From Geminocystis herdmanii PCC 6308 (GTDB taxonomy: Bacteria > Cyanobacteriota > Cyanobacteriia > Cyanobacteriales > Cyanobacteriaceae), in NCBI RefSeq assembly GCF_000332235.1, contig NZ_CM001775.1, positions 2,324,230 through 2,388,229 of the forward strand: a DNA stretch of 64,000 nucleotides, written 5' to 3'. Below are positions 1-64,000 of this stretch, in pieces. The notes beneath the pieces were generated by a model that searched no databases, was not told the DNA's origin, and worked only from the letters and a program-made list of their open reading frames with translations. Each line of letters opens with the position of its first letter. Positions within the stretch are counted from its first letter, which is position 1. The position numbers and the translations under genes were made by a program.

Positions 1-33
1 TGTTAGTTACTAATACCATAAATTTTTTTCTCA

Positions 34-62
34 GTTCGTAGTGAGGGTTTTAACCCTTATTT
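34..62. repeat. Half copy of the GTTYGTAGT dispersed palindrome
   Basis: The motif GTTCGTAGT is followed by the perfect hairpin AGGGTTTTAACCCT and a T-rich run. It matches the left half of the family seen complete at 2883-2938. It lies downstream of adk, which is on the minus strand, so the hairpin plus T-run points away from that gene. It may still work as a weak terminator for transcription entering from the left. Confidence 0.6.
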
Positions 63-102
63 TTTTAATATTCTTGTTAATTGAAAATATTTTTATTAAA
101 AA

Positions 103-681
103 CTAACTTGTTTTTATATTATCAATAAATGGTTTAGCTCGATCGACTATTTCTTGTTCTATTTGCTCGATCGAACCTTCCGCAGATATATTAATTAAAG
201 TGTGTTTATAATCATAATATTCTAAAATAGGAGTAGTGCGTTGTTTAAATAACTCAATTCTTTTGTTAATAACTTCTAGTTTATCATCAATATTTCCTCT
301 ATTTAAAGAGCGTTTAATCATAGTTTCTTTACTCACATCTAAGTAAATCGCATAGTTGATTTTTTGGTTTAAATCTTCTAATAAAAAGTCTAATTCTTCC
401 GCCTGAAATGCCGTACGAGGATAACCTTCTAATACCCAACCCTTCGCTACATCTTCCTGTAAAAGACGTTGCTTCATAAATTCAATCATCATTCTATCAG
501 GCACTAATTCCCCTTTTTCGACATATTCCTTTGCTTTTTTGCCCAAGGCATCATCAGATTCGATGGCACTACGCAAAATATCCCCTGTAGAAATTATCGT
601 AATATTCAAATCTTTTGCTATTTTATTCGCTTGAGTACCTTTTCCTGAACCCGGTCCTCCTAACATAATTAATCTAACCAT
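103..681 (-). CDS. adk: Adenylate kinase, short LID form
   Basis: Cytoplasmic nucleoside monophosphate kinase that interconverts ATP + AMP and 2 ADP. The P-loop GGPGSGKGT is at residues 8-16, the AMP-site STGDILR at 31-37 and GYPRT at 86-90, where the family usually has GFPRT. At 192 aa it lacks the long zinc-type LID insertion. The short LID around RGNIDDK resembles UMP/CMP-kinase-like short adenylate kinases common in cyanobacteria. An AGAGG ribosome site lies about 9 nt before the ATG. It is divergent from lpxB. Assignment is firm at family level; activity on UMP or CMP cannot be excluded. Confidence 0.93.
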   Translation of the reverse strand: MVRLIMLGGPGSGKGTQANKIAKDLNITIISTGDILRSAIESDDALGKKAKEYVEKGELVPDRMMIEFMKQRLLQEDVAKGWVLEGYPRTAFQAEELDFLLEDLNQKINYAIYLDVSKETMIKRSLNRGNIDDKLEVINKRIELFKQRTTPILEYYDYKHTLINISAEGSIEQIEQEIVDRAKPFIDNIKTS

Positions 682-848
682 AAATTTTACCTCTAATAAT
701 CATAAATTCTAAAATAATATCAAATAAATTGTAACTAAAAATAATTACTTTTTTCCCAATAAACACTATTTTTCTTTCCTCGATTAAAACATTAACTATT
801 AAGGTCAAATTAAGGTAAAATCAATGATGTTTTATCATCATGATCGCT

Positions 849-2030
849 ATGCGGATATTTGTTAGTACAGGAGAAGTCTCAGGAGATTTACAAGGAGGAT
901 TGTTAGTTCAAGCGCTCTATCAAGAAGCCCAAAAACAGGGTATTTCTTTGATAATAGAAGGCTTGGGAGGTGAAAAAATGCGATCGTCTGGTGCTAACAT
1001 TATCGCTGATACTACTGCTATTGGTTCTGTCGGGTTGTTAGAATCATTACCTTTTATTATTCCTACACTAAAAATACAACAAAAAGCCAAGCAGTATTTA
1101 CACACTAATTTACCTGATATTATTGTTTTAATTGACTATTTAGGGCCTAATTTGGCGATCGCATCTTCCCTTAAAGAAAAATATCCTCACATTCCTATTA
1201 TTTGGTACATTAGTCCTCAATTTTGGGTGTGGACTCCTCGCCAACAAGACCTCAAACAACTATTAAAAGTTACTGACAAATTACTGGCTATTTTTCCCGA
1301 AGAAGCCAAATTTTATCAAGAAAAAGGTTTGAGTAGTGTTTATGTCGGTCATCCTTTGCTCGATCGAATTAAAACAGCACCAACTAGAGAAAATTCGAGG
1401 GAAAAATTAGGGATTAAAGAAGCAGAAAAAATGATTGTTTTATTACCTGCATCTCGTCAACAGGAATTAAAATACTTATTACCAGTCATGTTAGAATCTG
1501 CTCAAAAAATTCAAGAAAAATTCCCTTTAGTCAAATTTTATTTACCCATTTCTTTACCTAAATATCGAGAAAAAATTGAAGACTTAATAAGTCAATATAA
1601 AGTAAAAATTAACTTATTTGAAGGAGAAACTTTAGAAATTTTAGCAGGATCAGATTTAGCTATCACCAAATCAGGTACAGTAAATTTAGAGTTAGGTTTA
1701 TTAAAAATTCCGCAAATTGTGATTTATAAAGTCAATCCTATTACTATTTGGATAGCTCGAAAAATTTTACGATTTTCTATTTCTTTTATGTCTCCTGTTA
1801 ACCTTGTTTCCATGAAAGAAATTGTCCCCGAATTATTGCAAGAAAAAGCCACTGCTGAGAATATTTTTAACCTTTCTCAAGACTTATTATTTAATCTCGA
1901 TCGAACTAATAAGTTAAAATTAGACTATGAAGAAATGATCAAAATATTAGATAATGAAGTGGACTCTGTGAGTGAAAATGTTGCCCGAAAAATTTTAGAA
2001 ATTAATAATAGTTTTCAAAGAAAAAATTAA
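849..2030 (+). CDS. lpxB: Lipid-A-disaccharide synthase
   Basis: Peripheral membrane glycosyltransferase (GT19) joining UDP-diacylglucosamine to lipid X to form the lipid A disaccharide of the outer membrane. The N-terminal STGEVSGD is the family hallmark. The C-terminal half holds the nucleotide-sugar region with KSGTVNLELGLL. An ATG at 840 is also in frame; the second ATG at 849 (MRIFVSTGE) is preferred because it matches the usual short N-terminus. No clear Shine-Dalgarno separates the two. Its 3' end overlaps the minus-strand ORF at 1995 by 36 bp. No other lpx genes are adjacent. Confidence 0.93.
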   Translation: MRIFVSTGEVSGDLQGGLLVQALYQEAQKQGISLIIEGLGGEKMRSSGANIIADTTAIGSVGLLESLPFIIPTLKIQQKAKQYLHTNLPDIIVLIDYLGPNLAIASSLKEKYPHIPIIWYISPQFWVWTPRQQDLKQLLKVTDKLLAIFPEEAKFYQEKGLSSVYVGHPLLDRIKTAPTRENSREKLGIKEAEKMIVLLPASRQQELKYLLPVMLESAQKIQEKFPLVKFYLPISLPKYREKIEDLISQYKVKINLFEGETLEILAGSDLAITKSGTVNLELGLLKIPQIVIYKVNPITIWIARKILRFSISFMSPVNLVSMKEIVPELLQEKATAENIFNLSQDLLFNLDRTNKLKLDYEEMIKILDNEVDSVSENVARKILEINNSFQRKN

Positions 2031-2210
2031 GAAAATAAAGGGAAAAGTCAGACAAAATAATATCATTATACCATCTTTAAAAGTAGAAGTTTCCTGATTA
2101 GGATAATGACCTTTATACATAAATCCTAAAGATAAAAAACCTAAAACATAAACTAAAAATGGAAATAAAAGAAGTACAATTAAGCCTAAAAAAATCTTTA
2201 ATAAAATCAT
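1995..2210 (-). CDS. Small two-helix membrane protein, unknown function
   Basis: About 71 aa from the ATG at 2210; a GTG at 2228 is an alternative start and lies within the T-run of the upstream terminator. It is strongly hydrophobic with two likely membrane segments (about residues 3-25 and 45-65 from the ATG) separated by a short polar loop containing YKGHYPNQE. I do not recognise the family. It runs tail-to-tail into lpxB with a 36-bp overlap. The clean two-helix pattern favours a real gene, but no homology can be claimed. Confidence 0.45.
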   Translation of the reverse strand: MILLKIFLGLIVLLLFPFLVYVLGFLSLGFMYKGHYPNQETSTFKDGIMILFCLTFPFIFLIFSLKTIINF

Positions 2211-2227
2211 ATAATCATAATTGAACA

Positions 2228-2256
2228 CAAAAAAAGTAGCTATCTTTCAAGCTACT
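2228..2256 (-). terminator. Rho-independent terminator after the atpD-atpC unit
   Basis: Read on the minus strand, a 6-bp stem AGTAGC/GCTACT with a 10-nt loop is followed directly by seven T residues. It lies downstream of atpC and just upstream of the small membrane ORF. It probably ends atp transcription and insulates that ORF. Confidence 0.7.
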
Positions 2257-2315
2257 AATAAATCTAACAAATTATTAATTAATACTGTTCGATTAATGGC
2301 TCAAGTTATTTTGTC

Positions 2316-2383
2316 CTCCCCTAAATCCCCAATACTGGGGACTTTTACCAAGTTTGACTCCCCCAAAGTTGGGGGCAGAGGGG
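2316..2383. repeat. Dispersed double-hairpin repeat (CCCC/GGGG type)
   Basis: Two G/C-rich hairpins sit side by side: CCCCAATACTGGGG at 2327-2340 and CCCCCAAAGTTGGGGG at 2360-2375, bracketed by CTCCCC and GAGGGG. This layout resembles intergenic repeats known from many cyanobacterial genomes. It stands in the atpC 3' region and is much richer in GC than its surroundings. Confidence 0.6.
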
Positions 2384-2449
2384 CTTAACCAACCAATCTT
2401 GACTCATTACTCCTTACTTCCCCTTACCAGTTATATGCAATATCTGAGT

Positions 2450-2851
2450 TTAACCCGCCGCTTGTAATCTCGCTTTAGCTTTTTTAAGCCCTTGAGTGGC
2501 TTTCATTTGTTTAGCTCGATCGCCACTTGCAGTAGCTTGTTCGAGGGTTTTTTGAGCCTCTGTTACAGCGTTTTGAGCCGATTCCTTATCGATCGAATCC
2601 CCTAATTCAGCACCATTAACAAGGATTTTAACCTCATTTTGTTCAACTTCCGCAAAACCGCCCATGATGGCGATCGATTTCCATTCCTTATCAGAACGAA
2701 CCCTTAAAACACCAATGTCAAGATTTGTCAACAAAGGAGCATGATCCGTTAAAATTCCCAACTGTCCACTACCACTAGGCAAAATTACCTCTTGAGCAGT
2801 TTCGTCCCACACAGTCTTATCAGGAGTAATTACTCTTACAGTTAAAGTCAT
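2450..2851 (-). CDS. atpC: ATP synthase F1 subunit epsilon
   Basis: Central-stalk subunit of the thylakoid and plasma-membrane F1Fo ATP synthase, coupling rotation to catalysis and inhibiting ATP hydrolysis. The 133-aa protein has the beta-sandwich N-terminus (LTVRVITPD start, [17 protein letters not shown] at about 26-42) and the two-helix C-terminal domain ending [11 protein letters not shown]. Length and motifs are typical. It follows atpD on the same strand with a 100-bp gap that carries a palindromic repeat, the usual cyanobacterial atpD-atpC arrangement away from the main atp cluster. Confidence 0.95.
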
Positions 2852-2882
2852 AATTCAAAAAATATCAATAATTTTATAACAG

Positions 2883-2938
2883 GTTCGTAGTAAACCCCTT
2901 TAGGGGTTGTTCAGAAGACTAAAGTCCTCACTACGAAC
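2883..2938. repeat. Complete GTTYGTAGT palindromic element
   Basis: Outer arms GTTCGTAGT (2883-2891) and ACTACGAAC (2930-2938) are exact inverted repeats. Inside lie the hairpin AACCCCTTTAGGGGTT and an imperfect second hairpin around GACTAAAGTC. It sits in the atpD-atpC intercistronic gap, so it is probably transcribed. Related complete copies are at 14869, 42676 and 57460. Confidence 0.8.
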
Positions 2939-2951
2939 TAAGTATCAGGTT

Positions 2952-4406
<1,455 letters not shown>

Positions 4407-4525
4407 TTAATGTTAATTTACTTTCGTAAATGTTAATTTATAATAAAATTTGCCACTTTCAAGATTATCATGGACTGGATCAATTTTTAAATAAGGTGTG
4501 ATTAAAAAGTCGATCGATGAAGAGA

Positions 4526-4546
4526 AGTAATAAGTAATAAGTAATA
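4526..4546. repeat. Heptamer tandem tract, AGTAATA x3
   Basis: Three perfect AGTAATA units lie between atpD and the downstream kinase gene. It is one of many 7-bp tandem tracts in the window. Confidence 0.7.
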
Positions 4547-4577
4547 AATAATTCTCAATTTTTAAACAAACTCAAAA

Positions 4578-6080
4578 TTACCAGATATGACGTTTCCCGT
4601 CAGGAAAAATTGTTGCCCAGTTAGTTTGAGCTTGTTGTAACTGTTCTTCGGTAATATTAGCATTAGTTAAATTTGCACCACATAAATTAGCGTCGGTTAA
4701 ATTTGCTCCCTCTAAATTTGCTTTCTCTAAATCCGCTCCTCGAAAATCTGCTGATTGTAAATTAGCTTTGAGAAAATGAACTTTTCTGAGGTTGGCTTTA
4801 TTAAAATTTGCCCCTGATAGGTTAGCGCTATAAAAATTAGCTCCTGTTAAATTAGCTTCTTCAAATTTTGATTGAATCATTTTACAATTACGAAAATTGA
4901 TGTCTGGAATATTCGCTTGTGTAAAATTAAATTTATTAAACACTTGTTGACTAAAATCCATTCTCCCGTGAGCATAAGCACTTAAAAGATATTCAGGGGT
5001 AACTTGCACGGTATATTTACTTTTCCCTTGACGAGATTTTCTCGCTCGAATTGCTATGGCTAACCGAGAAGTTGGGGATATATAAGTATTATCCTCACCG
5101 TCAGATTCTTTTTCTTTCTCAGGAGTAGGCTCTGTTTTGCCATGGGTTGATAAATTTTTTTCTAGTTGTTCCTCATAAGGTGCTATATCTAAGTCGGTTA
5201 AAACTTCATCGATCGACTGATAGCGATTACGCACATCAACTTCTAACATTTTACGCAAAATTTTGCCTAAACCTGTACTAAGACGAACTTCTTTTTCCCA
5301 CAATAATTCTCCTGTTAATTCATCCATCTCTATATCTTTTGGTGACTTTGCTGTCATTAAATATAAACAAGTAGCCCCGATGGAGTAAATATCACTGGCA
5401 TAAATGGGACGCATTGCCAATTGTTCGGGGGGAGCAAAACCCATTGTACCAACTGCAAATTGAGTAAACGCTGTTTGCCCGTAATTTTGATTGGTTAATT
5501 GTGTCTGAACTTGATCTTTTACTGCCCCAAAGTCAATTAAAACCAATTTACCATCTTGTTCTCTGCGCAGAATATTAGCGGGTTTTATATCTCGATGAAT
5601 CATTTTTAGGGAGTGAATATATTTTAAAACTGGTAAAATTTCTGTTAAAAATGCCTTCACTTGAGATTCATCAAAAATGCCATTTTGCTTGACTTCCTGT
5701 TGTAAATTTTTCCCTTTGACGAGACTTTGGATTAGATAAAAATGTTTAGTATCTTCAAAATAATCTAATAATCTTGGTATTTGAGGGTGATCAATTTTGC
5801 CTAGAGTTTTGGCTTCTCGCTCAAATAATTCTAATGCCATTTGAAATGTCTCTGGATCATTAGATGTGGGTCTTAATTGCTTGATAACACAAAAAGGATT
5901 ACCGGGTAAGGATAAGTCAACCCCTAAAAAAGTCGCACCAAATCCGCCCTTACCGATTTTTTTGATCGATCGATAGCGATTATGCAAGATTAAATTAGAA
6001 CCACAACTTTGACAGTTTTTCACACTAGGATGATTTTGTGGTTCAGAACAATTAGGATTTAGGCAATAGCTTAAAATCAT
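4578..6080 (-). CDS. Ser/Thr protein kinase with zinc-ribbon-like head and pentapeptide-repeat tail (SpkB-like)
   Basis: The 500-aa protein begins with a four-Cys motif (Cys6, Cys11, Cys23, Cys26). A Hanks-type kinase domain follows: glycine loop GKGGFG at 43-48, Lys67, HRD at 162-164, DFG at 183-185 and an APPEQ segment. The C-terminal ~90 residues are A(N/D)LxxANF-type pentapeptide repeats that should fold as a right-handed beta-helix. This architecture matches the cyanobacterial SpkB family, in which the Cys motif and repeats are conserved. No membrane segment is seen, so it is probably cytosolic. Its substrate is unknown. Confidence 0.9.
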   Translation of the reverse strand: MILSYCLNPNCSEPQNHPSVKNCQSCGSNLILHNRYRSIKKIGKGGFGATFLGVDLSLPGNPFCVIKQLRPTSNDPETFQMALELFEREAKTLGKIDHPQIPRLLDYFEDTKHFYLIQSLVKGKNLQQEVKQNGIFDESQVKAFLTEILPVLKYIHSLKMIHRDIKPANILRREQDGKLVLIDFGAVKDQVQTQLTNQNYGQTAFTQFAVGTMGFAPPEQLAMRPIYASDIYSIGATCLYLMTAKSPKDIEMDELTGELLWEKEVRLSTGLGKILRKMLEVDVRNRYQSIDEVLTDLDIAPYEEQLEKNLSTHGKTEPTPEKEKESDGEDNTYISPTSRLAIAIRARKSRQGKSKYTVQVTPEYLLSAYAHGRMDFSQQVFNKFNFTQANIPDINFRNCKMIQSKFEEANLTGANFYSANLSGANFNKANLRKVHFLKANLQSADFRGADLEKANLEGANLTDANLCGANLTNANITEEQLQQAQTNWATIFPDGKRHIW

Positions 6081-6160
6081 TCAGCACTTAATTAATTTGC
6101 TTTATTGATTTTTAGTATAGCGATTTTTTCCCTATATCAATATCAATCTTGTAAAGAATA

Positions 6161-6188
6161 GAATTGAGAATTGAGAATTGAGAATTGA
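6161..6188. repeat. Heptamer tandem tract, GAATTGA x4
   Basis: Four perfect GAATTGA units lie in the divergent kinase/gnd intergenic space. The unit is the reverse complement of the ATTCTCA-type units at 16671, shifted in phase. Confidence 0.75.
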
Positions 6189-6283
6189 GCTAACCTTCTG
6201 CTAAATTTAAGTGAACTATTCCTAAAAGATCGAGTTAACCTAAAGATAAATAAATTTATTATCGATCGAATAGGTATTGTTTT

Positions 6284-7702
6284 ATGACCAAAAGAACCTT
6301 TGGAGTCATCGGATTAGCAGTTATGGGGGAAAATTTAGCCCTTAACGTAGAAAGTAGAGGATTCCCCATTGCCGTTTATAACCGTAGCCCTAACAAAACA
6401 GAAGAATTTATGGCCACAAGGGCGCAAGGTAAAGACGTTAAAGCGGCTTATTCTTTAGAAGAATTTGTGCAAACTCTCGAACGTCCTCGTAAAATATTAG
6501 TCATGGTGAAAGCAGGTGCGCCTGTGGATGCAGTCATTCAGCAACTCAAGCCCTTACTAGATGACGGCGATATGATTATCGATGGTGGTAACTCCCTCTA
6601 TGAAGACACAGAAAGACGCACGATCGAGCTAGAAGCCACTGGTTTAGGGTTCATGGGTATGGGAGTAAGTGGTGGTGAAGAAGGGGCGTTAAATGGACCT
6701 TCTTTGATGCCGGGGGGTACGAAAGCCGCCTATGATGAACTTGAGCCGATTTTAACCAAAATTGCCGCCCAAGTGGATGATGGCGCTTGTGTTACCTATA
6801 TTGGACCTCGTGGTGCAGGTCACTACGTCAAGATGGTTCATAATGGCATTGAATACGGGGATATGCAGTTAATCGCAGAAGCCTACGATTTATTGAAAAA
6901 TGGCTTAGGGTTAGATAACGATCGACTAGGGGAGGTGTTTAGCGACTGGAATACTACAGAAGAATTAAATTCTTTTTTAATTGAGATTACTGCTAATATT
7001 TTCCCGAAAAAAGACGCTGAAACAGGGAAACATCTTATTGATTTAATTGTGGACGCAGCAGGACAAAAAGGTACAGGTAGTTGGACTGTGATTAATTCCT
7101 TACAAATGGGAGTACCTATTCCCACTATTTATGCGGCAGTATATGCTCGATCGATTTCTAGTTACAAAGAAGAAAGGGTGTTAGCATCCAAGGAATTAAC
7201 GGGAATTACCGAAAAATTTGACGGTGATGTGGACAGTTTTATCACTAAAATTAAGGATGCCTTATATTGCTCCAAAATGTGTTCCTATGCTCAAGGTATG
7301 GCTTTAATTGCCAAGGCTTCGGCAGAATTTGACTATAATGTCAATTTACCCGAAGTTGCTCGAATTTGGAAGGGGGGTTGTATCATTAAAGCGGGTTTCT
7401 TGGGCAAAATTAACAAGGCTTTCACCGATAACCCCAATCTAGCGAATCTCCTTTTAGCGCCTGAGTTTAAACAAAGTATTCTCGATCGACAACAGGCGTG
7501 GCGAGACGTGCTAGTATTAGCCACTAAAATGGGTATTCCCGTTCCAGCTTTCAGTGCTTCCTTGAACTACTTTGATAGTTATAGGCTCGATCGACTTCCC
7601 CAGAATTTAACCCAAGCGCAAAGGGATTATTTTGGGGCACATACTTACGAGCGTATTGACAAACCTAGAGGAGAATTTTTCCACACCGAATGGATTAGTT
7701 AA
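6284..7702 (+). CDS. gnd: 6-phosphogluconate dehydrogenase, decarboxylating
   Basis: Oxidative pentose-phosphate enzyme converting 6-phosphogluconate + NADP to ribulose-5-phosphate, CO2 and NADPH in the cytosol. At 472 aa it is full length. The Rossmann motif GLAVMGENLALN is near residues 10-21. The substrate-binding IDGGNSLYEDT and MGVSGGEEGA lie in the first half, and the catalytic HYVKMVHNGIEYGDMQ near residue 185. The C-terminal tail GEFFHTEW is typical. It stands alone, with no zwf or opcA adjacent. Confidence 0.97.
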   Translation: MTKRTFGVIGLAVMGENLALNVESRGFPIAVYNRSPNKTEEFMATRAQGKDVKAAYSLEEFVQTLERPRKILVMVKAGAPVDAVIQQLKPLLDDGDMIIDGGNSLYEDTERRTIELEATGLGFMGMGVSGGEEGALNGPSLMPGGTKAAYDELEPILTKIAAQVDDGACVTYIGPRGAGHYVKMVHNGIEYGDMQLIAEAYDLLKNGLGLDNDRLGEVFSDWNTTEELNSFLIEITANIFPKKDAETGKHLIDLIVDAAGQKGTGSWTVINSLQMGVPIPTIYAAVYARSISSYKEERVLASKELTGITEKFDGDVDSFITKIKDALYCSKMCSYAQGMALIAKASAEFDYNVNLPEVARIWKGGCIIKAGFLGKINKAFTDNPNLANLLLAPEFKQSILDRQQAWRDVLVLATKMGIPVPAFSASLNYFDSYRLDRLPQNLTQAQRDYFGAHTYERIDKPRGEFFHTEWIS

Positions 7703-7769
7703 ACTCTGGAATTGAATAATACTTACTTCTCAGGAGTGTATCCTAGGGGTGAGTATTCTTAATGAAACT

Positions 7770-8018
7770 TTAACAATAAAACTCACTTTTATCGAGAGTA
7801 AATTCACCATAACCTGCTACCCAACTAACCCATACTCCCGGAGATTTTTCGCACAATAACAACGCTTCACTATCACTATATTCATTGGGAGATTGATTAA
7901 GTTTCACCCAAGAATCACGATTATAAGTAATATGACAAACAGGATTCCAATTTGTAGGGGAGGAATTGTTAACTTCTAACTCAACATTGGAAGAAACTGG
8001 GGCTAATTGTACCAACAT
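7770..8018 (-). CDS. Conserved-looking small hypothetical protein
   Basis: An 82-aa soluble protein with no signal peptide or membrane segment. It is rich in Trp and Ser and has two Cys near LLCEKSPGVWVSWV and a C-terminal Cys. I do not recognise a named domain. It is compact, starts with ATG and has reasonable composition for a real protein; it lies convergent with gnd with a 67-bp gap. No function is proposed. Confidence 0.6.
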   Translation of the reverse strand: MLVQLAPVSSNVELEVNNSSPTNWNPVCHITYNRDSWVKLNQSPNEYSDSEALLLCEKSPGVWVSWVAGYGEFTLDKSEFYC

Positions 8019-8484
8019 AGCTTTACTGTTATATAAAACTTACTCATAGTTACCTATGACGTTTACTTCTTGCTTCTACCAGTCAAGTCGGCTTGATACT
8101 GTCCACAAGCGTTGATTCGGGTGTAACCCACCCTACTTTTATTATTCTAATTAATTGATTAATCTTGAATAATAACTAATTTTTTATTTAATTTAATCTT
8201 TAAATTAAATAGTTTTAACAGTCTTGGTTATCGACTTCATTAAAAGCTAACATATTTTAAAAAAATGTCAACCTTTATCCCGTGAGTAGGTATAAACAAC
8301 TATAATAAACTATTAGTTAACAGTTAAAAGCTCCATAAAAATAATGATGACGAAGATAATTAATTTCTTAGATGGTTAAGAAAAATTTTATTTCTGTATA
8401 TTATGATACCAAAGCTCTAATAATTTGAGAATTAATGTTATCAAAAGTTAACATATCATCAATAAAGATAAATTATCAATCCCT
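8019..8484. other. 466-bp intergenic region between divergent genes
   Basis: AT-rich spacer between the small hypothetical gene and the CopD-like gene; both promoters must lie here. The only structure I see is a partial dispersed repeat around 8113-8142 (GGGTGTAACCCACCCTAC). No ORF, tRNA or convincing hairpin-plus-T terminator was found. Confidence 0.5.
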
Positions 8485-8931
8485 ATGAATTTTAAAATCC
8501 TCGTTTTACTACACACTTTAAGTGCTACCATTTGGACAGGAGGACATTTAGTCTTAGCCATAATGGTATTACCAAAAGCACTCAAAAAAAGAGAGCCAGA
8601 ATTAATCGAAAATTTTGAGCAAAATTTCGAGACATTGGGATTAATCTCCCTTGCTATACAAATCTTGACAGGATTAGGCTTAACGTGGATTTATTTTCCT
8701 CAATTTCAAGGATTATGGAATTTAGATAGCTTTTTGTCTCGTTATATTCTTATCAAATTAGGGATATTATTATTAACCGTTACTTTAGCCATTCATGCCC
8801 GATTTTTTATCATTCCTAATCTCAGTAAAGAAACTCTTAATCAACTGGCTTATCACATTATCGGTGTAACAACCCTAGCCGTATTATTTGTGGTTTTCGG
8901 TGTCGGTATTCGTCTGGGAGGATTTATCTAA
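8485..8931 (+). CDS. CopD-like four-helix integral membrane protein
   Basis: The 148-aa protein has four predicted membrane segments (roughly residues 5-30, 48-70, 85-105 and 122-145). His residues sit in or near the helices (His10, His21, His103, His123 by position), a pattern of CopD/YeaB-type families that may bind heme or copper. The N-terminal LHTLSATIWTGGHLV resembles the conserved first helix of that group. There is no CopC partner nearby. Copper transport is a family-based guess; a heme-binding role is equally possible. Confidence 0.65.
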   Translation: MNFKILVLLHTLSATIWTGGHLVLAIMVLPKALKKREPELIENFEQNFETLGLISLAIQILTGLGLTWIYFPQFQGLWNLDSFLSRYILIKLGILLLTVTLAIHARFFIIPNLSKETLNQLAYHIIGVTTLAVLFVVFGVGIRLGGFI

Positions 8932-9012
8932 TTTCTTCCTTCCCACGTTATCCACCAAGTCTAGTAAACTATTTCTTAAAATACAACTATACTTATTCTA
9001 TCTATTAACAGC

Positions 9013-9106
9013 ATCAAAACCTTGATGTTTCAGTATTTCTCCTCTCTCCTCTCTCCTGTCTCCTAACTCCTATCTCCCTAATCGATAAAGACTTTTTCAG
9101 CAAACC
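9013..9106. repeat. Dispersed repeat ending TTTTTCAGCAA
   Basis: AAAACCTTGAT (9016-9026) is followed by a CT-rich tract and the end motif TTTTTCAGCAA (9093-9103). The same order of blocks occurs at 31147-31217 and, inverted, at 44549-44624; end motifs alone recur at 37959 and 58419. The element reaches the glmM stop codon. Confidence 0.6.
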
Positions 9107-10543
9107 CTACTTAGTAAAATTTTCTTCAACAATGTTAACTAAATAATCTGTCCAATGGTTAACTATATCGTGGTTTTGTGCTTCTACCATCACCCGAATT
9201 AAGGGTTCTGTACCTGATGCTCTTACTAACACTCTACCTTGATTTCCCATAGCGGTTTGAGCTCGATCGATCCCATTTTGTAGTGCATCGCAATTTTGCC
9301 AATTAAGGCGTTTTTCTCGGTTTTCTACCCGAACATTTTTTAAGACTTGAGGATAGGGAGTAAAACTATCATTGACTAAGGATGCTAAACAATCGCCTTG
9401 TTGTCGCACTAATGCAGTTAACTGTAATGCAGTTTGTAAACCATCTCCCGAAAAATGATGATGATGACAGAGAATATGTCCTGATTGTTCACCCCCTAAC
9501 ATAGCACCAGTTTCCCACATGGCAGCTTGAACATATTGATCTCCGACGGCAGTACGAAGCAATTTACCCCCTAGTTTTTGCCACGCCACTTCAAAACCTA
9601 AGTTAGCCATAACTGTACCCACTAACAAATTATCGGGTAATTGATTTTTTTCTTTTAAATATTTACCCCATAAATACAATATATAATCACCGCAAATCAC
9701 CCGCCCTAAAGCGTCCACAGCCATAACTCGATCGGCATCTCCATCAAAGGCGAAACCCATATCGGCGTTATAGTCTTGTACTGCTTGTTGTAACTTTCCT
9801 AAGTGAGTTGAACCGCAGTTAACATTAATTCGATCGCCATCAGCCCGACAATGTAAAGAGATAACTTCTGCACCTAAAGCCTGAAACACTGTCGGAGCAA
9901 GTTCTACAGAAGCACCCCAACCCAAATCTAAAACAATACGCATCCCACTAAAATCTAAATTTTGAGGGAGAGAAGTTCTTAAAAAATGTGCATAATTTTG
10001 TACTAAGTGATGGGGTTGAAGAACTTTACCACATTTACGACTTTTTATAGTAATGTCACCATCAATATTTTTTCTTAAGGTATTTTCGATCGCACTTGTC
10101 AATAATTTATCTAATTTTGTGCCTTCCGAACCAAAAAACTTGATGCCGTTATCTTCTGGGGGGTTATGACTAGCAGAAATCATGATACCGCCAATGGCTT
10201 CCGTTGTCTTGGTTAAATAGGCAACACAAGGAGTAGGACATAAACCAATATTCCACACTTCTAGACCAACAGAAGTTAACCCCGATGCGATGGCCATAGA
10301 TAACATATCACTGGAGTTACGGGAATCCTGCCCGATAATCACCACTCCTTGAGGTGCTTTAAACTCCTGCCACACATTAGCCGCCGCCACCCCAACCTCT
10401 AAAGCTAAATTCGGAGTTAATAAATCGCCGACTTTGCCTCTTATACCGTCTGTACCGAATAATTTATCAGGTAATCGATCGCTTGGTTTAAATGCTGATA
10501 ATCCATTTAAGGATGTAGAGTTATTTGTAAAAGAAAGTACCAT
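9107..10543 (-). CDS. glmM: Phosphoglucosamine mutase
   Basis: Converts glucosamine-6-phosphate to glucosamine-1-phosphate on the route to UDP-GlcNAc for peptidoglycan and lipid A. The active-site phosphoserine loop ISASHNP, the metal loop DGDADR and the sugar-binding GEQSGHI are all present, with phosphate-binding [12 protein letters not shown] near the C-terminus. A start at 10561 adds six residues; the ATG at 10543 (MVLSFTNN) is chosen arbitrarily over it. Length is near 480 aa, typical for cyanobacterial forms. Confidence 0.93.
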
Positions 10544-10723
10544 TTTAAATGCCTCACACAATTGTTATCTGATTATAGAATATATAGAACAGATTGGCGA
10601 TCTAAAATGATGCTCAGGGTACAAGATAACCTGAGTAAACCATAAAAATAGATGATGAATGACTTGGAAGACTCCGAAGACTTCGAAGACAGTAAGAATC
10701 GATCGAAATCAAGGAAAAAATAA

Positions 10724-11176
10724 TTAATATGATGTATCTAAAGATGGTTTAACTAATTTCCCAAAATGTTTGCATAAGGTAACTTCTGTACCTTGATTAT
10801 TCCAGAGAACTCGATCGAATATATGATGCAACATACAAAGCCCCCTACCATTTTCAGCTTCTTCTGGGGGTAAATCCGTTTCATCTAAAGGGCAACAACA
10901 GCGTTGAGAAAATCCAGTGCCTTGATCACAAATTAACCAAGAATATTCTCCTCGACAATAGGAAAATTTGACGATAACTTGTTTACTAGGATCAAGTTTA
11001 TTACCATGTTTTGCGGCGTTAACTAAGGCTTCTTGTAATCCTAACCTAATTTCTGGATGTAACTCTTTGGGTATTTTTTCTAATAATAAATCAAGAACAG
11101 GGCAAAGATATAACGTTGAGGCAAAACTAACCGTTTTCCAATTACTAACATTAACAGGTAGTGTAATAGAAATCAC
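10724..11176 (-). CDS. Anti-sigma-factor-type serine kinase / GHKL ATPase (RsbW/SpoIIAB-like)
   Basis: A 150-aa HATPase_c_2 protein starting at a GTG. The N-box is EALVNAAKHG (49-58), the G1 box DQGTGF (84-89) and the G2 box GRGL (110-113). Such proteins bind ATP and phosphorylate anti-sigma antagonists or hold sigma factors; partner proteins are not encoded here. An unusual run of three Cys (93-95) lies in the lid region right after the G1 box. The gene is monocistronic, on the same strand as glmM. Confidence 0.85.
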   Translation of the reverse strand: MISITLPVNVSNWKTVSFASTLYLCPVLDLLLEKIPKELHPEIRLGLQEALVNAAKHGNKLDPSKQVIVKFSYCRGEYSWLICDQGTGFSQRCCCPLDETDLPPEEAENGRGLCMLHHIFDRVLWNNQGTEVTLCKHFGKLVKPSLDTSY

Positions 11177-11476
11177 GTCATTAACTCCTGATTATAGACT
11201 GTTGAATTTTGAATAACATCACAAACATAAAATTCATAAGAACCGTTATCCAATTAAGGAAAAAGATACTCAATACAATATAAGCAGTAGTTATAAATAC
11301 TTAATATTTAACAAAAAAATATCTTTTTTTTAATTTTATCCTATTAATCATTATACCATAATTACTAATCTCATTAAAAATACCTACTCTCAATCTTTAA
11401 GTTCGATCGAGCCGTAGGTAAAAAAGTCTCAAGTTAAACACCTGATATAAACATACAATTAATTTTGCTCACTCAC
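11177..11476. other. 300-bp intergenic region
   Basis: AT-rich spacer upstream of the GHKL ATPase gene. It holds one CGATCGA site near 11402 and no ORF, RNA gene or clear terminator that I can support. Confidence 0.5.
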
Positions 11477-12028
11477 TTATAAGCCTTCTAAGGGTACGGT
11501 TAAAAAACGAGCTAATTCTGCACCTTGATTTTCTAATTTGGAAAGGGAAATAGGTTCACCAACGGGGGTTAAAGGAATATCTCTTTTCGGTTTCACTCTT
11601 AAATATAAAGTTCTTCTGGGGTTCAAACCTTCTTTAATTTCCGCCCTAATTGCCTGAATATCATTTAATTCATAAACTAATTCGATACGGCGATTTTTAC
11701 CGAGGAAGCCCGATCGAAAAATAGTTACTGTACCTTTTTCCTTATCAAATTCATTATAACCACTACCCACATTCAAAAAAATCATTAACCATAAATATAA
11801 AGCCAGTAGCGTACCCGCCACGCCATAAAAGGTTAAGGCAATACCTTGAGGAACGAATTGTAGGGTAGAAGTATCGGTAAGAGGGAGGAAGTTAGTGTGA
11901 AAATAACTGGATAATCCAGCCAATAAAAAACCAGTACCACCGATGGAAACCACGATCGCCCACCAAAGATTACTAAAACGTCTTGACCCGATAATTTCTT
12001 GACGTAAAACAGTGTTATTTGTAGCCAT
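11477..12028 (-). CDS. ycf4: Photosystem I assembly protein Ycf4
   Basis: A 183-aa thylakoid protein that scaffolds photosystem I assembly. Two membrane segments (about 21-43 and 64-88) are followed by a soluble C-terminal domain. Recognisable family segments include NLWWAIVVSIGGTGFLLAG, YGVAGTLLALYLW, GSGYNEFDK and the basic NPRRTLYLRVK. Length matches the 180-185 aa of the family. It is divergent from ribBA, with a heptamer tract between them. Confidence 0.95.
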   Translation of the reverse strand: MATNNTVLRQEIIGSRRFSNLWWAIVVSIGGTGFLLAGLSSYFHTNFLPLTDTSTLQFVPQGIALTFYGVAGTLLALYLWLMIFLNVGSGYNEFDKEKGTVTIFRSGFLGKNRRIELVYELNDIQAIRAEIKEGLNPRRTLYLRVKPKRDIPLTPVGEPISLSKLENQGAELARFLTVPLEGL

Positions 12029-12088
12029 TAGATATATATAAAATTATTCTTATCAAGATCAAATTCTAACCTAGTTTGAGCGAATGCA

Positions 12089-12115
12089 GAATTGAGAATT
12101 GAGAATTGAGAATTA
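12089..12115. repeat. Heptamer tandem tract, GAATTGA x3
   Basis: Three GAATTGA units plus a partial one lie between ycf4 and ribBA. They are followed at 12124-12150 by an imperfect second heptamer run (CTATTCA/CTATCCA). Confidence 0.7.
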
Positions 12116-12213
12116 AAAACTCCTCACTATTCACTATCCACTATTCACTCTTGGAATACTTTGTTTTCTGGTAAAATTGAGTAAAATAATTACCGAATTG
12201 TAAGTTTGAAATT

Positions 12214-13881
12214 GTGTCTATAGAAAATATCCCATTTGATTCGATCGAAGAAGCCTTAGCAGAGATAAAAGCTGGTCGCTCAGTTGTCGTAGTGGATGAT
12301 GAAAATAGAGAAAATGAAGGAGATGTGATTTGTGCCGCTCAGTTTGCTACCCCGGATATGATTAATTTTATGGCGGTGGAAGCTAGGGGTTTAATTTGTC
12401 TGGCGATGACAGGAGAAAGGTTAGACGAGTTGGATTTGCCTTTGATGGTGACAAAAAATACTGATAGTAACCAAACTGCTTTTACCGTGAGTATCGATGG
12501 TGCGAAACATTTGGGGGTAAGTACGGGGATTTCGGCGGACGATCGAGCCAAAACCATTCAAATTGCCATTAATCCTACCACACAACCTGACGATTTAGCA
12601 AGACCGGGGCATATTTTCCCTTTACGAGCCAAAAAAGGAGGAGTGTTAAAAAGGGCAGGGCATACCGAAGCGGCAGTGGATTTAGCTCGTTTAGCAGGTT
12701 TGTATCCTGCGGGGGTAATTTGTGAAATTCAAAATCCTAACGGTAGTATGGCAAGATTGCCAGAACTTTATCAATACGCTCAACAACATAGTTTAAAGTT
12801 AATTAACATTGCCGATTTAATTAGTTATCGATTGAAGTACGATCGATTTGTTTATCGAGAAACCATTTGTAACTTTCCCAGTCAATTCGGAGATTTTCAA
12901 ATCTACGCCTATCGTAACACCCTCGATAAAACTGAACATATAGCCATCGTCAAAGGAGATATTAACGAATTTGGACATCAACCAGTAATGGTAAGAATGC
13001 ACTCAGAATGCTTGACAGGAGACGCTTTAGGCTCATTACGTTGTGATTGTCGAATGCAGTTACAGGCGGCATTAAAAATGATTGAGAATGCCGGATTAGG
13101 GGTTGTCGTCTATTTGCGTCAAGAAGGGCGCGGTATCGGTTTAGTGAATAAACTCAAGGCTTACACCCTACAAGATAGGGGTTTTGATACTGTAGAAGCC
13201 AACGAAAAATTAGGGTTTCCTGCGGATTTGCGCGATTATGGCATGGGCGCCCAAATGTTAAATGATTTAGGTATCAATAAGATTCGTTTAATTACCAATA
13301 ACCCCCGTAAAATAGCAGGTTTAAAAGGCTATGGCATTGAAATTGTCGATCGAGTACCATTATTTATCGAGGCAAATGATTATAACTCCAATTATCTGGC
13401 AACAAAAGCCGAAAAATTAGGACATTTACTCTTACAAACTTACCTTTGCACCGTAGCAATTACTTGGCAAAATCCTTTAAAATCAGCTACCAAACGTTAT
13501 CAGAAACTAGAAAATTTACGCAATTTAGCTCGTAGTAATAACTTAATTGTACAGGAAGAAACTCGACCAGTTTCGATCGCTTTATTTAGTCAACCCTCCA
13601 TGATTTTTCATCTCGGTTTTGATAAGCCAAATAAGATCGAATCAGGTTGGTATAAACATAAAAATCACCCTTATTTAAAAGCAATTTTAGCTATTTTAAC
13701 TCAAATAACATCTTGGGAAAGTTTAGATAATTTACAATTTTTAATAGCCGATGGTGAAGACCCCATGTTAGGCTTAAAAGTAACATTAGGAAGGAAAAAT
13801 ATTGCTCAAAATTTATCCATCAATGAATTAAATGATCCTTTAGAAACTCAAACCATTTATATTAGTGAAAAAAAGACTTAA
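12214..13881 (+). CDS. ribBA: Bifunctional RibBA: DHBP synthase / GTP cyclohydrolase II
   Basis: Makes both riboflavin precursors, dihydroxybutanone phosphate and diaminohydroxy-ribosylaminopyrimidine phosphate. It starts at GTG. The DHBP-synthase half spans about residues 1-205 with [10 protein letters not shown] (28-37) and RAGHTEA. The cyclohydrolase half follows with HSECLTGD (263-270) and zinc Cys266, Cys277 and Cys279, then [11 protein letters not shown]-terminal extension of about 140 residues beyond the catalytic core is present, as in other cyanobacterial RibBA; its role is not known to me. Confidence 0.95.
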
Positions 13882-13885
13882 TTAA

Positions 13886-14058
13886 GTAGGTTGGGTTGAA
13901 GAATGAAACCCAACATTTTTTTAATATCTGGAAAAATGGGTAAAGGAAGGTTAAAACCTTGACGAAAAGATCAAATTTTTTTTCTTAGGTTCGTTGAATC
14001 AGTTATAAATAAAAAAATCACTGATTTTGTTGGGTTTTGTATCCTCAACCCAACCTAC
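13886..14058. repeat. 173-bp element with GTAGGTTGGGTT terminal inverted repeats
   Basis: The left end starts with GTAGGTTGGGTTGA and the right end is its inverted counterpart AACCCAACCTAC. Each end is itself a hairpin of GGTTGGGTT with AAACCCAAC. Inverted similarity extends about 30 bp at each end, with a unique core. It resembles a MITE or palindromic repeat. A half copy abuts the deaminase stop codon at 55922-55953. Confidence 0.75.
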
Positions 14059-14125
14059 AATATATCTAATTGTCCTAGAGAAACATTTATTATAATAAAC
14101 TTATCTTAAATATAATTTATTTAAC

Positions 14126-14863
14126 ATGAAAAAAATACTCTTATTTCTTTGTTTAATTCTTACTTTAACAGGTTGTGTTCGTTATGATGTGGATGTTTAT
14201 TTTCCCCATGTTAATAGTGGCATGATGATTCAACATATCAAATTAGGTGAACAATTAACCAGTTTTAGCAAAGGTGAAGGGGATATTTTATTAAAAAATA
14301 TTGAGACTCAAGCAAAAAAATTAGAAGGGAAAACAAAACGGATTTCTAAGGAAGAATTAGTGGTAACTATTCCTTTTGATAATGGTAAAGATTTAGTTAC
14401 TAAATTTAATCAATTTTTTGTTGCTCCAGATACAGACAAAACTCGAAAAAAATTAGCTCAAAATGATTATAATACTTTATTCGATTTAAACGCTAAGATG
14501 TCGATCGAGCAGAAAAACTTACTTTTATTAGAAAGAAATACTCTTAATTTGAATGCCGATTTAACACCATTAGGAGTTATTGCCAATGACGGCACTATAA
14601 TTATTTCCTCAGGAGATTTAATCGATTTACAGATACAATTTAGCTTTCCTTTTGGTGCAAAACTCATTACAAATGACTATCCAAAATGGGAAAAATTAGC
14701 TAATAATAATTATAAAATTTCTTTAGAAGCAGGACAAATAAATGAGATAAAAGCAATTTTTTGGCTACCTAATTATGTCGGCTTAGGCACAGTTTTAATA
14801 GCTGTTTTTATTTTATCAGGATACTATTTAAAATATCGAAAATTTCCTTTAATATCAAGATAG
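14126..14863 (+). CDS. DUF3153-type membrane-anchored lipoprotein
   Basis: A 245-aa protein with a lipoprotein signal ending LTLTGC (Cys17 acylated). A beta-rich extracytoplasmic region follows, then a C-terminal membrane helix near residues 216-236 (VGLGTVLIAVFILSGYY) and a short basic tail. This layout fits the cyanobacterial DUF3153 family; function is unknown. It lies between the 173-bp element and a GTTYGTAGT element and convergent with icd. Confidence 0.75.
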   Translation: MKKILLFLCLILTLTGCVRYDVDVYFPHVNSGMMIQHIKLGEQLTSFSKGEGDILLKNIETQAKKLEGKTKRISKEELVVTIPFDNGKDLVTKFNQFFVAPDTDKTRKKLAQNDYNTLFDLNAKMSIEQKNLLLLERNTLNLNADLTPLGVIANDGTIIISSGDLIDLQIQFSFPFGAKLITNDYPKWEKLANNNYKISLEAGQINEIKAIFWLPNYVGLGTVLIAVFILSGYYLKYRKFPLISR

Positions 14864-14868
14864 ATTAA

Positions 14869-14925
14869 GTTTGTAGTAAGCCTTTTAAGGCTTATTAATC
14901 AATGGCTAAAGCCATCACTACAAAC
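14869..14925. repeat. Complete GTTYGTAGT palindromic element
   Basis: Outer arms GTTTGTAGT and ACTACAAAC are exact inverted repeats. Inner hairpins are AAGCCTTTTAAGGCTT and ATGGCTAAAGCCAT. It sits between convergent genes and could act as a bidirectional terminator. Confidence 0.8.
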
Positions 14926-14940
14926 TTGTTTTATAATTGA

Positions 14941-16365
14941 TTATTCAAAATTGTCGATAATCGCTTGAGCAAACTCTGAACATTTCAAAGGAGGCTCAAC
15001 AGGAGGAGTCATCATCCTTGCTAAATCGTAGGTAACTTGTCTGGATGCGATCGCCTTACTAATACCTGAACGAATTAAGTCGGCGGCTTCTTGCCATCCC
15101 ATAAACTCTAACATCATCACTCCTGATAGGATAACAGAACCGGGGTTGATTCGATCGAGTCCAGCGTGTTTCGGAGCAGTTCCATGAGTAGCCTCAAAGA
15201 TAGCACAGTTATCTCCAATATTAGCACCCGGACCCATGCCCAAACCGCCCACAATAGCAGCAGCCGCATCGGATAAATAATCGCCGTTGAGGTTCATGGT
15301 TGCTAAAATAGAGTATTCATCAGGGCGAGTTTGAATTTGTTGGAAGATACTATCAGCAATTCGATCGTTTACCATAATCTTATCTTTCCATTGTCCATTA
15401 CCATGACTATCCCAGATAGCTTCTAACACAGTTTTGACTTCTGCACAGATAACAGCTTGTTTTTCAGGAGTTAAACCATCGTAACCCGGCTCAATTTGAC
15501 GAGCATTATCTTCTATGGAAATGTCGGAATTTGCCTCTTTGTTGCCTAAAATCCAAGATTCTCTCTCAGTAACGCACTCTTGACGAAACTCTGTCGTTGC
15601 CAACTCATAACCCCAATCACGAAACGCCCCTTCTGTATATTTCATGATATTGCCCTTGTGAACTAAAGTCACCATTTGCTTATTTTTGGGCAACTTCAAG
15701 GCATTTTGAATCGCCCGTTTCACTAAGCGTTGTGAGCCTTTTTTACTAATGGGTTTAATGCCGATACCTGAATCGAGGGGAATTTGTTTATTTTTGTGTT
15801 CAGGTGTAGCAGGAATTAAGTCTTCATTGAGAATTTTAATCAATTTTTGTCCGATTTCTGAGCCTTCTTTCCATTCAATACCTAAATAAATATCCTCTGT
15901 ATTTTCCCGATAGACGATAATATCTAATTTTTCAGGAGTTTTATGGGGAGAAGGTGTCCCTTCATAGTAACGACAAGGACGAACACAGCTATAGAGATCA
16001 AAAATTTGTCGTAAGGCAACGTTTAAGGAACGAATACCACCACCTACAGGAGTAGTCAAAGGACCTTTGATAGCGATACCATATTCTTTGATAGCGGTTA
16101 GGGTGTCTTCGGGTAAATATTGATAAGTGCCGTATTTCTCACAAGCCTCATCTCCTGCATAGATTTTAAACCAGCTAATTTTGCGTTTGCCACCATAGGC
16201 TTTTTCTACTGCCGCATCGATGACTTTCTCAGAAGCCGGCCAAATATCCACTCCTGTACCATCTCCACGAATGAAGGGAATAATGGGATTATCAGGTACT
16301 ATGGGTAAACCATTATCAAATTTTATTTTACTACCTACTTCTGGCGGTGTCAATTTTTCAAACAT
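14941..16365 (-). CDS. icd: NADP-dependent isocitrate dehydrogenase
   Basis: Oxidatively decarboxylates isocitrate to 2-oxoglutarate, the carbon skeleton for ammonium assimilation and the nitrogen-status signal in cyanobacteria. The 474-aa sequence shows PFIRGDGTG near residue 31, the substrate loop [13 protein letters not shown], the [14 protein letters not shown] segment, metal ligands in the [13 protein letters not shown] region and the cofactor loop [11 protein letters not shown]. It stands alone. An NtcA site would be expected upstream but was not identified with confidence. Confidence 0.97.
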
Positions 16366-16460
16366 ACTATTTTGTCTAATTACGTTTTTTCTTCACTAGC
16401 ATAATATGATATTCGATCGAGAATAGTAAACTACGAACAAATAAAAAAATATCAAGGTGT

Positions 16461-16499
16461 TAGGTAATAGGTAATAGGTAATAGGTAATAGGTAATAGG
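16461..16499. repeat. Heptamer tandem tract, TAGGTAA x5
   Basis: Five perfect TAGGTAA units and a partial sixth lie upstream of icd. They belong to the same class of 7-bp tracts but have a different sequence from the ATTCTCA family. Confidence 0.8.
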
Positions 16500-16539
16500 G
16501 AGTTAATCAATAGACATCTCCAAAAAAGATTTTTTGTTG

Positions 16540-16564
16540 GTTTGTAGTAAGGGCTTCAGCCCTC
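16540..16564. repeat. Half copy of the GTTYGTAGT palindrome
   Basis: GTTTGTAGT is followed by the hairpin AGGGCTTCAGCCCT. The right arm is missing. Confidence 0.65.
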
Positions 16565-16598
16565 TAAATCAGAATTAATGGAGAAGTCTAATAGTCAA

Positions 16599-16647
16599 CC
16601 GTATAATGAATTACACGGCTAATATTATCCCGTTCAATAAATTGAAC
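16599..16647. repeat. Paired-palindrome repeat, copy 1
   Basis: Two palindromes lie 13 bp apart: an imperfect CCGTATAAT...ATTACACGG at 16599-16618 and GTTCAATAAATTGAAC at 16632-16647. The reverse complement matches a second copy at 27333-27381, including the spacer motif TATTAGCCG. Confidence 0.7.
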
Positions 16648-16670
16648 TCAACATCTTTGAAGTGGATTTA

Positions 16671-16894
16671 ATTCTCAATTCTCCATTCTCCATTCTCAAT
16701 TCTCAATTCTCAATTCTCCATTCTCCATTCTCCATTCTCCATTCTCAATTCTCCATTCTCAATTCTCCATTCTCCATTCTCCATTCTCAATTCTCCATTC
16801 TCAATTCTCCATTCTCAATTCTCAATTCTCAATTCTCCATTCTCCATTCTCAATTCTCAATTCTCAATTCTCAATTCTCAATTCTCCATTCTCC
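16671..16894. repeat. 32-unit heptamer array ATTCTCA/ATTCTCC
   Basis: Thirty-two consecutive 7-bp units are uninterrupted and in perfect phase. Only the seventh base varies, being either A or C. The array ends one base before the stop codon of the symporter gene. It produces a spurious open frame on the plus strand because 7-bp units cycle through all frames. It resembles the short tandemly repeated repetitive (STRR) heptamers described in other cyanobacteria. Confidence 0.95.
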
Positions 16895-16895
16895 A

Positions 16896-18398
16896 TTATT
16901 CCTCTAGGGTTTCCACCATAGCCGCTACCACACTATCACCAAAAACATTAACAGTGGTGCGACATCGATCGAGAAACCAATCAATAGCTAAGATAAGAGA
17001 TATACCTTCTATGGGAATATCCACGGCTTTTAAAACGAGAATCATCATCACTAAACCCGCTTCAGGAATACCTGCTGCGCCAATAGCGGCTAAAGTAGCG
17101 GTTAAAAAGATAACCACCAGTTGCCCTATACTTAACTCCATACCATACACTTGGGCAATAAATACCGCCGCCACTGCTTCATAAAGGGCAGTACCATCCA
17201 TGTTAACTGTTGCCCCTAACGGGATGACAAAATCGGCAATTTTAGGATTAATTTTATTATTTTTGATGGCACATTCAAGGGAAACGGGAATAGTTGCCGA
17301 ACTTGATGCGGTGGAAAAAGCCGTTGTCAAAGCGGGTAACATTCGCCGTAAAAAAATAAATGGGGGTTTCCCTTTTGTGATAAAGTAAAATAACAAAGGT
17401 AGAATGATAAATCCGTGCAAAAATAGACCTAACATCACTGTACCTGTGTATTTCCAGAGGGATAAAAACTCCGTAGCAAAACCACTAAACCCTCCAGCTT
17501 CCCCTAAACGCCCTGCTATTAACGCCCCAATACCCACAGGAGAAAATAAGAGTATTAAGTCCACCATTTTTAACACGGCAATGTTTAATACCTCAAATAA
17601 ATCAATGACTATTTTACCTCGATCGATCGTCGTTAAAATTGCTCCAAAAATTAAGGAAACCACAATTAAGGGTAAGACATCATTATTCGCCATTGCTTGA
17701 AATAAGTTTCTTGGTAATAAGCCCATAATTACCTTTTTTAAAGTGGTGATAATAGAGGTTTCTTCTTTTCCTGATAACTTTTGAGCGATGGTTAAGTCAA
17801 TTTTTATCCCTCTACCTTTTTGGGCAGGAGTAACTATTTTACCATCAGAATCTTGCCATTTTTCTACTAAAATACTCCTTTGATTATGCGCTCCTGCAAA
17901 ATCAATTCTGCCAATAATGTTTTGATCTCTTAATACTACTAAATATCGATCGTCAAAGGATTTTCTAAAGGTATCATTTTCGACATTTACTTGGTTATTA
18001 GTAATAGAATATTCAGCAGATTCCAGAAATTGTCCTCCCCGTAATAATAACCTTTCTGTTTCCGTATCAGCAACTCCGGGTTGAATAATTATCACTAAAA
18101 TTAAACCTAAAATAACTGCTATTCCAGTAGTTATCATATATAAAATAAGAGTTTTTAATCCCATGGTTTTAAGGAATCTTAAATCACCTAAACCAGTGAT
18201 ACTGTTAACCATCGAGGTTATCACTAAAGGCATAACTAACATTAATAAAGCATTGATAAATATTTCTCCTAAAAAATAAATTTCTTTACCGAAAATTGGC
18301 AAAAAACCACCTAGTAAAATACCGAAAAAAATACCGATAAGAATGGGGATTAATAAGGATTTTGGGGATTTATTATTAGTAGATATTTCTTCATTCAT
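16896..18398 (-). CDS. Dicarboxylate/amino acid:cation symporter (SDF/DAACS family)
   Basis: About 500 aa. It has multiple membrane helices and the two re-entrant signatures: the serine-rich TAFSTASSSATIPVSLEC and the NMDGTALYEAVAAVFIAQ motif. The final helix contains DWFLDRCRTTVNVFGD, where the Arg-Thr pair binds substrate carboxylate. A soluble insertion of about 80 residues follows the third helix (around YSITNNQVNVENDTFRK); it is larger than in GltP or DctA. The ATG at 18398 is chosen because the longer frame begins with TTG. The stop abuts the 32-unit heptamer array. Confidence 0.9.
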   Translation of the reverse strand: MNEEISTNNKSPKSLLIPILIGIFFGILLGGFLPIFGKEIYFLGEIFINALLMLVMPLVITSMVNSITGLGDLRFLKTMGLKTLILYMITTGIAVILGLILVIIIQPGVADTETERLLLRGGQFLESAEYSITNNQVNVENDTFRKSFDDRYLVVLRDQNIIGRIDFAGAHNQRSILVEKWQDSDGKIVTPAQKGRGIKIDLTIAQKLSGKEETSIITTLKKVIMGLLPRNLFQAMANNDVLPLIVVSLIFGAILTTIDRGKIVIDLFEVLNIAVLKMVDLILLFSPVGIGALIAGRLGEAGGFSGFATEFLSLWKYTGTVMLGLFLHGFIILPLLFYFITKGKPPFIFLRRMLPALTTAFSTASSSATIPVSLECAIKNNKINPKIADFVIPLGATVNMDGTALYEAVAAVFIAQVYGMELSIGQLVVIFLTATLAAIGAAGIPEAGLVMMILVLKAVDIPIEGISLILAIDWFLDRCRTTVNVFGDSVVAAMVETLEE

Positions 18399-18426
18399 GA
18401 TAATTAAGTACAATGAATAGTGGATA

Positions 18427-20709
18427 ATGAACTCTCAACTTCCAACGGTGACTCTTAAACTTTGCCCGAATTCTATGATTAAACCTCGCAAATTTACTAC
18501 TCAACATATCGAACAAGCCTCCGCTATCAACTTAGCAGATTATTATGGTAATCGTTTACCTGTTTTTGGTATTACGATCGATGATGCTAGTACTGTCGAT
18601 CGAGATGACGGTATTTGGTTGGTAGAATTGAGTAACGGTAACTTTGAATTGCAAGTTAGTATTACAGATGTTGCGACAATAATTCCTAAAAATTCTCCCC
18701 TTGATGAAGAAGCGTTATTAAGGGTGATTACTTTATATCACACTTCTCCGCCAACTCCTATGTTACCCAGTCATATTAGCACTAATTTAGGATCATTACA
18801 ACCGGATGAAAGAAGATTGACTTTAACAATTTTTTTTGAAATTAGTAATAATGGAGAGGTTAATTCTTTACGGATAAAAGAAACAATTTTTACCAATAAA
18901 AAGGCTTTTAGTTACGAAGAAGTAGAAGAAATTTTAAATAATCCTCAAGATAGTGCTGAAGATAAATTATTAGTCAAAATGCAAAAAGTTTCTCAATTAA
19001 TAGCAAAAAAAAGAGGAGGAAATTCTGGTATTTTAACCGAAGATGGTTACTTAGATGAAGATGGAAATTTAATTCAAGAAAATGTTAATACTCATCAACT
19101 TATTGCTGAATTAATGATTCTAACTAACACTTCGATCGCCAATTTTTTAGCAGAAAATAATACTCCAGCATTATACCGCACTCAAGACGTAGGCACAACA
19201 GATTTTGAAACCGTGAGAAAAACCATGGGACATTGTTTAGTACCTGCAATTTATTCTCCTTATGCTAAACCTCATGTCGGATTATGTTTAATAGCTTATA
19301 CCCATTTTAGCAGTCCATTACGCCGTTATGTTGACTTAGTTAATCATCGTATTATTAAAGCTATTTTTAACAAAAAATCATTACCTTATACGATAGAAGA
19401 GTTAGAAAATATTTGTAATTATATTAACAAATATAACCAAAAATTAAAAATTTCTAAATCTAATTATATTAAACAAAAAAAATACCAAGAAATTGAACAA
19501 AAATTTAATAATTTGCCTCATCTTGATGTTAATAAAATTTCCGTTGATGAATTTTCGGATTTACTGCAATATGGAGTTTTTAATAATGCTATAGAACAAA
19601 TTTTACCCTATATAGAATCTCGTCTTCATACTTTACAATCGAAGGATTTTTATTATCTCTGGTTTGTAGCAAAAATTAACCTATTTTTTGAACATGAAAA
19701 TATCAATGTTGCCTCAATTTTGTTGGTGAAAAATCAACTGGATAATTCCGTTATTGATTATACATCTCAATATTCTAATGAAGATCAAAATTATTATGTG
19801 TATTGTTATATAGATGGCTTAACTACAGAAAAACCTAGTCAAGATACTAAGAAAAATAAAGCTAAACAAAAAGCTGGTTTAGCAACCATCAAAGGATATG
19901 TTTTAGGAGAATTAATTTCTAAGCCTATAGAAGAATCAACTATAAATGAGGAAAAAAATACTCTCCCTTCTGATGTTTCTACTGTCAATGAAAAAGAGTT
20001 TTCTAAAATGTTAGATTACTGTCTAAAAGTAATTGCCGAAATAGGTGAAAGAATCCCCAATTTATTGCCTAAAGATTTGTATAAAATTTGGTTTCACGGT
20101 AAAATTAATCAGTTTTTCGATCGAGAAAATTTAGATGGTGTTACAGTATTATTAATTCATTCTCAATTAACCTCTTGTAACGTAGAATATCGTATTGATT
20201 ATTCCTCTGATAGTAAAACATATATAGCTTGTTGTTATGTAGATGGTTTAACTCATCTTCAACCCCAATTTGACATCAAAAAAAATAAAGCAAAACAAAA
20301 AGCCGCTTTAGCCTATATTCAATGTTATGTGCAGAATCAATTAACAGAGATACCAAAATTAGATATAGAAGAAATAGTATTGGAAGAAAATGTTAAGAAT
20401 CTTAATAATGAAATTTTATTAGAAAATATAACAGATAATAATTTAAAAGAAGATCAAGAAAAAAATCGACTAAATGATAATGATTTTGTCTCAAAATTAT
20501 ATAACTTTTGTCAATTATCTAACCTTGAATATCCTGAATATCAATTCATAAATATTGATGGCTTTTTCACTTGCAAAATTATTCTCAATTATCAAGATAA
20601 AACTATTATCTCTCATGGTTATGGTAGAAGTAAAAAAGATGCCAAGAAAAGAGCATCTAATATCTTGATGATACAGCATAAGCTAGATCAAATAGGCAAT
20701 AGACAATGA
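18427..20709 (+). CDS. RNB-domain ribonuclease with three dsRNA-binding-like modules
   Basis: A 760-aa exoribonuclease of the RNase II/R superfamily. The catalytic motif TIDDASTVDRDDG carries Asp52, Asp58, Asp60 and Asp61 in the same spacing as the E. coli RNase II active site. The RNB domain spans about 45-345, including SSPLRRYVDLVNHR. There are no N-terminal cold-shock domains and no obvious C-terminal S1 domain. Instead three modules follow at about 408-500, 551-640 and 687-752, each ending in a (D)KKNKAKQKA or KKDAKKRAS helix typical of dsRBDs. It is related in layout to cyanobacterial Zam-like proteins. It starts 28 bp from the divergent symporter start. Confidence 0.8.
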   Translation: MNSQLPTVTLKLCPNSMIKPRKFTTQHIEQASAINLADYYGNRLPVFGITIDDASTVDRDDGIWLVELSNGNFELQVSITDVATIIPKNSPLDEEALLRVITLYHTSPPTPMLPSHISTNLGSLQPDERRLTLTIFFEISNNGEVNSLRIKETIFTNKKAFSYEEVEEILNNPQDSAEDKLLVKMQKVSQLIAKKRGGNSGILTEDGYLDEDGNLIQENVNTHQLIAELMILTNTSIANFLAENNTPALYRTQDVGTTDFETVRKTMGHCLVPAIYSPYAKPHVGLCLIAYTHFSSPLRRYVDLVNHRIIKAIFNKKSLPYTIEELENICNYINKYNQKLKISKSNYIKQKKYQEIEQKFNNLPHLDVNKISVDEFSDLLQYGVFNNAIEQILPYIESRLHTLQSKDFYYLWFVAKINLFFEHENINVASILLVKNQLDNSVIDYTSQYSNEDQNYYVYCYIDGLTTEKPSQDTKKNKAKQKAGLATIKGYVLGELISKPIEESTINEEKNTLPSDVSTVNEKEFSKMLDYCLKVIAEIGERIPNLLPKDLYKIWFHGKINQFFDRENLDGVTVLLIHSQLTSCNVEYRIDYSSDSKTYIACCYVDGLTHLQPQFDIKKNKAKQKAALAYIQCYVQNQLTEIPKLDIEEIVLEENVKNLNNEILLENITDNNLKEDQEKNRLNDNDFVSKLYNFCQLSNLEYPEYQFINIDGFFTCKIILNYQDKTIISHGYGRSKKDAKKRASNILMIQHKLDQIGNRQ

Positions 20710-20881
20710 TAAAATTATTCGTCTTAATATTGATAATTAAAATTAACAGTTATGATTAATGACTCTTCTACAGTAGTTATGACAAATTAATAATAAATAA
20801 CGAATAAAATGAATGTTGCTTACGTTCAAAACATAAGATAAAATTTAATTAAACTTTTTTCGATATTTTTTTTGAAACAAA

Positions 20882-21334
20882 ATGGTAGCTAATAGAAGTA
20901 GAACATTTTTCTCTGATTTTCGTGACTTTGTCATGCGTGGTAATGTCATTGATTTAGCGGTAGCAGTGATACTAGGTGGAGCATTTAATGGTATTGTAAA
21001 CTCTCTTGTGCAAGATATAATTACCCCAGCAATTTTATCCCCAGCCATTAAAGCCGCAGGAGTTGATACATTATCTGAGTTAACTATTTCTGGTATAAAA
21101 TACGGTTTATTTTTATCCTCTGTTATCAATTTTCTCGTTATTGCCTTTTGTTTATTCTTAGTCATTCGTAGTTTTGAAGCGGTAAAAAGAAAACTGATTC
21201 GTCAGGAAGAAATCGCCGAAGCGGAGGCGGAAGCAGTTGCACAAGAAGAAGTTAATCCTGAAATTGTAGCACAAGAGAATTTGACTAAGGCGATCGAAAC
21301 TCTCACTCAAGTTATTAATCAAAAAAACAATTAA
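20882..21334 (+). CDS. mscL: Large-conductance mechanosensitive channel
   Basis: Homopentameric inner-membrane channel that opens under hypo-osmotic membrane tension. TM1 shows FRDFVMRGNVIDLAVAVILG and TM2 GLFLSSVINFLVIAFCLFLV. The C-terminal region is acidic and alanine-rich (about 102-150), longer than the E. coli helix bundle. The 150-aa length is normal for cyanobacteria. The first unit of an AATTAAG tract overlaps its stop codon. Confidence 0.95.
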   Translation: MVANRSRTFFSDFRDFVMRGNVIDLAVAVILGGAFNGIVNSLVQDIITPAILSPAIKAAGVDTLSELTISGIKYGLFLSSVINFLVIAFCLFLVIRSFEAVKRKLIRQEEIAEAEAEAVAQEEVNPEIVAQENLTKAIETLTQVINQKNN

Positions 21335-21363
21335 GAATTAAGAATTAAGAATTAAGAATTAAG
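21329..21363. repeat. Heptamer tandem tract, AATTAAG x5
   Basis: Five perfect AATTAAG units. The first unit contains the mscL stop codon at 21332-21334, so the tract grows from the gene end. Confidence 0.85.
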
Positions 21364-21418
21364 AATTAATTATCTTCCTGTCTCCCTATTTCCCTAACAC
21401 CCCAACACCCCAATCCCC

Positions 21419-23164
21419 TTAATAATGTGTGCCAGATTTGCGATAATGTACAGCAGTTAAGCCAGTATCGGATAAAAGTTTACCATTTTTAGCGATCGAA
21501 TATAACACCCAATGATCACCACATTCGAGACGTTTGTTGACTTCACATTCAACATAGGCTAAGGCTGAAGATAAAATCGGGCATCCATTTTCAGCAGATT
21601 CCCATTCAATATTAGCAAAACGATCTTCTCCGGGGGCAAAGGGTTTTAAAAATTGTTTCATTAATTCGATGTGTTTGCCTTCTTCTAAAATATTCAAGAC
21701 AAACTTACTACCGATAGGTAACAAAGATTCGATCGCTCTTTCCTTGGCGACTGCGATAGTTAAACCGGGAGGGTTAAAGGTTGCTTGAGATACCCAAGAA
21801 GCCACCATTGCCCCTTTTAATTCTTCTGTTTGAGTGGTGACAATACATAGAGAACCTACGAGACGACCTAAAGCCTGTTCGGTGCGCGCACTAAGGGAAT
21901 TATCGGCGGATTCTTTCGGTTTTAGGGCTTTTTTACGTTTTTTCAAGGCTTGGGCAAAATCTGTACCTGCTTCCTCACAAGTTTTAAGTATAGCCTCTGT
22001 TGGCTTGAATTTGACTCGAATTGTCTCAAATCCAAAACGATAACCACCATCTTTGAATTTTGATTCTAACAGATCGATCGCCTCTCCACTCCAACCAAAC
22101 GAACCGAAAACCCCTGTTAATTTATTGGTATCGGCGTTGGCTAAAGTGATACCTAAAGCGCTTTGAATTTGAGTGGGAGCGTGTCCTCCCAATGTAGGAG
22201 AACCGAAAATGAAGCCGTCACATAATTGAATGGCGGTTTTTATTTCCTCACTGGAGGCAAATTCAGCGTTAATGGATTCTACCCTTACCCCCGCTTTGGT
22301 GATACCTCTGGCGATGGCGTTGGCTAAAACGGTTGTGTTACCGTAGGCGGAAGCATAAATCAAGGCAACGTTTAGAGTTTGATTTTGCTGAGTTTCTAAC
22401 CATTGACGATACAAGCCTGTTAATTCTGTTAAACCATATCTTACCAAAGGACCATGGGAAGTGGCGTAAATATGGGGATTTTTGGGGGAGATTTTTTCTA
22501 ATGCCTTAATTACTTGAGTAGCATAGGGTGCAATGACACAATCAAAATAATATCTTCTATCTTCTTGGTAAATTTTCCAGCCTTCATCTAATATTTGATC
22601 TCCGCAAACATGAGCCGAAAATAACTTATCAGTATAGAATATTTGTGAGGCTCGATCGAACGTTAAAAGCTGATCAGGATAACGAGGATTAGGAGTAGTA
22701 ATAAATTCTAAAATATGATTTTTTCCTAAGTCTAATTCATAGTCATTTTTGACGGCTATAATATTTAATGAATTTTTAGTAACTGTGTCTGGGTAGGTAT
22801 TTTCAAAGATTGTTTGTAAAGATTTAGCTCCTGTATTGGAAGTAATAAAAGTAACGTTGGGAGCTTTTTCTAATAATTTATTGATGGTGTTCGATCGATT
22901 GGGATTAACATGACCTAAAATGACATAATCAAGAGAATTTAAAGGGATTCTTTGATCTAAAGCCGACAGAAAAATATCTGTAAAAGACTCTCCCGGAGGA
23001 TCAATTAAAGCAATTTTATCCCCTTCAATAATAAAAGAATTAGCCGTAGTACCACGACTTAAACCATATTCTACCTCAAATTTTAATCGATCCCATGTAC
23101 GAGAGCGAAAAACCCTCGTATCTAAACCAATACTACCGATTTGAACGTCTTTAACCTTACTCAT
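21419..23164 (-). CDS. Diflavin flavodiiron protein, Flv1-type (class with altered iron ligands)
   Basis: A 581-aa protein with beta-lactamase-like, flavodoxin-like and flavin-reductase domains in order (about 1-250, 260-405, 430-581), the three-domain layout of cyanobacterial Flv proteins. The diiron ligand motif, normally HxExDH, reads H85-V-N87-P-N89-R90, and the next His region is TPNPRYPD. Loss of acidic and His ligands marks the Flv1/Flv2 class; absence of an adjacent flv4 gene favours Flv1. Flv1 with Flv3 reduces O2 to water at the acceptor side of photosystem I under fluctuating light. Confidence 0.88.
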   Translation of the reverse strand: MSKVKDVQIGSIGLDTRVFRSRTWDRLKFEVEYGLSRGTTANSFIIEGDKIALIDPPGESFTDIFLSALDQRIPLNSLDYVILGHVNPNRSNTINKLLEKAPNVTFITSNTGAKSLQTIFENTYPDTVTKNSLNIIAVKNDYELDLGKNHILEFITTPNPRYPDQLLTFDRASQIFYTDKLFSAHVCGDQILDEGWKIYQEDRRYYFDCVIAPYATQVIKALEKISPKNPHIYATSHGPLVRYGLTELTGLYRQWLETQQNQTLNVALIYASAYGNTTVLANAIARGITKAGVRVESINAEFASSEEIKTAIQLCDGFIFGSPTLGGHAPTQIQSALGITLANADTNKLTGVFGSFGWSGEAIDLLESKFKDGGYRFGFETIRVKFKPTEAILKTCEEAGTDFAQALKKRKKALKPKESADNSLSARTEQALGRLVGSLCIVTTQTEELKGAMVASWVSQATFNPPGLTIAVAKERAIESLLPIGSKFVLNILEEGKHIELMKQFLKPFAPGEDRFANIEWESAENGCPILSSALAYVECEVNKRLECGDHWVLYSIAKNGKLLSDTGLTAVHYRKSGTHY

Positions 23165-23337
23165 ATTTATCCCCTTTTCTATATTTATCCTTTGTTTAAC
23201 TTATCAAAATTTGGGTTCACCATGAGAAGTTATATTAATAAGACTTGTTAATTATTTAGGTAAAATCAGAAAAACCGTGTAAGATTTAACATGGATAGTA
23301 AAATATCCTTGACATTTTATAATAAGAGGTTAAAAAT

Positions 23338-23514
23338 ATGCCCTATACAACTGAAGACGGTGGAAGAGTTAACAATTTTGCGAATGAACCTAAAGTTTAT
23401 CAAGCTGATCCTCCTACTAAAAAAGAACAAAAAAACTATGTTATTTTGGGAATTTTAGGTGTTGTTCTTGTAGTTGGAGTAATTGCGATCGCATTTTTCG
23501 CATCCAATGTTTAA
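23338..23514 (+). CDS. psb34: Photosystem II assembly protein Psb34 (Ssl1498 family)
   Basis: A 58-aa protein. The N-terminus reads MPYTTEDGGRVNNFANEPK and continues with YQADPPTKKEQKNY, followed by one membrane helix (about residues 35-54). This N-terminal motif and single helix match Psb34, a small subunit of photosystem II assembly intermediates that binds near CP47 in competition with Hlip proteins. An AAGAGG element lies 8 nt upstream of the ATG. It lies between flv and futA as its own unit. It is distinguished from Hlips by lacking the ExxNGRxAM chlorophyll motif. Confidence 0.9.
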   Translation: MPYTTEDGGRVNNFANEPKVYQADPPTKKEQKNYVILGILGVVLVVGVIAIAFFASNV

Positions 23515-23748
23515 TGTATAACTGATATTACGCAAAAATTAATTGTTGATTTGAGGTGTCAGGTATCAGGTGTCAGGTTTAAAAATTTAAAAAATTGACG
23601 ATTTTTTCTTGTGACTGAGTTTTTCCATGAATTTCAGTGTACCTAGTTAAATATCGATTGCGCATCTCCACTTTTAGCGATCGAATAACAGGCAAGATGC
23701 CTGTTCTACGGTGGTAAAATAATAATTATGATCAATGTCTATTACTCA

Positions 23749-24813
23749 TTATTTCCATCCAGCTCGATCGAGTATTCTTACGGCATTAGCCAAATTAGGA
23801 CCAACTCCCGTTAAGGAACTCGTGGACGATCGAAATGAACCAAAACTCTTTAAGATGGGATCGAGTTGAGCTCCTTGAACTACAGGATATTCAGAGTTAC
23901 CTTTAGCAAAATAATTTTGGGCGGCAGGGCTAGTTAAATATTCTAAAAATTTGATCGCTCCAGCTCGATTAGGGGCATTTTTCAGCACTCCTCCACCACT
24001 AATATTAGAAAAAGCACCACTTTGCCCTTGGGCTTGGTTCGGGAAAAATACGCCTATTTTACTAAAAATTTCTTTCTTTTTGGGGTCTGTGGAATCACCA
24101 TAAGCGGCCAAATAATAAGTATTCGCAACGGTTAAATCTGCAACACCTGCCGCTACAGCTTCAAACTGATCTCGATCGCCCCCTTGAGGTTGACGGGCAA
24201 AATTTGCCACAACACCCTTAGCCCATGATTCAGTTTTTGCGGGACCTTCAATGCCTAAAAGCCATGCCGTCAAGGATTGATTATAAATATTAGTGGAAGT
24301 ACGCATAATCAATTTACCACGCCATTTCGGGTTCGCTAAGTCTTGATAAGTGGATAACTGACTAGGGTTTACTTTTCCTTTTCGATACATAATTACCCTT
24401 GCTCTGGTACTAAAACCAAACCATTCATTTTTGGCAGTATCTCTTAAATTGGCAGGAATACGTTGATTTAAGATAGAAGAATTAACAGGGGAGAAAAATC
24501 CTGCCTGTTGTGCTTGCCAAATATTACCGACATCTGCCGTTAAGAAAATATCCGCAGGAGAATTACGCCCTTCAGTTCTAATTCTTTGCAATAATTCATC
24601 TCCTTTACCTTCAATTAAGTTAACTTTAATTCCTGTTTGTTTTTGAAAATCTGTATATAGTCTTTGATCTGTATTGTAGTGACGAGAGGAATATAAGTTG
24701 ATTTGTTGTCCTCTTTGGGCAAAGGAACTTTTTACTCCCGTTAATTCGGCTAAAGCTACTGCACCTATCGCACCACTAGCACCTAAAAATACTCTTCTAC
24801 TAACTTTGTTCAT
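23749..24813 (-). CDS. Ferric iron ABC transporter substrate-binding protein (FutA-like)
   Basis: A 354-aa periplasmic binding protein with a twin-arginine type signal (RRVFLGASG at 6-14, cleavage after about SSFAQ). Family features are NLYSSRHYNTDQ at the mature N-terminus and the iron-binding tyrosines in VANTYYLAAYG. It captures Fe(III) for a FutB/FutC-type importer, which is not in this window. The Tat signal resembles FutA2. The gene stands alone between psb34 and dnaB. Confidence 0.92.
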   Translation of the reverse strand: MNKVSRRVFLGASGAIGAVALAELTGVKSSFAQRGQQINLYSSRHYNTDQRLYTDFQKQTGIKVNLIEGKGDELLQRIRTEGRNSPADIFLTADVGNIWQAQQAGFFSPVNSSILNQRIPANLRDTAKNEWFGFSTRARVIMYRKGKVNPSQLSTYQDLANPKWRGKLIMRTSTNIYNQSLTAWLLGIEGPAKTESWAKGVVANFARQPQGGDRDQFEAVAAGVADLTVANTYYLAAYGDSTDPKKKEIFSKIGVFFPNQAQGQSGAFSNISGGGVLKNAPNRAGAIKFLEYLTSPAAQNYFAKGNSEYPVVQGAQLDPILKSFGSFRSSTSSLTGVGPNLANAVRILDRAGWK

Positions 24814-25022
24814 GGAATTTTAACTATAATCTTTTGCATTAAGTAACTTAGACTATTTTATCACTATTGCGAATAAATTGCACTAAAATTGAGAAAAAAA
24901 TAATCAGCAGAAAACATCGCACATATCATGTATAGCCTGTGTACTAAATATTGTGAAGGAAAAAATTTTATTTAGATTTAACGAGCTTTAACTTCAAGAT
25001 TTTTGATCTCAAACTCAAGTAA

Positions 25023-26372
25023 TTAACTGTTAGAATGCCGTTTCATGTTTAAAAACTGAGTTAATTCCGATCGAAATATTAGTTTAACTTGTCCTGTAGG
25101 TCCATTTCGATGTTTCGCCACAATAATTTCTGCCACTCCTTGATCAACGGTGTCAGGATGGTAATATTCATCTCGGTATAACATGATCACTAAATCCGCA
25201 TCCTGCTCGATCGAACCTGACTCACGCAAGTCCGACAACATAGGACGTTTATTGGTTCGTTGCTCCACCGCACGACTAAGCTGAGATAAAGCGATAATCG
25301 GCGCATTAATTTCCCTCGCCAAACTTTTCAACGATCGAGTAATTCTGGATAACTCTTGTACACGATTATCACTACTTCCCTGCATTAACTGTAAATAATC
25401 GATTAAAACTAAGCCTAATTTGCCCTTTTTTTCCGCTTGTAAACGGCGCACTTCCGATCGCATTTGCATTACCGTTAAATAACCACTATCATCGATATAA
25501 ATAGGCAATTCCGATAACGTACCCATAGCAGTCATTAAAGGTTCCATTTCCTGCTCTGTAATCCTACCAGATTTTAAGCGACTACTTTCTAATTTACCTT
25601 CTCCAGAAAGTAACCGCATAGCTAATTGTTCCCTCGACATTTCTAGGCTAAAAATAGCCACTGCTAAATCATGATGTTTTGCAATATTTGCCGCAATATT
25701 TAAGGCGAAAGAGGTCTTGCCCATGGCGGGGCGCCCGGCAATAATGATTAAGTCCGATCGTTGAAATCCCCCTGTTAAAGCATCTAAATCGTAAAATTCT
25801 GTACTGATACCGGGTAAAGCAAGTTTTTCTTGAAAGTTTTGAATCTCCGTAAAAGTATCGATTAAAGTCTCCGAAATAGGTACTAATCCTTGTTGTATTC
25901 TTGCTTGAGTAAGTTTAAATATTTTTTGTTCAGCTTCATCTAAAATAATATCTAAATCTTGGGTAGTATCATAACCTAATTCACTAATTTCTTTCGCTGT
26001 GGTTATTAATAATCTTCTAACATATTTATCCGTAACTAAAGGAACATAACGCTCAATATTTGCCGAAGAAACAGTTCGATCGAGCAGTCCAATTATTTTA
26101 GGAGTACCCCCAATTTTTTCCAACAAATTATGATCATTTAACCATGTACTAACCGTCATTAGATCGATGGGTTGCCCTTGAAAATATAAATTTCGAGCTG
26201 CTTCGTAAATATGACGATGAGCATTAACATAAAAGGCTTCGAGGGGTAGAATATCGATAATTTTACCCATAACATTAGGATCAAATAAAATACTTCCTAA
26301 AATTATTTCTTCAGCTTCAATATTTTGAGGGGGGAGAGAAGAAGTCGCTAAATCTGGGGTAAAATCATTCAT
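25023..26372 (-). CDS. dnaB: Replicative DNA helicase DnaB
   Basis: Hexameric 5'-3' helicase of the replication fork. The N-terminal DnaG-interacting domain (PQNIEAEEIILGSIL) is followed by the RecA-like core with Walker A GRPAMGKTSFAL, Walker B VLIDYLQLMQG and the terminal AKHRNGPTGQVKLIFR. No intein interrupts it, although cyanobacterial dnaB often carries one. The ATG at 26372 is preferred to the in-frame TTG one codon earlier. Confidence 0.97.
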   Translation of the reverse strand: MNDFTPDLATSSLPPQNIEAEEIILGSILFDPNVMGKIIDILPLEAFYVNAHRHIYEAARNLYFQGQPIDLMTVSTWLNDHNLLEKIGGTPKIIGLLDRTVSSANIERYVPLVTDKYVRRLLITTAKEISELGYDTTQDLDIILDEAEQKIFKLTQARIQQGLVPISETLIDTFTEIQNFQEKLALPGISTEFYDLDALTGGFQRSDLIIIAGRPAMGKTSFALNIAANIAKHHDLAVAIFSLEMSREQLAMRLLSGEGKLESSRLKSGRITEQEMEPLMTAMGTLSELPIYIDDSGYLTVMQMRSEVRRLQAEKKGKLGLVLIDYLQLMQGSSDNRVQELSRITRSLKSLAREINAPIIALSQLSRAVEQRTNKRPMLSDLRESGSIEQDADLVIMLYRDEYYHPDTVDQGVAEIIVAKHRNGPTGQVKLIFRSELTQFLNMKRHSNS

Positions 26373-26423
26373 CAAAAAAAAGCACCAAAAAAAAGTCGAA
26401 TTGGGGATAATTGTCTTAATAAA

Positions 26424-26455
26424 TTCCCCCTTTTTTAAGGGGGGTTAGGGGGGAT
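26424..26455. repeat. Dispersed CCCCC/GGGGGG hairpin repeat
   Basis: CCCCCTTTTTTAAGGGGGG followed by TTAGGGGGGATC forms a G-rich hairpin between dnaB and the Uma2-family gene. It is of the type found scattered in many cyanobacterial genomes. Confidence 0.55.
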
Positions 26456-26470
26456 CATAATTATCGATGT

Positions 26471-27190
26471 TTATTCAAGATTAACACCTAATTCTCGAAG
26501 TTTGGCTTCTAATTCAGAAACTCGTTGTTTTGCTTGGGAAGCCTCCGTTTGAGCTTGTAAAGCCTCCGCTTGGACTTGCAATACCTCTGCTTGGGCTTGT
26601 AAAGCCGATTCGGCAGGAGTAGGAATTAGCTTTCTTTCGATGGAAAAATACCGTAATTTCTCCTCATGGATACCGAGAAATAAACCTAGACTTTCACTCC
26701 AATAAAAATTATTTTCATCGGGAATTATCGGTTGATATTTACCGTCATCTAAACGATAACCTTCTAATTCGATCGTTTCTGGTGAAAACCAAAAATATTC
26801 AGGAGTACGAAAACGATCTTGATATAATTGTTTTTTCAGCGTTCGATCGATATTAGCGGTAGAATCCGATAATAACTCAATAATTAAATCGGGATATTGT
26901 CCATTTTCTTCCCACACCACCCATGATTTACGGGGTTTTTTTTCAGTATTTTTAACTAAAAAGAAATCGGGCCCTCGAAAATCCCTATTTTTCAATTGTT
27001 GTCGGCTAAAATAAATGGTTAAATTTGCACCGATAAAAAAATTATTGTCATCTTTCCATAACCATTCAAGACAACTAACTAAAAGTAATAATTGTGTATA
27101 GTGTTCGCTACTTTCCATTTCTGGTTCATCGCTTTCTAATTGAGTGGCATCGGGCATTAAATCTGCCAGTTGTTGTGCTGTTAAAACCAT
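26471..27190 (-). CDS. Uma2-family (DUF820) PD-(D/E)XK nuclease-like protein
   Basis: A 239-aa protein. The Uma2 core (about 1-190) carries the PDLIIELLSDST motif, with the catalytic acidic residues of a restriction-like fold. The C-terminal 45 residues are a heptad-like coiled coil rich in QAQ(A/T)E repeats (EALQAQTEASQAK). Uma2 genes are highly amplified in cyanobacteria and lie near mobile DNA; their function is not settled. Confidence 0.88.
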   Translation of the reverse strand: MVLTAQQLADLMPDATQLESDEPEMESSEHYTQLLLLVSCLEWLWKDDNNFFIGANLTIYFSRQQLKNRDFRGPDFFLVKNTEKKPRKSWVVWEENGQYPDLIIELLSDSTANIDRTLKKQLYQDRFRTPEYFWFSPETIELEGYRLDDGKYQPIIPDENNFYWSESLGLFLGIHEEKLRYFSIERKLIPTPAESALQAQAEVLQVQAEALQAQTEASQAKQRVSELEAKLRELGVNLE

Positions 27191-27290
27191 TGTTTGATAC
27201 CCTATGACTTTTTAAAGATTATAACACTATACAAATGGAGAATGCAGAATGAATAATTACTTAACTAAGATTACGATAAGAGAAAGTTAA

Positions 27291-27319
27291 TTGAGATTGC
27301 TTCGTTACCTCGCAATGAC
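27291..27319. repeat. Dispersed GAGATTGCTTCG...GCAATGAC motif
   Basis: GAGATTGCTTCGTTACCTCG precedes CAATGAC; ATTGC and GCAAT can pair as a hairpin. Related copies are at 35528-35555 and, degenerate, near 49650. Confidence 0.55.
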
Positions 27320-27332
27320 ACATTCACAAAAA

Positions 27333-27381
27333 GTTCAATTTATTGAACGTTATACTATTAGCCGTGTAATAAATTACACGG
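27333..27381. repeat. Paired-palindrome repeat, copy 2
   Basis: The perfect palindromes GTTCAATTTATTGAAC (27333-27348) and CCGTGTAATAAATTACACGG (27362-27381) are separated by 13 bp. It is the inverted partner of 16599-16647. Confidence 0.75.
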
Positions 27382-27440
27382 TGGGTTATTAATTAACACC
27401 TTCATTCCTAACACCTTAATTCTCAATTCTTAATTCCTTT

Positions 27441-29231
27441 CTAGCGTTTGGCGAGTTTTTTGCCTAATTTGCGTAAACGGATAGATTCAGGAGTAACTTC
27501 TACTAACTCATCAGCACCAATATACTCTAATGCACGTTCAAGACTCATTTCTACAGGGGCTTGTAGTTGCACAAGTTCATCACCAGTTGCCGATCGATGG
27601 TTCGTTAACTGCTTGGTTTTACAAACGTTAATTTCTACATCCTGAGCGCGGTTACTTTCACCAATAATCATGCCTTTATAAACTTTTGTACCCGGATGAA
27701 TAAAGAAAATACCTCTGTCTTCAGCGTTTTTCATGGCGTAGAAAGTAGAAACACCCTCCTCAAAGGAAGTTAATACACCGTTATAACGGGTTTCTAAATC
27801 ACCCACTAAAGGACGATATTCATGGAAACTATGGTTCATAATACCCTCACCTTTGGTGATACGGATAAAGTCACCACGGAAGCCAATTAAACCCCTTGCA
27901 GGGACAATAAATTCTAATTGAGTGCGTCCATTTCCCCCTGATTGCATATCCTGCATTTCGGCTTTACGTTGCCCTAAGCGCTCGATACAAGAGCCTTGCG
28001 CTTCTTCGGGTACGTCTAAAACGAGGTATTCAAAAGGTTCGTAGGGTTGCCCATTGACTTGACGATAAATTACTTGAGGCTGAGATACTTGAAACTCAAA
28101 TCCTTCACGGCGCATATTTTCGATGAGGATACCTAAATGCAATTCTCCACGTCCTGATACTACGAATTGATCCGCTGAGTCACCATCTTCAACTCTTAAA
28201 GCTACGTTAGTTTGTAGTTCTTTATCAAGACGATCACGGATTTGACGAGATGTAACAAATTTGCCTTCTTGCCCTGCAAAAGGAGAGTTATTGACAGAGA
28301 ATGTCATTCTTAAAGTAGGTTCATCCACTTTAATTAAGGGTAACGCTTGAGGTTCACTAGGACAAGTGATGGTTTCTCCAATATTCGCATCCGCAAAACC
28401 AGCCACGGCTACGATATAACCTGCACTAGCTTCCTCTAATTCTACTCTTTGTAAACCATTGAAGCCTAGTAGTTTACTGATACGGGCTTTCACCATCGAA
28501 CCATCTTCTTTGATTAAAGCGGCTTGTTGTCCTGCTTGAATTGTGCCGTTATGAATTTTCCCGATGACAATACGCCCTAAATATTCGGAATAATCGAGGG
28601 TTGTAACTTGTAACTGTAAAGGTTTATTGGGGTCTCCTGCCGGAGGTGGAACATGGTGTAAAATCGCCTCAAATAAGGGCTTCATATCCACGTTTTCATC
28701 ATCGAGACTTTCTTTAGCAAAACCGCTAATACCTGAAGCGTAAAGGGTGGTAAAGTCACATTGGTCATCGTCTGCGCCCAACTCAACGAATAAGTCAAAT
28801 ACTTTATCGACGGCTTTGTCAGGTTCGGAACGGGGTCGATCGATCTTATTAACTACGACAATAGGACGTAATCCTTTTTCGAGGGCTTTTTTAAGAACGA
28901 AGCGGGTTTGAGGCATAGGTCCCTCGTTGGCATCGACAATTAAAACACAACCGTCAACCATTCCTAAAACTCGTTCAACTTCACCGCCAAAGTCAGCGTG
29001 TCCGGGGGTATCTACTATATTAATCAATGTATCTCTATAACGTACTGCTGTATTCTTGGAAAGAATGGTAATTCCTCTTTCTCTTTCAATATCATTGGAG
29101 TCCATGACACAGGTAGGGACTTCTTCACCTTCTCTGAAGATACCAGACTGTTTTAATAGTGCATCAACTAGGGTTGTTTTGCCATGATCAACGTGGGCAA
29201 TAATCGCAAGATTGCGAATGGGGAGAGACAT
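27441..29231 (-). CDS. typA: Ribosome-binding GTPase TypA/BipA
   Basis: A 596-aa translational GTPase important for ribosome assembly and stress or cold growth. The G1 motif [15 protein letters not shown] is at the N-terminus, then [16 protein letters not shown] (G3) and NKIDRP (G4). The EF-G-like C-terminal domains and the BipA-specific C-terminal domain follow ([18 protein letters not shown]). The basic tail is [10 protein letters not shown]. Confidence 0.97.
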
Positions 29232-29389
29232 AAATCTGTTAATTTAATGTAATGATTATTTATAGTTCCCTCAATTCTAGCGGATAATTGTTATTTTTTG
29301 TAAAATTTTGTTTTTATTTCCTAGTTTTTGAGCTAGTCAAAATTAATAATTAACAAATAACAATTAATAATTAACAATTAAAATATTTT

Positions 29390-29437
29390 CCCTAACACCC
29401 TAACACCCTAATACCCTAACACCCTAATACCCTAATA
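29390..29437. repeat. Octamer tandem tract CCCTAACA/CCCTAATA x6
   Basis: Six 8-bp units, varying only C/T at position 7, run to within 4 bp of the ppx start codon. They therefore occupy the place of the ribosome-binding site. Similar 8-bp units appear imperfectly at 34021-34060. Confidence 0.85.
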
Positions 29438-29441
29438 CCTA

Positions 29442-31076
29442 ATGGCAAACACCTATCAAGTATCTAGTAATGTCTTGACGAAAAAAAGAGCTTTAAAAGA
29501 TTGTATTCTTGGTGCGATCGATATTGGTACAAACTCGATTCATATGGTAGTTGTACAAATTAATGCTCAATTTCCCTCTTTTAGTATTATCGCTAAAGAA
29601 AAGGATACCGTAAGACTGGGCGATCGAGACCCAGAAACAGGAAATCTTACCAAAGAAGCCATAAATCGCTCTTTATCTGCTCTCAAACGCTGTAAAAATC
29701 TGGCTCAAACCATGAAAGCTGATCAGATTATTGCAGTTGCTACCAGTGCCACAAGGGAAGCACCTAACGGGCAAGAGTTTTTAAAACAAGTGGAAAATGA
29801 ACTAGGTATTGTGGTTGATTTAATTTCAGGACAAGAGGAAGCCCGAAGAATTTATCTAGGGGTGTTATCAGGTATGGATTTTGGCGGGAAAATTCATTCT
29901 GTTATCGATATTGGAGGAGGCTCAACGGAGATAATATTAGGAGATAAAGAAGAAACAAGGGTTTTAAGTAGTACAAAAGTGGGAGCTGTTCGTCTTACTC
30001 AAGATTTTATTCATAGTGACCCCATTAATCCCAAAGAATTTATTGCTTTACAGGCTTATATAAGGGGGATGTTAGAACGCCCCGTAGAGGAGTTTAAAAA
30101 TGCCTTAAAATTAGGGGAAAAACCGATTTTGGTGGGTACATCTGGCACGGCGGAAACCATTGCCTTGATTCACGCTACAGAAACTCAAGGAAATGAGCCT
30201 TTAACCCTCAATGGTTATCAGATTCCACGACGGGATATTGAAGGGATTTTAAAGCGTCTTGTTTCTATGAATTATCATCAGCGCATGACATTGACGGGAA
30301 TGTCTGAGCGCAGGGCAGAAATTATCATCGCTGGGGTAACTATTTTAGTGGAAGGGATGAAAATGCTTAATATAGATTCTCTCACCATTTGTGAACGGGC
30401 GTTGCGGGAAGGGGTAATTGTGGACTGGATGTTGCAACACGGTTACATTGAAGACCGTTTAGCATTTCAAGGAGAAGTTCGATCGAGAAATGTCTATAAA
30501 ATCGCCCATAAATATCAAGTGGATTTACCCCATGCTGAAAAGATAGCAGATTTTGCTCTTAATATCTTCGATCGAACTCGTCATCAATTACACTCTTGGG
30601 GGGAATTAGAAAGAGAATTTTTGTGGTCAGCAACTATCTTACATAACTCTGGTTTATACATATCTCACTCCGCCCATCATAAACATTCTTACTATTTAAT
30701 TCGCAATGCCGAGTTATTGGGTTTTAGTGAAATAGAGATAGAGTTAATCGCCCAAATTGCCCGTTATCATCGCAAAAGTAAGCCTAAACGCAAACACGAA
30801 ACCTATGCTTATTTATCAGACAATCATCGTAAAATGATTAAACAATTAAGCGCTATTCTTCGATTAGCCATTGCGCTCGATCGAAGACAAATAGGCGCAA
30901 TAAAAGAGTTAGAATGTCAATATGATAGTGAATATAGACAACTCCATTTACATCTTACCCCAGCGCAACCCGATGACGATTGTTCTTTAGAATTGTGGAA
31001 TTTAGACTATAAAAAACCCATTTTTGAGCAAGAATTTCAAGTCAAAGTTTTAACCACCTTACATAGAGGGTGTTAA
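29442..31076 (+). CDS. ppx: Ppx/GppA exopolyphosphatase / guanosine pentaphosphate phosphatase
   Basis: A 544-aa ASKHA-fold phosphatase removing terminal phosphate from polyphosphate or pppGpp. The phosphate 1 motif GAIDIGTNSIHMVV starts near residue 24 and IDIGGGSTEI near 162. A C-terminal HD-like domain (about 325-544, with LHNSGLYISHSAHHKHSYYL) follows. The ATG at 29442 lies just after the octamer tract and has no Shine-Dalgarno. Sequence alone does not decide between Ppx and GppA specificity. Confidence 0.88.
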   Translation: MANTYQVSSNVLTKKRALKDCILGAIDIGTNSIHMVVVQINAQFPSFSIIAKEKDTVRLGDRDPETGNLTKEAINRSLSALKRCKNLAQTMKADQIIAVATSATREAPNGQEFLKQVENELGIVVDLISGQEEARRIYLGVLSGMDFGGKIHSVIDIGGGSTEIILGDKEETRVLSSTKVGAVRLTQDFIHSDPINPKEFIALQAYIRGMLERPVEEFKNALKLGEKPILVGTSGTAETIALIHATETQGNEPLTLNGYQIPRRDIEGILKRLVSMNYHQRMTLTGMSERRAEIIIAGVTILVEGMKMLNIDSLTICERALREGVIVDWMLQHGYIEDRLAFQGEVRSRNVYKIAHKYQVDLPHAEKIADFALNIFDRTRHQLHSWGELEREFLWSATILHNSGLYISHSAHHKHSYYLIRNAELLGFSEIEIELIAQIARYHRKSKPKRKHETYAYLSDNHRKMIKQLSAILRLAIALDRRQIGAIKELECQYDSEYRQLHLHLTPAQPDDDCSLELWNLDYKKPIFEQEFQVKVLTTLHRGC

Positions 31077-31146
31077 GGTATTGGAGTGTTGGGAGAATCA
31101 GATGAACATATTAATATTTTGTATTTTTTGTATTATAAAAAATCTC

Positions 31147-31217
31147 AAAACCTTGATTTTTCATTCTTTAACCTAATACCTAACACCTCCCCTTCACCAC
31201 TCATACTTTTTCAGCAA
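31147..31217. repeat. Dispersed repeat ending TTTTTCAGCAA
   Basis: AAAACCTTGATTTTT is followed by a CT-rich tract and TTTTTCAGCAA. It has the same block order as the copy at 9013-9106. It lies between the convergent ppx and amylosucrase-like genes. Confidence 0.6.
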
Positions 31218-31220
31218 CTA

Positions 31221-33179
31221 CTAATTAATTGATAGCCAATAGAAACGAAAAGGAGGTAATACTAATTGATCTTTAAACATAGTAGGATATTCTCCGGAGT
31301 ATAGATCAATAATTTGCTCACTATAATTTAAGGGAAATAAACTATGATGAAGTTTTCCTAAGTTTAAATATTGATAACTAGCATCAAAATTACCGATAAC
31401 TAAAATATTATTTTTATCTTGAATATCTAATCTTAAAAAGGCAAATAAATGAGGGTTACTCAGGTTAATCAATTCTCGATTGTTAAAATCTCCAAAAGCA
31501 GAAATTTCTTTTCTTACTCGAATCATCCTTTGTAAAGCCGTAAAAATAGTATATTCGATCGAGCCTTCAATTTTACGTTTTTCAGCTTTTTGCCAATCAA
31601 TTTTCGGACGATGCGCCCATCGAGTATCATTAGCTTTACTGAGGTTGCCCATGAAAGAATAATCATTGAGAGTACCAATTTCATCCCCGTAGTAGATAAG
31701 AGGAATCCCCCCAAAGGAGAAAATCATACTATGGAGTAATAATATATGCTTAATACTAAGATCAATTTTTTCCTGATTACCTTCTTCTAAGGCACTTTCC
31801 AAGCCAATTAAAGAGGTTAATGTGCCAGAAATCCGCGCATCATTATTTTTCGGATTTTGCCCAAATAATAAGCCCCTAGCGGAGGTATCCTTGAACTTTC
31901 CAGAGAAGTAGTTAAGCAAAAATTGACGGTGCGATCGAGGTTCGTAACCAGCTTGAAAGATGTCATCATCAGTAAACCCTAAGCCTATATCATCATGACA
32001 CCTAATATAGTTTAACCACGTTGCCCGTTCTAATTTGTCAGGTAAATTTTTTACCCCTTGTCTAATTAAATTAGCATTTTTCGTAGCAACGGCATCCCAT
32101 AACAAAGCCATAAAGGTAGCATTATAAGCAATTTCGCATTCTTTAGCGTTAATAGCATCTTCGCCAAAATATTTAACGATTTCTAAGGGTGCAACAATCG
32201 CTTCCGCAATAAATAGTGTACCGGGGGCGGTGACTTGACAACAATCTTTAAATAATTGTAATAAAATATGGGCTTCTTCTTCATTTTGACTACTACCGCC
32301 AATTTTTTTCCACAGGAAAGCAACGGCATCGAGGCGCAAAATATCAACCCCTTGATTTGCCCAAAAGAGCAAAATATCCAGCATTTCGATAAATACCGCA
32401 GGATTTTGATAGTTTAAATCCCATTGATAGTTATTAAATACTGTCATCACCCATTTTTTCATTTCTGGATTATAGGTGAAGTTACCCGGTGCAGTTTGGG
32501 GAAATACTTCTGGGAGGGTTTTTTCAAACATATCGGGAATTTCCCGATTATTAAATATATAGTAATAATCCTGATATTTTCGATCGCCCTGACGTGCTTT
32601 TTCTGCCCATTCATGCTCATTGGAGGTATGATTTACGACAATATCTAAGACAAGGACAATATCCCTATCTTTCATCAAATTAGCGATGATGGAAATATCT
32701 TGTAAATCTCCCACTCTTTCGTCAATTTTGCGATAGTTACTCACGGCGTAACCGCCATCACTAGCATTTTTGGGACATTCCAAAATGGGCATAATATGGA
32801 CTAAGTTAACACCCAACTCGGTAAAATAATCGATTTTTGTCGCTAAATCTGGTAAGTCTTCAGCGAATCCATCGGCATAAAGTGTCATACCTACCCATTT
32901 TTGATGCAAAAACCAGTTGAAATCTTTTTCTCTTGCTAAATCCTGTTGTTTCAGTAAGCTCGATCGCATGATATACTGACGAGCCATAACTTCCACCAAT
33001 TTCAATAACTGATACTTAAAATCGTGACGCTTACCGTAGAGTTTTTGAAAGAGAGAAAAAAGGCTATAAAAATTAGCACCTAAGCGAGTATAAAAGTGAT
33101 TAAGTTCTTTTTCTGTAATTTCTGGCTTGAGTTGATCTAAAATTTCGTTTAATATCGAGTGAGATAGTTGTTCATACAT
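31221..33179 (-). CDS. Amylosucrase-like GH13 glycoside hydrolase
   Basis: A 652-aa enzyme of the GH13_4 group that transfers glucose from sucrose to a glucan or hydrolyses sucrose. The long helical N-terminal domain (about 1-95) precedes the barrel. The nucleophile region is DILRLDAVAFLW, the acid/base FIAEAIV and the transition-state stabiliser IRCHDDIGLG. The C-terminal beta domain starts near ISAFGDFNN. Sucrose phosphorylase or sucrose hydrolase activity is possible; residues deciding this were not checked. Confidence 0.88.
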   Translation of the reverse strand: MYEQLSHSILNEILDQLKPEITEKELNHFYTRLGANFYSLFSLFQKLYGKRHDFKYQLLKLVEVMARQYIMRSSLLKQQDLAREKDFNWFLHQKWVGMTLYADGFAEDLPDLATKIDYFTELGVNLVHIMPILECPKNASDGGYAVSNYRKIDERVGDLQDISIIANLMKDRDIVLVLDIVVNHTSNEHEWAEKARQGDRKYQDYYYIFNNREIPDMFEKTLPEVFPQTAPGNFTYNPEMKKWVMTVFNNYQWDLNYQNPAVFIEMLDILLFWANQGVDILRLDAVAFLWKKIGGSSQNEEEAHILLQLFKDCCQVTAPGTLFIAEAIVAPLEIVKYFGEDAINAKECEIAYNATFMALLWDAVATKNANLIRQGVKNLPDKLERATWLNYIRCHDDIGLGFTDDDIFQAGYEPRSHRQFLLNYFSGKFKDTSARGLLFGQNPKNNDARISGTLTSLIGLESALEEGNQEKIDLSIKHILLLHSMIFSFGGIPLIYYGDEIGTLNDYSFMGNLSKANDTRWAHRPKIDWQKAEKRKIEGSIEYTIFTALQRMIRVRKEISAFGDFNNRELINLSNPHLFAFLRLDIQDKNNILVIGNFDASYQYLNLGKLHHSLFPLNYSEQIIDLYSGEYPTMFKDQLVLPPFRFYWLSIN

Positions 33180-33400
33180 AGTGAATAGTCAATAATTAAT
33201 GCTCCAATCAGCTAAAGTGATTATAACAAGGCTCGATCGACATCAATGATATTTCGTAAAATAAAGGTTAAAACCCTCATCAAAAAATCTTTTCTGGAGA
33301 AATCTAATAAATGTATAGAAAATTATTTCAAAAGCTCACAATGACAATACTTTAGTTTATAATGATTTTATTGATTAAATCTTAAAAATATGAGCAAAAT

Positions 33401-33994
33401 ATGACAACCACAGCCGATGATGTCTGGCGTTTACTAGCAGAATTGATTGAATCTCAAAAGGAGACCGATCGACGACTACAAGAAACTGAACGTTTGTTAA
33501 AACAACAAAGCCTTGAAAGCGACAAAAGACGACAAGAAACCGATCGACAAATTCAACAAGTCAACGAACAAATAGGGAAATTAGGGAATCGTTTAGGGGA
33601 GTTTGTCGAGTGGCAAATACGCCCTGCTTGTGTACGATTATTTAAAGAAAAAGGTATTGCCGTTCGAGAATTTCATCCTGAAATGTCATCCCAAAGAGGA
33701 GAAGAAGGCATTGAAATTGATTTATTAGTAGTTGACACTACAGAAGCCATTGCCATTGAAGTAAAAAGTAAACTCTCTCAAGGGGATGTGGATGAACATT
33801 TAGAAAGATTAGCAAAATTTAAACGATTTTTTCCCCGTTATCAAGATGTTAACTTATTAGGGGCAGTGGCTGGAATGGTTGTGCCTTCGGATTCGGCTCG
33901 TTATGCCTATCGTAAAGGATTGTTTGTCATTGCACCATCTGGGGATGATGTAGTGATACTTAATGATAGTAAATTTAAACCAAAAGTTTGGTAA
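33401..33994 (+). CDS. Coiled-coil plus PD-(D/E)XK nuclease-like protein (DUF3782-like)
   Basis: A 197-aa protein. Residues 1-65 form a Gln/Glu/Arg-rich coiled coil with RRLQETERL/RRQETDRQI repeats. The C-terminal domain has EIDLLVVDTTEAIAIEVKSKL, matching the D-x(n)-E-x-K pattern of restriction-endonuclease-like folds. Such proteins are common in cyanobacteria and uncharacterised. It is monocistronic. Confidence 0.8.
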   Translation: MTTTADDVWRLLAELIESQKETDRRLQETERLLKQQSLESDKRRQETDRQIQQVNEQIGKLGNRLGEFVEWQIRPACVRLFKEKGIAVREFHPEMSSQRGEEGIEIDLLVVDTTEAIAIEVKSKLSQGDVDEHLERLAKFKRFFPRYQDVNLLGAVAGMVVPSDSARYAYRKGLFVIAPSGDDVVILNDSKFKPKVW

Positions 33995-34067
33995 TATTTC
34001 ATCTGAGAAGTGCAACTGATTACCCTAATATCCTAATCCCTAAACACCCTAACACCTTAAAACCTTA

Positions 34068-35231
34068 TCATCTTAACTGTGCCGTACGAATATTTAACTC
34101 TAGTTGTTGGTTCGATCGAACTACAGAAAACTTCAAAGTCTGATTAAGTCCGCTACTTTCCACTAACCTTTGTAATTGGTTAGCATCTTTAACGGGTTGA
34201 TTATTAACTTTCACCACCACATCACCTCGACGCAATCCCCCTTCTTCGGCTGGAGTATTCGGTAAAACCCTCATCACTAAAACTCCCTCCACTTCAGGAA
34301 TCAAAAAGGCTGTATTGGGATCACGATTATTCTCTCTTGCTAACTCAGGAGTTAACTTGATCATCTGAATACCAATATAAGGATGAGGTACTTCTTTCCC
34401 TTGAGCTAAAATTGACTGTAACTCTTTTGCTCTATTAATAGGAATAGCAAAACCGATCCCCGTAGCATCGGCACGAATAGCCGTATTAATACCAATAACA
34501 TCTCCCCTAGCATTCAAAAGAGGACCTCCCGAATTACCGGGGTTAATTGCCGCATCGGTTTGTAGAAAGTCGATTCTCTTATCCAATATGCCCACTTCTG
34601 AAGAAGGACGATTTAAGGTACTAATAATGCCTAGAGTTACGGTATTATCTAAACCAATGGGGTTGCCCACGGCGATCGCCCAATCTCCCACCTTTACAAC
34701 AGAAGAATCCCCCAGAGAAGCAACGGGTAAATCTTGCCCTTGAGGAGTTATTTTCACTACCGCTAAATCTGTAACTTGATCGCTTCCCCTCACTTGCCCT
34801 TCAAATTTTCGTCCATCTTTGAGGGTAACGGTTACTTTATCAGCACCACTGACTACATGAGCATTAGTTAAAATTATACCTTCTCGATCGATGATAAAAC
34901 CCGAACCCTGCCCCGTTACCCTTCTTTCTTGAGGTATCCGATTACGGAATTGATCCCCAAAAAATTGACGGAAAAAAGGATCATCAAAAATCGGGTCAAG
35001 GGAACGAGTAATCACCTTTTCCGTATCGATTCTTACCACCGATTTACCCGTTTTTTCTACGGCTTTCGCCACAAAACTATCGGCAGTAACGGCTACATCC
35101 GCTTGAGCTAAGACATCAGCCCTAGCGTTTTGAGCTATGAGAGGTTGAACTCCACTAAAAACAATGATTACCCCTACCATAACCGCAAAAAGATGAGAAA
35201 AAAATTGACGCAAGGATTTGTTTATATTCAT
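34068..35231 (-). CDS. HtrA/Deg-family serine protease (HhoA/HhoB/HtrA type)
   Basis: A 387-aa periplasmic or thylakoid-lumen protease for damaged proteins. An N-terminal hydrophobic signal or anchor (about 12-33) precedes the trypsin-like domain. The catalytic triad is His125 (LTNAHVVSG), Asp155 (VTDLAVVK) and Ser234 (NPGNSGGPLL). One PDZ domain follows (about 285-380). A single PDZ and this length match the three cyanobacterial Deg paralogues; which one it is cannot be decided here. Confidence 0.93.
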   Translation of the reverse strand: MNINKSLRQFFSHLFAVMVGVIIVFSGVQPLIAQNARADVLAQADVAVTADSFVAKAVEKTGKSVVRIDTEKVITRSLDPIFDDPFFRQFFGDQFRNRIPQERRVTGQGSGFIIDREGIILTNAHVVSGADKVTVTLKDGRKFEGQVRGSDQVTDLAVVKITPQGQDLPVASLGDSSVVKVGDWAIAVGNPIGLDNTVTLGIISTLNRPSSEVGILDKRIDFLQTDAAINPGNSGGPLLNARGDVIGINTAIRADATGIGFAIPINRAKELQSILAQGKEVPHPYIGIQMIKLTPELARENNRDPNTAFLIPEVEGVLVMRVLPNTPAEEGGLRRGDVVVKVNNQPVKDANQLQRLVESSGLNQTLKFSVVRSNQQLELNIRTAQLR

Positions 35232-35694
35232 AACCTTAAAAAAGATGTAAAGATTTGATACTTTTCTTATCGATAGACGTAAAGAAGTAAGATAATAGTT
35301 TCGCAGTTTATAATCATTTATTGTACGGGAGAAGTTTCTTTTCCTTAAAGGAGTGACACAGTAGGGTTTTCCCTATCTCATAGCTCGATCGAGATACAAG
35401 AATGACTTGATGATTGAATTAGGATGCGTGAGGGCAAATAACCCTTCAAGTTCATCATTATCATAAAATTGAGTCATGATTATAAACAAAACAAGACTTA
35501 GACATTATAACTACAAATTAAGTATTGAGAGATTGCTTCGTAACTTCCCAATGACGTTTTTTTTGTGGCAAATGTGTAAGTATAGCAAAAGATATAACTA
35601 TTCTTGATATGATAGTTTTTGGCTTTGATGTCAAGATTCGATTAAGATCATTAAATAAAAAAATTAATCATAAAATATTGTTTGGGAGAAAAAA
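35232..35694. other. 463-bp intergenic region upstream of apcF
   Basis: The divergent htrA-like and apcF promoters lie here. The only repeat is a GAGATTGCTTCG-type motif at 35528-35555. A GGGAG ribosome site precedes the apcF ATG. No extra gene is supported. Confidence 0.5.
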
Positions 35695-36207
35695 ATGTTA
35701 CTAGACGCTGTAACTAATTTAATTAAAAATTATGATGTCTCCGGTCGCTATTTAGATCGTAATGCCCTTGATTCCTTAAAATCTTATTATCAATCTGGTA
35801 CGCTCAGATTACAAGTTGCCGCCATAATTAACGCCAATTCTCCTGAATTAGTGAAAAATGCAGGGCGCCAATTGTTTGAAGAAGTACCCGAATTAATTCG
35901 AGCTGGAGGAAATGCTTACACTACTCGTCGTTATTCGGCTTGTTTAAGAGACATGGATTATTACCTTCGCTATGCTAGTTATGCTTTAGTAGCTGGTGAT
36001 AATACTGTCTTAGATGAAAGAGTTTTACAAGGTTTGAAAGAAACTTATAATTCTCTTTGTGTACCCATTGCCCCTACCGTCAGAGGTATTCAAATAATGA
36101 AAGAAATGATTAAGGAATTAGTATTACAAGCAGGAATTGATAATACTGATTTTGTCGATGCTCCTTTTGATCATTTGACTAGAGAATTAAGCGATATTTC
36201 CATCTAA
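35695..36207 (+). CDS. apcF: Allophycocyanin beta-18 subunit
   Basis: Phycobilisome core phycobiliprotein of 170 aa that partners with the ApcE linker-chromophore domain in the terminal emitter trimer. The chromophore Cys83 lies in TRRYSACLRDMDYYLRYA, and Asn73 occupies the usual methyl-Asn position. The N-terminus LIKNYDVSGRYLDRNALDS and C-terminal FVDAPFDHLTRELSDI distinguish ApcF from ApcB. It is monocistronic, as usual for apcF. Confidence 0.94.
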   Translation: MLLDAVTNLIKNYDVSGRYLDRNALDSLKSYYQSGTLRLQVAAIINANSPELVKNAGRQLFEEVPELIRAGGNAYTTRRYSACLRDMDYYLRYASYALVAGDNTVLDERVLQGLKETYNSLCVPIAPTVRGIQIMKEMIKELVLQAGIDNTDFVDAPFDHLTRELSDISI

Positions 36208-36210
36208 AAG

Positions 36211-36231
36211 AATGGAGAATGGAGAATGGAG
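36211..36231. repeat. Heptamer tandem tract, AATGGAG x3
   Basis: Three perfect AATGGAG units plus a partial one begin 4 bp after the apcF stop codon. Confidence 0.7.
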
Positions 36232-36379
36232 AATGGATAAATTCCCTATTCCCCATTACCTAATCCATATTCCCTACCTTGAGCAAATTTGCGTATTTTA
36301 ACTGAGGTCGATCGAGCTTAAATCATCAACAATATAAATAGGTATATCTACAAAATTATCAAAATTTAGGTTGTTGATC

Positions 36380-36835
36380 ATGAATAACTATCGTAATATC
36401 TCCACATTAAAACGACAAGAAAGATTTGTGTCGGTGTCTCCTCCTAGTAAAATAATGGTGGTAGATGATCAACCTCTAAGTTTATTACAGGCGGTGGACT
36501 TAGTTAACTATGACGGTTATGATTCGATCGAATGTATGGATAGTCGAGAAGTAATGGAATTAGCCTTTAAATATCAACCCGACGTAATTTTAATGGATAT
36601 TTTCATGCCCGAAATCAATGGCTTAGAAGTGGCAAAAAGACTAAAATTACAACCTCAAACTAAATCAATTCCCATTGTCTTAATGTCCGTTACCGATGAA
36701 CCAAATTTGTGGCAACAAGCCCTTAAAATTGGGGTAGAAGAAGTGATCTTAAAACCTTTAGAATACTATTATTTACATCAAAAAATTAAAAGTTTAACGA
36801 AATTTTGTAGTAAAGGTTTTAACCCTCATAAATAA
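36380..36835 (+). CDS. Single-domain response regulator
   Basis: About 151 aa from the ATG at 36380; the in-frame TTG at 36371 is less likely. The receiver domain has the acidic pair in MVVDDQ, the phosphoacceptor Asp in VILMDIFMP, a Ser in LMSVTDEP and the Lys in ILKPLEYYYL. A 24-residue N-terminal extension precedes it. There is no output domain, so it probably acts by protein contact in a phosphorelay. No histidine kinase is adjacent. Confidence 0.9.
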   Translation: MNNYRNISTLKRQERFVSVSPPSKIMVVDDQPLSLLQAVDLVNYDGYDSIECMDSREVMELAFKYQPDVILMDIFMPEINGLEVAKRLKLQPQTKSIPIVLMSVTDEPNLWQQALKIGVEEVILKPLEYYYLHQKIKSLTKFCSKGFNPHK

Positions 36836-36901
36836 AATTTTTGAAAAAAGACAATTTAAGAGCTACATTAGAGTTGACCCATTAGAAATTTTTTTATCAA
36901 G

Positions 36902-37399
36902 ATGAGTACTTTAATTGCGATCGCTTACGACGATATTTTTAAAGCTGAAGAAGTAAGGTTAACTCTTGCAAAACTACAAAAAGAACATTTAATCGAATTA
37001 GAAGATGCCGCTGTGGTGGTAAAAAATACCGAAGGAAAAATCCAACTCAAACAAGCCGTTAACCTTACCACTGCTGGTGCGGCTAGTGGTGGTTTTTGGG
37101 GATTATTAATCGGTACTTTATTCCTCGTACCCTTATTTGGTGCTGCGGTGGGTGCCGCTACTGGGGCGATCGGTGGTGCATTGAGTGACATTGGTGTGGA
37201 TGACAATTTTATGAGAGAATTAGGAGAGACTTTAAAACCTGACACCTCAGCTTTATTTATCCTCATCAAAAAAGTAACCCCTGATAAAGTATTAGACGAA
37301 GTCAGCAAATATGGCGGTACTGTTTTACGCACTTCTTTAAGTAAAGATGATGAAGAGCAGTTACAATCTGTTTTAAATACCTATGGCGTAAAATCCTAG
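36902..37399 (+). CDS. DUF1269-family glycine-rich membrane protein
   Basis: A 165-aa protein. Residues 1-55 form a soluble part. A long glycine/alanine-rich hydrophobic segment (about 62-97, with GAAVGAATGAIGGALSDIG) resembles a glycine-zipper membrane hairpin, and the C-terminal part is soluble. The pattern fits the DUF1269 family of unknown function, often stress-related. TTAGGAG heptamers follow its stop. Confidence 0.82.
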   Translation: MSTLIAIAYDDIFKAEEVRLTLAKLQKEHLIELEDAAVVVKNTEGKIQLKQAVNLTTAGAASGGFWGLLIGTLFLVPLFGAAVGAATGAIGGALSDIGVDDNFMRELGETLKPDTSALFILIKKVTPDKVLDEVSKYGGTVLRTSLSKDDEEQLQSVLNTYGVKS

Positions 37400-37402
37400 A
37401 AA

Positions 37403-37423
37403 TTAGGAGTTAGGAGTTAGGAG
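37403..37423. repeat. Heptamer tandem tract, TTAGGAG x3
   Basis: Three perfect TTAGGAG units lie directly after the DUF1269 gene. Confidence 0.7.
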
Positions 37424-37732
37424 TTAATGGGATTTATTGAAGGCTAATCGCAGAAGTCGAGTAATGAGTAATAAGTTAAGAAATTTGGCTCTTCTACAGT
37501 AGTTATGATAAATTACTAGAAAATAATCGCTAAAAATTTTAATAGACTTCTTCAAAAATTAAAAATTAAATCAATTTAAGTATTTATATTGTCAAATTAA
37601 TATATTTTATCGTCAATTACTCAAAGTGTTTCAATAATTATTGGAGATGTTTAATCTATATAGTTTTGATAATTTTAAAAATGTAATTGTTATAAATTAA
37701 CAGTTTGCATTTCACCTAACACCTAATACCTA

Positions 37733-37928
37733 ACCTCAGTTCGACATAAAGAAAATGATGAAAACTAGACAGGTGGACAAGTGGACAAGTGGACAGGGAG
37801 AAAAATTCTCAATATTTGATGTACTTTTGAGAGAATTTTATTCATTCATCAGAAATACAATCTTCCTGTCTTCCTGTCTTCGGAGTCTTCCAAGTCAGCC
37901 CTCACCTATTTTTATATCGAACTCAGGT
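37733..37928. mobile_element. MITE family A, copy 1 (196 bp)
   Basis: Ends ACCTCAGTTCGA and TCGAACTCAGGT form terminal inverted repeats that extend about 20 bp with a few mismatches. Compared with copy 2 at 41267-41463 I see one single-A length difference and no other change. The interior holds a GTGGACAA tandem and a CTTCCTGT tandem but no transposase. It is flanked by TAATACCTAA-like sequence on both sides, so the target duplication is ambiguous here. Confidence 0.85.
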
Positions 37929-37943
37929 AATACCTAACACCTA

Positions 37944-37976
37944 TCCTCATCAAAAGACTTTTTCAGCAATCCCTAA
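37944..37976. repeat. End motif of the TTTTTCAGCAA repeat family
   Basis: CCTCATCAAAAGACTTTTTC and AGCAATCCCTAA match the right end of the family copies at 9093 and 58419. It lies 15 bp after MITE A copy 1. Confidence 0.55.
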
Positions 37977-38082
37977 GTATAATTGTTATTTGTTAGTTGC
38001 TAATTGTTAATTGTTAATTGTTAATGTAGAATGGTATATTTGGGTCTAAATATAAAAAATATATAAGGAGAAAATAGTAAGC

Positions 38083-38691
38083 ATGGCTCGATATACAGGA
38101 CCTCGTTTGAGGGTAGTGCGTCGTTTAGGGGATTTACCCGGCTTAACTCGTAAAAATGCTCGTCGTCAGTATCCCCCCGGACAACACGGACAAAATCGCC
38201 GTAAACGTTCTGAGTACGCTATTCGTCTGGAAGAAAAGCAAAAACTTCGTTATAATTACGGTGTTAGCGAAAGTCAATTAGTTCGCTATGTTAAAAAAGC
38301 TCGTAGAGTAACTGGTTCTACTGGTCAAGTATTATTACAATTATTAGAAATGCGCCTTGATAATACCGTTTTTCGCCTTGGCATGGCTCCCACAATTCCG
38401 GGTGCTCGTCAATTGGTGAATCATGGTCATATTATGGTTAATGGTAAAGTTGTTGATATTGCTAGTTATCAGTGTCGCCCTGGTGATGTCATCAATGTTA
38501 GAAAAAGAGATCGCTCTGTTAATATTGTTAAAAATAATCTACTAAATCCCGGTTTGGCGAATCTTCCGAGTCATTTAGAGTTTGATAAAGATAATTTGAC
38601 TGGTAAAGTTAATGGTGTCATTGAAAGAGAATGGATCGCTTTAAATATCAACGAACTACTTGTTGTTGAGTTCTACTCTCGTAAAGCGTAA
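38083..38691 (+). CDS. rpsD: 30S ribosomal protein S4
   Basis: Primary 16S rRNA-binding protein nucleating 30S assembly. The 202-aa sequence begins [16 protein letters not shown], followed by the S4 N-domain and an S4 RNA-binding domain (about 90-152, [20 protein letters not shown]). It is the C-minus form without the zinc Cys cluster, as in cyanobacteria and plastids. AAGGAG precedes the ATG by about 15 nt. Cyanobacterial rpsD is typically isolated, as here. Confidence 0.97.
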
Positions 38692-38705
38692 TTTATTATT
38701 ATCTG

Positions 38706-38737
38706 TTCCAGATCAATATTTTCCAGTGGATCTGGAA
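38706..38737. terminator. Bidirectional hairpin between rpsD and tilS
   Basis: A 9-bp perfect stem TTCCAGATC/GATCTGGAA encloses a 14-nt loop between convergent genes. The T-rich run after it is weak, so the call rests on stem length and position. Confidence 0.65.
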
Positions 38738-38749
38738 TGGAAATATATT

Positions 38750-39712
38750 TTATTTATTACTAATAACGATCGAATCTTCTCTGACTTGAGCAAATTTACC
38801 TTGAGATAAACTAGAGGTTCGGTGGAGGTTGGGTGCATCAATTAATCTCACAACGGCTTCTATTTCCTCGAAATTAGTCATTGTTTCGAGTTTTTGGTTT
38901 AAAAACATCCTAATTACTCTCCTCTGTAAACTGAGAGGTTTATCTTTGAGGATCGATCGAGTTAAGGTGTCATGATTGAGGGCTAAATTCAACAATTTTT
39001 CGGCTTCTTGAGTTAAAAATTCTACATCTGAGCGTAAAATCTCTGCTGTTTGAGCTAGATGTTGTTCTATCTTAGGATTAAATTCTTTTTTGATATAGGG
39101 TATTAAATCAAGACGAAGACGATTACGGGCAAATTTTTTGTTGTGGTTATATTTGTCTTCCCAAATGGGTAACTGGAATTGTTGACAAAAACTTAGGGTA
39201 TCACTGCGAGTAAAGTTGAGTAAGGGACGAACTAGGGTAATATGATCGGTAAGTTTTCTTGTCCAATGTAAGGCGCTTAATCCTTCCATTCCTGCACCTC
39301 TAATTAAGTTATAGATGAAAGTTTCGCCTCGATCGCTCAAAGTGTGTCCTGTTAGTAGATAATTAAATTGATGATTCTTGGCAATATCGATTAACCCTTC
39401 ATAACGATATTTTCTAGCTTGGGCTTCGGTTTCGGGGATGGTTTCTATTGCTTTGTTTAAATAAAATTCTATACCCCAATTATGGGCAATTTTTTCCACA
39501 TGAATGGCTAATCCTTCATCTAATGCCCAACCATGATCATAATGAGCGATAGCAATGTGCCAATGCCACTTCGATCGAATTTCTAAGCATAATTTAGCTA
39601 AACAAAGAGAATCTTGCCCTCCGGATACTGCTATGAGGATTTTACTATTTTTCGGCAATAATAGGCGATCTTTTAACGTTTGATGAAATTTACTATGATA
39701 ATTAGTCCACAT
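38750..39712 (-). CDS. tilS: tRNA(Ile)-lysidine synthase
   Basis: Modifies the wobble cytidine of tRNA-Ile(CAU) to lysidine so that it reads AUA. The 320-aa protein has the PP-loop ATP-pyrophosphatase motif AVSGGQDSLCL (residues 28-38), the AHYDHG segment and TGHTLSDRGETF. It is the short form lacking the long C-terminal domains of E. coli TilS, common in cyanobacteria. Its ATG lies one base from a family B MITE, which therefore supplies the whole near-upstream leader. Confidence 0.93.
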   Translation of the reverse strand: MWTNYHSKFHQTLKDRLLLPKNSKILIAVSGGQDSLCLAKLCLEIRSKWHWHIAIAHYDHGWALDEGLAIHVEKIAHNWGIEFYLNKAIETIPETEAQARKYRYEGLIDIAKNHQFNYLLTGHTLSDRGETFIYNLIRGAGMEGLSALHWTRKLTDHITLVRPLLNFTRSDTLSFCQQFQLPIWEDKYNHNKKFARNRLRLDLIPYIKKEFNPKIEQHLAQTAEILRSDVEFLTQEAEKLLNLALNHDTLTRSILKDKPLSLQRRVIRMFLNQKLETMTNFEEIEAVVRLIDAPNLHRTSSLSQGKFAQVREDSIVISNK

Positions 39713-39713
39713 A

Positions 39714-39842
39714 TAAGTGAGTAGGCAAAATTAATTGTATGTTTACTTTATGAAAGGCAAAAGGCAAAAGGCAAGAGGCAACAAAGATGTAAGTTATTTT
39801 AATTAATTTTAAAATTCACAATCTATTTTGCATGAGTACTTA
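39714..39842. mobile_element. MITE family B, copy 1 (129 bp with flanking TA)
   Basis: I read it as identical to 49685-49813. The ends are imperfect inverted repeats sharing GCAAAAT and ATTGT at the same spacing (AGT-N6-GCAAAAT-N2-ATTGT). TA stands at both ends, as expected for an IS630/Tc1-type target duplication. The interior has AAAGGCA-type tandem units and no coding capacity. Confidence 0.85.
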
Positions 39843-39895
39843 CTTTATCTTTCTGTCTTTCTGTCTTTCTATCTGCCTGTCTTCCTAACATCTCA

Positions 39896-41196
<1,301 letters not shown>

Positions 41197-41623
41197 ATGA
41201 CAAACTCTGTTGACAATAGAAACAATACGGAAATTCAAAACTTACCTTGGTATAATCGCCCACTATACCTCAGTTCGACATAAAGAAAATGATGAAAACT
41301 AGACAGGTGGACAAGTGGACAAGTGGACAGGGAGAAAAAATTCTCAATATTTGATGTACTTTTGAGAGAATTTTATTCATTCATCAGAAATACAATCTTC
41401 CTGTCTTCCTGTCTTCGGAGTCTTCCAAGTCAGCCCTCACCTATTTTTATATCGAACTCAGGTACTATGGGGAAATCAATCTTTTTTCTCATGGTTGAAA
41501 TCTTTGATTACTATTCGTCAACAATATCCATTTCAAGAATATAAACAACCTGCCATTTTCAGTGAGGAGATACCCGGTTTAAATATTTACGAGAAATATC
41601 AAAGTCATGTAGAAAAAGAATAG
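41197..41623 (+). pseudogene. 74-codon hypothetical gene interrupted by MITE A
   Basis: The 5' part reads MTNSVDNRNNTEIQNLPWYN and continues RPL up to 41266; the 3' part runs from 41464 to the stop at 41621-41623. Removing the 197-bp MITE with one copy of ACTAT (202 bp) joins them in one frame, giving 74 aa with GNQSFFSWLKSLITIRQQYP across the middle and ending YEKYQSHVEKE. The 202-bp insert is not a multiple of three, so the gene is frameshifted. I do not recognise the intact protein; it appears soluble. Confidence 0.82.
41267..41463. mobile_element. MITE family A, copy 2 (197 bp) with ACTAT target duplication
   Basis: Same element as 37733-37928 with one extra A. ACTAT lies directly on both sides (41262-41266 and 41464-41468). 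Restoration of the host frame on removal fixes the element ends as ACCT...AGGT. Confidence 0.92.
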
Positions 41624-41724
41624 ACTGATAAGGGTTTTAATCCTTTAAAGGTTGAAGAATATTCAACTCCTACAAACTTCTTGGTTTATAATTTGAATTA
41701 AATGGAATATTTATTAATAACAAT

Positions 41725-42048
41725 ATGGATAATAACGATTGGTTAAAGCAATTATTAATGTTGGGAGTTGGCACAACATCTATGGCGGCGGAAAAAATAA
41801 AAGAAGCTAGTGATCAATGGGTAAAAGAAGGTAAAATTAATCCAGATCAAGCTAAGGGTATTGTGGATGATTTGATGCAAAAAATTCAATCAGATCAAGG
41901 TAATATCCAAACTCAAATGGAACGTCAAATTCGTAATATTTTACAAGATTTGGGTGTACCTCGTCAGTCTGAAGTTGATGAATTAAGGGGTAGGATCGAT
42001 CGATTGGAGCGTCAAATTAGAGATTTAGAGAACAAATTATGGCAATAA
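41725..42048 (+). CDS. Phasin-like coiled-coil protein
   Basis: A 107-aa protein. A short amphipathic N-terminal helix (about 1-25) precedes a charged helical region. The C-terminus is a regular coiled coil (about 75-107, VDELRGRIDRLERQIRDLENKL). This pattern matches small cyanobacterial phasin-family proteins that coat polyhydroxyalkanoate granules or act as general amphipathic helpers. No pha genes are adjacent, so granule binding is inference. Confidence 0.7.
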   Translation: MDNNDWLKQLLMLGVGTTSMAAEKIKEASDQWVKEGKINPDQAKGIVDDLMQKIQSDQGNIQTQMERQIRNILQDLGVPRQSEVDELRGRIDRLERQIRDLENKLWQ

Positions 42049-42167
42049 ATAATTAGTAATTAGCAAATATTTAGATTATTTTATAAGTAAATTAGGAATT
42101 ATTTTAGGAACTTTAGCCAATAGTTTAAAGTCTATAATTGATAATTTTATGTTTTTATTACCAATAA

Positions 42168-42650
42168 ATGTCAATCAATAAGTATTTTACTACGACAATT
42201 TTAACCTTGAGTGTATTTTCTCCCGTGAGTATCATCTTCTCTAATCCTGTTAATTCTCAAACAGATTATCTAGTTTTAGAAAAATCTATTCATCAAAAGG
42301 TGAATCAGTATCGTCAATCAAAAAAATTATCACCCTTGAAATTTGATTCTCGTATTAGTGAAGAAGCCAGAAAACATAGTCAAAATATGGCGAATAAAAC
42401 TGTACCTTTTAGTCATCAAGGATTTGAAACAAGGGTTGTTAATACTCGAATCAATTATCGTAGTGTAGCCGAAAATGTTGCCTATAATCAAGGACATAAA
42501 AACCCAGATCAAGTAGCTGTAGATGGTTGGATTAAAAGTTTAGGACATCAGAAAAATATGGTGGGAAATTTTAATTTAACGGGGGTGGGAGTGGCTAAAA
42601 ATGCTCAGGGGGAATACTATTTTACGCAAATTTTTATGTTAGAAAAATAA
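42168..42650 (+). CDS. Secreted CAP/SCP-domain protein
   Basis: A 160-aa protein with an N-terminal signal peptide (about 1-31, cleavage near VNSQT). A CAP domain follows: HQKVNQYRQSKKLSPL, SEEARKHSQNMANKTVPFSHQG, VAENVAYNQG and GWIKSLGHQKNMVGNFNLTGVGVA. The putative cavity His residues and Glu are present. Bacterial CAP proteins are extracytoplasmic with unclear enzymatic roles. Confidence 0.9.
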   Translation: MSINKYFTTTILTLSVFSPVSIIFSNPVNSQTDYLVLEKSIHQKVNQYRQSKKLSPLKFDSRISEEARKHSQNMANKTVPFSHQGFETRVVNTRINYRSVAENVAYNQGHKNPDQVAVDGWIKSLGHQKNMVGNFNLTGVGVAKNAQGEYYFTQIFMLEK

Positions 42651-42675
42651 AGGTTAATATAAGAGTTATAAAAAA

Positions 42676-42732
42676 GTTTGTAGTAATGGCTTTAGCCGTT
42701 TATTAATAAGTCTTAAAAGGCTTACTACGAAC
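42676..42732. repeat. Complete GTTYGTAGT palindromic element
   Basis: GTTTGTAGT and ACTACGAAC outer arms enclose ATGGCTTTAGCCGT and AAGTCTTAAAAGGCTT hairpins, between the CAP and CobT-like genes. Confidence 0.75.
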
Positions 42733-42805
42733 TTATATAAAATCTTTTTTGGAAAACTCTATTATTTTTATGGATAATTCTCAAGGTTAATTGAGTAGAT
42801 TACTG

Positions 42806-44035
42806 ATGATAAAATTTAAAGATAGTGATATAAAAATTTACACTGAAATTGAGAAGGGAAAACAATGGCTTGAAAAATATTCTGGTTGTTTGCCGATTTT
42901 TACTTGTACTTTAGGATTTACAAATACTGCTTTATTGGAGGGAATTTCTACGGCGGGAAAAACCTCCGAATCTCGCCGTTATACTGCTTTAGCTGATGCG
43001 GAATTTTTAGTTAATGGGGTTGCTTCTAATCCGGTGTTTCCTTTACCCCCCCTTGCGGTAGGAGTTTCTCCTACTTTTATTAGTCGTGCGGTTATTGAAA
43101 GATTTAATTTACCTGTATATGTTTTTAATAGTGGTTTATTAAGTCAACCCTCTGTGTCGGTAATAGACTTGGGGGGTAAACCTGCTAATTGTGTTTCTAC
43201 GGGAAAAGCCTTATCTTTATCTGTGGTGAAACATCTTCATCAACAAGGCTTACACTGGGGAAATTTATTAGCACAAAAATCTCAATCACAAAATGGCGCT
43301 GCGCGATCACAAAGTGGCGCTGCGCGATCGAGCTATATTATATTAAGTGAATGTGTGGTAGGAGGCACAACTACCGCCCTAGCTGTGTTAACGGCTTTGG
43401 GAATAGAAGCCCAAGGAAAGGTTAATAGTAGTCATCCCATCTGTAATCATCAACAAAAATGGGACATCGTACAACAAGGTTTAACGAATGGACATCTTTC
43501 GATCGAACAGCAACCTTTGACGATCGATCGTGATCCTTTAGAAATTATAGCCGCCATCGGTGATCCCATGCAAATAGTGGTGGCATCTATGGCGATTTCC
43601 GCTAGTAAATACACAGGAGTCATGTTGGCAGGTGGTACACAAATGTTAGCAGTTTTTGCCCTCATTAAAGCACTCGATCGAAAATATGATTATCGGGCTA
43701 ATTTAGACAATATCATTATCGGTACAACCCGTTGGGTAGCTGAAGATGCCACGGGAGACACTATTGGTTTAAGTAAAACCATCGAGCATATTTCTTTATG
43801 TTCCACAAATTTAAACTTTACTAATTCCTACTATCCTAGTTTACAAGTCTTTGAACAAGGATTCGTTAAAGAAGGAGTTGGTGCTGGTGGAAGTGCGATC
43901 GCTTCTCACTTATTGGGTATTAATAAAGAAGAATTATTGAGCATGATAGAAGCCATTGTGTCTCGTTTCCACAGTGTTGCGAGTAGCGAACAATTGATCT
44001 TCAAGGGAAGCGATACGATGATAAGCGGCAGTTAA
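42806..44035 (+). CDS. CobT-like nicotinate-nucleotide phosphoribosyltransferase family protein
   Basis: About 409 aa; ATG at 42806 preferred over an in-frame TTG at 42791. It matches the longer CobT-like family of cyanobacteria and archaea, which activates the lower-ligand base of (pseudo)cobalamin. Recognisable segments are FTCTLGFTNTALLEGISTAG, LGGKPANCVSTGKAL, SECVVGGTTTALAVL and the C-terminal FVKEGVGAGGSAIAS. An in-frame duplication of the 14-bp GGCGCTGCGCGATC adds the peptide NGAARSQSGAARS near residue 170. The last 102 bp overlap the antisense gene at 43934. Confidence 0.82.
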   Translation: MIKFKDSDIKIYTEIEKGKQWLEKYSGCLPIFTCTLGFTNTALLEGISTAGKTSESRRYTALADAEFLVNGVASNPVFPLPPLAVGVSPTFISRAVIERFNLPVYVFNSGLLSQPSVSVIDLGGKPANCVSTGKALSLSVVKHLHQQGLHWGNLLAQKSQSQNGAARSQSGAARSSYIILSECVVGGTTTALAVLTALGIEAQGKVNSSHPICNHQQKWDIVQQGLTNGHLSIEQQPLTIDRDPLEIIAAIGDPMQIVVASMAISASKYTGVMLAGGTQMLAVFALIKALDRKYDYRANLDNIIIGTTRWVAEDATGDTIGLSKTIEHISLCSTNLNFTNSYYPSLQVFEQGFVKEGVGAGGSAIASHLLGINKEELLSMIEAIVSRFHSVASSEQLIFKGSDTMISGS

Positions 44036-44392
44036 CTGAGCCGTTAAACGATATACTTGTTCTTCACAGGAAACATTTGTGTCAGGTTGAGAATGATTAG
44101 ACAAATCTTTATAGATAGACATATCATCGATCAAAATATCTTCACGGGAGTTAAAATTATTGTGATGTTTAGCATCAGAAGTATTGCTAATTAAAGTTAA
44201 GTTAGCAGTAGAGTGAGTTTTCTTTTCTTGAGAATGATAAATTTTTGAAGAATTATCAAAAACATCCGATTCTGTGACTAATAGGGTATTGATTTCTTCC
44301 CAACCAATATATTCAGCTAATTTTTTCATGGTATCATATAGCTTAGTTACCTGATGTTGCAAATGAATTAATTCTTGTTTTTTTTCGGACAT
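43934..44392 (-). CDS. Coiled-coil cyanobacterial hypothetical protein
   Basis: A 152-aa protein with an N-terminal helical part (QELIHLQHQVTKLYDTMKKL), a polar low-complexity middle and a C-terminal helix VYRLTAQLTAAYHRIASLED. I recall such R-LTAQLTAAY-RIA-LE-QL helices from uncharacterised cyanobacterial proteins. It overlaps the 3' end of the CobT-like gene by 102 bp on the opposite strand. No function is proposed. Confidence 0.65.
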   Translation of the reverse strand: MSEKKQELIHLQHQVTKLYDTMKKLAEYIGWEEINTLLVTESDVFDNSSKIYHSQEKKTHSTANLTLISNTSDAKHHNNFNSREDILIDDMSIYKDLSNHSQPDTNVSCEEQVYRLTAQLTAAYHRIASLEDQLFATRNTVETRHNGFYHAQ

Positions 44393-44854
44393 ATTGCTAT
44401 CACCTCTTAATATGGAGATTAATTTTATTTATCTTTTCTATTTTCTATGCTAAAGTCTAAAAGCAAATAACCCTCAGTATTCCTGATTAATTTAATATTT
44501 CGATCGAATTTGTCTGGTTTTCTCTTGATGGTTGCGTTAAATTAGGCTTTGCTGAAAAAGTATTTTGATGAGGGAAAGTGCTAGATATGCCGTGTTAGCT
44601 TAAAGAATTAAAAATCAAGGTTTTAAGTAAGTTGCTAAAAAATGTTGGGTGTTAGGGTATTAAGGAATTAGGGAGATTTTTTACTTCCAGATTTCAGGTA
44701 ATAATAATAAATCTTGAAATAATCAATTTATAATAGTAAATTATCAAAACTCATTACTTATTACTCTTTACTCATTACTTTCTCTTAACCAAAAATTTAA
44801 AAATGAAACAGCCCTGCCTGTCTGGGAGTCAAGGAGAGTCAGTCATCACCTATT
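44393..44854. other. 462-bp intergenic region with an inverted TTTTTCAGCAA-family copy
   Basis: Holds TTGCTGAAAAA (44549-44559) and AAAAATCAAGGTTTT (44610-44624), the inverse of the repeat at 31147-31217. A weak echo of the MITE A interior (AGTCA-N-TCACCTATTTTA) lies at 44836-44860. No gene is supported. Confidence 0.55.
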
Positions 44855-45175
44855 TTAAAAGCCAAATAAAGCATCTTCTTGATGAGTTAAAATGCTACAA
44901 TTCGATCGAGCAAAAGTTCTGCAAGTCAATAAAAATCCTGCTTTCTCCTCTTCAGGTTGTAAGAAAGCGTGGTCATGTGCTACAGAACCTTCTAACAGTT
45001 TAGCCGTGCAAGTTACACAAACTCCTGCATTACAGGATAAAGGTAAATCGATACCATTAGCGATGGCTACATCACTAATATATTCATCTTCTTTTACATT
45101 CAACACTCTTTTACCTTCATTCGGAATGTTAAGTGTTACTTGATAGGTTTTGACATTATTGTTGATTAAAGTCAT
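44855..45175 (-). CDS. Plant-type [2Fe-2S] ferredoxin, variant
   Basis: A 106-aa soluble electron carrier. Cluster ligands are Cys48, Cys53, Cys56 and Cys85 in CNAGVCVTCTAKLLEG and FLLTC. The cluster loop differs from the PetF consensus (CRAGACSTC), and the C-terminus DALFGF lacks the usual EEELY ending. This suggests a minor ferredoxin rather than the main photosynthetic PetF. It is monocistronic. Confidence 0.9.
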   Translation of the reverse strand: MTLINNNVKTYQVTLNIPNEGKRVLNVKEDEYISDVAIANGIDLPLSCNAGVCVTCTAKLLEGSVAHDHAFLQPEEEKAGFLLTCRTFARSNCSILTHQEDALFGF

Positions 45176-45569
45176 GATATTAGCAATAATTTTATTGTAT
45201 GTAGTTGATAGGGTTCATTAAAAAAGTGAAAAAAGGTGATTTTAAAATTGGTTATTTCAAGCAAAGAAACTGATTATTTAGATACCTAAAATAAGACTCA
45301 AAAAAACAAATAAAAAAAGATATTAATTAATATCAAAGTCAGATGATAAATCAATTGTTAGCCTAAGCTAAACTATGGTAGAAATGACATTGTTATTGTT
45401 TTATAAGTCATTATGGGAAGTTGATATAAAACCTTTATTTGTTCTTTAAAGCGATACATCAGTTAAGAATAGTAGCAATTATAACAGAAAAAAAAATAAT
45501 TCCAGATTATCTGAAATTAACTTAACAAATATTAACTTAACCTATTTAGGATCAATGATTTCCTATCTG
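45176..45569. other. 394-bp intergenic region
   Basis: AT-rich spacer between the ferredoxin and efflux-adaptor genes. I see no ORF, tRNA, strong hairpin or repeat belonging to the families named elsewhere. Confidence 0.5.
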
Positions 45570-46889
45570 TTATTGACTGATAACACTTAATCTCACAGTT
45601 TTACCATTATCTAATTTATCACTACTTCTTACCACAATACGATCGAGCGTCGTCAATCCATTCAAGATTTCCACTTTACCATTTTTTGATTGTCCGAGGG
45701 TAACTTGTCGAGTCATAACTTGAGTTTGATCATTATTTTCACTTAATACAAATACAGTATTAGAAAGGGTATTTTCTCTAGGATTATTAATTTTTAAAGC
45801 AGTTTCTGGAATAAGAATTGGGGGATTATTATTATTAGTAAATTTAATTCTTGCTAGTAAACCACCATTAATTTTTTGCTCTGGATTGCTGAGTAAAATT
45901 TCTATGGGAATTTGTCGAGAATTTCGATCGGCTGAAGGTGATATTCTATTAATTATTCCCGTAAATTGTTGATTAGGAAAAGCATCTAAAGTCACGTTAA
46001 CACTCTTACCTAAAGCCAGATTTTCTAAGTCTAATTCAGAGATAGAAACAGTAACTTGTACTTGACTAAAATCTCCTATTTTAATCACTTCTCCCCCCGG
46101 TTGGATTAAATTTCCTTGTTCTGTTAATCTTTCTAATACATAACCGCTACTAGGTGCTTTTATCTGAGTATAATTAAGTCTTTTTTTCTCCTCTTGAATA
46201 ATAGCTTTTTGACTGGTAATTCTCCCCTTAGCCGTTTTAACCCCCGCTTGTTTAACATTGACTTGGGATTGTGAAGCAATGACTGTTTGTTGCGCGGTTT
46301 TCGCTTCTGTTTGTGCCAATTCTACTTCTCTTTTGGCGATCGCACCTTCATTGTATAATTCTTCTAATCTATTAGCATCAACCTTCGCCTGTGCTAATTG
46401 TACTTGATTAGATTTCACTTGAGCTTGAGCAGAAATCACATCCGCCTCAGCTTCCGTCACCGCCGAATTAAGGGAAGCCAATTCCGCTTCGGCTTTATAT
46501 AAACTAGCTTTTAATAAAGTATCGTCTAGTTGCGCTATAATTTGACCAGTGGTAACTCGATCGCCTACATCTACCGTTAAATTTAATATTTGTCCTTCCG
46601 CTTGTGATCTTAAAATTACTTCTTTAATTGGTTCAGTTGTACCGATATATTCCCTTGGTTGGCTTAAAAATCCTGTGGCTACTTTCATCACATCTACCGC
46701 AGGAATTGACGGTTTTTCCATTACAGGGGTTTCCTCTTGCGCTTCGGTTTTAGCTTCAAAGAAACATCCTCCCAATGGAAATAGACAAAGAAATATAAAA
46801 GTAATATTTATCCATCGAGGAATTTTTGAAGAAGTTTGGGGAGAATTTTTCCTCTGGGAAGATAATTCGATCGTTCTTGCATATATCAT
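45570..46889 (-). CDS. RND/HlyD-type efflux periplasmic adaptor lipoprotein
   Basis: A 439-aa membrane fusion protein. A cytoplasmic N-tail precedes a hydrophobic segment ending in the lipobox LFPLGGC (Cys42). It then shows the lipoyl half LRSQAEGQILNLTVDVGDRV, a long alpha-hairpin (about 120-235, rich in Ala/Gln/Glu), the second lipoyl half IKAPSSGYVLERLTEQGNLI and beta-barrel domains. It should link an inner-membrane RND or ABC pump to an outer-membrane channel. No pump gene is adjacent. Confidence 0.9.
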   Translation of the reverse strand: MIYARTIELSSQRKNSPQTSSKIPRWINITFIFLCLFPLGGCFFEAKTEAQEETPVMEKPSIPAVDVMKVATGFLSQPREYIGTTEPIKEVILRSQAEGQILNLTVDVGDRVTTGQIIAQLDDTLLKASLYKAEAELASLNSAVTEAEADVISAQAQVKSNQVQLAQAKVDANRLEELYNEGAIAKREVELAQTEAKTAQQTVIASQSQVNVKQAGVKTAKGRITSQKAIIQEEKKRLNYTQIKAPSSGYVLERLTEQGNLIQPGGEVIKIGDFSQVQVTVSISELDLENLALGKSVNVTLDAFPNQQFTGIINRISPSADRNSRQIPIEILLSNPEQKINGGLLARIKFTNNNNPPILIPETALKINNPRENTLSNTVFVLSENNDQTQVMTRQVTLGQSKNGKVEILNGLTTLDRIVVRSSDKLDNGKTVRLSVISQ

Positions 46890-46981
46890 AAATTTAACGG
46901 AAAAAATATAAAGATTTATAAATAAAAATTCCGTTTCATTGTATCATAGGATTATTTGAACTGGAGTGAAAAACACAAATT

Positions 46982-47428
46982 ATGGACTTAAATTTATTAT
47001 TTAATCTCGCAAATCTTTTCGTATTACCTTTTTGGTTATTGATGATTTTTTTACCAAATTGGGGATTTACTCAAAAAATAATGAAATCTTATTTACTCTT
47101 TTTACCGTTAATTTTTCTCTATATTTATCTGTTTATAACAGGTTTAAATCCAGATTCGATCGAGGTTTTATCGAATCCTCAATTAGTAGATTTAGCAAAA
47201 GTATTTAGTGATCCTACCATCACTTTTGCAGGATGGGTACATTTTTTAGTGTTAGATTTATTTTTAGGTAGATATATTTATCAGCAAGGGCAAACAGAAA
47301 AAATTTGGACAATTCACTCCTTAATTTTATGCTTATTTGCTGGACCAATGGGCTTTTTATCTCATATAATAACAAGAACTATTCAGCTAAATATTATCAA
47401 CAAAAAAGATTTAGAAGTAACTATCTAA
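46982..47428 (+). CDS. ABA4-like integral membrane protein
   Basis: A 148-aa protein with four predicted membrane helices. The motif FAGWVHFLVLDLFLGRYIYQQG, the FNLANLFVLPFWLLMIFLPN start and LFAGPMGFLSHIITR match the ABA4/DUF4281 family. The plant member is needed for neoxanthin synthesis; in cyanobacteria the role is unknown. It is divergent from the efflux adaptor. Confidence 0.85.
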   Translation: MDLNLLFNLANLFVLPFWLLMIFLPNWGFTQKIMKSYLLFLPLIFLYIYLFITGLNPDSIEVLSNPQLVDLAKVFSDPTITFAGWVHFLVLDLFLGRYIYQQGQTEKIWTIHSLILCLFAGPMGFLSHIITRTIQLNIINKKDLEVTI

Positions 47429-47439
47429 AGAGGTTAACC

Positions 47440-47651
47440 ATGAATCAAAAATTAATTGACTCTTTAATTACAGTAGTTCAATTACTCACTGATGAGAAAC
47501 GCCAAATATTTGAACAAAAATTGTTCTTTGATGATTCGATTCTTTAATTTCAACACTAGATATTATTAATTTAGCCCAAAAAGGTCATTCTTTTGATTTT
47601 CTCAAGGATGAACCAGATATTTACACCTTAGAAGATGGAAAACCGATATAA
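47440..47651 (+). pseudogene. Frameshifted small antitoxin-like gene
   Basis: Starts MNQKLIDSLITVVQLLTDEK and closes after 35 codons at 47545. From about 47541 the alternative frame continues STLDIINLAQKGHSFDFLKD and ends EPDIYTLEDGKPI before TAA at 47649-47651. The two halves together have the shape of small cyanobacterial antitoxin-like proteins (a helix with LTxEEKxxxEQKL and a terminal DFLKDEPDIYTLEDG). A single-base change near 47535-47541 would explain the break. No toxin gene follows. Confidence 0.65.
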
Positions 47652-47679
47652 TCTAAAATTAGTTATTTATTGATAAAAA

Positions 47680-47751
47680 CTGGGATGCTAGGATTCGAAC
47701 CTAGGAATGGCGAGACCAAAACCCGCTGCCTTACCGCTTGGCGACATCCCA
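47680..47751 (-). tRNA. tRNA-Gln (anticodon TTG)
   Basis: Minus-strand 72-nt cloverleaf. The acceptor stem TGGGATG pairs with CATCCCA and the discriminator is G. The D arm holds GCCAAGCGGTAAGGC, the anticodon loop TTTTGGT gives TTG, and the T arm is CTAGGTTCGAATCCTAG. U1-A72 and discriminator G fit tRNA-Gln. CCA is not encoded. Confidence 0.95.
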
Positions 47752-47875
47752 TTGATTTGGCACATTTATTAATATAACAAACAGTTCATAAATTTGTCAA
47801 GGTTTATCCCCGATTCTATGTAAGAAGAGAGGAAAAGAGGAAGAAAAATGAAAAATTGATGATTTTTTAATTCTT

Positions 47876-47896
47876 CATTCTCCATTCTCCATTCTC
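47876..47896. repeat. Heptamer tandem tract, CATTCTC x3
   Basis: Three perfect CATTCTC units (the ATTCTCC family in another phase) lie just after the mrp stop codon. Confidence 0.75.
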
Positions 47897-47905
47897 CATT
47901 CAACC

Positions 47906-48967
47906 TTATCTTAATGCCATGACAGAGACTTTTCCCGCAATGTTTTGAGCTATTTTTGTAAGGGCGATCGCACTAGCAGATTCGGGATTACCGATAACAA
48001 TGGGGATACCGCTATCTCCTCCCTCTCTCAAGGAGATTTCTAGGGGAATACAACCCAATAAAGGTACATTTAACTCTTTTGAGGCTTTTTCACCACCTCC
48101 AGAGCCAAATAGATCATAATTCTTATCAGGCATATCAGGAGGGATAAAGTAACTCATATTTTCCACTAACCCTAGAATATTTGTGCCTAATTGTTCAAAC
48201 ATTTTTAAGCCTCTACGCGCATCCTGTAAAGAGACGGTTTGCGGTGTTGTGACGATGACGGCACCGGCAAGGGGAGCGGCTTGTGCTAAGGTTAATTGAG
48301 CATCTCCTGTGCCGGGGGGCATATCAACGATTAAGTAGTCTAACTCTCCCCAGTTGACTTGATACAAAAATTGGCGTATAATACCGTTTAGCATAGGTCC
48401 TCGCCACATTACAGGCTGATCAGGATCGATTAAGAATCCCATAGATACCATTTTAATGCCATGATTGAAGGCAGGTTGCAAGATGTCACCACTAGGAGAC
48501 TTTTCTACTTCGATCGGTACATCATTTAAACCTAACATGGTGGGGGCATTAGGTCCATAAATATCAGCGTCTAATAAGCCTACTTTTGCCCCTGTTAAGG
48601 CTAAGGCAACGGCAACATTCACGGAAACAGTACTTTTTCCTACCCCTCCTTTTCCGCTAGAAATGGCGATAATATTTTTAACCTGATTTACGGATTGTCT
48701 ATCGGGTAAGGATTTTTGTTGAGGAGTTTCTGCTGTAATCTCGATCGAGACAGACTCCACCCCTTCTAAGGTTTTGACGGCTTTTTCGCAGTCTTCCCTA
48801 ATAAATTCTCGTAATGGACAAGCAGGAGTGGTTAAAACTAAGGTAAAACTAACATTACCATCTTTTACCGCTACATTGCGGATCATGTTTAATTCTACCA
48901 GACTTTTTTGTAATTCGGGGTCTTGTACGGGTTTTAAAACTTCTAAAATCGCTTCGATCGATAACAT
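47906..48967 (-). CDS. mrp: Mrp/NBP35-family iron-sulfur carrier ATPase
   Basis: A 353-aa P-loop protein (also ApbC). An N-terminal MIP18/DUF59 domain (about 1-80) precedes the deviant Walker A GKGGVGKST (105-113) and the IVDMPPGTGDAQLTLAQ motif. It delivers Fe-S clusters to target proteins as a dimer. The two-domain layout and length are standard for bacterial and plastid (HCF101-like) members. Clear C-terminal CxxC ligands are absent, as in several cyanobacterial forms. Confidence 0.94.
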   Translation of the reverse strand: MLSIEAILEVLKPVQDPELQKSLVELNMIRNVAVKDGNVSFTLVLTTPACPLREFIREDCEKAVKTLEGVESVSIEITAETPQQKSLPDRQSVNQVKNIIAISSGKGGVGKSTVSVNVAVALALTGAKVGLLDADIYGPNAPTMLGLNDVPIEVEKSPSGDILQPAFNHGIKMVSMGFLIDPDQPVMWRGPMLNGIIRQFLYQVNWGELDYLIVDMPPGTGDAQLTLAQAAPLAGAVIVTTPQTVSLQDARRGLKMFEQLGTNILGLVENMSYFIPPDMPDKNYDLFGSGGGEKASKELNVPLLGCIPLEISLREGGDSGIPIVIGNPESASAIALTKIAQNIAGKVSVMALR

Positions 48968-49168
48968 AATTTTTGATTAAATAATTTATAGTCACGGCTA
49001 AAACCGTTGATCATTTTTACAGAATGTGAATAAAAAAAATATAGAATTTTCTCTATAAATAAACTCTAATCTATTATTAAATATCAATGGACAATGGTCA
49101 AGAATTTGTCAATTAAATCTCATTTCTGCTAAGTTATAACCATAACTTCTTCTGGAGAAAAAATAGTT

Positions 49169-49516
49169 ATGATGGAATTTATTGTCACCCTCATTGTTAC
49201 TGCTGTTTCGATGATTGTCACTTCTCGAATTGTCCCCGGTATCACGATTTCCACCCCTCAAGCGGCGTTAATTGGTGCATTTGTCTTTGGTTTAGTGAAT
49301 GCCATTGTGAAACCTTTATTGATTTTATTCACCCTTCCTGCAACGATTCTCAGTTTAGGTTTATTCCTCTTTGTTATCAATGCCTTGTGTTTTTGGTTAG
49401 TCGCTTCTTTTACCCCTGACTTTGAAGTAAAGGGCTTTTTTGCTGCTCTTTTTGGCTCAATTTTAGTTTCTCTTATATCTGGTTTTTTAAGTAACTTTTT
49501 TGGTAAAACATCCTAA
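49169..49516 (+). CDS. Phage-holin-family IV (YvlD-like) membrane protein
   Basis: A 115-aa protein with four membrane helices. The motif IVTSRIVPGITISTPQAALIGAFVFGLVNAIVKPLL (read in parts) and the NALCFWLVASF segment match the small membrane family annotated as phage holin IV / YvlD. The name is historical; no phage genes are near. A second ATG follows one codon later. Confidence 0.85.
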   Translation: MMEFIVTLIVTAVSMIVTSRIVPGITISTPQAALIGAFVFGLVNAIVKPLLILFTLPATILSLGLFLFVINALCFWLVASFTPDFEVKGFFAALFGSILVSLISGFLSNFFGKTS

Positions 49517-49684
49517 GAATGGAGAATGGAAAATGGAGAATGAAGATTTAATAACTGATTCAACATCATTTATTCATAATTTGTTACTTATTTTCTATCT
49601 CTTTTTTTTGAGCAAAAATTTTATAGCTTACTGGGTTAAAATATAGCTTAGAGAGATTGCTTTTTTATCTTGTAATGATAACAA

Positions 49685-49813
49685 TAAGTGAGTAGGCAAA
49701 ATTAATTGTATGTTTACTTTATGAAAGGCAAAAGGCAAAAGGCAAGAGGCAACAAAGATGTAAGTTATTTTAATTAATTTTAAAATTCACAATCTATTTT
49801 GCATGAGTACTTA
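49685..49813. mobile_element. MITE family B, copy 2 (129 bp with flanking TA)
   Basis: I read it as base-for-base identical to 39714-39842, in the same orientation, with TA at each end. It lies between the YvlD-like gene and the ABC exporter gene. Confidence 0.85.
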
Positions 49814-49840
49814 AAATAGATAATTAATTTTCAATTTTCA

Positions 49841-49861
49841 ATTCTCAATTCTCAATTCTCA
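49841..49861. repeat. Heptamer tandem tract, ATTCTCA x3
   Basis: Three perfect ATTCTCA units lie 13 bp upstream of the ABC exporter ATG, in place of a recognisable ribosome-binding site. Confidence 0.75.
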
Positions 49862-49874
49862 ATTAATTTTCAAG

Positions 49875-51656
49875 ATGGCATCTAAAACTATTCATCCTTT
49901 ATCCCGTTTACTGAAATACTCCCATAAATATCAAACTTCTATTAATCAAGCTGTAACTTGCTCGGTTTTAAATAAAATATTTGATTTAGCTCCCCCCGTG
50001 CTAATTGGGGCAGCAGTGGATGTTGTAGTGAAAAAACAAGACTCTTTTATCGCTAGATTTGGGATAAAGGAAGTTTTTGATCAATTATTGGTTTTAACCT
50101 TATTATCGGTTTTAATATGGACTTTAGAATCGGTTTTTGAGTACGCATACGAGCGGTTATGGCGTAATCTTGCTCAAAATATGCAAAATGATTTACGTCT
50201 TAATGCCTATCGTCACATTCAAAATCTGGAGTTAGAATATTTTGAAAATAACAGCACGGGAAGGCTTTTAGCAATTCTTAATGATGATATTAATCAGTTA
50301 GAGAGGTTTTTGGATGTTGGCGCTAATGAAATTTTACAGGTTTTAACTACGGTTGTTGTTATCAGTGGTGCTTTTTTCTTTTTGACTCCGAATACGGCAT
50401 GGATGACAATTATTCCTATTCCCATAATTATTTGGGGTGCGATCGCATTTCAAAAACTGTTAACCCCTCGTTATGCGGAAGTTAGGGAAAAAGTTAGTTT
50501 GTTGAATAGTCGCCTAGCTAATAATTTGATGGGTATTACTACTATTAAAAGTTTTACCACAGAACAATATGAAATTGAACGCATCCGCAAAGATAGTGAA
50601 GCGTATCTACAAAGTAATCAAAGAGCGATCGTACTCAGTGCGGCTTTTGTGCCATTGATTCGATTTATTATTTTGGCAGGATTTACGGGAATATTGCTTT
50701 TTGGAGGCATGGAAGTCGAAAAAGGTAACTTGACGGTGGGTACTTATAGTGTACTGGTTTTTATGACACAAAGATTACTTTGGCCTCTCACTCGTTTAGG
50801 GCAAACCCTCGACTTATATCAACGGGCGATGGCTTCCACAGCAAGGGTTATGGATGTTTTAGATACTCCTATGACGATTCATTCGGGAGATTTGCCTTTA
50901 CCTTTTGATAGGGTAAAAGGGGAGATTGAGTTTAATAATATCAGTTTTGCCTATTTCGATCGAGAGCCAGTCATTGAAAATTTTAACTTGAAGATTCCTG
51001 CCACTTCCACTGTTGCCATTGTCGGTTCGACAGGTTCAGGAAAAAGCACTATAGTTAAGTTATTGTTGCGATTCTATGAGATTCAGTCGGGAAACATCAC
51101 CCTTGACGGTATCAATCTTAAAGATATTGTACTGTACGACTTACGCCGTGCCATTGGTTTAGTCAGTCAAGATGTATTTTTATTTCACGGTAGTGTTAGG
51201 GAAAATATCGCCTATGGTAATCCCAACGCCACCGAAAATGACATTATTCACTCCGCTAAAATGGCAGAAGCCCATGATTTTATCATGGAGTTACCTCAAC
51301 AGTATGATACGATCGTGGGGGAAAGAGGTCAAAAACTTTCAGGAGGGCAACGTCAAAGACTATCCATTGCTAGGGCAATTCTCAAAAATCCCCCCATTCT
51401 CATCCTTGATGAAGCTACCTCCGCCGTAGATAATGAAACAGAGGCTGCGATCGCAAAATCTTTAGAACATATTACAGAAAATCGTACTACTATTATGATT
51501 GCGCATCGATTGTCAACTATCCGTCACGCTGACTGTATTTATGTGGTAGAAAAAGGCAAAATTGTGGAATCAGGAAAACATGAAGAATTGTTAGAAAAAC
51601 GAGGAATTTATAACAGTTTATGGCAAGTGCAAACAGGCAATACTCATTTTGTTTAA
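49875..51656 (+). CDS. ABC-type exporter, fused permease-ATPase (MsbA/MDR-like)
   Basis: A 593-aa half-transporter acting as a homodimer or heterodimer in the inner membrane. Six membrane helices (about 20-320) include the conserved [22 protein letters not shown] coupling region (read in two parts). The nucleotide-binding domain has Walker [10 protein letters not shown], signature [15 protein letters not shown], Walker [13 protein letters not shown] and the H-loop IAHRLSTI. The substrate is not predictable; lipid or peptide export is typical. Confidence 0.93.
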
Positions 51657-51797
51657 GTTTTCCATAAATTAAAAGTTAAATCAAATAAATTATTGTCATT
51701 AGAAAATCAATTAAGATATATTTTTTGTAAATTCTTTAACCTAACACCTGAAACCTTTTTTTAAACATACTTTATCATACTGAAAGTAGAAGAGCCA

Positions 51798-53657
51798 TTA
51801 TTTTTGACGATAAAACACCCCAATACCATTATGAACTCTGGCGGCGGTTGCGGACGATCGATCGACAATTTCACCGCCAAGATACATTTGTGTTGAACTG
51901 CCACCGTCTAAATTTAATGCGGATACAGCACCCATTCTTTGCAATAATTGAGCAAATTCCGCTAAAGTAGCACCATTACCACCAACTCGATTATGCACTG
52001 CTACTAACAACATTCTACCTTGATTATCCACGGCGATGGCACTGCGAGAGGCTTTTTGGGTATTAAAGGCTTTACTGAATTTTTCCGCTTCACCGTTTAA
52101 GACAATTTGATTATTTAAGAGCAAAAGAGGCCCAGCACCGATAATATAAGGATAATTAGCAAAATTTGCGGGAATAGTGCCAGTATTTAGGGTAATTTGG
52201 TCATTTATATTGATTTTATCCCCTAAAGTCTTGGCACTTCTAAATACTAATAGATAGTTTCTCGGTGGAATTGTCAAGGAATCTTCTCCTGCTTTCCTCG
52301 CCATAATCTTATCCTTGACGGTGTTATTTTCCACCATCACCAGAATTTCGTTATCGCTGAGGGTTGTGTAATTGTTTCCCCAACTATTGGTATAACGGGC
52401 TACTCCAGCTTGAATATAACCGCTATTAATGTAACTGTTAATAAATCGATCGCCCTTATCTGTAGTAATAATTTCTTCTACCATAACTCGATCGAATTGT
52501 ACCTCCCCCATATCATTCCATGCCATCACCCCACGATTTAAAATAGGGCTTGATAACCAATTATTACGGTTTTTAATCGCGCCTAAAGGTAACTGATTAT
52601 TACGGTTAAAAAATCCTGCATTAATAGCCGCCATCGCTTCCGAATTTTGGGCGGTAGTTTTGAGGGGTGCAGTGCCAATTACAGTATTATTATTAGGTAA
52701 AATTGGTTGTAAATCCACATTAAAACTCTTTAAATTAAACATTAGAGAAGATACTAAAAAAGAGTCTTGATTATTGTTTAAATTAATATATTTTCTGCTA
52801 AAAAATAGATCATTATTCCAACTAATATCACGAGGATTGATAGCATAAGGTTTTATTTCCACTAACAAAAGACTAGGATTAGCGGAAGTAACTTTAATAT
52901 TATTTCCCACGGGTAAAGTGATATTAACTAAAGTTTTATTGTCGGGATTAGTTACAGTAAATAAATTATTTTTAGGCGGTGATTTATCCTCTCTTATTTC
53001 GTCACCTTCTTCCTCTTGTAATCCAGAAGTATCTAAGGGCTTAAACGGTTTAATTGTATCAAATAAAGCCGAACTAGCTTGAGCATTTATAGTAATAATT
53101 GCTTGATCTTTTCCTTGACTAACTTGAAAAAAACTAGGCTTATCTAACTCAATAATAATTTTTTTACCTTGATTTTCTGGCACTTCATAGACTTTGTTTA
53201 CTTGACTAGATGGTAAATTTAGCTCTAAGATATTGTTATTCTTATTAATTTCTAGTGCAGTAATTTTAGTTAGATTAGTTATATCTAAATAACGAAAAGG
53301 ATTAATAAATTTAGCAGGTAAAATGTCATGATAATTAAACCATTTAACAGGTTGTTTTTCTGGGCTACTTGTACTCATTAATTCTAAGCCTAAAATAGCT
53401 TCGGCATTCATATCACTAACTCCTGTATGAATAACATTATTTTCTTGCCACTGTATCCAAGGAAGATTAACAGTTTTTTGATTAATTAAAACGGTTTTTC
53501 CTTGACTAATAATATTTAAGGGTGCTGATTGAGCAAATACTGGATTTAAAAATTTTCCTGTGGTAATTAATTGAGGAATATTACCAATAAAATTTACTAA
53601 AAAAATGGAGCAAAACGTGAGTAATAAAAATTTCGATTTTAAGAGTTTTTTCCACAT
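51798..53657 (-). CDS. Phosphodiester glycosidase family (NAGPA/DUF2233) exported protein
   Basis: A 619-aa protein with a signal peptide (about 11-43). The C-terminal 300 residues carry the NAGPA domain: MAAINAGFFNRNNQLPLGAI, RSAIAVDNQGRMLLVAVHN and the catalytic-core SALNLDGGSSTQMYLGGEIVD. The N-terminal half is beta-rich and AMIN-like (VYEVPENQGKKIIIELDKPS), suggesting cell-wall association. It probably cleaves glycosyl phosphodiesters in the periplasm; the substrate is unknown. Confidence 0.87.
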   Translation of the reverse strand: MWKKLLKSKFLLLTFCSIFLVNFIGNIPQLITTGKFLNPVFAQSAPLNIISQGKTVLINQKTVNLPWIQWQENNVIHTGVSDMNAEAILGLELMSTSSPEKQPVKWFNYHDILPAKFINPFRYLDITNLTKITALEINKNNNILELNLPSSQVNKVYEVPENQGKKIIIELDKPSFFQVSQGKDQAIITINAQASSALFDTIKPFKPLDTSGLQEEEGDEIREDKSPPKNNLFTVTNPDNKTLVNITLPVGNNIKVTSANPSLLLVEIKPYAINPRDISWNNDLFFSRKYINLNNNQDSFLVSSLMFNLKSFNVDLQPILPNNNTVIGTAPLKTTAQNSEAMAAINAGFFNRNNQLPLGAIKNRNNWLSSPILNRGVMAWNDMGEVQFDRVMVEEIITTDKGDRFINSYINSGYIQAGVARYTNSWGNNYTTLSDNEILVMVENNTVKDKIMARKAGEDSLTIPPRNYLLVFRSAKTLGDKININDQITLNTGTIPANFANYPYIIGAGPLLLLNNQIVLNGEAEKFSKAFNTQKASRSAIAVDNQGRMLLVAVHNRVGGNGATLAEFAQLLQRMGAVSALNLDGGSSTQMYLGGEIVDRSSATAARVHNGIGVFYRQK

Positions 53658-53778
53658 AATATTTATTAAGATATAACTTTATTTAAGGACGATCGAACTG
53701 CTTAATTAGTTTCCAATTATTGATTAAAAATGATCCATATTAAAACTTACCCATTGATTAAGTTATTATGAACATTTT

Positions 53779-54060
53779 TTAGATTAATTCGATTCTCAAT
53801 TTTTTTCCTAATGTGGACGTTGCTTTAGTTATAGTTTGTAGATTAATAGAAGCATTTTGAGGATCTAATAAATGCTCTAAAGATGAACGGCTAGTATTCA
53901 TTTTTTTTGCCATTTCAGTTTTTGTCCAACCTAATTTATTCATTTCTTGTTCAATTTGATAGGCAATTATTTTCTTTATCGCCGTCGCTTCTACTTCAAC
54001 TAATAAACCTTCTTCTTCTAAGAAATTATCAAAATTACTGCCTAGATACTGATTATTCAT
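53779..54060 (-). CDS. XRE-family antitoxin (HigA-like)
   Basis: A 93-aa protein. The C-terminal half is a helix-turn-helix with EMNKLGWTKTEMAKKMNTSR as recognition region, followed by SLEHLLDP. It begins 6 bp after the toxin stop codon, so the two are co-transcribed. It should bind both toxin and operator. Toxin-first order is the HigBA pattern. Confidence 0.88.
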   Translation of the reverse strand: MNNQYLGSNFDNFLEEEGLLVEVEATAIKKIIAYQIEQEMNKLGWTKTEMAKKMNTSRSSLEHLLDPQNASINLQTITKATSTLGKKLRIELI

Positions 54061-54066
54061 AATTAT

Positions 54067-54414
54067 TTATTCTTGTAAATTTTTAAGTCTTATTTGAGCT
54101 ATTTTTAATTCTTTATTAGGTGTCTTTTGTGACTTTTTAATAAAACCATGTAATAGAATCATTGACTGATTTTGAATACTAAAGAAAACCCTAGCAATTT
54201 TATTTTTTAAATTAATTCTCACCTCCCATAAATCAGGATATATTTTTCTCACTAATGGCATTCCAATAGGATAAGAAAATTGTACAGTTTTAATCGCCTC
54301 ACCTATGAGCTTTTTTTCTTCTTGAGATAGGTTTTTTAACCATTCTCTAACAGGTTCTTTATTATTTTCTGATCGATAAAAAATAACTGTTAAAATTAAA
54401 TTTTGATCATCCAT
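54067..54414 (-). CDS. RelE/HigB-type toxin (phage Gp49-like)
   Basis: A 115-aa mRNA-interferase-type toxin. The family segments are EPVREWLKNLSQEEKKLIG, GMPLVRKIYPDLWEVRINL, ARVFFSIQNQSMILLHGFIKK and the closing KTPNKELKIAQ with conserved basic residues. It is the first gene of a toxin-antitoxin pair. Identity as Gp49/HigB is based on these motifs. Confidence 0.9.
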   Translation of the reverse strand: MDDQNLILTVIFYRSENNKEPVREWLKNLSQEEKKLIGEAIKTVQFSYPIGMPLVRKIYPDLWEVRINLKNKIARVFFSIQNQSMILLHGFIKKSQKTPNKELKIAQIRLKNLQE

Positions 54415-54659
54415 GAATAGATTGTACCATGTTAAGTACTAAATTTACTTATTAATTAGATTATTTCTGATAATAATGATACCATTACCAGATAAATATG
54501 TACAATAACTATTTCGATCGAATTTTAAAACTAAATCTTAAAGAAGAAAATAAATAAATGTACTTGCAATACTAAGATTAACGTAATAAAAAATTAACTG
54601 AAATACTTTTAATAAAATTAAAATATAATTGTTATGAAAAATAGATTACATCAAAAAAA

Positions 54660-55925
54660 ATGACGGATTCTCAAGGCTATTGGTTAAAAAATGCCCATAT
54701 TCCCACTTGTTTAATTGTCGAGGAGGGTTTTCTTCCTAACACAAGAGAAAATTTGTCTCTGTGTGATATACAAATTCAGGAAGGCAAAATCACTCAAATT
54801 ATTCCCTCCTCTCCTGATACCATCGGTATTGATTTACATAAAGGTATCCTTTTACCCTGTTTTGTGGATATTCACACTCACCTTGATAAAGGGCATATTG
54901 TCGATCGAACTCCCAACTTACAAGGAGATTTCGACACTGCTTTAGAAATGGTGAAACAGGATAGTATTAAATGGGATGAGGAAGATTTATATAAAAGAAT
55001 GAGTTTCGGTTTACAATGCAGTTATGCTCATGGTACGATCGCACTTAGAACCCATTTAGATTGTCATGATACCCAAGCCGACATTAGTTTAAGAGTATGG
55101 CAACAGTTGAGGGAGGAATGGCGAGATAAGATAACCTTGCAAGGGGTGTCTTTAGTGGGTTTAGATTCTTTTCTCACGGAGGAGGGTGTCAAACTAGCGG
55201 ATAAAATAGCAGAAGTCGGAGGAGTTTTGGGGGGAGTTGCCTATATGAATCCCGACATCGACAGGCAACTAGAAAATATTTTTCAATTAGCCAAGGAAAG
55301 AAATCTTGATTTAGACTTTCATGCTGACGAAAATGGCGATATGTATTCAGTTTGTCTGCAAAAAATCGCTAAAACTGCGCTTAAAACTAATTTTACTAAT
55401 AATATCCTTTGCGGACATTGCTGTAGTCTATCTGTACAACCGCAAGGAGTAGTACATAAAACCATTAACCTTGTGAGGGAAGCCAACATCAACATCGTTA
55501 GTTTGCCTATGTGTAACTTATATTTGCAGGATAGACAGGAAAATATAACTCCTTCTTGGCGAGGGGTAACGAGAGTAAAGGAATTAAAAGAAGCTGGTGT
55601 TAAAGTTGCCTTTGCTAGTGATAATTGTCGTGATCCTTTTTTCGCTTTCGGTGATCATGATATGTTAGAGGTGTGGAATCAGTCGGTGAGAATTGCCCAT
55701 TTAGACACTCCCTATAGTGATTGGATTGCTTCAGTGTCTCAAACTCCTGCGGATTTAATGGCATTACCTCAATTCGGCAGAATAGGTGTTAATTATCCTG
55801 CGGATTTTATCATTTTTAAAGCTCGTTATTTTAGTGAATTGTTATCTCGTCCTCAGTTCGATCGAACTTTGATTAGACATGGTAAGATAGTCGATCGAAC
55901 TCTACCTAATTATCCCATAAAGTAG
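54660..55925 (+). CDS. codA: Cytosine-deaminase-like amidohydrolase
   Basis: A 421-aa metal-dependent hydrolase of the amidohydrolase superfamily. The metal ligands lie in DIHTHLDKGH (His71, His73), a His in LDFHADENGD, a His in CGHCCSL and the Asp of ASDNCRDPFFAFGDHDM. These match CodA-type deaminases (cytosine to uracil) and relatives acting on isocytosine or creatinine-like substrates; specificity is not proven. The stop codon overlaps the GTAGGTTGGGTT repeat, and a decayed copy of its 3' end lies at 60901-60999. Confidence 0.85.
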   Translation: MTDSQGYWLKNAHIPTCLIVEEGFLPNTRENLSLCDIQIQEGKITQIIPSSPDTIGIDLHKGILLPCFVDIHTHLDKGHIVDRTPNLQGDFDTALEMVKQDSIKWDEEDLYKRMSFGLQCSYAHGTIALRTHLDCHDTQADISLRVWQQLREEWRDKITLQGVSLVGLDSFLTEEGVKLADKIAEVGGVLGGVAYMNPDIDRQLENIFQLAKERNLDLDFHADENGDMYSVCLQKIAKTALKTNFTNNILCGHCCSLSVQPQGVVHKTINLVREANINIVSLPMCNLYLQDRQENITPSWRGVTRVKELKEAGVKVAFASDNCRDPFFAFGDHDMLEVWNQSVRIAHLDTPYSDWIASVSQTPADLMALPQFGRIGVNYPADFIIFKARYFSELLSRPQFDRTLIRHGKIVDRTLPNYPIK

Positions 55926-55953
55926 GTTGGGTTAGCGAAGGCGTAACCCAACA
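55922..55953. repeat. Half copy of the GTAGGTTGGGTT element
   Basis: GTAGGTTGGGTTAGCG pairs with CGTAACCCAACA as a hairpin. The first bases form the codA stop codon. It matches one end of the 173-bp element at 13886-14058. Confidence 0.7.
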
Positions 55954-55963
55954 AAACATCATC

Positions 55964-56024
55964 TTTTATTGTAGAATTATCGATTTTTATTGTAGAATTA
56001 TCGATCGAACTCTACCTAATTATC
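55964..56024. repeat. 21-bp tandem duplication and repeated codA 3' end
   Basis: TTTTATTGTAGAATTATCGA occurs at 55964-55983 and again at 55985-56004. The second copy runs into a 24-bp exact repeat of the codA 3' end (55891-55914 = 56001-56024), which includes the codons for DRTLPNY. Confidence 0.8.
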
Positions 56025-56076
56025 AAGATTTTACTTAGAATAGTCACAATGTAATAATAATTAAAATTGTTAATGG

Positions 56077-56358
56077 ATGATCATGCTAATAGACTCATTT
56101 AGATTACCAAAAACATTGTTAGAAGAAGTAGAAAAATATGCAATCAATCAAGGTATTTCTACGAAAGAGTTTATTCTTTCTGCGGTAATGGAAAAAATAG
56201 ACTTTTTAAATCAAGAAAAATCATCAAAAGCTATCCATAATCCTTGGTTAAAACTTGCAGGAAAATATAAAGACGATCGAGATTTTGATAAAGTATTAAC
56301 TTATATAGAAGAATATCGTCAAGAATTAGATGATGAATCAGAAATTGAAGAAAAGTAA
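56077..56358 (+). CDS. Ribbon-helix-helix-like small antitoxin (orphan)
   Basis: A 93-aa protein. The N-terminus MLIDSFRLPKTLLEEVEKYA plus NQGISTKEFILSAVMEKI looks like an RHH DNA-binding unit. The C-terminal NPWLKLAGKYKDDRDFDKVL and EEYRQELD resemble toxin-binding tails of cyanobacterial antitoxins. No toxin gene follows before the convergent permease gene. An ATG at 56083 is an alternative start. Confidence 0.7.
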   Translation: MIMLIDSFRLPKTLLEEVEKYAINQGISTKEFILSAVMEKIDFLNQEKSSKAIHNPWLKLAGKYKDDRDFDKVLTYIEEYRQELDDESEIEEK

Positions 56359-56433
56359 ATGATCAATCAAAAGACAAACTAAAATGTATTATATTCTGTA
56401 CACGGATCATTTTTTTCTTTTACATAAATTTTT

Positions 56434-57435
56434 TTAGACTAAAACTGCATTAAATAAATAACCAACGCAAATAATTCCAAAAGTCGTTAAACTAATAAAA
56501 ATAGCTAATAATTTAGGTTTTAAAACCTTGCGTAAAATAATCATTTGTGGTAAAGAAAGAGCCGTTACTGCCATCGTAAAAGATAAAACTGTGCCGATGG
56601 GCATACCTTTAGCAAATAAGGCGGAAGCAATAGGTAAAACTCCAGCAATATTGGTATAAAGGGGCACTCCAAATAACACTGCAATAGGCACAGCAAAAGG
56701 ATTATTTCCTCCTATCCATTGACTTATAAATTCAGTGGGTAAATAGCCGTGAATCCCCGCACCAATAGCAATACCAATTACCACATAAAGCCAAACAGAT
56801 TTAAGAATTTCACTAGATTGAAAATAACCAATTTTAAACCGCTCATTCCATGTTATTTTTTCAGCTTCAATGATGTCTAATTCATCTATTTTTTCATTAT
56901 CAGCTGATTGTCTTTTCATTTCCCAGATGAAAGATTCAACCCATTTTTCTAGTTTTAATAAGCCAATTATATAACCTGAAATTACTGCTAATGTAACCCC
57001 AAAAATGATGTAAAATAAAGTAACTTTTAAACCAAATAAAGCTAAGAGTAAAAATACCGCTACTGCATCCACCATCGGGGCAGAAATTAAGTAAGAAAAG
57101 GTAATTCCTAAAGGTATTCCAGCCTTGATAAAACCGATAAATAAAGGTACAGCAGAACAAGAACAAAATGGAGTAATTGCCCCTAAGATTGCCGCTAAAA
57201 TATTACCACTTAATTTGCGTTTTCCTTCTAAATAAATTCTAACTTTTTCGGCTTCTAAAAAACTTTGAAAAGTGCCGACAACAAAGCTAATTACCACTAA
57301 TAAAGTTAAGACTTTCGGCACATCATAAAAGAAAAAGTGTAAACTTCCCCCTAAAGGTGATTCGACAGATAAACCTAATAATTTTGTAACTATTTGAGTT
57401 GATAACCAATCAAAGGGATAAAATAAATCAAACAT
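56434..57435 (-). CDS. ArsP/YraQ-type permease (DUF318)
   Basis: A 333-aa inner-membrane protein with about eight helices in two similar halves. The first half holds the hallmark AITPFCSCSAVPLFIGFIKA with a Cys-Ser-Cys motif, the second VPLYTNIAGVLPIASALF. Family members include ArsP, which exports trivalent organoarsenicals. A charged cytoplasmic loop (about 155-205) separates the halves. It is the last gene of the MerR-controlled unit, preceded by a GTTYGTAGT element. Substrate is unknown. Confidence 0.88.
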   Translation of the reverse strand: MFDLFYPFDWLSTQIVTKLLGLSVESPLGGSLHFFFYDVPKVLTLLVVISFVVGTFQSFLEAEKVRIYLEGKRKLSGNILAAILGAITPFCSCSAVPLFIGFIKAGIPLGITFSYLISAPMVDAVAVFLLLALFGLKVTLFYIIFGVTLAVISGYIIGLLKLEKWVESFIWEMKRQSADNEKIDELDIIEAEKITWNERFKIGYFQSSEILKSVWLYVVIGIAIGAGIHGYLPTEFISQWIGGNNPFAVPIAVLFGVPLYTNIAGVLPIASALFAKGMPIGTVLSFTMAVTALSLPQMIILRKVLKPKLLAIFISLTTFGIICVGYLFNAVLV

Positions 57436-57459
57436 AATTTTTAACCTTTTTATGATTAG

Positions 57460-57516
57460 GTTTGTAGTGAAGGCTTTAGCCTTTTATTAAAGTTTTATAA
57501 CTTAAGGCACTACAAA
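57460..57516. repeat. GTTYGTAGT palindromic element, degenerate
   Basis: The left arm GTTTGTAGT with hairpin AAGGCTTTAGCCTT is intact; the right arm is reduced to ACTACAAA. It lies inside the permease/thioredoxin intercistronic gap, so it is probably transcribed and may tune permease expression. Confidence 0.7.
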
Positions 57517-57561
57517 TGAGTTTAGAATTAATCTTGGTGGGCGGTGCATCGCCCTACATTG

Positions 57562-57798
57562 TTATTTTAGCAATGTTTCAATTTGTTCGGGGGTTAACAC
57601 TTTCCCTTTACTGACAACTTTGCCATTGATAGCTAAGGCAGGAGTTGACATCACTCCACGGGTAGCAATTTCGATCGAATCGGTGATATGGTTAATGTCG
57701 GCGGTAAGGTTAAGATTCTCAACGGCATTTTTAGCATTAGATTCTAATTGTTGACATTTTTTGCAACCTGTGCCTAAAATTTCTAGTTTAAGTGTCAT
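57562..57798 (-). CDS. Small thioredoxin-like CxxC protein (redox-active disulfide family)
   Basis: A 78-aa protein. The N-terminal ILGTGCKKCQQLESNAK has the CxxC active site, and MSTPALAINGKVV carries the cis-Pro typical of thioredoxin folds. Such proteins are often encoded beside DUF318 permeases and may hand metal or thiol substrate to the permease Cys motif (inference). It starts 15 bp after the DUF442 stop. Confidence 0.9.
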   Translation of the reverse strand: MTLKLEILGTGCKKCQQLESNAKNAVENLNLTADINHITDSIEIATRGVMSTPALAINGKVVSKGKVLTPEQIETLLK

Positions 57799-57813
57799 GG
57801 CTTTTTCTCCTGA

Positions 57814-58239
57814 TTATTGTTGAGTAAAATAATTTTCAGTAAAATCTTTCAATGGGCAATTTTCTTTATGTTGTAATTCCAACTTAGCAAATTCAGCTTG
57901 GTATTGCTCTTGTGTCCAATTTTCTTCATCCGCTACCGTCAATAGTGTCATTACTCCTGCTCGTAATCCCGATGCACAACGGATATATACATACTGAGGG
58001 GTGCAGTTAATGGCTTCTTTAATATTATTCAGGGTATCCATATTAATATTTTGGGGAGATACAGGGATATTAAGATATTTAAACCCTAAATCTGTCATGG
58101 CTTTTTCATCTAATAAGTTACCTTCTCTCTCCGTACATAAGTCAATGATAGTGTGATAACCTTGTTGATGGATTTCTTGGAGTTTATCTGTATCTACGAT
58201 CGAACCTATAGCAAGATGTTCTCTGATATTCTTTAACAT
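57814..58239 (-). CDS. DUF442 protein, phosphatase/rhodanese-like
   Basis: A 141-aa protein with a dual-specificity-phosphatase-like fold. The catalytic loop is YIRCASGLRAGV (Cys-x4-Arg), nearer the rhodanese-like spacing seen in the DUF442/Blh family. There is an extra C-terminal helix with Cys in KENCPLKDF. It is the first gene of the unit, 35 bp from the predicted -10 box. Possible roles are thiol or persulfide transfer; a true phosphatase role is less likely given the loop. Confidence 0.85.
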   Translation of the reverse strand: MLKNIREHLAIGSIVDTDKLQEIHQQGYHTIIDLCTEREGNLLDEKAMTDLGFKYLNIPVSPQNINMDTLNNIKEAINCTPQYVYIRCASGLRAGVMTLLTVADEENWTQEQYQAEFAKLELQHKENCPLKDFTENYFTQQ

Positions 58240-58273
58240 AGAGTAATAGTGTTTTTTAGTTTAACTATCTTGA

Positions 58274-58304
58274 TGATAAACTCTATACTTGGGTATAAAG
58301 TCAA
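58274..58304 (-). promoter_or_regulatory. MerR-type promoter/operator
   Basis: On the minus strand, -35 TTGACT (58299-58304) and a -10-like TTATCA (58274-58279) are separated by 19 bp. The near-perfect dyad CTTTATAC-CCAA-GTATAGAG (58281-58300) fills the spacer. Long 19-20 bp spacers with a central dyad are the hallmark of MerR-activated promoters. It drives the DUF442-thioredoxin-permease genes; merR lies upstream on the same strand. Confidence 0.88.
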
Positions 58305-58404
58305 GGGATAAATAAAATTTTTTTTGGCAGAAATGAATATAGTTAAATCGTTTTTTAAAAAAATGAATGGTATAATAACTCTAAAACTCTTGCCTTTTGC
58401 CTAC

Positions 58405-58437
58405 CTTCATCAAAATACTTTTTCAGCAACCCCTAAT
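58405..58437. repeat. End motif of the TTTTTCAGCAA repeat family
   Basis: CTTCATCAAAATACTTTTTC and AGCAACCCCTAA match the ends at 9093, 31207 and 37959. It overlaps the merR stop codon. Confidence 0.6.
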
Positions 58438-58831
58438 TATTTACATTTAACACTTGACATTGATGATCAGGATTAGGATTATGAAGATTAACTTCGCATT
58501 GTTTTAATAAAGGCATTAATTCACTTTTTAATCCTTCTAATTGTCGAATTTTGTCCTCAATTTCCGCTATTTTGCCTTTTAATTGATCATATACCACTTG
58601 GCAGGAGAGCGATCGACCCTTTTTCAGATTTAATAATTCTTTAATTTCCTCAAGGGTTAACCCTAATAATTTAACTTGGAGAATAAAATATAAATTTTCC
58701 ATATCTTCAGAGGAAAAAAGACGATAACCCGACTCGCTACGTTGAGGAGAAATTAACCCAATACGTTCATAATAGTAGATTGTTTGAGCATTAATATTTA
58801 ATTGTTGACAAACTTGTTTGACTTGCAACAT
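58433..58831 (-). CDS. MerR-family metal-responsive regulator
   Basis: A 132-aa protein. The winged helix (LNINAQTIYYYERIGLISPQ, SESGYRLFSSED) is followed by a dimerisation coiled coil and Cys77, Cys112 and Cys125. The 35-residue spacing of the first two matches the thiol ligands of Hg/Pb-sensing MerR relatives; the third is farther than usual. It should bind the dyad at 58281-58300. It begins 9 bp after the DUF262 gene. Confidence 0.9.
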   Translation of the reverse strand: MLQVKQVCQQLNINAQTIYYYERIGLISPQRSESGYRLFSSEDMENLYFILQVKLLGLTLEEIKELLNLKKGRSLSCQVVYDQLKGKIAEIEDKIRQLEGLKSELMPLLKQCEVNLHNPNPDHQCQVLNVNN

Positions 58832-58840
58832 ATTCTTTTT

Positions 58841-60832
58841 TTAGTCTTCAAGATTTATTTGCCAATCTTCCCTTGATAAATCACCATTTTCAAGGATTTT
58901 TTGACAAAAAGAATAAATATCTTGTGCCGATAATGACACTTCTACAAAAATACCATTTTTTAATTGACGAGTCGATCGTAAATCCCCTTTATTTTTCGAG
59001 AGAAAACGAGGAAATGTTAATAATAATTCCTCAAATTTTTCTGTTTCTACTTCCGCAATTGTATTTAAAGTTATCTCTAAAACATCTCTCCAAGTTTTAA
59101 CAGAATATTCCTCCTCAAAAAAATTTAAACTCTTAGGAATACTTCCCGTGACACCTTTTCTCACCTTTCCTTTATAATTTTTATCCCCAAAATAATGCCA
59201 AATTTCTAAAGCAATATTAGCTAATTCCTCTCCTCGATTTTCGATATTTTCCCTACGCCAACTATCCACATTTTGAAAATATTTATTAACTTCTAAATGA
59301 CTATTGTTTAATTCTCTTTGTTTATTCGTAAAAGTATCATTAGACAATTCGGAGTTATAGGCAGTTAAGGTTAAATTTCCTAAAGAATGCAATAACAAAT
59401 CATGGGTTATTTCGTAATCTTCTCCTAGATGATTTTTCCACCATTCATTTAATTTCTGAGGCATAATATGCTCAATGGTAAGATTTTCAAAAGATACTAT
59501 TTCTTTATGCCCAAAAAATTCTTCGATGGATTCTAAGATTAATCGAGCTTTTTCTGTGCGATTACTACCATATAATTTAACCTTTTTTATATTCTCACTA
59601 AATTCATCATCTTGAGGATAATCTTGAGTTTGTAAATGTCTTTTTAATTCTTCTAAAAACTTAATATTTTCTAAGTCAATATTTTTACTAACTTGACTAT
59701 ATAAAAGGGCAAAAATACGATTTAATCCCCTCGTTTGTACATTACAAACAAAGCGCCTGATAATAAAATTTTCAATAATTTTACAAATATCAATAAAATC
59801 TATTTCTGTTAACTTATTCTGTTGCCAATCGTCATAACAATTTAATAAAAAAGGATAGACAGTTTTTATATCTAGGCTTTTAATTCTGTTTAAATATTTC
59901 CTAACTTGAAGATTATTTTCTCGCTCTGGATTAAGAAAAATAGCATAATAATTAGCAAATTTATAAATATCTTTAAGATAATCACTAACATTATCTTTAA
60001 TTGCTTGTTCTTTTAATTCAAAATATACCTGATTTATCTTAACATCTTTTCCTTTTTTTGTTAAATAATGCCTCATAAAATCTGTTAAATTATCTTGTAA
60101 CAAATTTTGCATTGGTAGCCAATATTGCTCATAAATTTTATCTTGTTTATTACCTTGAATACCCATGAATAAATAATTACGAATTAAATCAGCTTGGGTT
60201 AAAGGTTGCCCTTTTGCATTTAAACTTTCAAAGACTAAATAGGGATTATCATCTTTTCCTAAAACAATGCTTATAACGATTAAACAACCGCCAATAATAC
60301 TAATTAATTTTTTATAATCATTATCAGGAAATCTTTTAATTTTACGAATAAAAAATTGATAACATTCATAAATACCCTGTTTAGATTGCTTATCCTCAAA
60401 TTTATTTTGATTAATAATTTGATAAAAAAAATGTCTATCTATTTGAGTAGGTAAAAGTTTATAAAGATTTTCTCCTTCTTCATAGGCATTAATCAAATAT
60501 TTATCATTAATTTCTTTACCAAGATTTTTGTTATTATTTATTTCTGCTTGATCTCTAAGAGTGCATAAAAGTATTAATATAGTTGTTAATCTTTGTTGCC
60601 CGTCGATTAATAAAAACTTGCTTACTCCTTCGGGAGAAGACTCTATTTGCATTGTCACAATCGAGCCAAAAAAATGCGGTGAATTAGAGTCACTTTCCCA
60701 TAATTCAATAATATCATTCCAAAGTTGTTCCCATTGAGGTTTTCCCCAACTATAAGGGCGTTGAAATAGGGGAATAATATACTGTTTTTCTCCTTGTATA
60801 ATATCCCGTAAAATGGTTTCTCCGGCTTGCAT
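58841..60832 (-). CDS. DUF262/DUF1524 protein, GmrSD-like nuclease
   Basis: A 663-aa protein. The N-terminal DUF262 domain has IPLFQRPYSWGKPQWEQLW (about 20-38) and DGQQRLTTILIL (77-88), which hydrolyses nucleotide in the GmrS part of type IV restriction. The C-terminal DUF1524 domain has TIEHIMPQKLNEWW and SLGNLTLTAYNSELSN, a His-Me finger nuclease core. This single-chain layout matches GmrSD enzymes that cut modified phage DNA. A further C-terminal domain of about 100 residues follows. Base composition is more AT-rich than its neighbours. Confidence 0.88.
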   Translation of the reverse strand: MQAGETILRDIIQGEKQYIIPLFQRPYSWGKPQWEQLWNDIIELWESDSNSPHFFGSIVTMQIESSPEGVSKFLLIDGQQRLTTILILLCTLRDQAEINNNKNLGKEINDKYLINAYEEGENLYKLLPTQIDRHFFYQIINQNKFEDKQSKQGIYECYQFFIRKIKRFPDNDYKKLISIIGGCLIVISIVLGKDDNPYLVFESLNAKGQPLTQADLIRNYLFMGIQGNKQDKIYEQYWLPMQNLLQDNLTDFMRHYLTKKGKDVKINQVYFELKEQAIKDNVSDYLKDIYKFANYYAIFLNPERENNLQVRKYLNRIKSLDIKTVYPFLLNCYDDWQQNKLTEIDFIDICKIIENFIIRRFVCNVQTRGLNRIFALLYSQVSKNIDLENIKFLEELKRHLQTQDYPQDDEFSENIKKVKLYGSNRTEKARLILESIEEFFGHKEIVSFENLTIEHIMPQKLNEWWKNHLGEDYEITHDLLLHSLGNLTLTAYNSELSNDTFTNKQRELNNSHLEVNKYFQNVDSWRRENIENRGEELANIALEIWHYFGDKNYKGKVRKGVTGSIPKSLNFFEEEYSVKTWRDVLEITLNTIAEVETEKFEELLLTFPRFLSKNKGDLRSTRQLKNGIFVEVSLSAQDIYSFCQKILENGDLSREDWQINLED

Positions 60833-60900
60833 TTTTTTTGATAACTATTTTTGCCTTAATAATTGTATCATGTTTATTTGTTATTAAAATATATTTTTTA

Positions 60901-60999
60901 TTCGGTTATTTCAGTAAATTATTATTCCGTATTCAGCTCGATCGAACTATCATTAGATATGGTAAGATAATCGATCGAACTCTAGCAAATTATCAGTAA
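60901..60999 (+). pseudogene. Decayed 3' end of a second cytosine-deaminase-like gene
   Basis: One frame reads FGYFSKLLFRIQLDRTII, then RYGKIIDRTLANYQ and a TAA stop. This aligns without gaps to the codA C-terminus (RYFSELLSRPQFDRTLI, then RHGKIVDRTLPNY). Upstream sequence no longer forms a readable gene. It lies between the DUF262 gene and the second kinase, 5 kb from codA. Confidence 0.75.
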
Positions 61000-61051
61000 T
61001 AAATAATTATATTTCTCCTTGTCTCCCAAATACCCTAATACCCCAACACCC

Positions 61052-62911
61052 CTATTTCCTCCCTTCAATGACTCGAATAAAGTTAGAATCGGTTACTTTC
61101 AAAGCATCATCTACTTTTGTGACAGTAAAATTTCTTTCTTCTTTTTGCTTTGTGCCATCAGGATAATAATAAGTATTGTATCCAACTAAAGTAACTGATG
61201 TTTCATCTTCTTTAACTATTTGTAAATTTTCGACAGTGATTTGACTAAATTGATTAAAAAATTCAGGTTTTAAATTATCAGGATTCGCAAAAATAGTTTT
61301 TGCTTGATCATATTGTTTCTGAGATACTAAACTATATAACTTTCCTACGGTTTCGATCGCACTGTTACTATTAATAGGCTGAGTGTTATTATTAACAATT
61401 TCTGTATCAGGATTCAACTCAGGGTTAGACTCTTCATTAACTGACGAATCAGGATTAGATTCGGTATTAGAGGGAGAATTATCCACCACAGGTTGAGTTT
61501 CTGTATTATTTCGGGCTTTTTCTTCCGCCTGTTTTCTTAACTCCTCCGCTCTAATTCTCTCGGATTCAGCCCTCTGGCGCTGTTTTTCCGCCTCTAAACG
61601 TTTAGTAGCCTCTTCTTGAAGTTTTTGCTGTTCTTGTGCTAATCTAGCCTCAGTTTCGAGCTTTTCTTGTTCAATATTGGCTAATTCTGCTTGAGTTTGT
61701 CGAATATATGTCACAAAAACAAATCCTACAGCTAGGGTTATTCCAGCAATGATGGCGCTGATAATTAAGGGTAGCCAACTATTTTTATTTTGCTCAATCT
61801 TACTATCTTCATAACTAGATTGAGACACCCTTCGTGATGGATATTGAGGTTGAGAAGTTGTAGATACCCTTGAAGATGGATTACGAGGCTTGGGAGGATA
61901 ATTTTCTTGGGGAGTATAGCTGTTTTGAGGAATAGGCTGAGAGGGTTTATAACTCGGTTTAGGAGGAGTAAATAATTTCGGTTGTGGTTGATAAATTTGA
62001 TCTCTCGTCACCGCCACAGTGGGAGATTCCATACCCGTAGTAGAGGAAGCAATGGGGATATTTTTATTTCTTTGAGGTATCACAGCTACGGTATTAACAT
62101 TACTTAGATATAAGTCTTGATACATTTGTTCTGCTGTGATGTAACGTTGACTTAAATCAATTTTGGTGGCTTTTTCTAGTACTGTGCGCAATAATGGGTC
62201 TAAATTAGGTGCATAATCTGCCCATTCTAGTTGACCATTTAAAGAGTTACTAGGAAATTCAATGGGGTATTTCCCTGTTAAATTATAGATCATGGTCAAT
62301 CCTAAAGCAAACAAGTCGCTACTGTAGATAGTGCGCCCTGTGCTTTGCTCTGGAGGCATAAATCCCCTTGTACCTACGATTACGGAGCTTACCATAGAAC
62401 CCGATCCTAAAGCAACTGTTCCCATAGTTTCTTTTACTGCACCAAAATCGATTAAGACGGGTTTATTGTCTCGACTACGAATAATGATATTTTCTGGTTT
62501 AATATCTCGATGAATAATTTTTTTGCTATGAATATATTGCAGAGTTTTCAGTAAGGATGACAATATATTAAAACATTGCTTAGAGTCCACAATGCCTAAT
62601 TCTGCTAAACTTTTACCTTCTATATATTCTTGTACAAGGTAAAATCGATCGTTATCGACAAAATAAGCGTATAAAGTGGGAATTTCTGTACAATGTTGCC
62701 CTAAATCTTCTAATACTTGAGCTTCTTTGCGAAATAAATCTTCAATGACTTCTGCGGATACCCGATGTTGGGAGTTAATTGGTTTGAGGCGTTTAATGAC
62801 AATTAACCGTTGAGAAGGCATATGGGTATCTCTAGCTAAAAAAGTTTCGCCGAAGCCTCCTTGAGCTAAAGTATTAACTATTTGATAACGTCCAGCAATT
62901 AAAGATTCCAT
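61052..62911 (-). CDS. Membrane-anchored Ser/Thr protein kinase with NTF2/ARC6-like sensor tail
   Basis: A 619-aa protein. The kinase domain (about 8-270) has AQGGFGETFLA, Lys40, IIHRDIKPENI and a DFGAVKE activation segment. A Pro/Ser-rich linker follows, then a single membrane helix (about 374-398), a charged coiled coil (EEATKRLEAEKQRQRAESER region) and an acidic Asn/Ser linker. The C-terminal ~95 residues resemble an IMS/NTF2-like fold of the ARC6 type (YSLVSQKQYDQAKTIF, VTSDSNFIRV-like end). The tail is probably extracytoplasmic and may sense a ligand. Confidence 0.88.
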   Translation of the reverse strand: MESLIAGRYQIVNTLAQGGFGETFLARDTHMPSQRLIVIKRLKPINSQHRVSAEVIEDLFRKEAQVLEDLGQHCTEIPTLYAYFVDNDRFYLVQEYIEGKSLAELGIVDSKQCFNILSSLLKTLQYIHSKKIIHRDIKPENIIIRSRDNKPVLIDFGAVKETMGTVALGSGSMVSSVIVGTRGFMPPEQSTGRTIYSSDLFALGLTMIYNLTGKYPIEFPSNSLNGQLEWADYAPNLDPLLRTVLEKATKIDLSQRYITAEQMYQDLYLSNVNTVAVIPQRNKNIPIASSTTGMESPTVAVTRDQIYQPQPKLFTPPKPSYKPSQPIPQNSYTPQENYPPKPRNPSSRVSTTSQPQYPSRRVSQSSYEDSKIEQNKNSWLPLIISAIIAGITLAVGFVFVTYIRQTQAELANIEQEKLETEARLAQEQQKLQEEATKRLEAEKQRQRAESERIRAEELRKQAEEKARNNTETQPVVDNSPSNTESNPDSSVNEESNPELNPDTEIVNNNTQPINSNSAIETVGKLYSLVSQKQYDQAKTIFANPDNLKPEFFNQFSQITVENLQIVKEDETSVTLVGYNTYYYPDGTKQKEERNFTVTKVDDALKVTDSNFIRVIEGRK

Positions 62912-63311
62912 TTTAGCAAAAGTTATGATGTTCGATCGATGGTGAATAATAAAATTTTATTGATTACCTATCTTAGCGACTAAGGAGGAATATTGACACT
63001 TTTCGATGATTAATAATAATATCTCTTGAAATAGCCACAGGTTCGATCGAACTTTTTCGATTTGATTATCAGTATAGTTCAATTAATGTAAATTGTCTGA
63101 TGAAACAATTCTTCACAATACCTAATTAAAAAGTTGTGATTGATATTAGGGTGAAACATTGATAAGTTTATTTTAACTCAAGAATATTTTATTTTTATAG
63201 GTTTTCATTGATAAAAGTCTATTCTATTGGTACTATTAATCAATAAAAATCAATAGTAAGTATTGATGAATTTTAATCCTTTGAGAAAAATAACTAATAC
63301 AATGAATCATC
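62912..63311. other. 400-bp divergent regulatory region upstream of the ndhF-type gene
   Basis: No gene is seen. ATTGAT/ATCAAT half-sites recur at 63139, 63158, 63207, 63239, 63249 and 63262. They include the dyad TCAATA-N5-TATTGA at 63250-63266, which has the T-N11-A form of a LysR-type site. Confidence 0.6.
63250..63266 (+). promoter_or_regulatory. Candidate NdhR/CcmR (LysR-type) operator
   Basis: TCAATA-N5-TATTGA is a perfect dyad 46 bp before the start codon. NdhR of Synechocystis represses ndhF3-type operons at TCAATG-N10-ATCAAT sites, so position and half-sites fit. The exact consensus is not met. Confidence 0.5.
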
Positions 63312-64000
63312 ATGACTTTTTTTAGTGAAACTATATTGTTTATTCCCTGTTATACCTTGATTGGAGGGCTATTTGCCTTACTTTGGTCGCCCGGTATCAT
63401 ACGCAATACTGGATCGCGCCCCGCAGGGTATATTAATATTGTGATGGCATTTTTGGCTTTTCTTCATAGTGTCATTGCTTTGTATCAAATTTGGGAAAAA
63501 CCTGCCCAAGAATTTCGTTTTACATGGTTAGAAGTTGCACAGCTTAATATCTCTTTTGATATACAAATTTCTTCCATGAGTGTGGGTGCGTTGGCTTTGA
63601 TTACGGGCTTAAATGTTTTGTGTCAATTATATGCTGTCGGTTATCTGGAGATGGATTGGGGATGGGCAAGATTTTACGCACTGATGGGATTTTTTGAGGC
63701 GGGAATGTGCGGTTTAGTTTTGTGCAACTCCCTTTTCTTCAGCTATGTCTATTTAGAAATTCTCACTCTTGGTACTTATTTATTAGTGGGTTTCTGGTTT
63801 GCCCAACCTCTAGTTATCTCTGGTGCGAGGGATGCTTTTTGGACAAAACGAGTGGGAGATATTCTATTATTAATGGGGGTAATCGCTATTTATCCTTTTG
63901 CGAAAACATGGAATTATAATTATTTGGCTTTTTGGGCTGAAAATTCTCCTATGGATGATACTATCTCCGTTTTACTTTGTTTAGCTTTAATTTCTGGACC
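63312..64000 (+). CDS. ndhF3: NAD(P)H dehydrogenase subunit NdhF3/NdhF4 type, 5' part (runs off the window)
   Basis: First 229 residues of an NDH-1 antiporter-like subunit with at least six membrane helices. RFYALMGFFEAGMCGLVL, YVYLEILTLGTYLLVGFWFA and GARDAFWTKRVGDILLLMG match the divergent NdhF of the CO2-uptake NDH-1MS complex rather than respiratory NdhF1. The promoter half-sites favour the inducible ndhF3 over ndhF4. The downstream ndhD3-cupA genes that would prove it are outside the window. Confidence 0.7.
   Translation, partial: MTFFSETILFIPCYTLIGGLFALLWSPGIIRNTGSRPAGYINIVMAFLAFLHSVIALYQIWEKPAQEFRFTWLEVAQLNISFDIQISSMSVGALALITGLNVLCQLYAVGYLEMDWGWARFYALMGFFEAGMCGLVLCNSLFFSYVYLEILTLGTYLLVGFWFAQPLVISGARDAFWTKRVGDILLLMGVIAIYPFAKTWNYNYLAFWAENSPMDDTISVLLCLALISG

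Follow-up and report, generated by a model that had tools for sequence, protein, structure and literature searches.

A putative IS982-type MITE in the internally deleted remnant of a gene of about 335 codons in the cyanobacterium Geminocystis herdmanii PCC 6308

The window, that is, the whole stretch of 64,000 nucleotides of DNA that we analyzed, is part of the single 4.26-Mb contig that makes up the G. herdmanii PCC 6308 genome (G000:C1:2324230-2388229). Between the genes for a light-dependent protochlorophyllide reductase and a phasin-like protein, it contains a short stub of pdxH and the two parts of a gene remnant, which we refer to as gene X, with a MITE and its target duplication lying between these parts. 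The features of this region are as follows (window coordinates, strand, description).

39896..40864, minus strand, light-dependent protochlorophyllide reductase, left neighbour (TIGR01289, 537.7 bits, cut-off 331.35)
41012..41081, minus strand, pdxH stub comprising roughly the first 22 codons (over 70 bp, 80% identical to the beginning of the complete gene, G000:C1:3294681)
41197..41266, plus strand, 5' end of the gene X remnant, 23 codons plus one base (matches residues 1-23 of the 337-aa protein of relative G003)
41262..41266, plus strand, left copy of the target duplication, ACTAT (exact)
41267..41463, plus strand, MITE of 197 bp, IS982-type as judged by its ends, ACCTCAGTTCGACA / ACCTGAGTTCGATA (comparison of 34 full-length copies)
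41464..41468, plus strand, right copy of the target duplication, ACTAT (exact)
41469..41623, plus strand, rest of the gene X remnant, to about codon 36 and then the last 38 or so codons (matches G003 residues 23-38 and 300-336)
41498..41507, plus strand, internal deletion junction, approximately TCTTTG/ATT (blastn coordinates and codon comparison)
41725..42048, plus strand, phasin-like protein, right neighbour (PF05597, 38.4 bits, cut-off 28.8)

As read from the sequence, the element in the middle of this region runs from ACCTCAGTTCGACA to TATCGAACTCAGGT and is bounded by terminal inverted repeats, with 15 of the 17 outermost bases agreeing between both ends. No transposase ORF was found inside it: no ORF of 40 aa or longer lies wholly within positions 41267-41463, and the sole ORF that overlaps the element (41323-41544) extends out into the gene. 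A search for structured RNAs over positions 39800-42800 gave no Rfam match up to an E value of 1. Short, bounded by terminal inverted repeats, present in multiple copies with target duplications and devoid of a transposase of its own, the element is a MITE; its size of 197 bp, its exact ends and the exact ACTAT duplications had been predicted originally and are confirmed here.

The genome contains at least 41 matches to this MITE, a lower bound as scoring covered the best 40 of 221 first-look candidates; they comprise the window copy, 39 other substantial matches and one piece of 39 bp. Copies at 34 of the 40 places compared are full-length, with sizes between 188 and 220 bp. Exact target duplications flank 27 of these 34 copies (6 bp in 13, 7 bp in 12, 8 bp in one and 5 bp in one), and none was found when we looked for them at the other seven; in a control, 14 of 1122 mismatched flank pairs matched over at least 5 bp. 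Eight copies of 196 bp are mutually identical, and the window copy differs from these siblings by a single extra A at position 41335, within an A run. Since there are no substitutions relative to the eight siblings, the insertion appears to be recent on the scale of sibling divergence, as had been predicted. Among 12 related genomes searched, with the best 40 candidates per genome scored, we found at least 42 matches in G001, at least 21 in G003, at least nine in G004 and one of 31 bp in G009; the search gave no match in the other eight. A literature search for this MITE found no paper on the element.

Several other copies deserve mention in their own right. A second copy in the window (37733-37928, 196 bp) has an 8-bp duplication. 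A second variant of the ends, with TGAAC in place of TTCGA at bases 8-12, occurs at both ends of three of the 34 full-length copies and at one end of five (L053, L060, L061, L063, L073, L074, L076 and L077); the two variants may reflect two transposase specificities. Another full-length copy (L066 402-595; G000:C1:1419196-1419389) was seen at the beginning of a gene that we take to encode a GNAT acetyltransferase and to adjoin an antitoxin-like gene.

The ends of the MITE link it to the IS982 family. Their pattern occurs 162 times in the genome at no more than one mismatch, compared with a single occurrence of the reversed control, and one resident element, about 1.26 kb long and bounded by ends of this kind, encodes a transposase of the IS982 family (NF033520, 250.9 bits, cut-off 130). 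A search of the genome for this family returned that full element and one fragment below the cut-off. At the right end, the MITE and the resident element are identical in 17 of 17 bases; the left end of the latter gives a blastn match to the MITE, but its first bases differ, and little similarity was detected by blastn past the outer 24 or so bases. Since its left end is damaged and no target duplication is visible, the resident copy may not itself be mobile. Relative G001 possesses five IS982 copies of 965 bp whose ends start with ACCTCAGTT and ACCTGAGTT, a design that they have in common with the MITE, and four of the five are flanked by duplications of 6 or 8 bp. In addition, the MITE ends begin with AC, as do those of 57 of 69 IS982 elements according to an excerpt of PMC7335449. 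Taken together, these features of the sequence mark the window element as an IS982-type MITE, and its ends in common with IS982 suggest that an IS982 transposase would move it in trans. An IS982 copy with an internal deletion, which retains its two ends and a small part of the transposase, was seen at about 1366-1716 of L151 (G000:C1 near 688 kb); it may represent a stage between IS and MITE.

The original prediction had taken the restored reading frame as proof of a 5-bp target duplication. This length is exact at the window copy, but it does not hold for the family: the window copy is alone with 5 bp among the 27 copies with exact duplications, the other 26 having 6-8 bp, and frame restoration at one site does not establish the length for all. 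With this distribution in mind, we regard it as possible, albeit doubtful, that the window duplication originally measured 6 bp or more and that the base beside the MITE was later lost. A plain 5-bp duplication needs no such additional event, and the lengths of 5-8 bp in this family fall inside the range of 2-10 bp that the excerpt of PMC7335449 reports for IS982 direct repeats when these are present, with 5 bp given for three elements. Both readings of the duplication give the identical empty site.

When the MITE and one copy of ACTAT are removed, positions 41197-41266 join 41469-41623 in a frame of 74 codons plus a stop, which bears out the frame restoration reported before; in this restored frame, the MITE separates the first base of codon 24 from the second. 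However, a frame that is regained on removal of a transposon need not correspond to a natural gene. Among the remaining 33 sites with a full-length MITE, eight yield a stop-to-stop frame that equals or exceeds the 79 codons at the window site (seven of these eight running off the fetched flank), so the length of the restored frame alone is weak evidence for a real gene. Stronger evidence comes from the relatives. All four relatives of the same genus (G001, G002, G003 and G004) have no insertion at the site and read WY[N/S]RPLWG[N/S][Q/K]SF there; because these homologues continue uninterrupted across it, the host frame is real, and the MITE does interrupt a coding frame, in agreement with the original prediction.

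The gene to which this frame belongs is, however, considerably longer than 74 codons. The 74-residue query found matches in 25 of 60 genomes, the own genome included, many of which are distant relatives of gene X. A homologue spanning RPLWGNQ, as anticipated by the original prediction, therefore exists, but in proteins of about 335 aa and not of 74 aa: in every relative from the same genus (four of four), both parts of the query match opposite ends of one protein of about 335 codons (337 aa in G003, 334 aa in G004). The window retains approximately the first 36 and the last 38 codons of gene X and no full-length open frame. By blastn, the two parts lie farther apart in the relatives than in the window, by 792 bp in G003, 783 bp in G004, 784 bp in G001 and 781 bp in G002, the last two figures including an extra base present in these genomes. 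An in-frame loss of 780-792 bp has thus occurred in the window, with its junction about 40 bp beyond the MITE, and neither the claim of a 74-codon host nor that of a gene broken by the MITE alone can be upheld. At the positions corresponding to the junction, the near side reads TCT in the relatives and the far side either CCTTT or TCTTT, which makes it plausible that the loss of about 790 bp arose between short repeats. The proximity of the junction to the MITE end might instead point to a single linked event, such as a transposition-associated deletion; since the junction lies clear of the MITE and a simple insertion leaves just such an exact duplication at both ends, we consider this quite improbable.

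What was lost from gene X can be judged from a predicted fold of the G004 protein (mean pLDDT 85.0), built from an alignment of six of nine loci, with L165 (frameshifted), L169 and L171 left out; a separate homologue alignment contained six homologues. In this model, the first 28 residues are disordered and the chain is mostly helical up to residue 332. The block missing from the window corresponds to about residues 37-296 of the G004 protein. Since hardly anything of the predicted helical core is left, a working 74-aa version of the gene X product is unlikely. Database searches did not connect gene X to a known family: the G003 protein matched no Pfam or NCBIfam family at an E value of 0.01; Pfam searches with six relatives at an E value of 1 gave 12 families, each matching one member only (best E value 0.0011); the best E value in a sequence search of the PDB was 0.011; and Foldseek found no match to the fold in the PDB at an E value of 0.001 or lower. 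Gene X appears to represent an unnamed family of about 335 aa, predicted to be mostly helical, to which these searches assign no function. We also considered that a whole copy of gene X might reside elsewhere in the genome; this was rejected, as the search turned up, apart from the remnant, just two full-length sequences that are distantly related (28% and 23% identity).

Decay of gene X is not restricted to the window. It is broken in three relatives by routes other than that seen here: G001 and G002, which are different species, keep both ends of the gene and, as read from their sequences, carry one extra A in a run of A8 or A9 at the same place, and the copy in G011, a member of a different genus, contains two stop codons, TAG and TAA. 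The split loci lie at G001:C1:3521316-3522312 (L107, L134) and on G002:C51 (L113). The extra A in G001 and G002 could stem either from independent frameshifts or from a slippage site. A gene that is switchable or conditionally dispensable, repeatedly inactivated by different routes and possibly read through by slippage at the A run of G001 and G002, is one reading of these data that we hold to be unlikely.

The selective constraint on gene X was assessed from pN/pS values, for which 53 of the 74 codons of the remnant were used. The remnant gave 0.24-0.49 against its relatives, compared with 0.33-0.48 among the relatives and 0.05-0.13 for the phasin, and its 74 codons contain no other stop or frameshift. 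With a frame that is otherwise clean and pN/pS values like those of its relatives, the remnant does not resemble a long-decayed pseudogene; by these measures, gene X seems weakly constrained, and nothing points to prolonged decay before it was lost. The similar pN/pS values and the single clean frame regained on MITE removal would also suit a natural, intact gene of 74 codons disrupted by the MITE alone. We judge such a gene very improbable in view of the match of its parts to both ends of one gene of about 335 codons in G001, G002, G003 and G004 alike, and of the near-complete lack of the predicted helical core in a 74-aa version.

The surroundings of gene X have been rearranged as well. Gene X is arranged head-to-head with pdxH in five of seven relatives (G001, G003, G004, G008 and G011, not G009 and G013). 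In alignment with G003, the window shows the order pdxH stub, old intergenic stretch and gene X, and the stub has one extra base in a single-letter run (compared by eye). The full pdxH gene of this genome, at 3294681, has no gene X beside it, and tblastn detected none within its surroundings. Homology to the upstream side of the protochlorophyllide reductase gene stops near position 40952. Two placements of gene X as a native neighbour were rejected: it adjoins the phasin gene in none of 11 relatives (by coordinates), and it is adjacent to the protochlorophyllide reductase gene in none of the four same-genus relatives. Since the pdxH stub has diverged, its sequence suggests that pdxH was rearranged before the MITE inserted.

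We therefore favor, with a probability of roughly 90%, the reading that an IS982-type MITE lies inside the remnant of a gene of about 335 codons that separately lost about 790 bp in frame, the two events having occurred in either order. According to this reading, the MITE would have inserted in codon 24 of gene X and duplicated ACTAT; the separate loss would have taken away almost the entire predicted helical core, leaving the two ends; and a rearrangement would have left the 5' stub of pdxH beside gene X, with the full gene elsewhere. These are known kinds of event, and the locus looks like a case of ordinary gene decay. The analysis describes a cyanobacterial MITE family of IS982 type, for which the ends and duplications of 34 full-length copies were measured, and draws attention to a protein family, unnamed and predicted to be helical, whose gene is broken in several of the related genomes.

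IS982-derived MITEs are already known. MITECca01 of a Cardinium endosymbiont, as described in an excerpt of PMC9769881, resembles the family studied here in that it is short, lacks a transposase, occurs in many copies and has ends resembling those of a resident IS982-family element. It measures about 240 bp and resides in an endosymbiont together with seven intact copies of its parent, whereas the MITE described here measures 188-220 bp and is found in a free-living type of cyanobacterium with one full parent whose end is damaged. With the IS982 family as a whole (PMC7335449, in excerpt), the MITE has in common the ends starting with AC and direct repeats within the published size range; the resident parent encodes a transposase that scores as IS982, and the MITE, unlike IS982, carries none. 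The mcy genes of Baltic Anabaena, inactivated by MITEs according to an excerpt of a review (PMC10969869), are likewise a case of a cyanobacterial gene naturally interrupted by a MITE. In contrast to these genes, the interrupted gene X also lacks most of its length, so that its loss is not due to the MITE alone.
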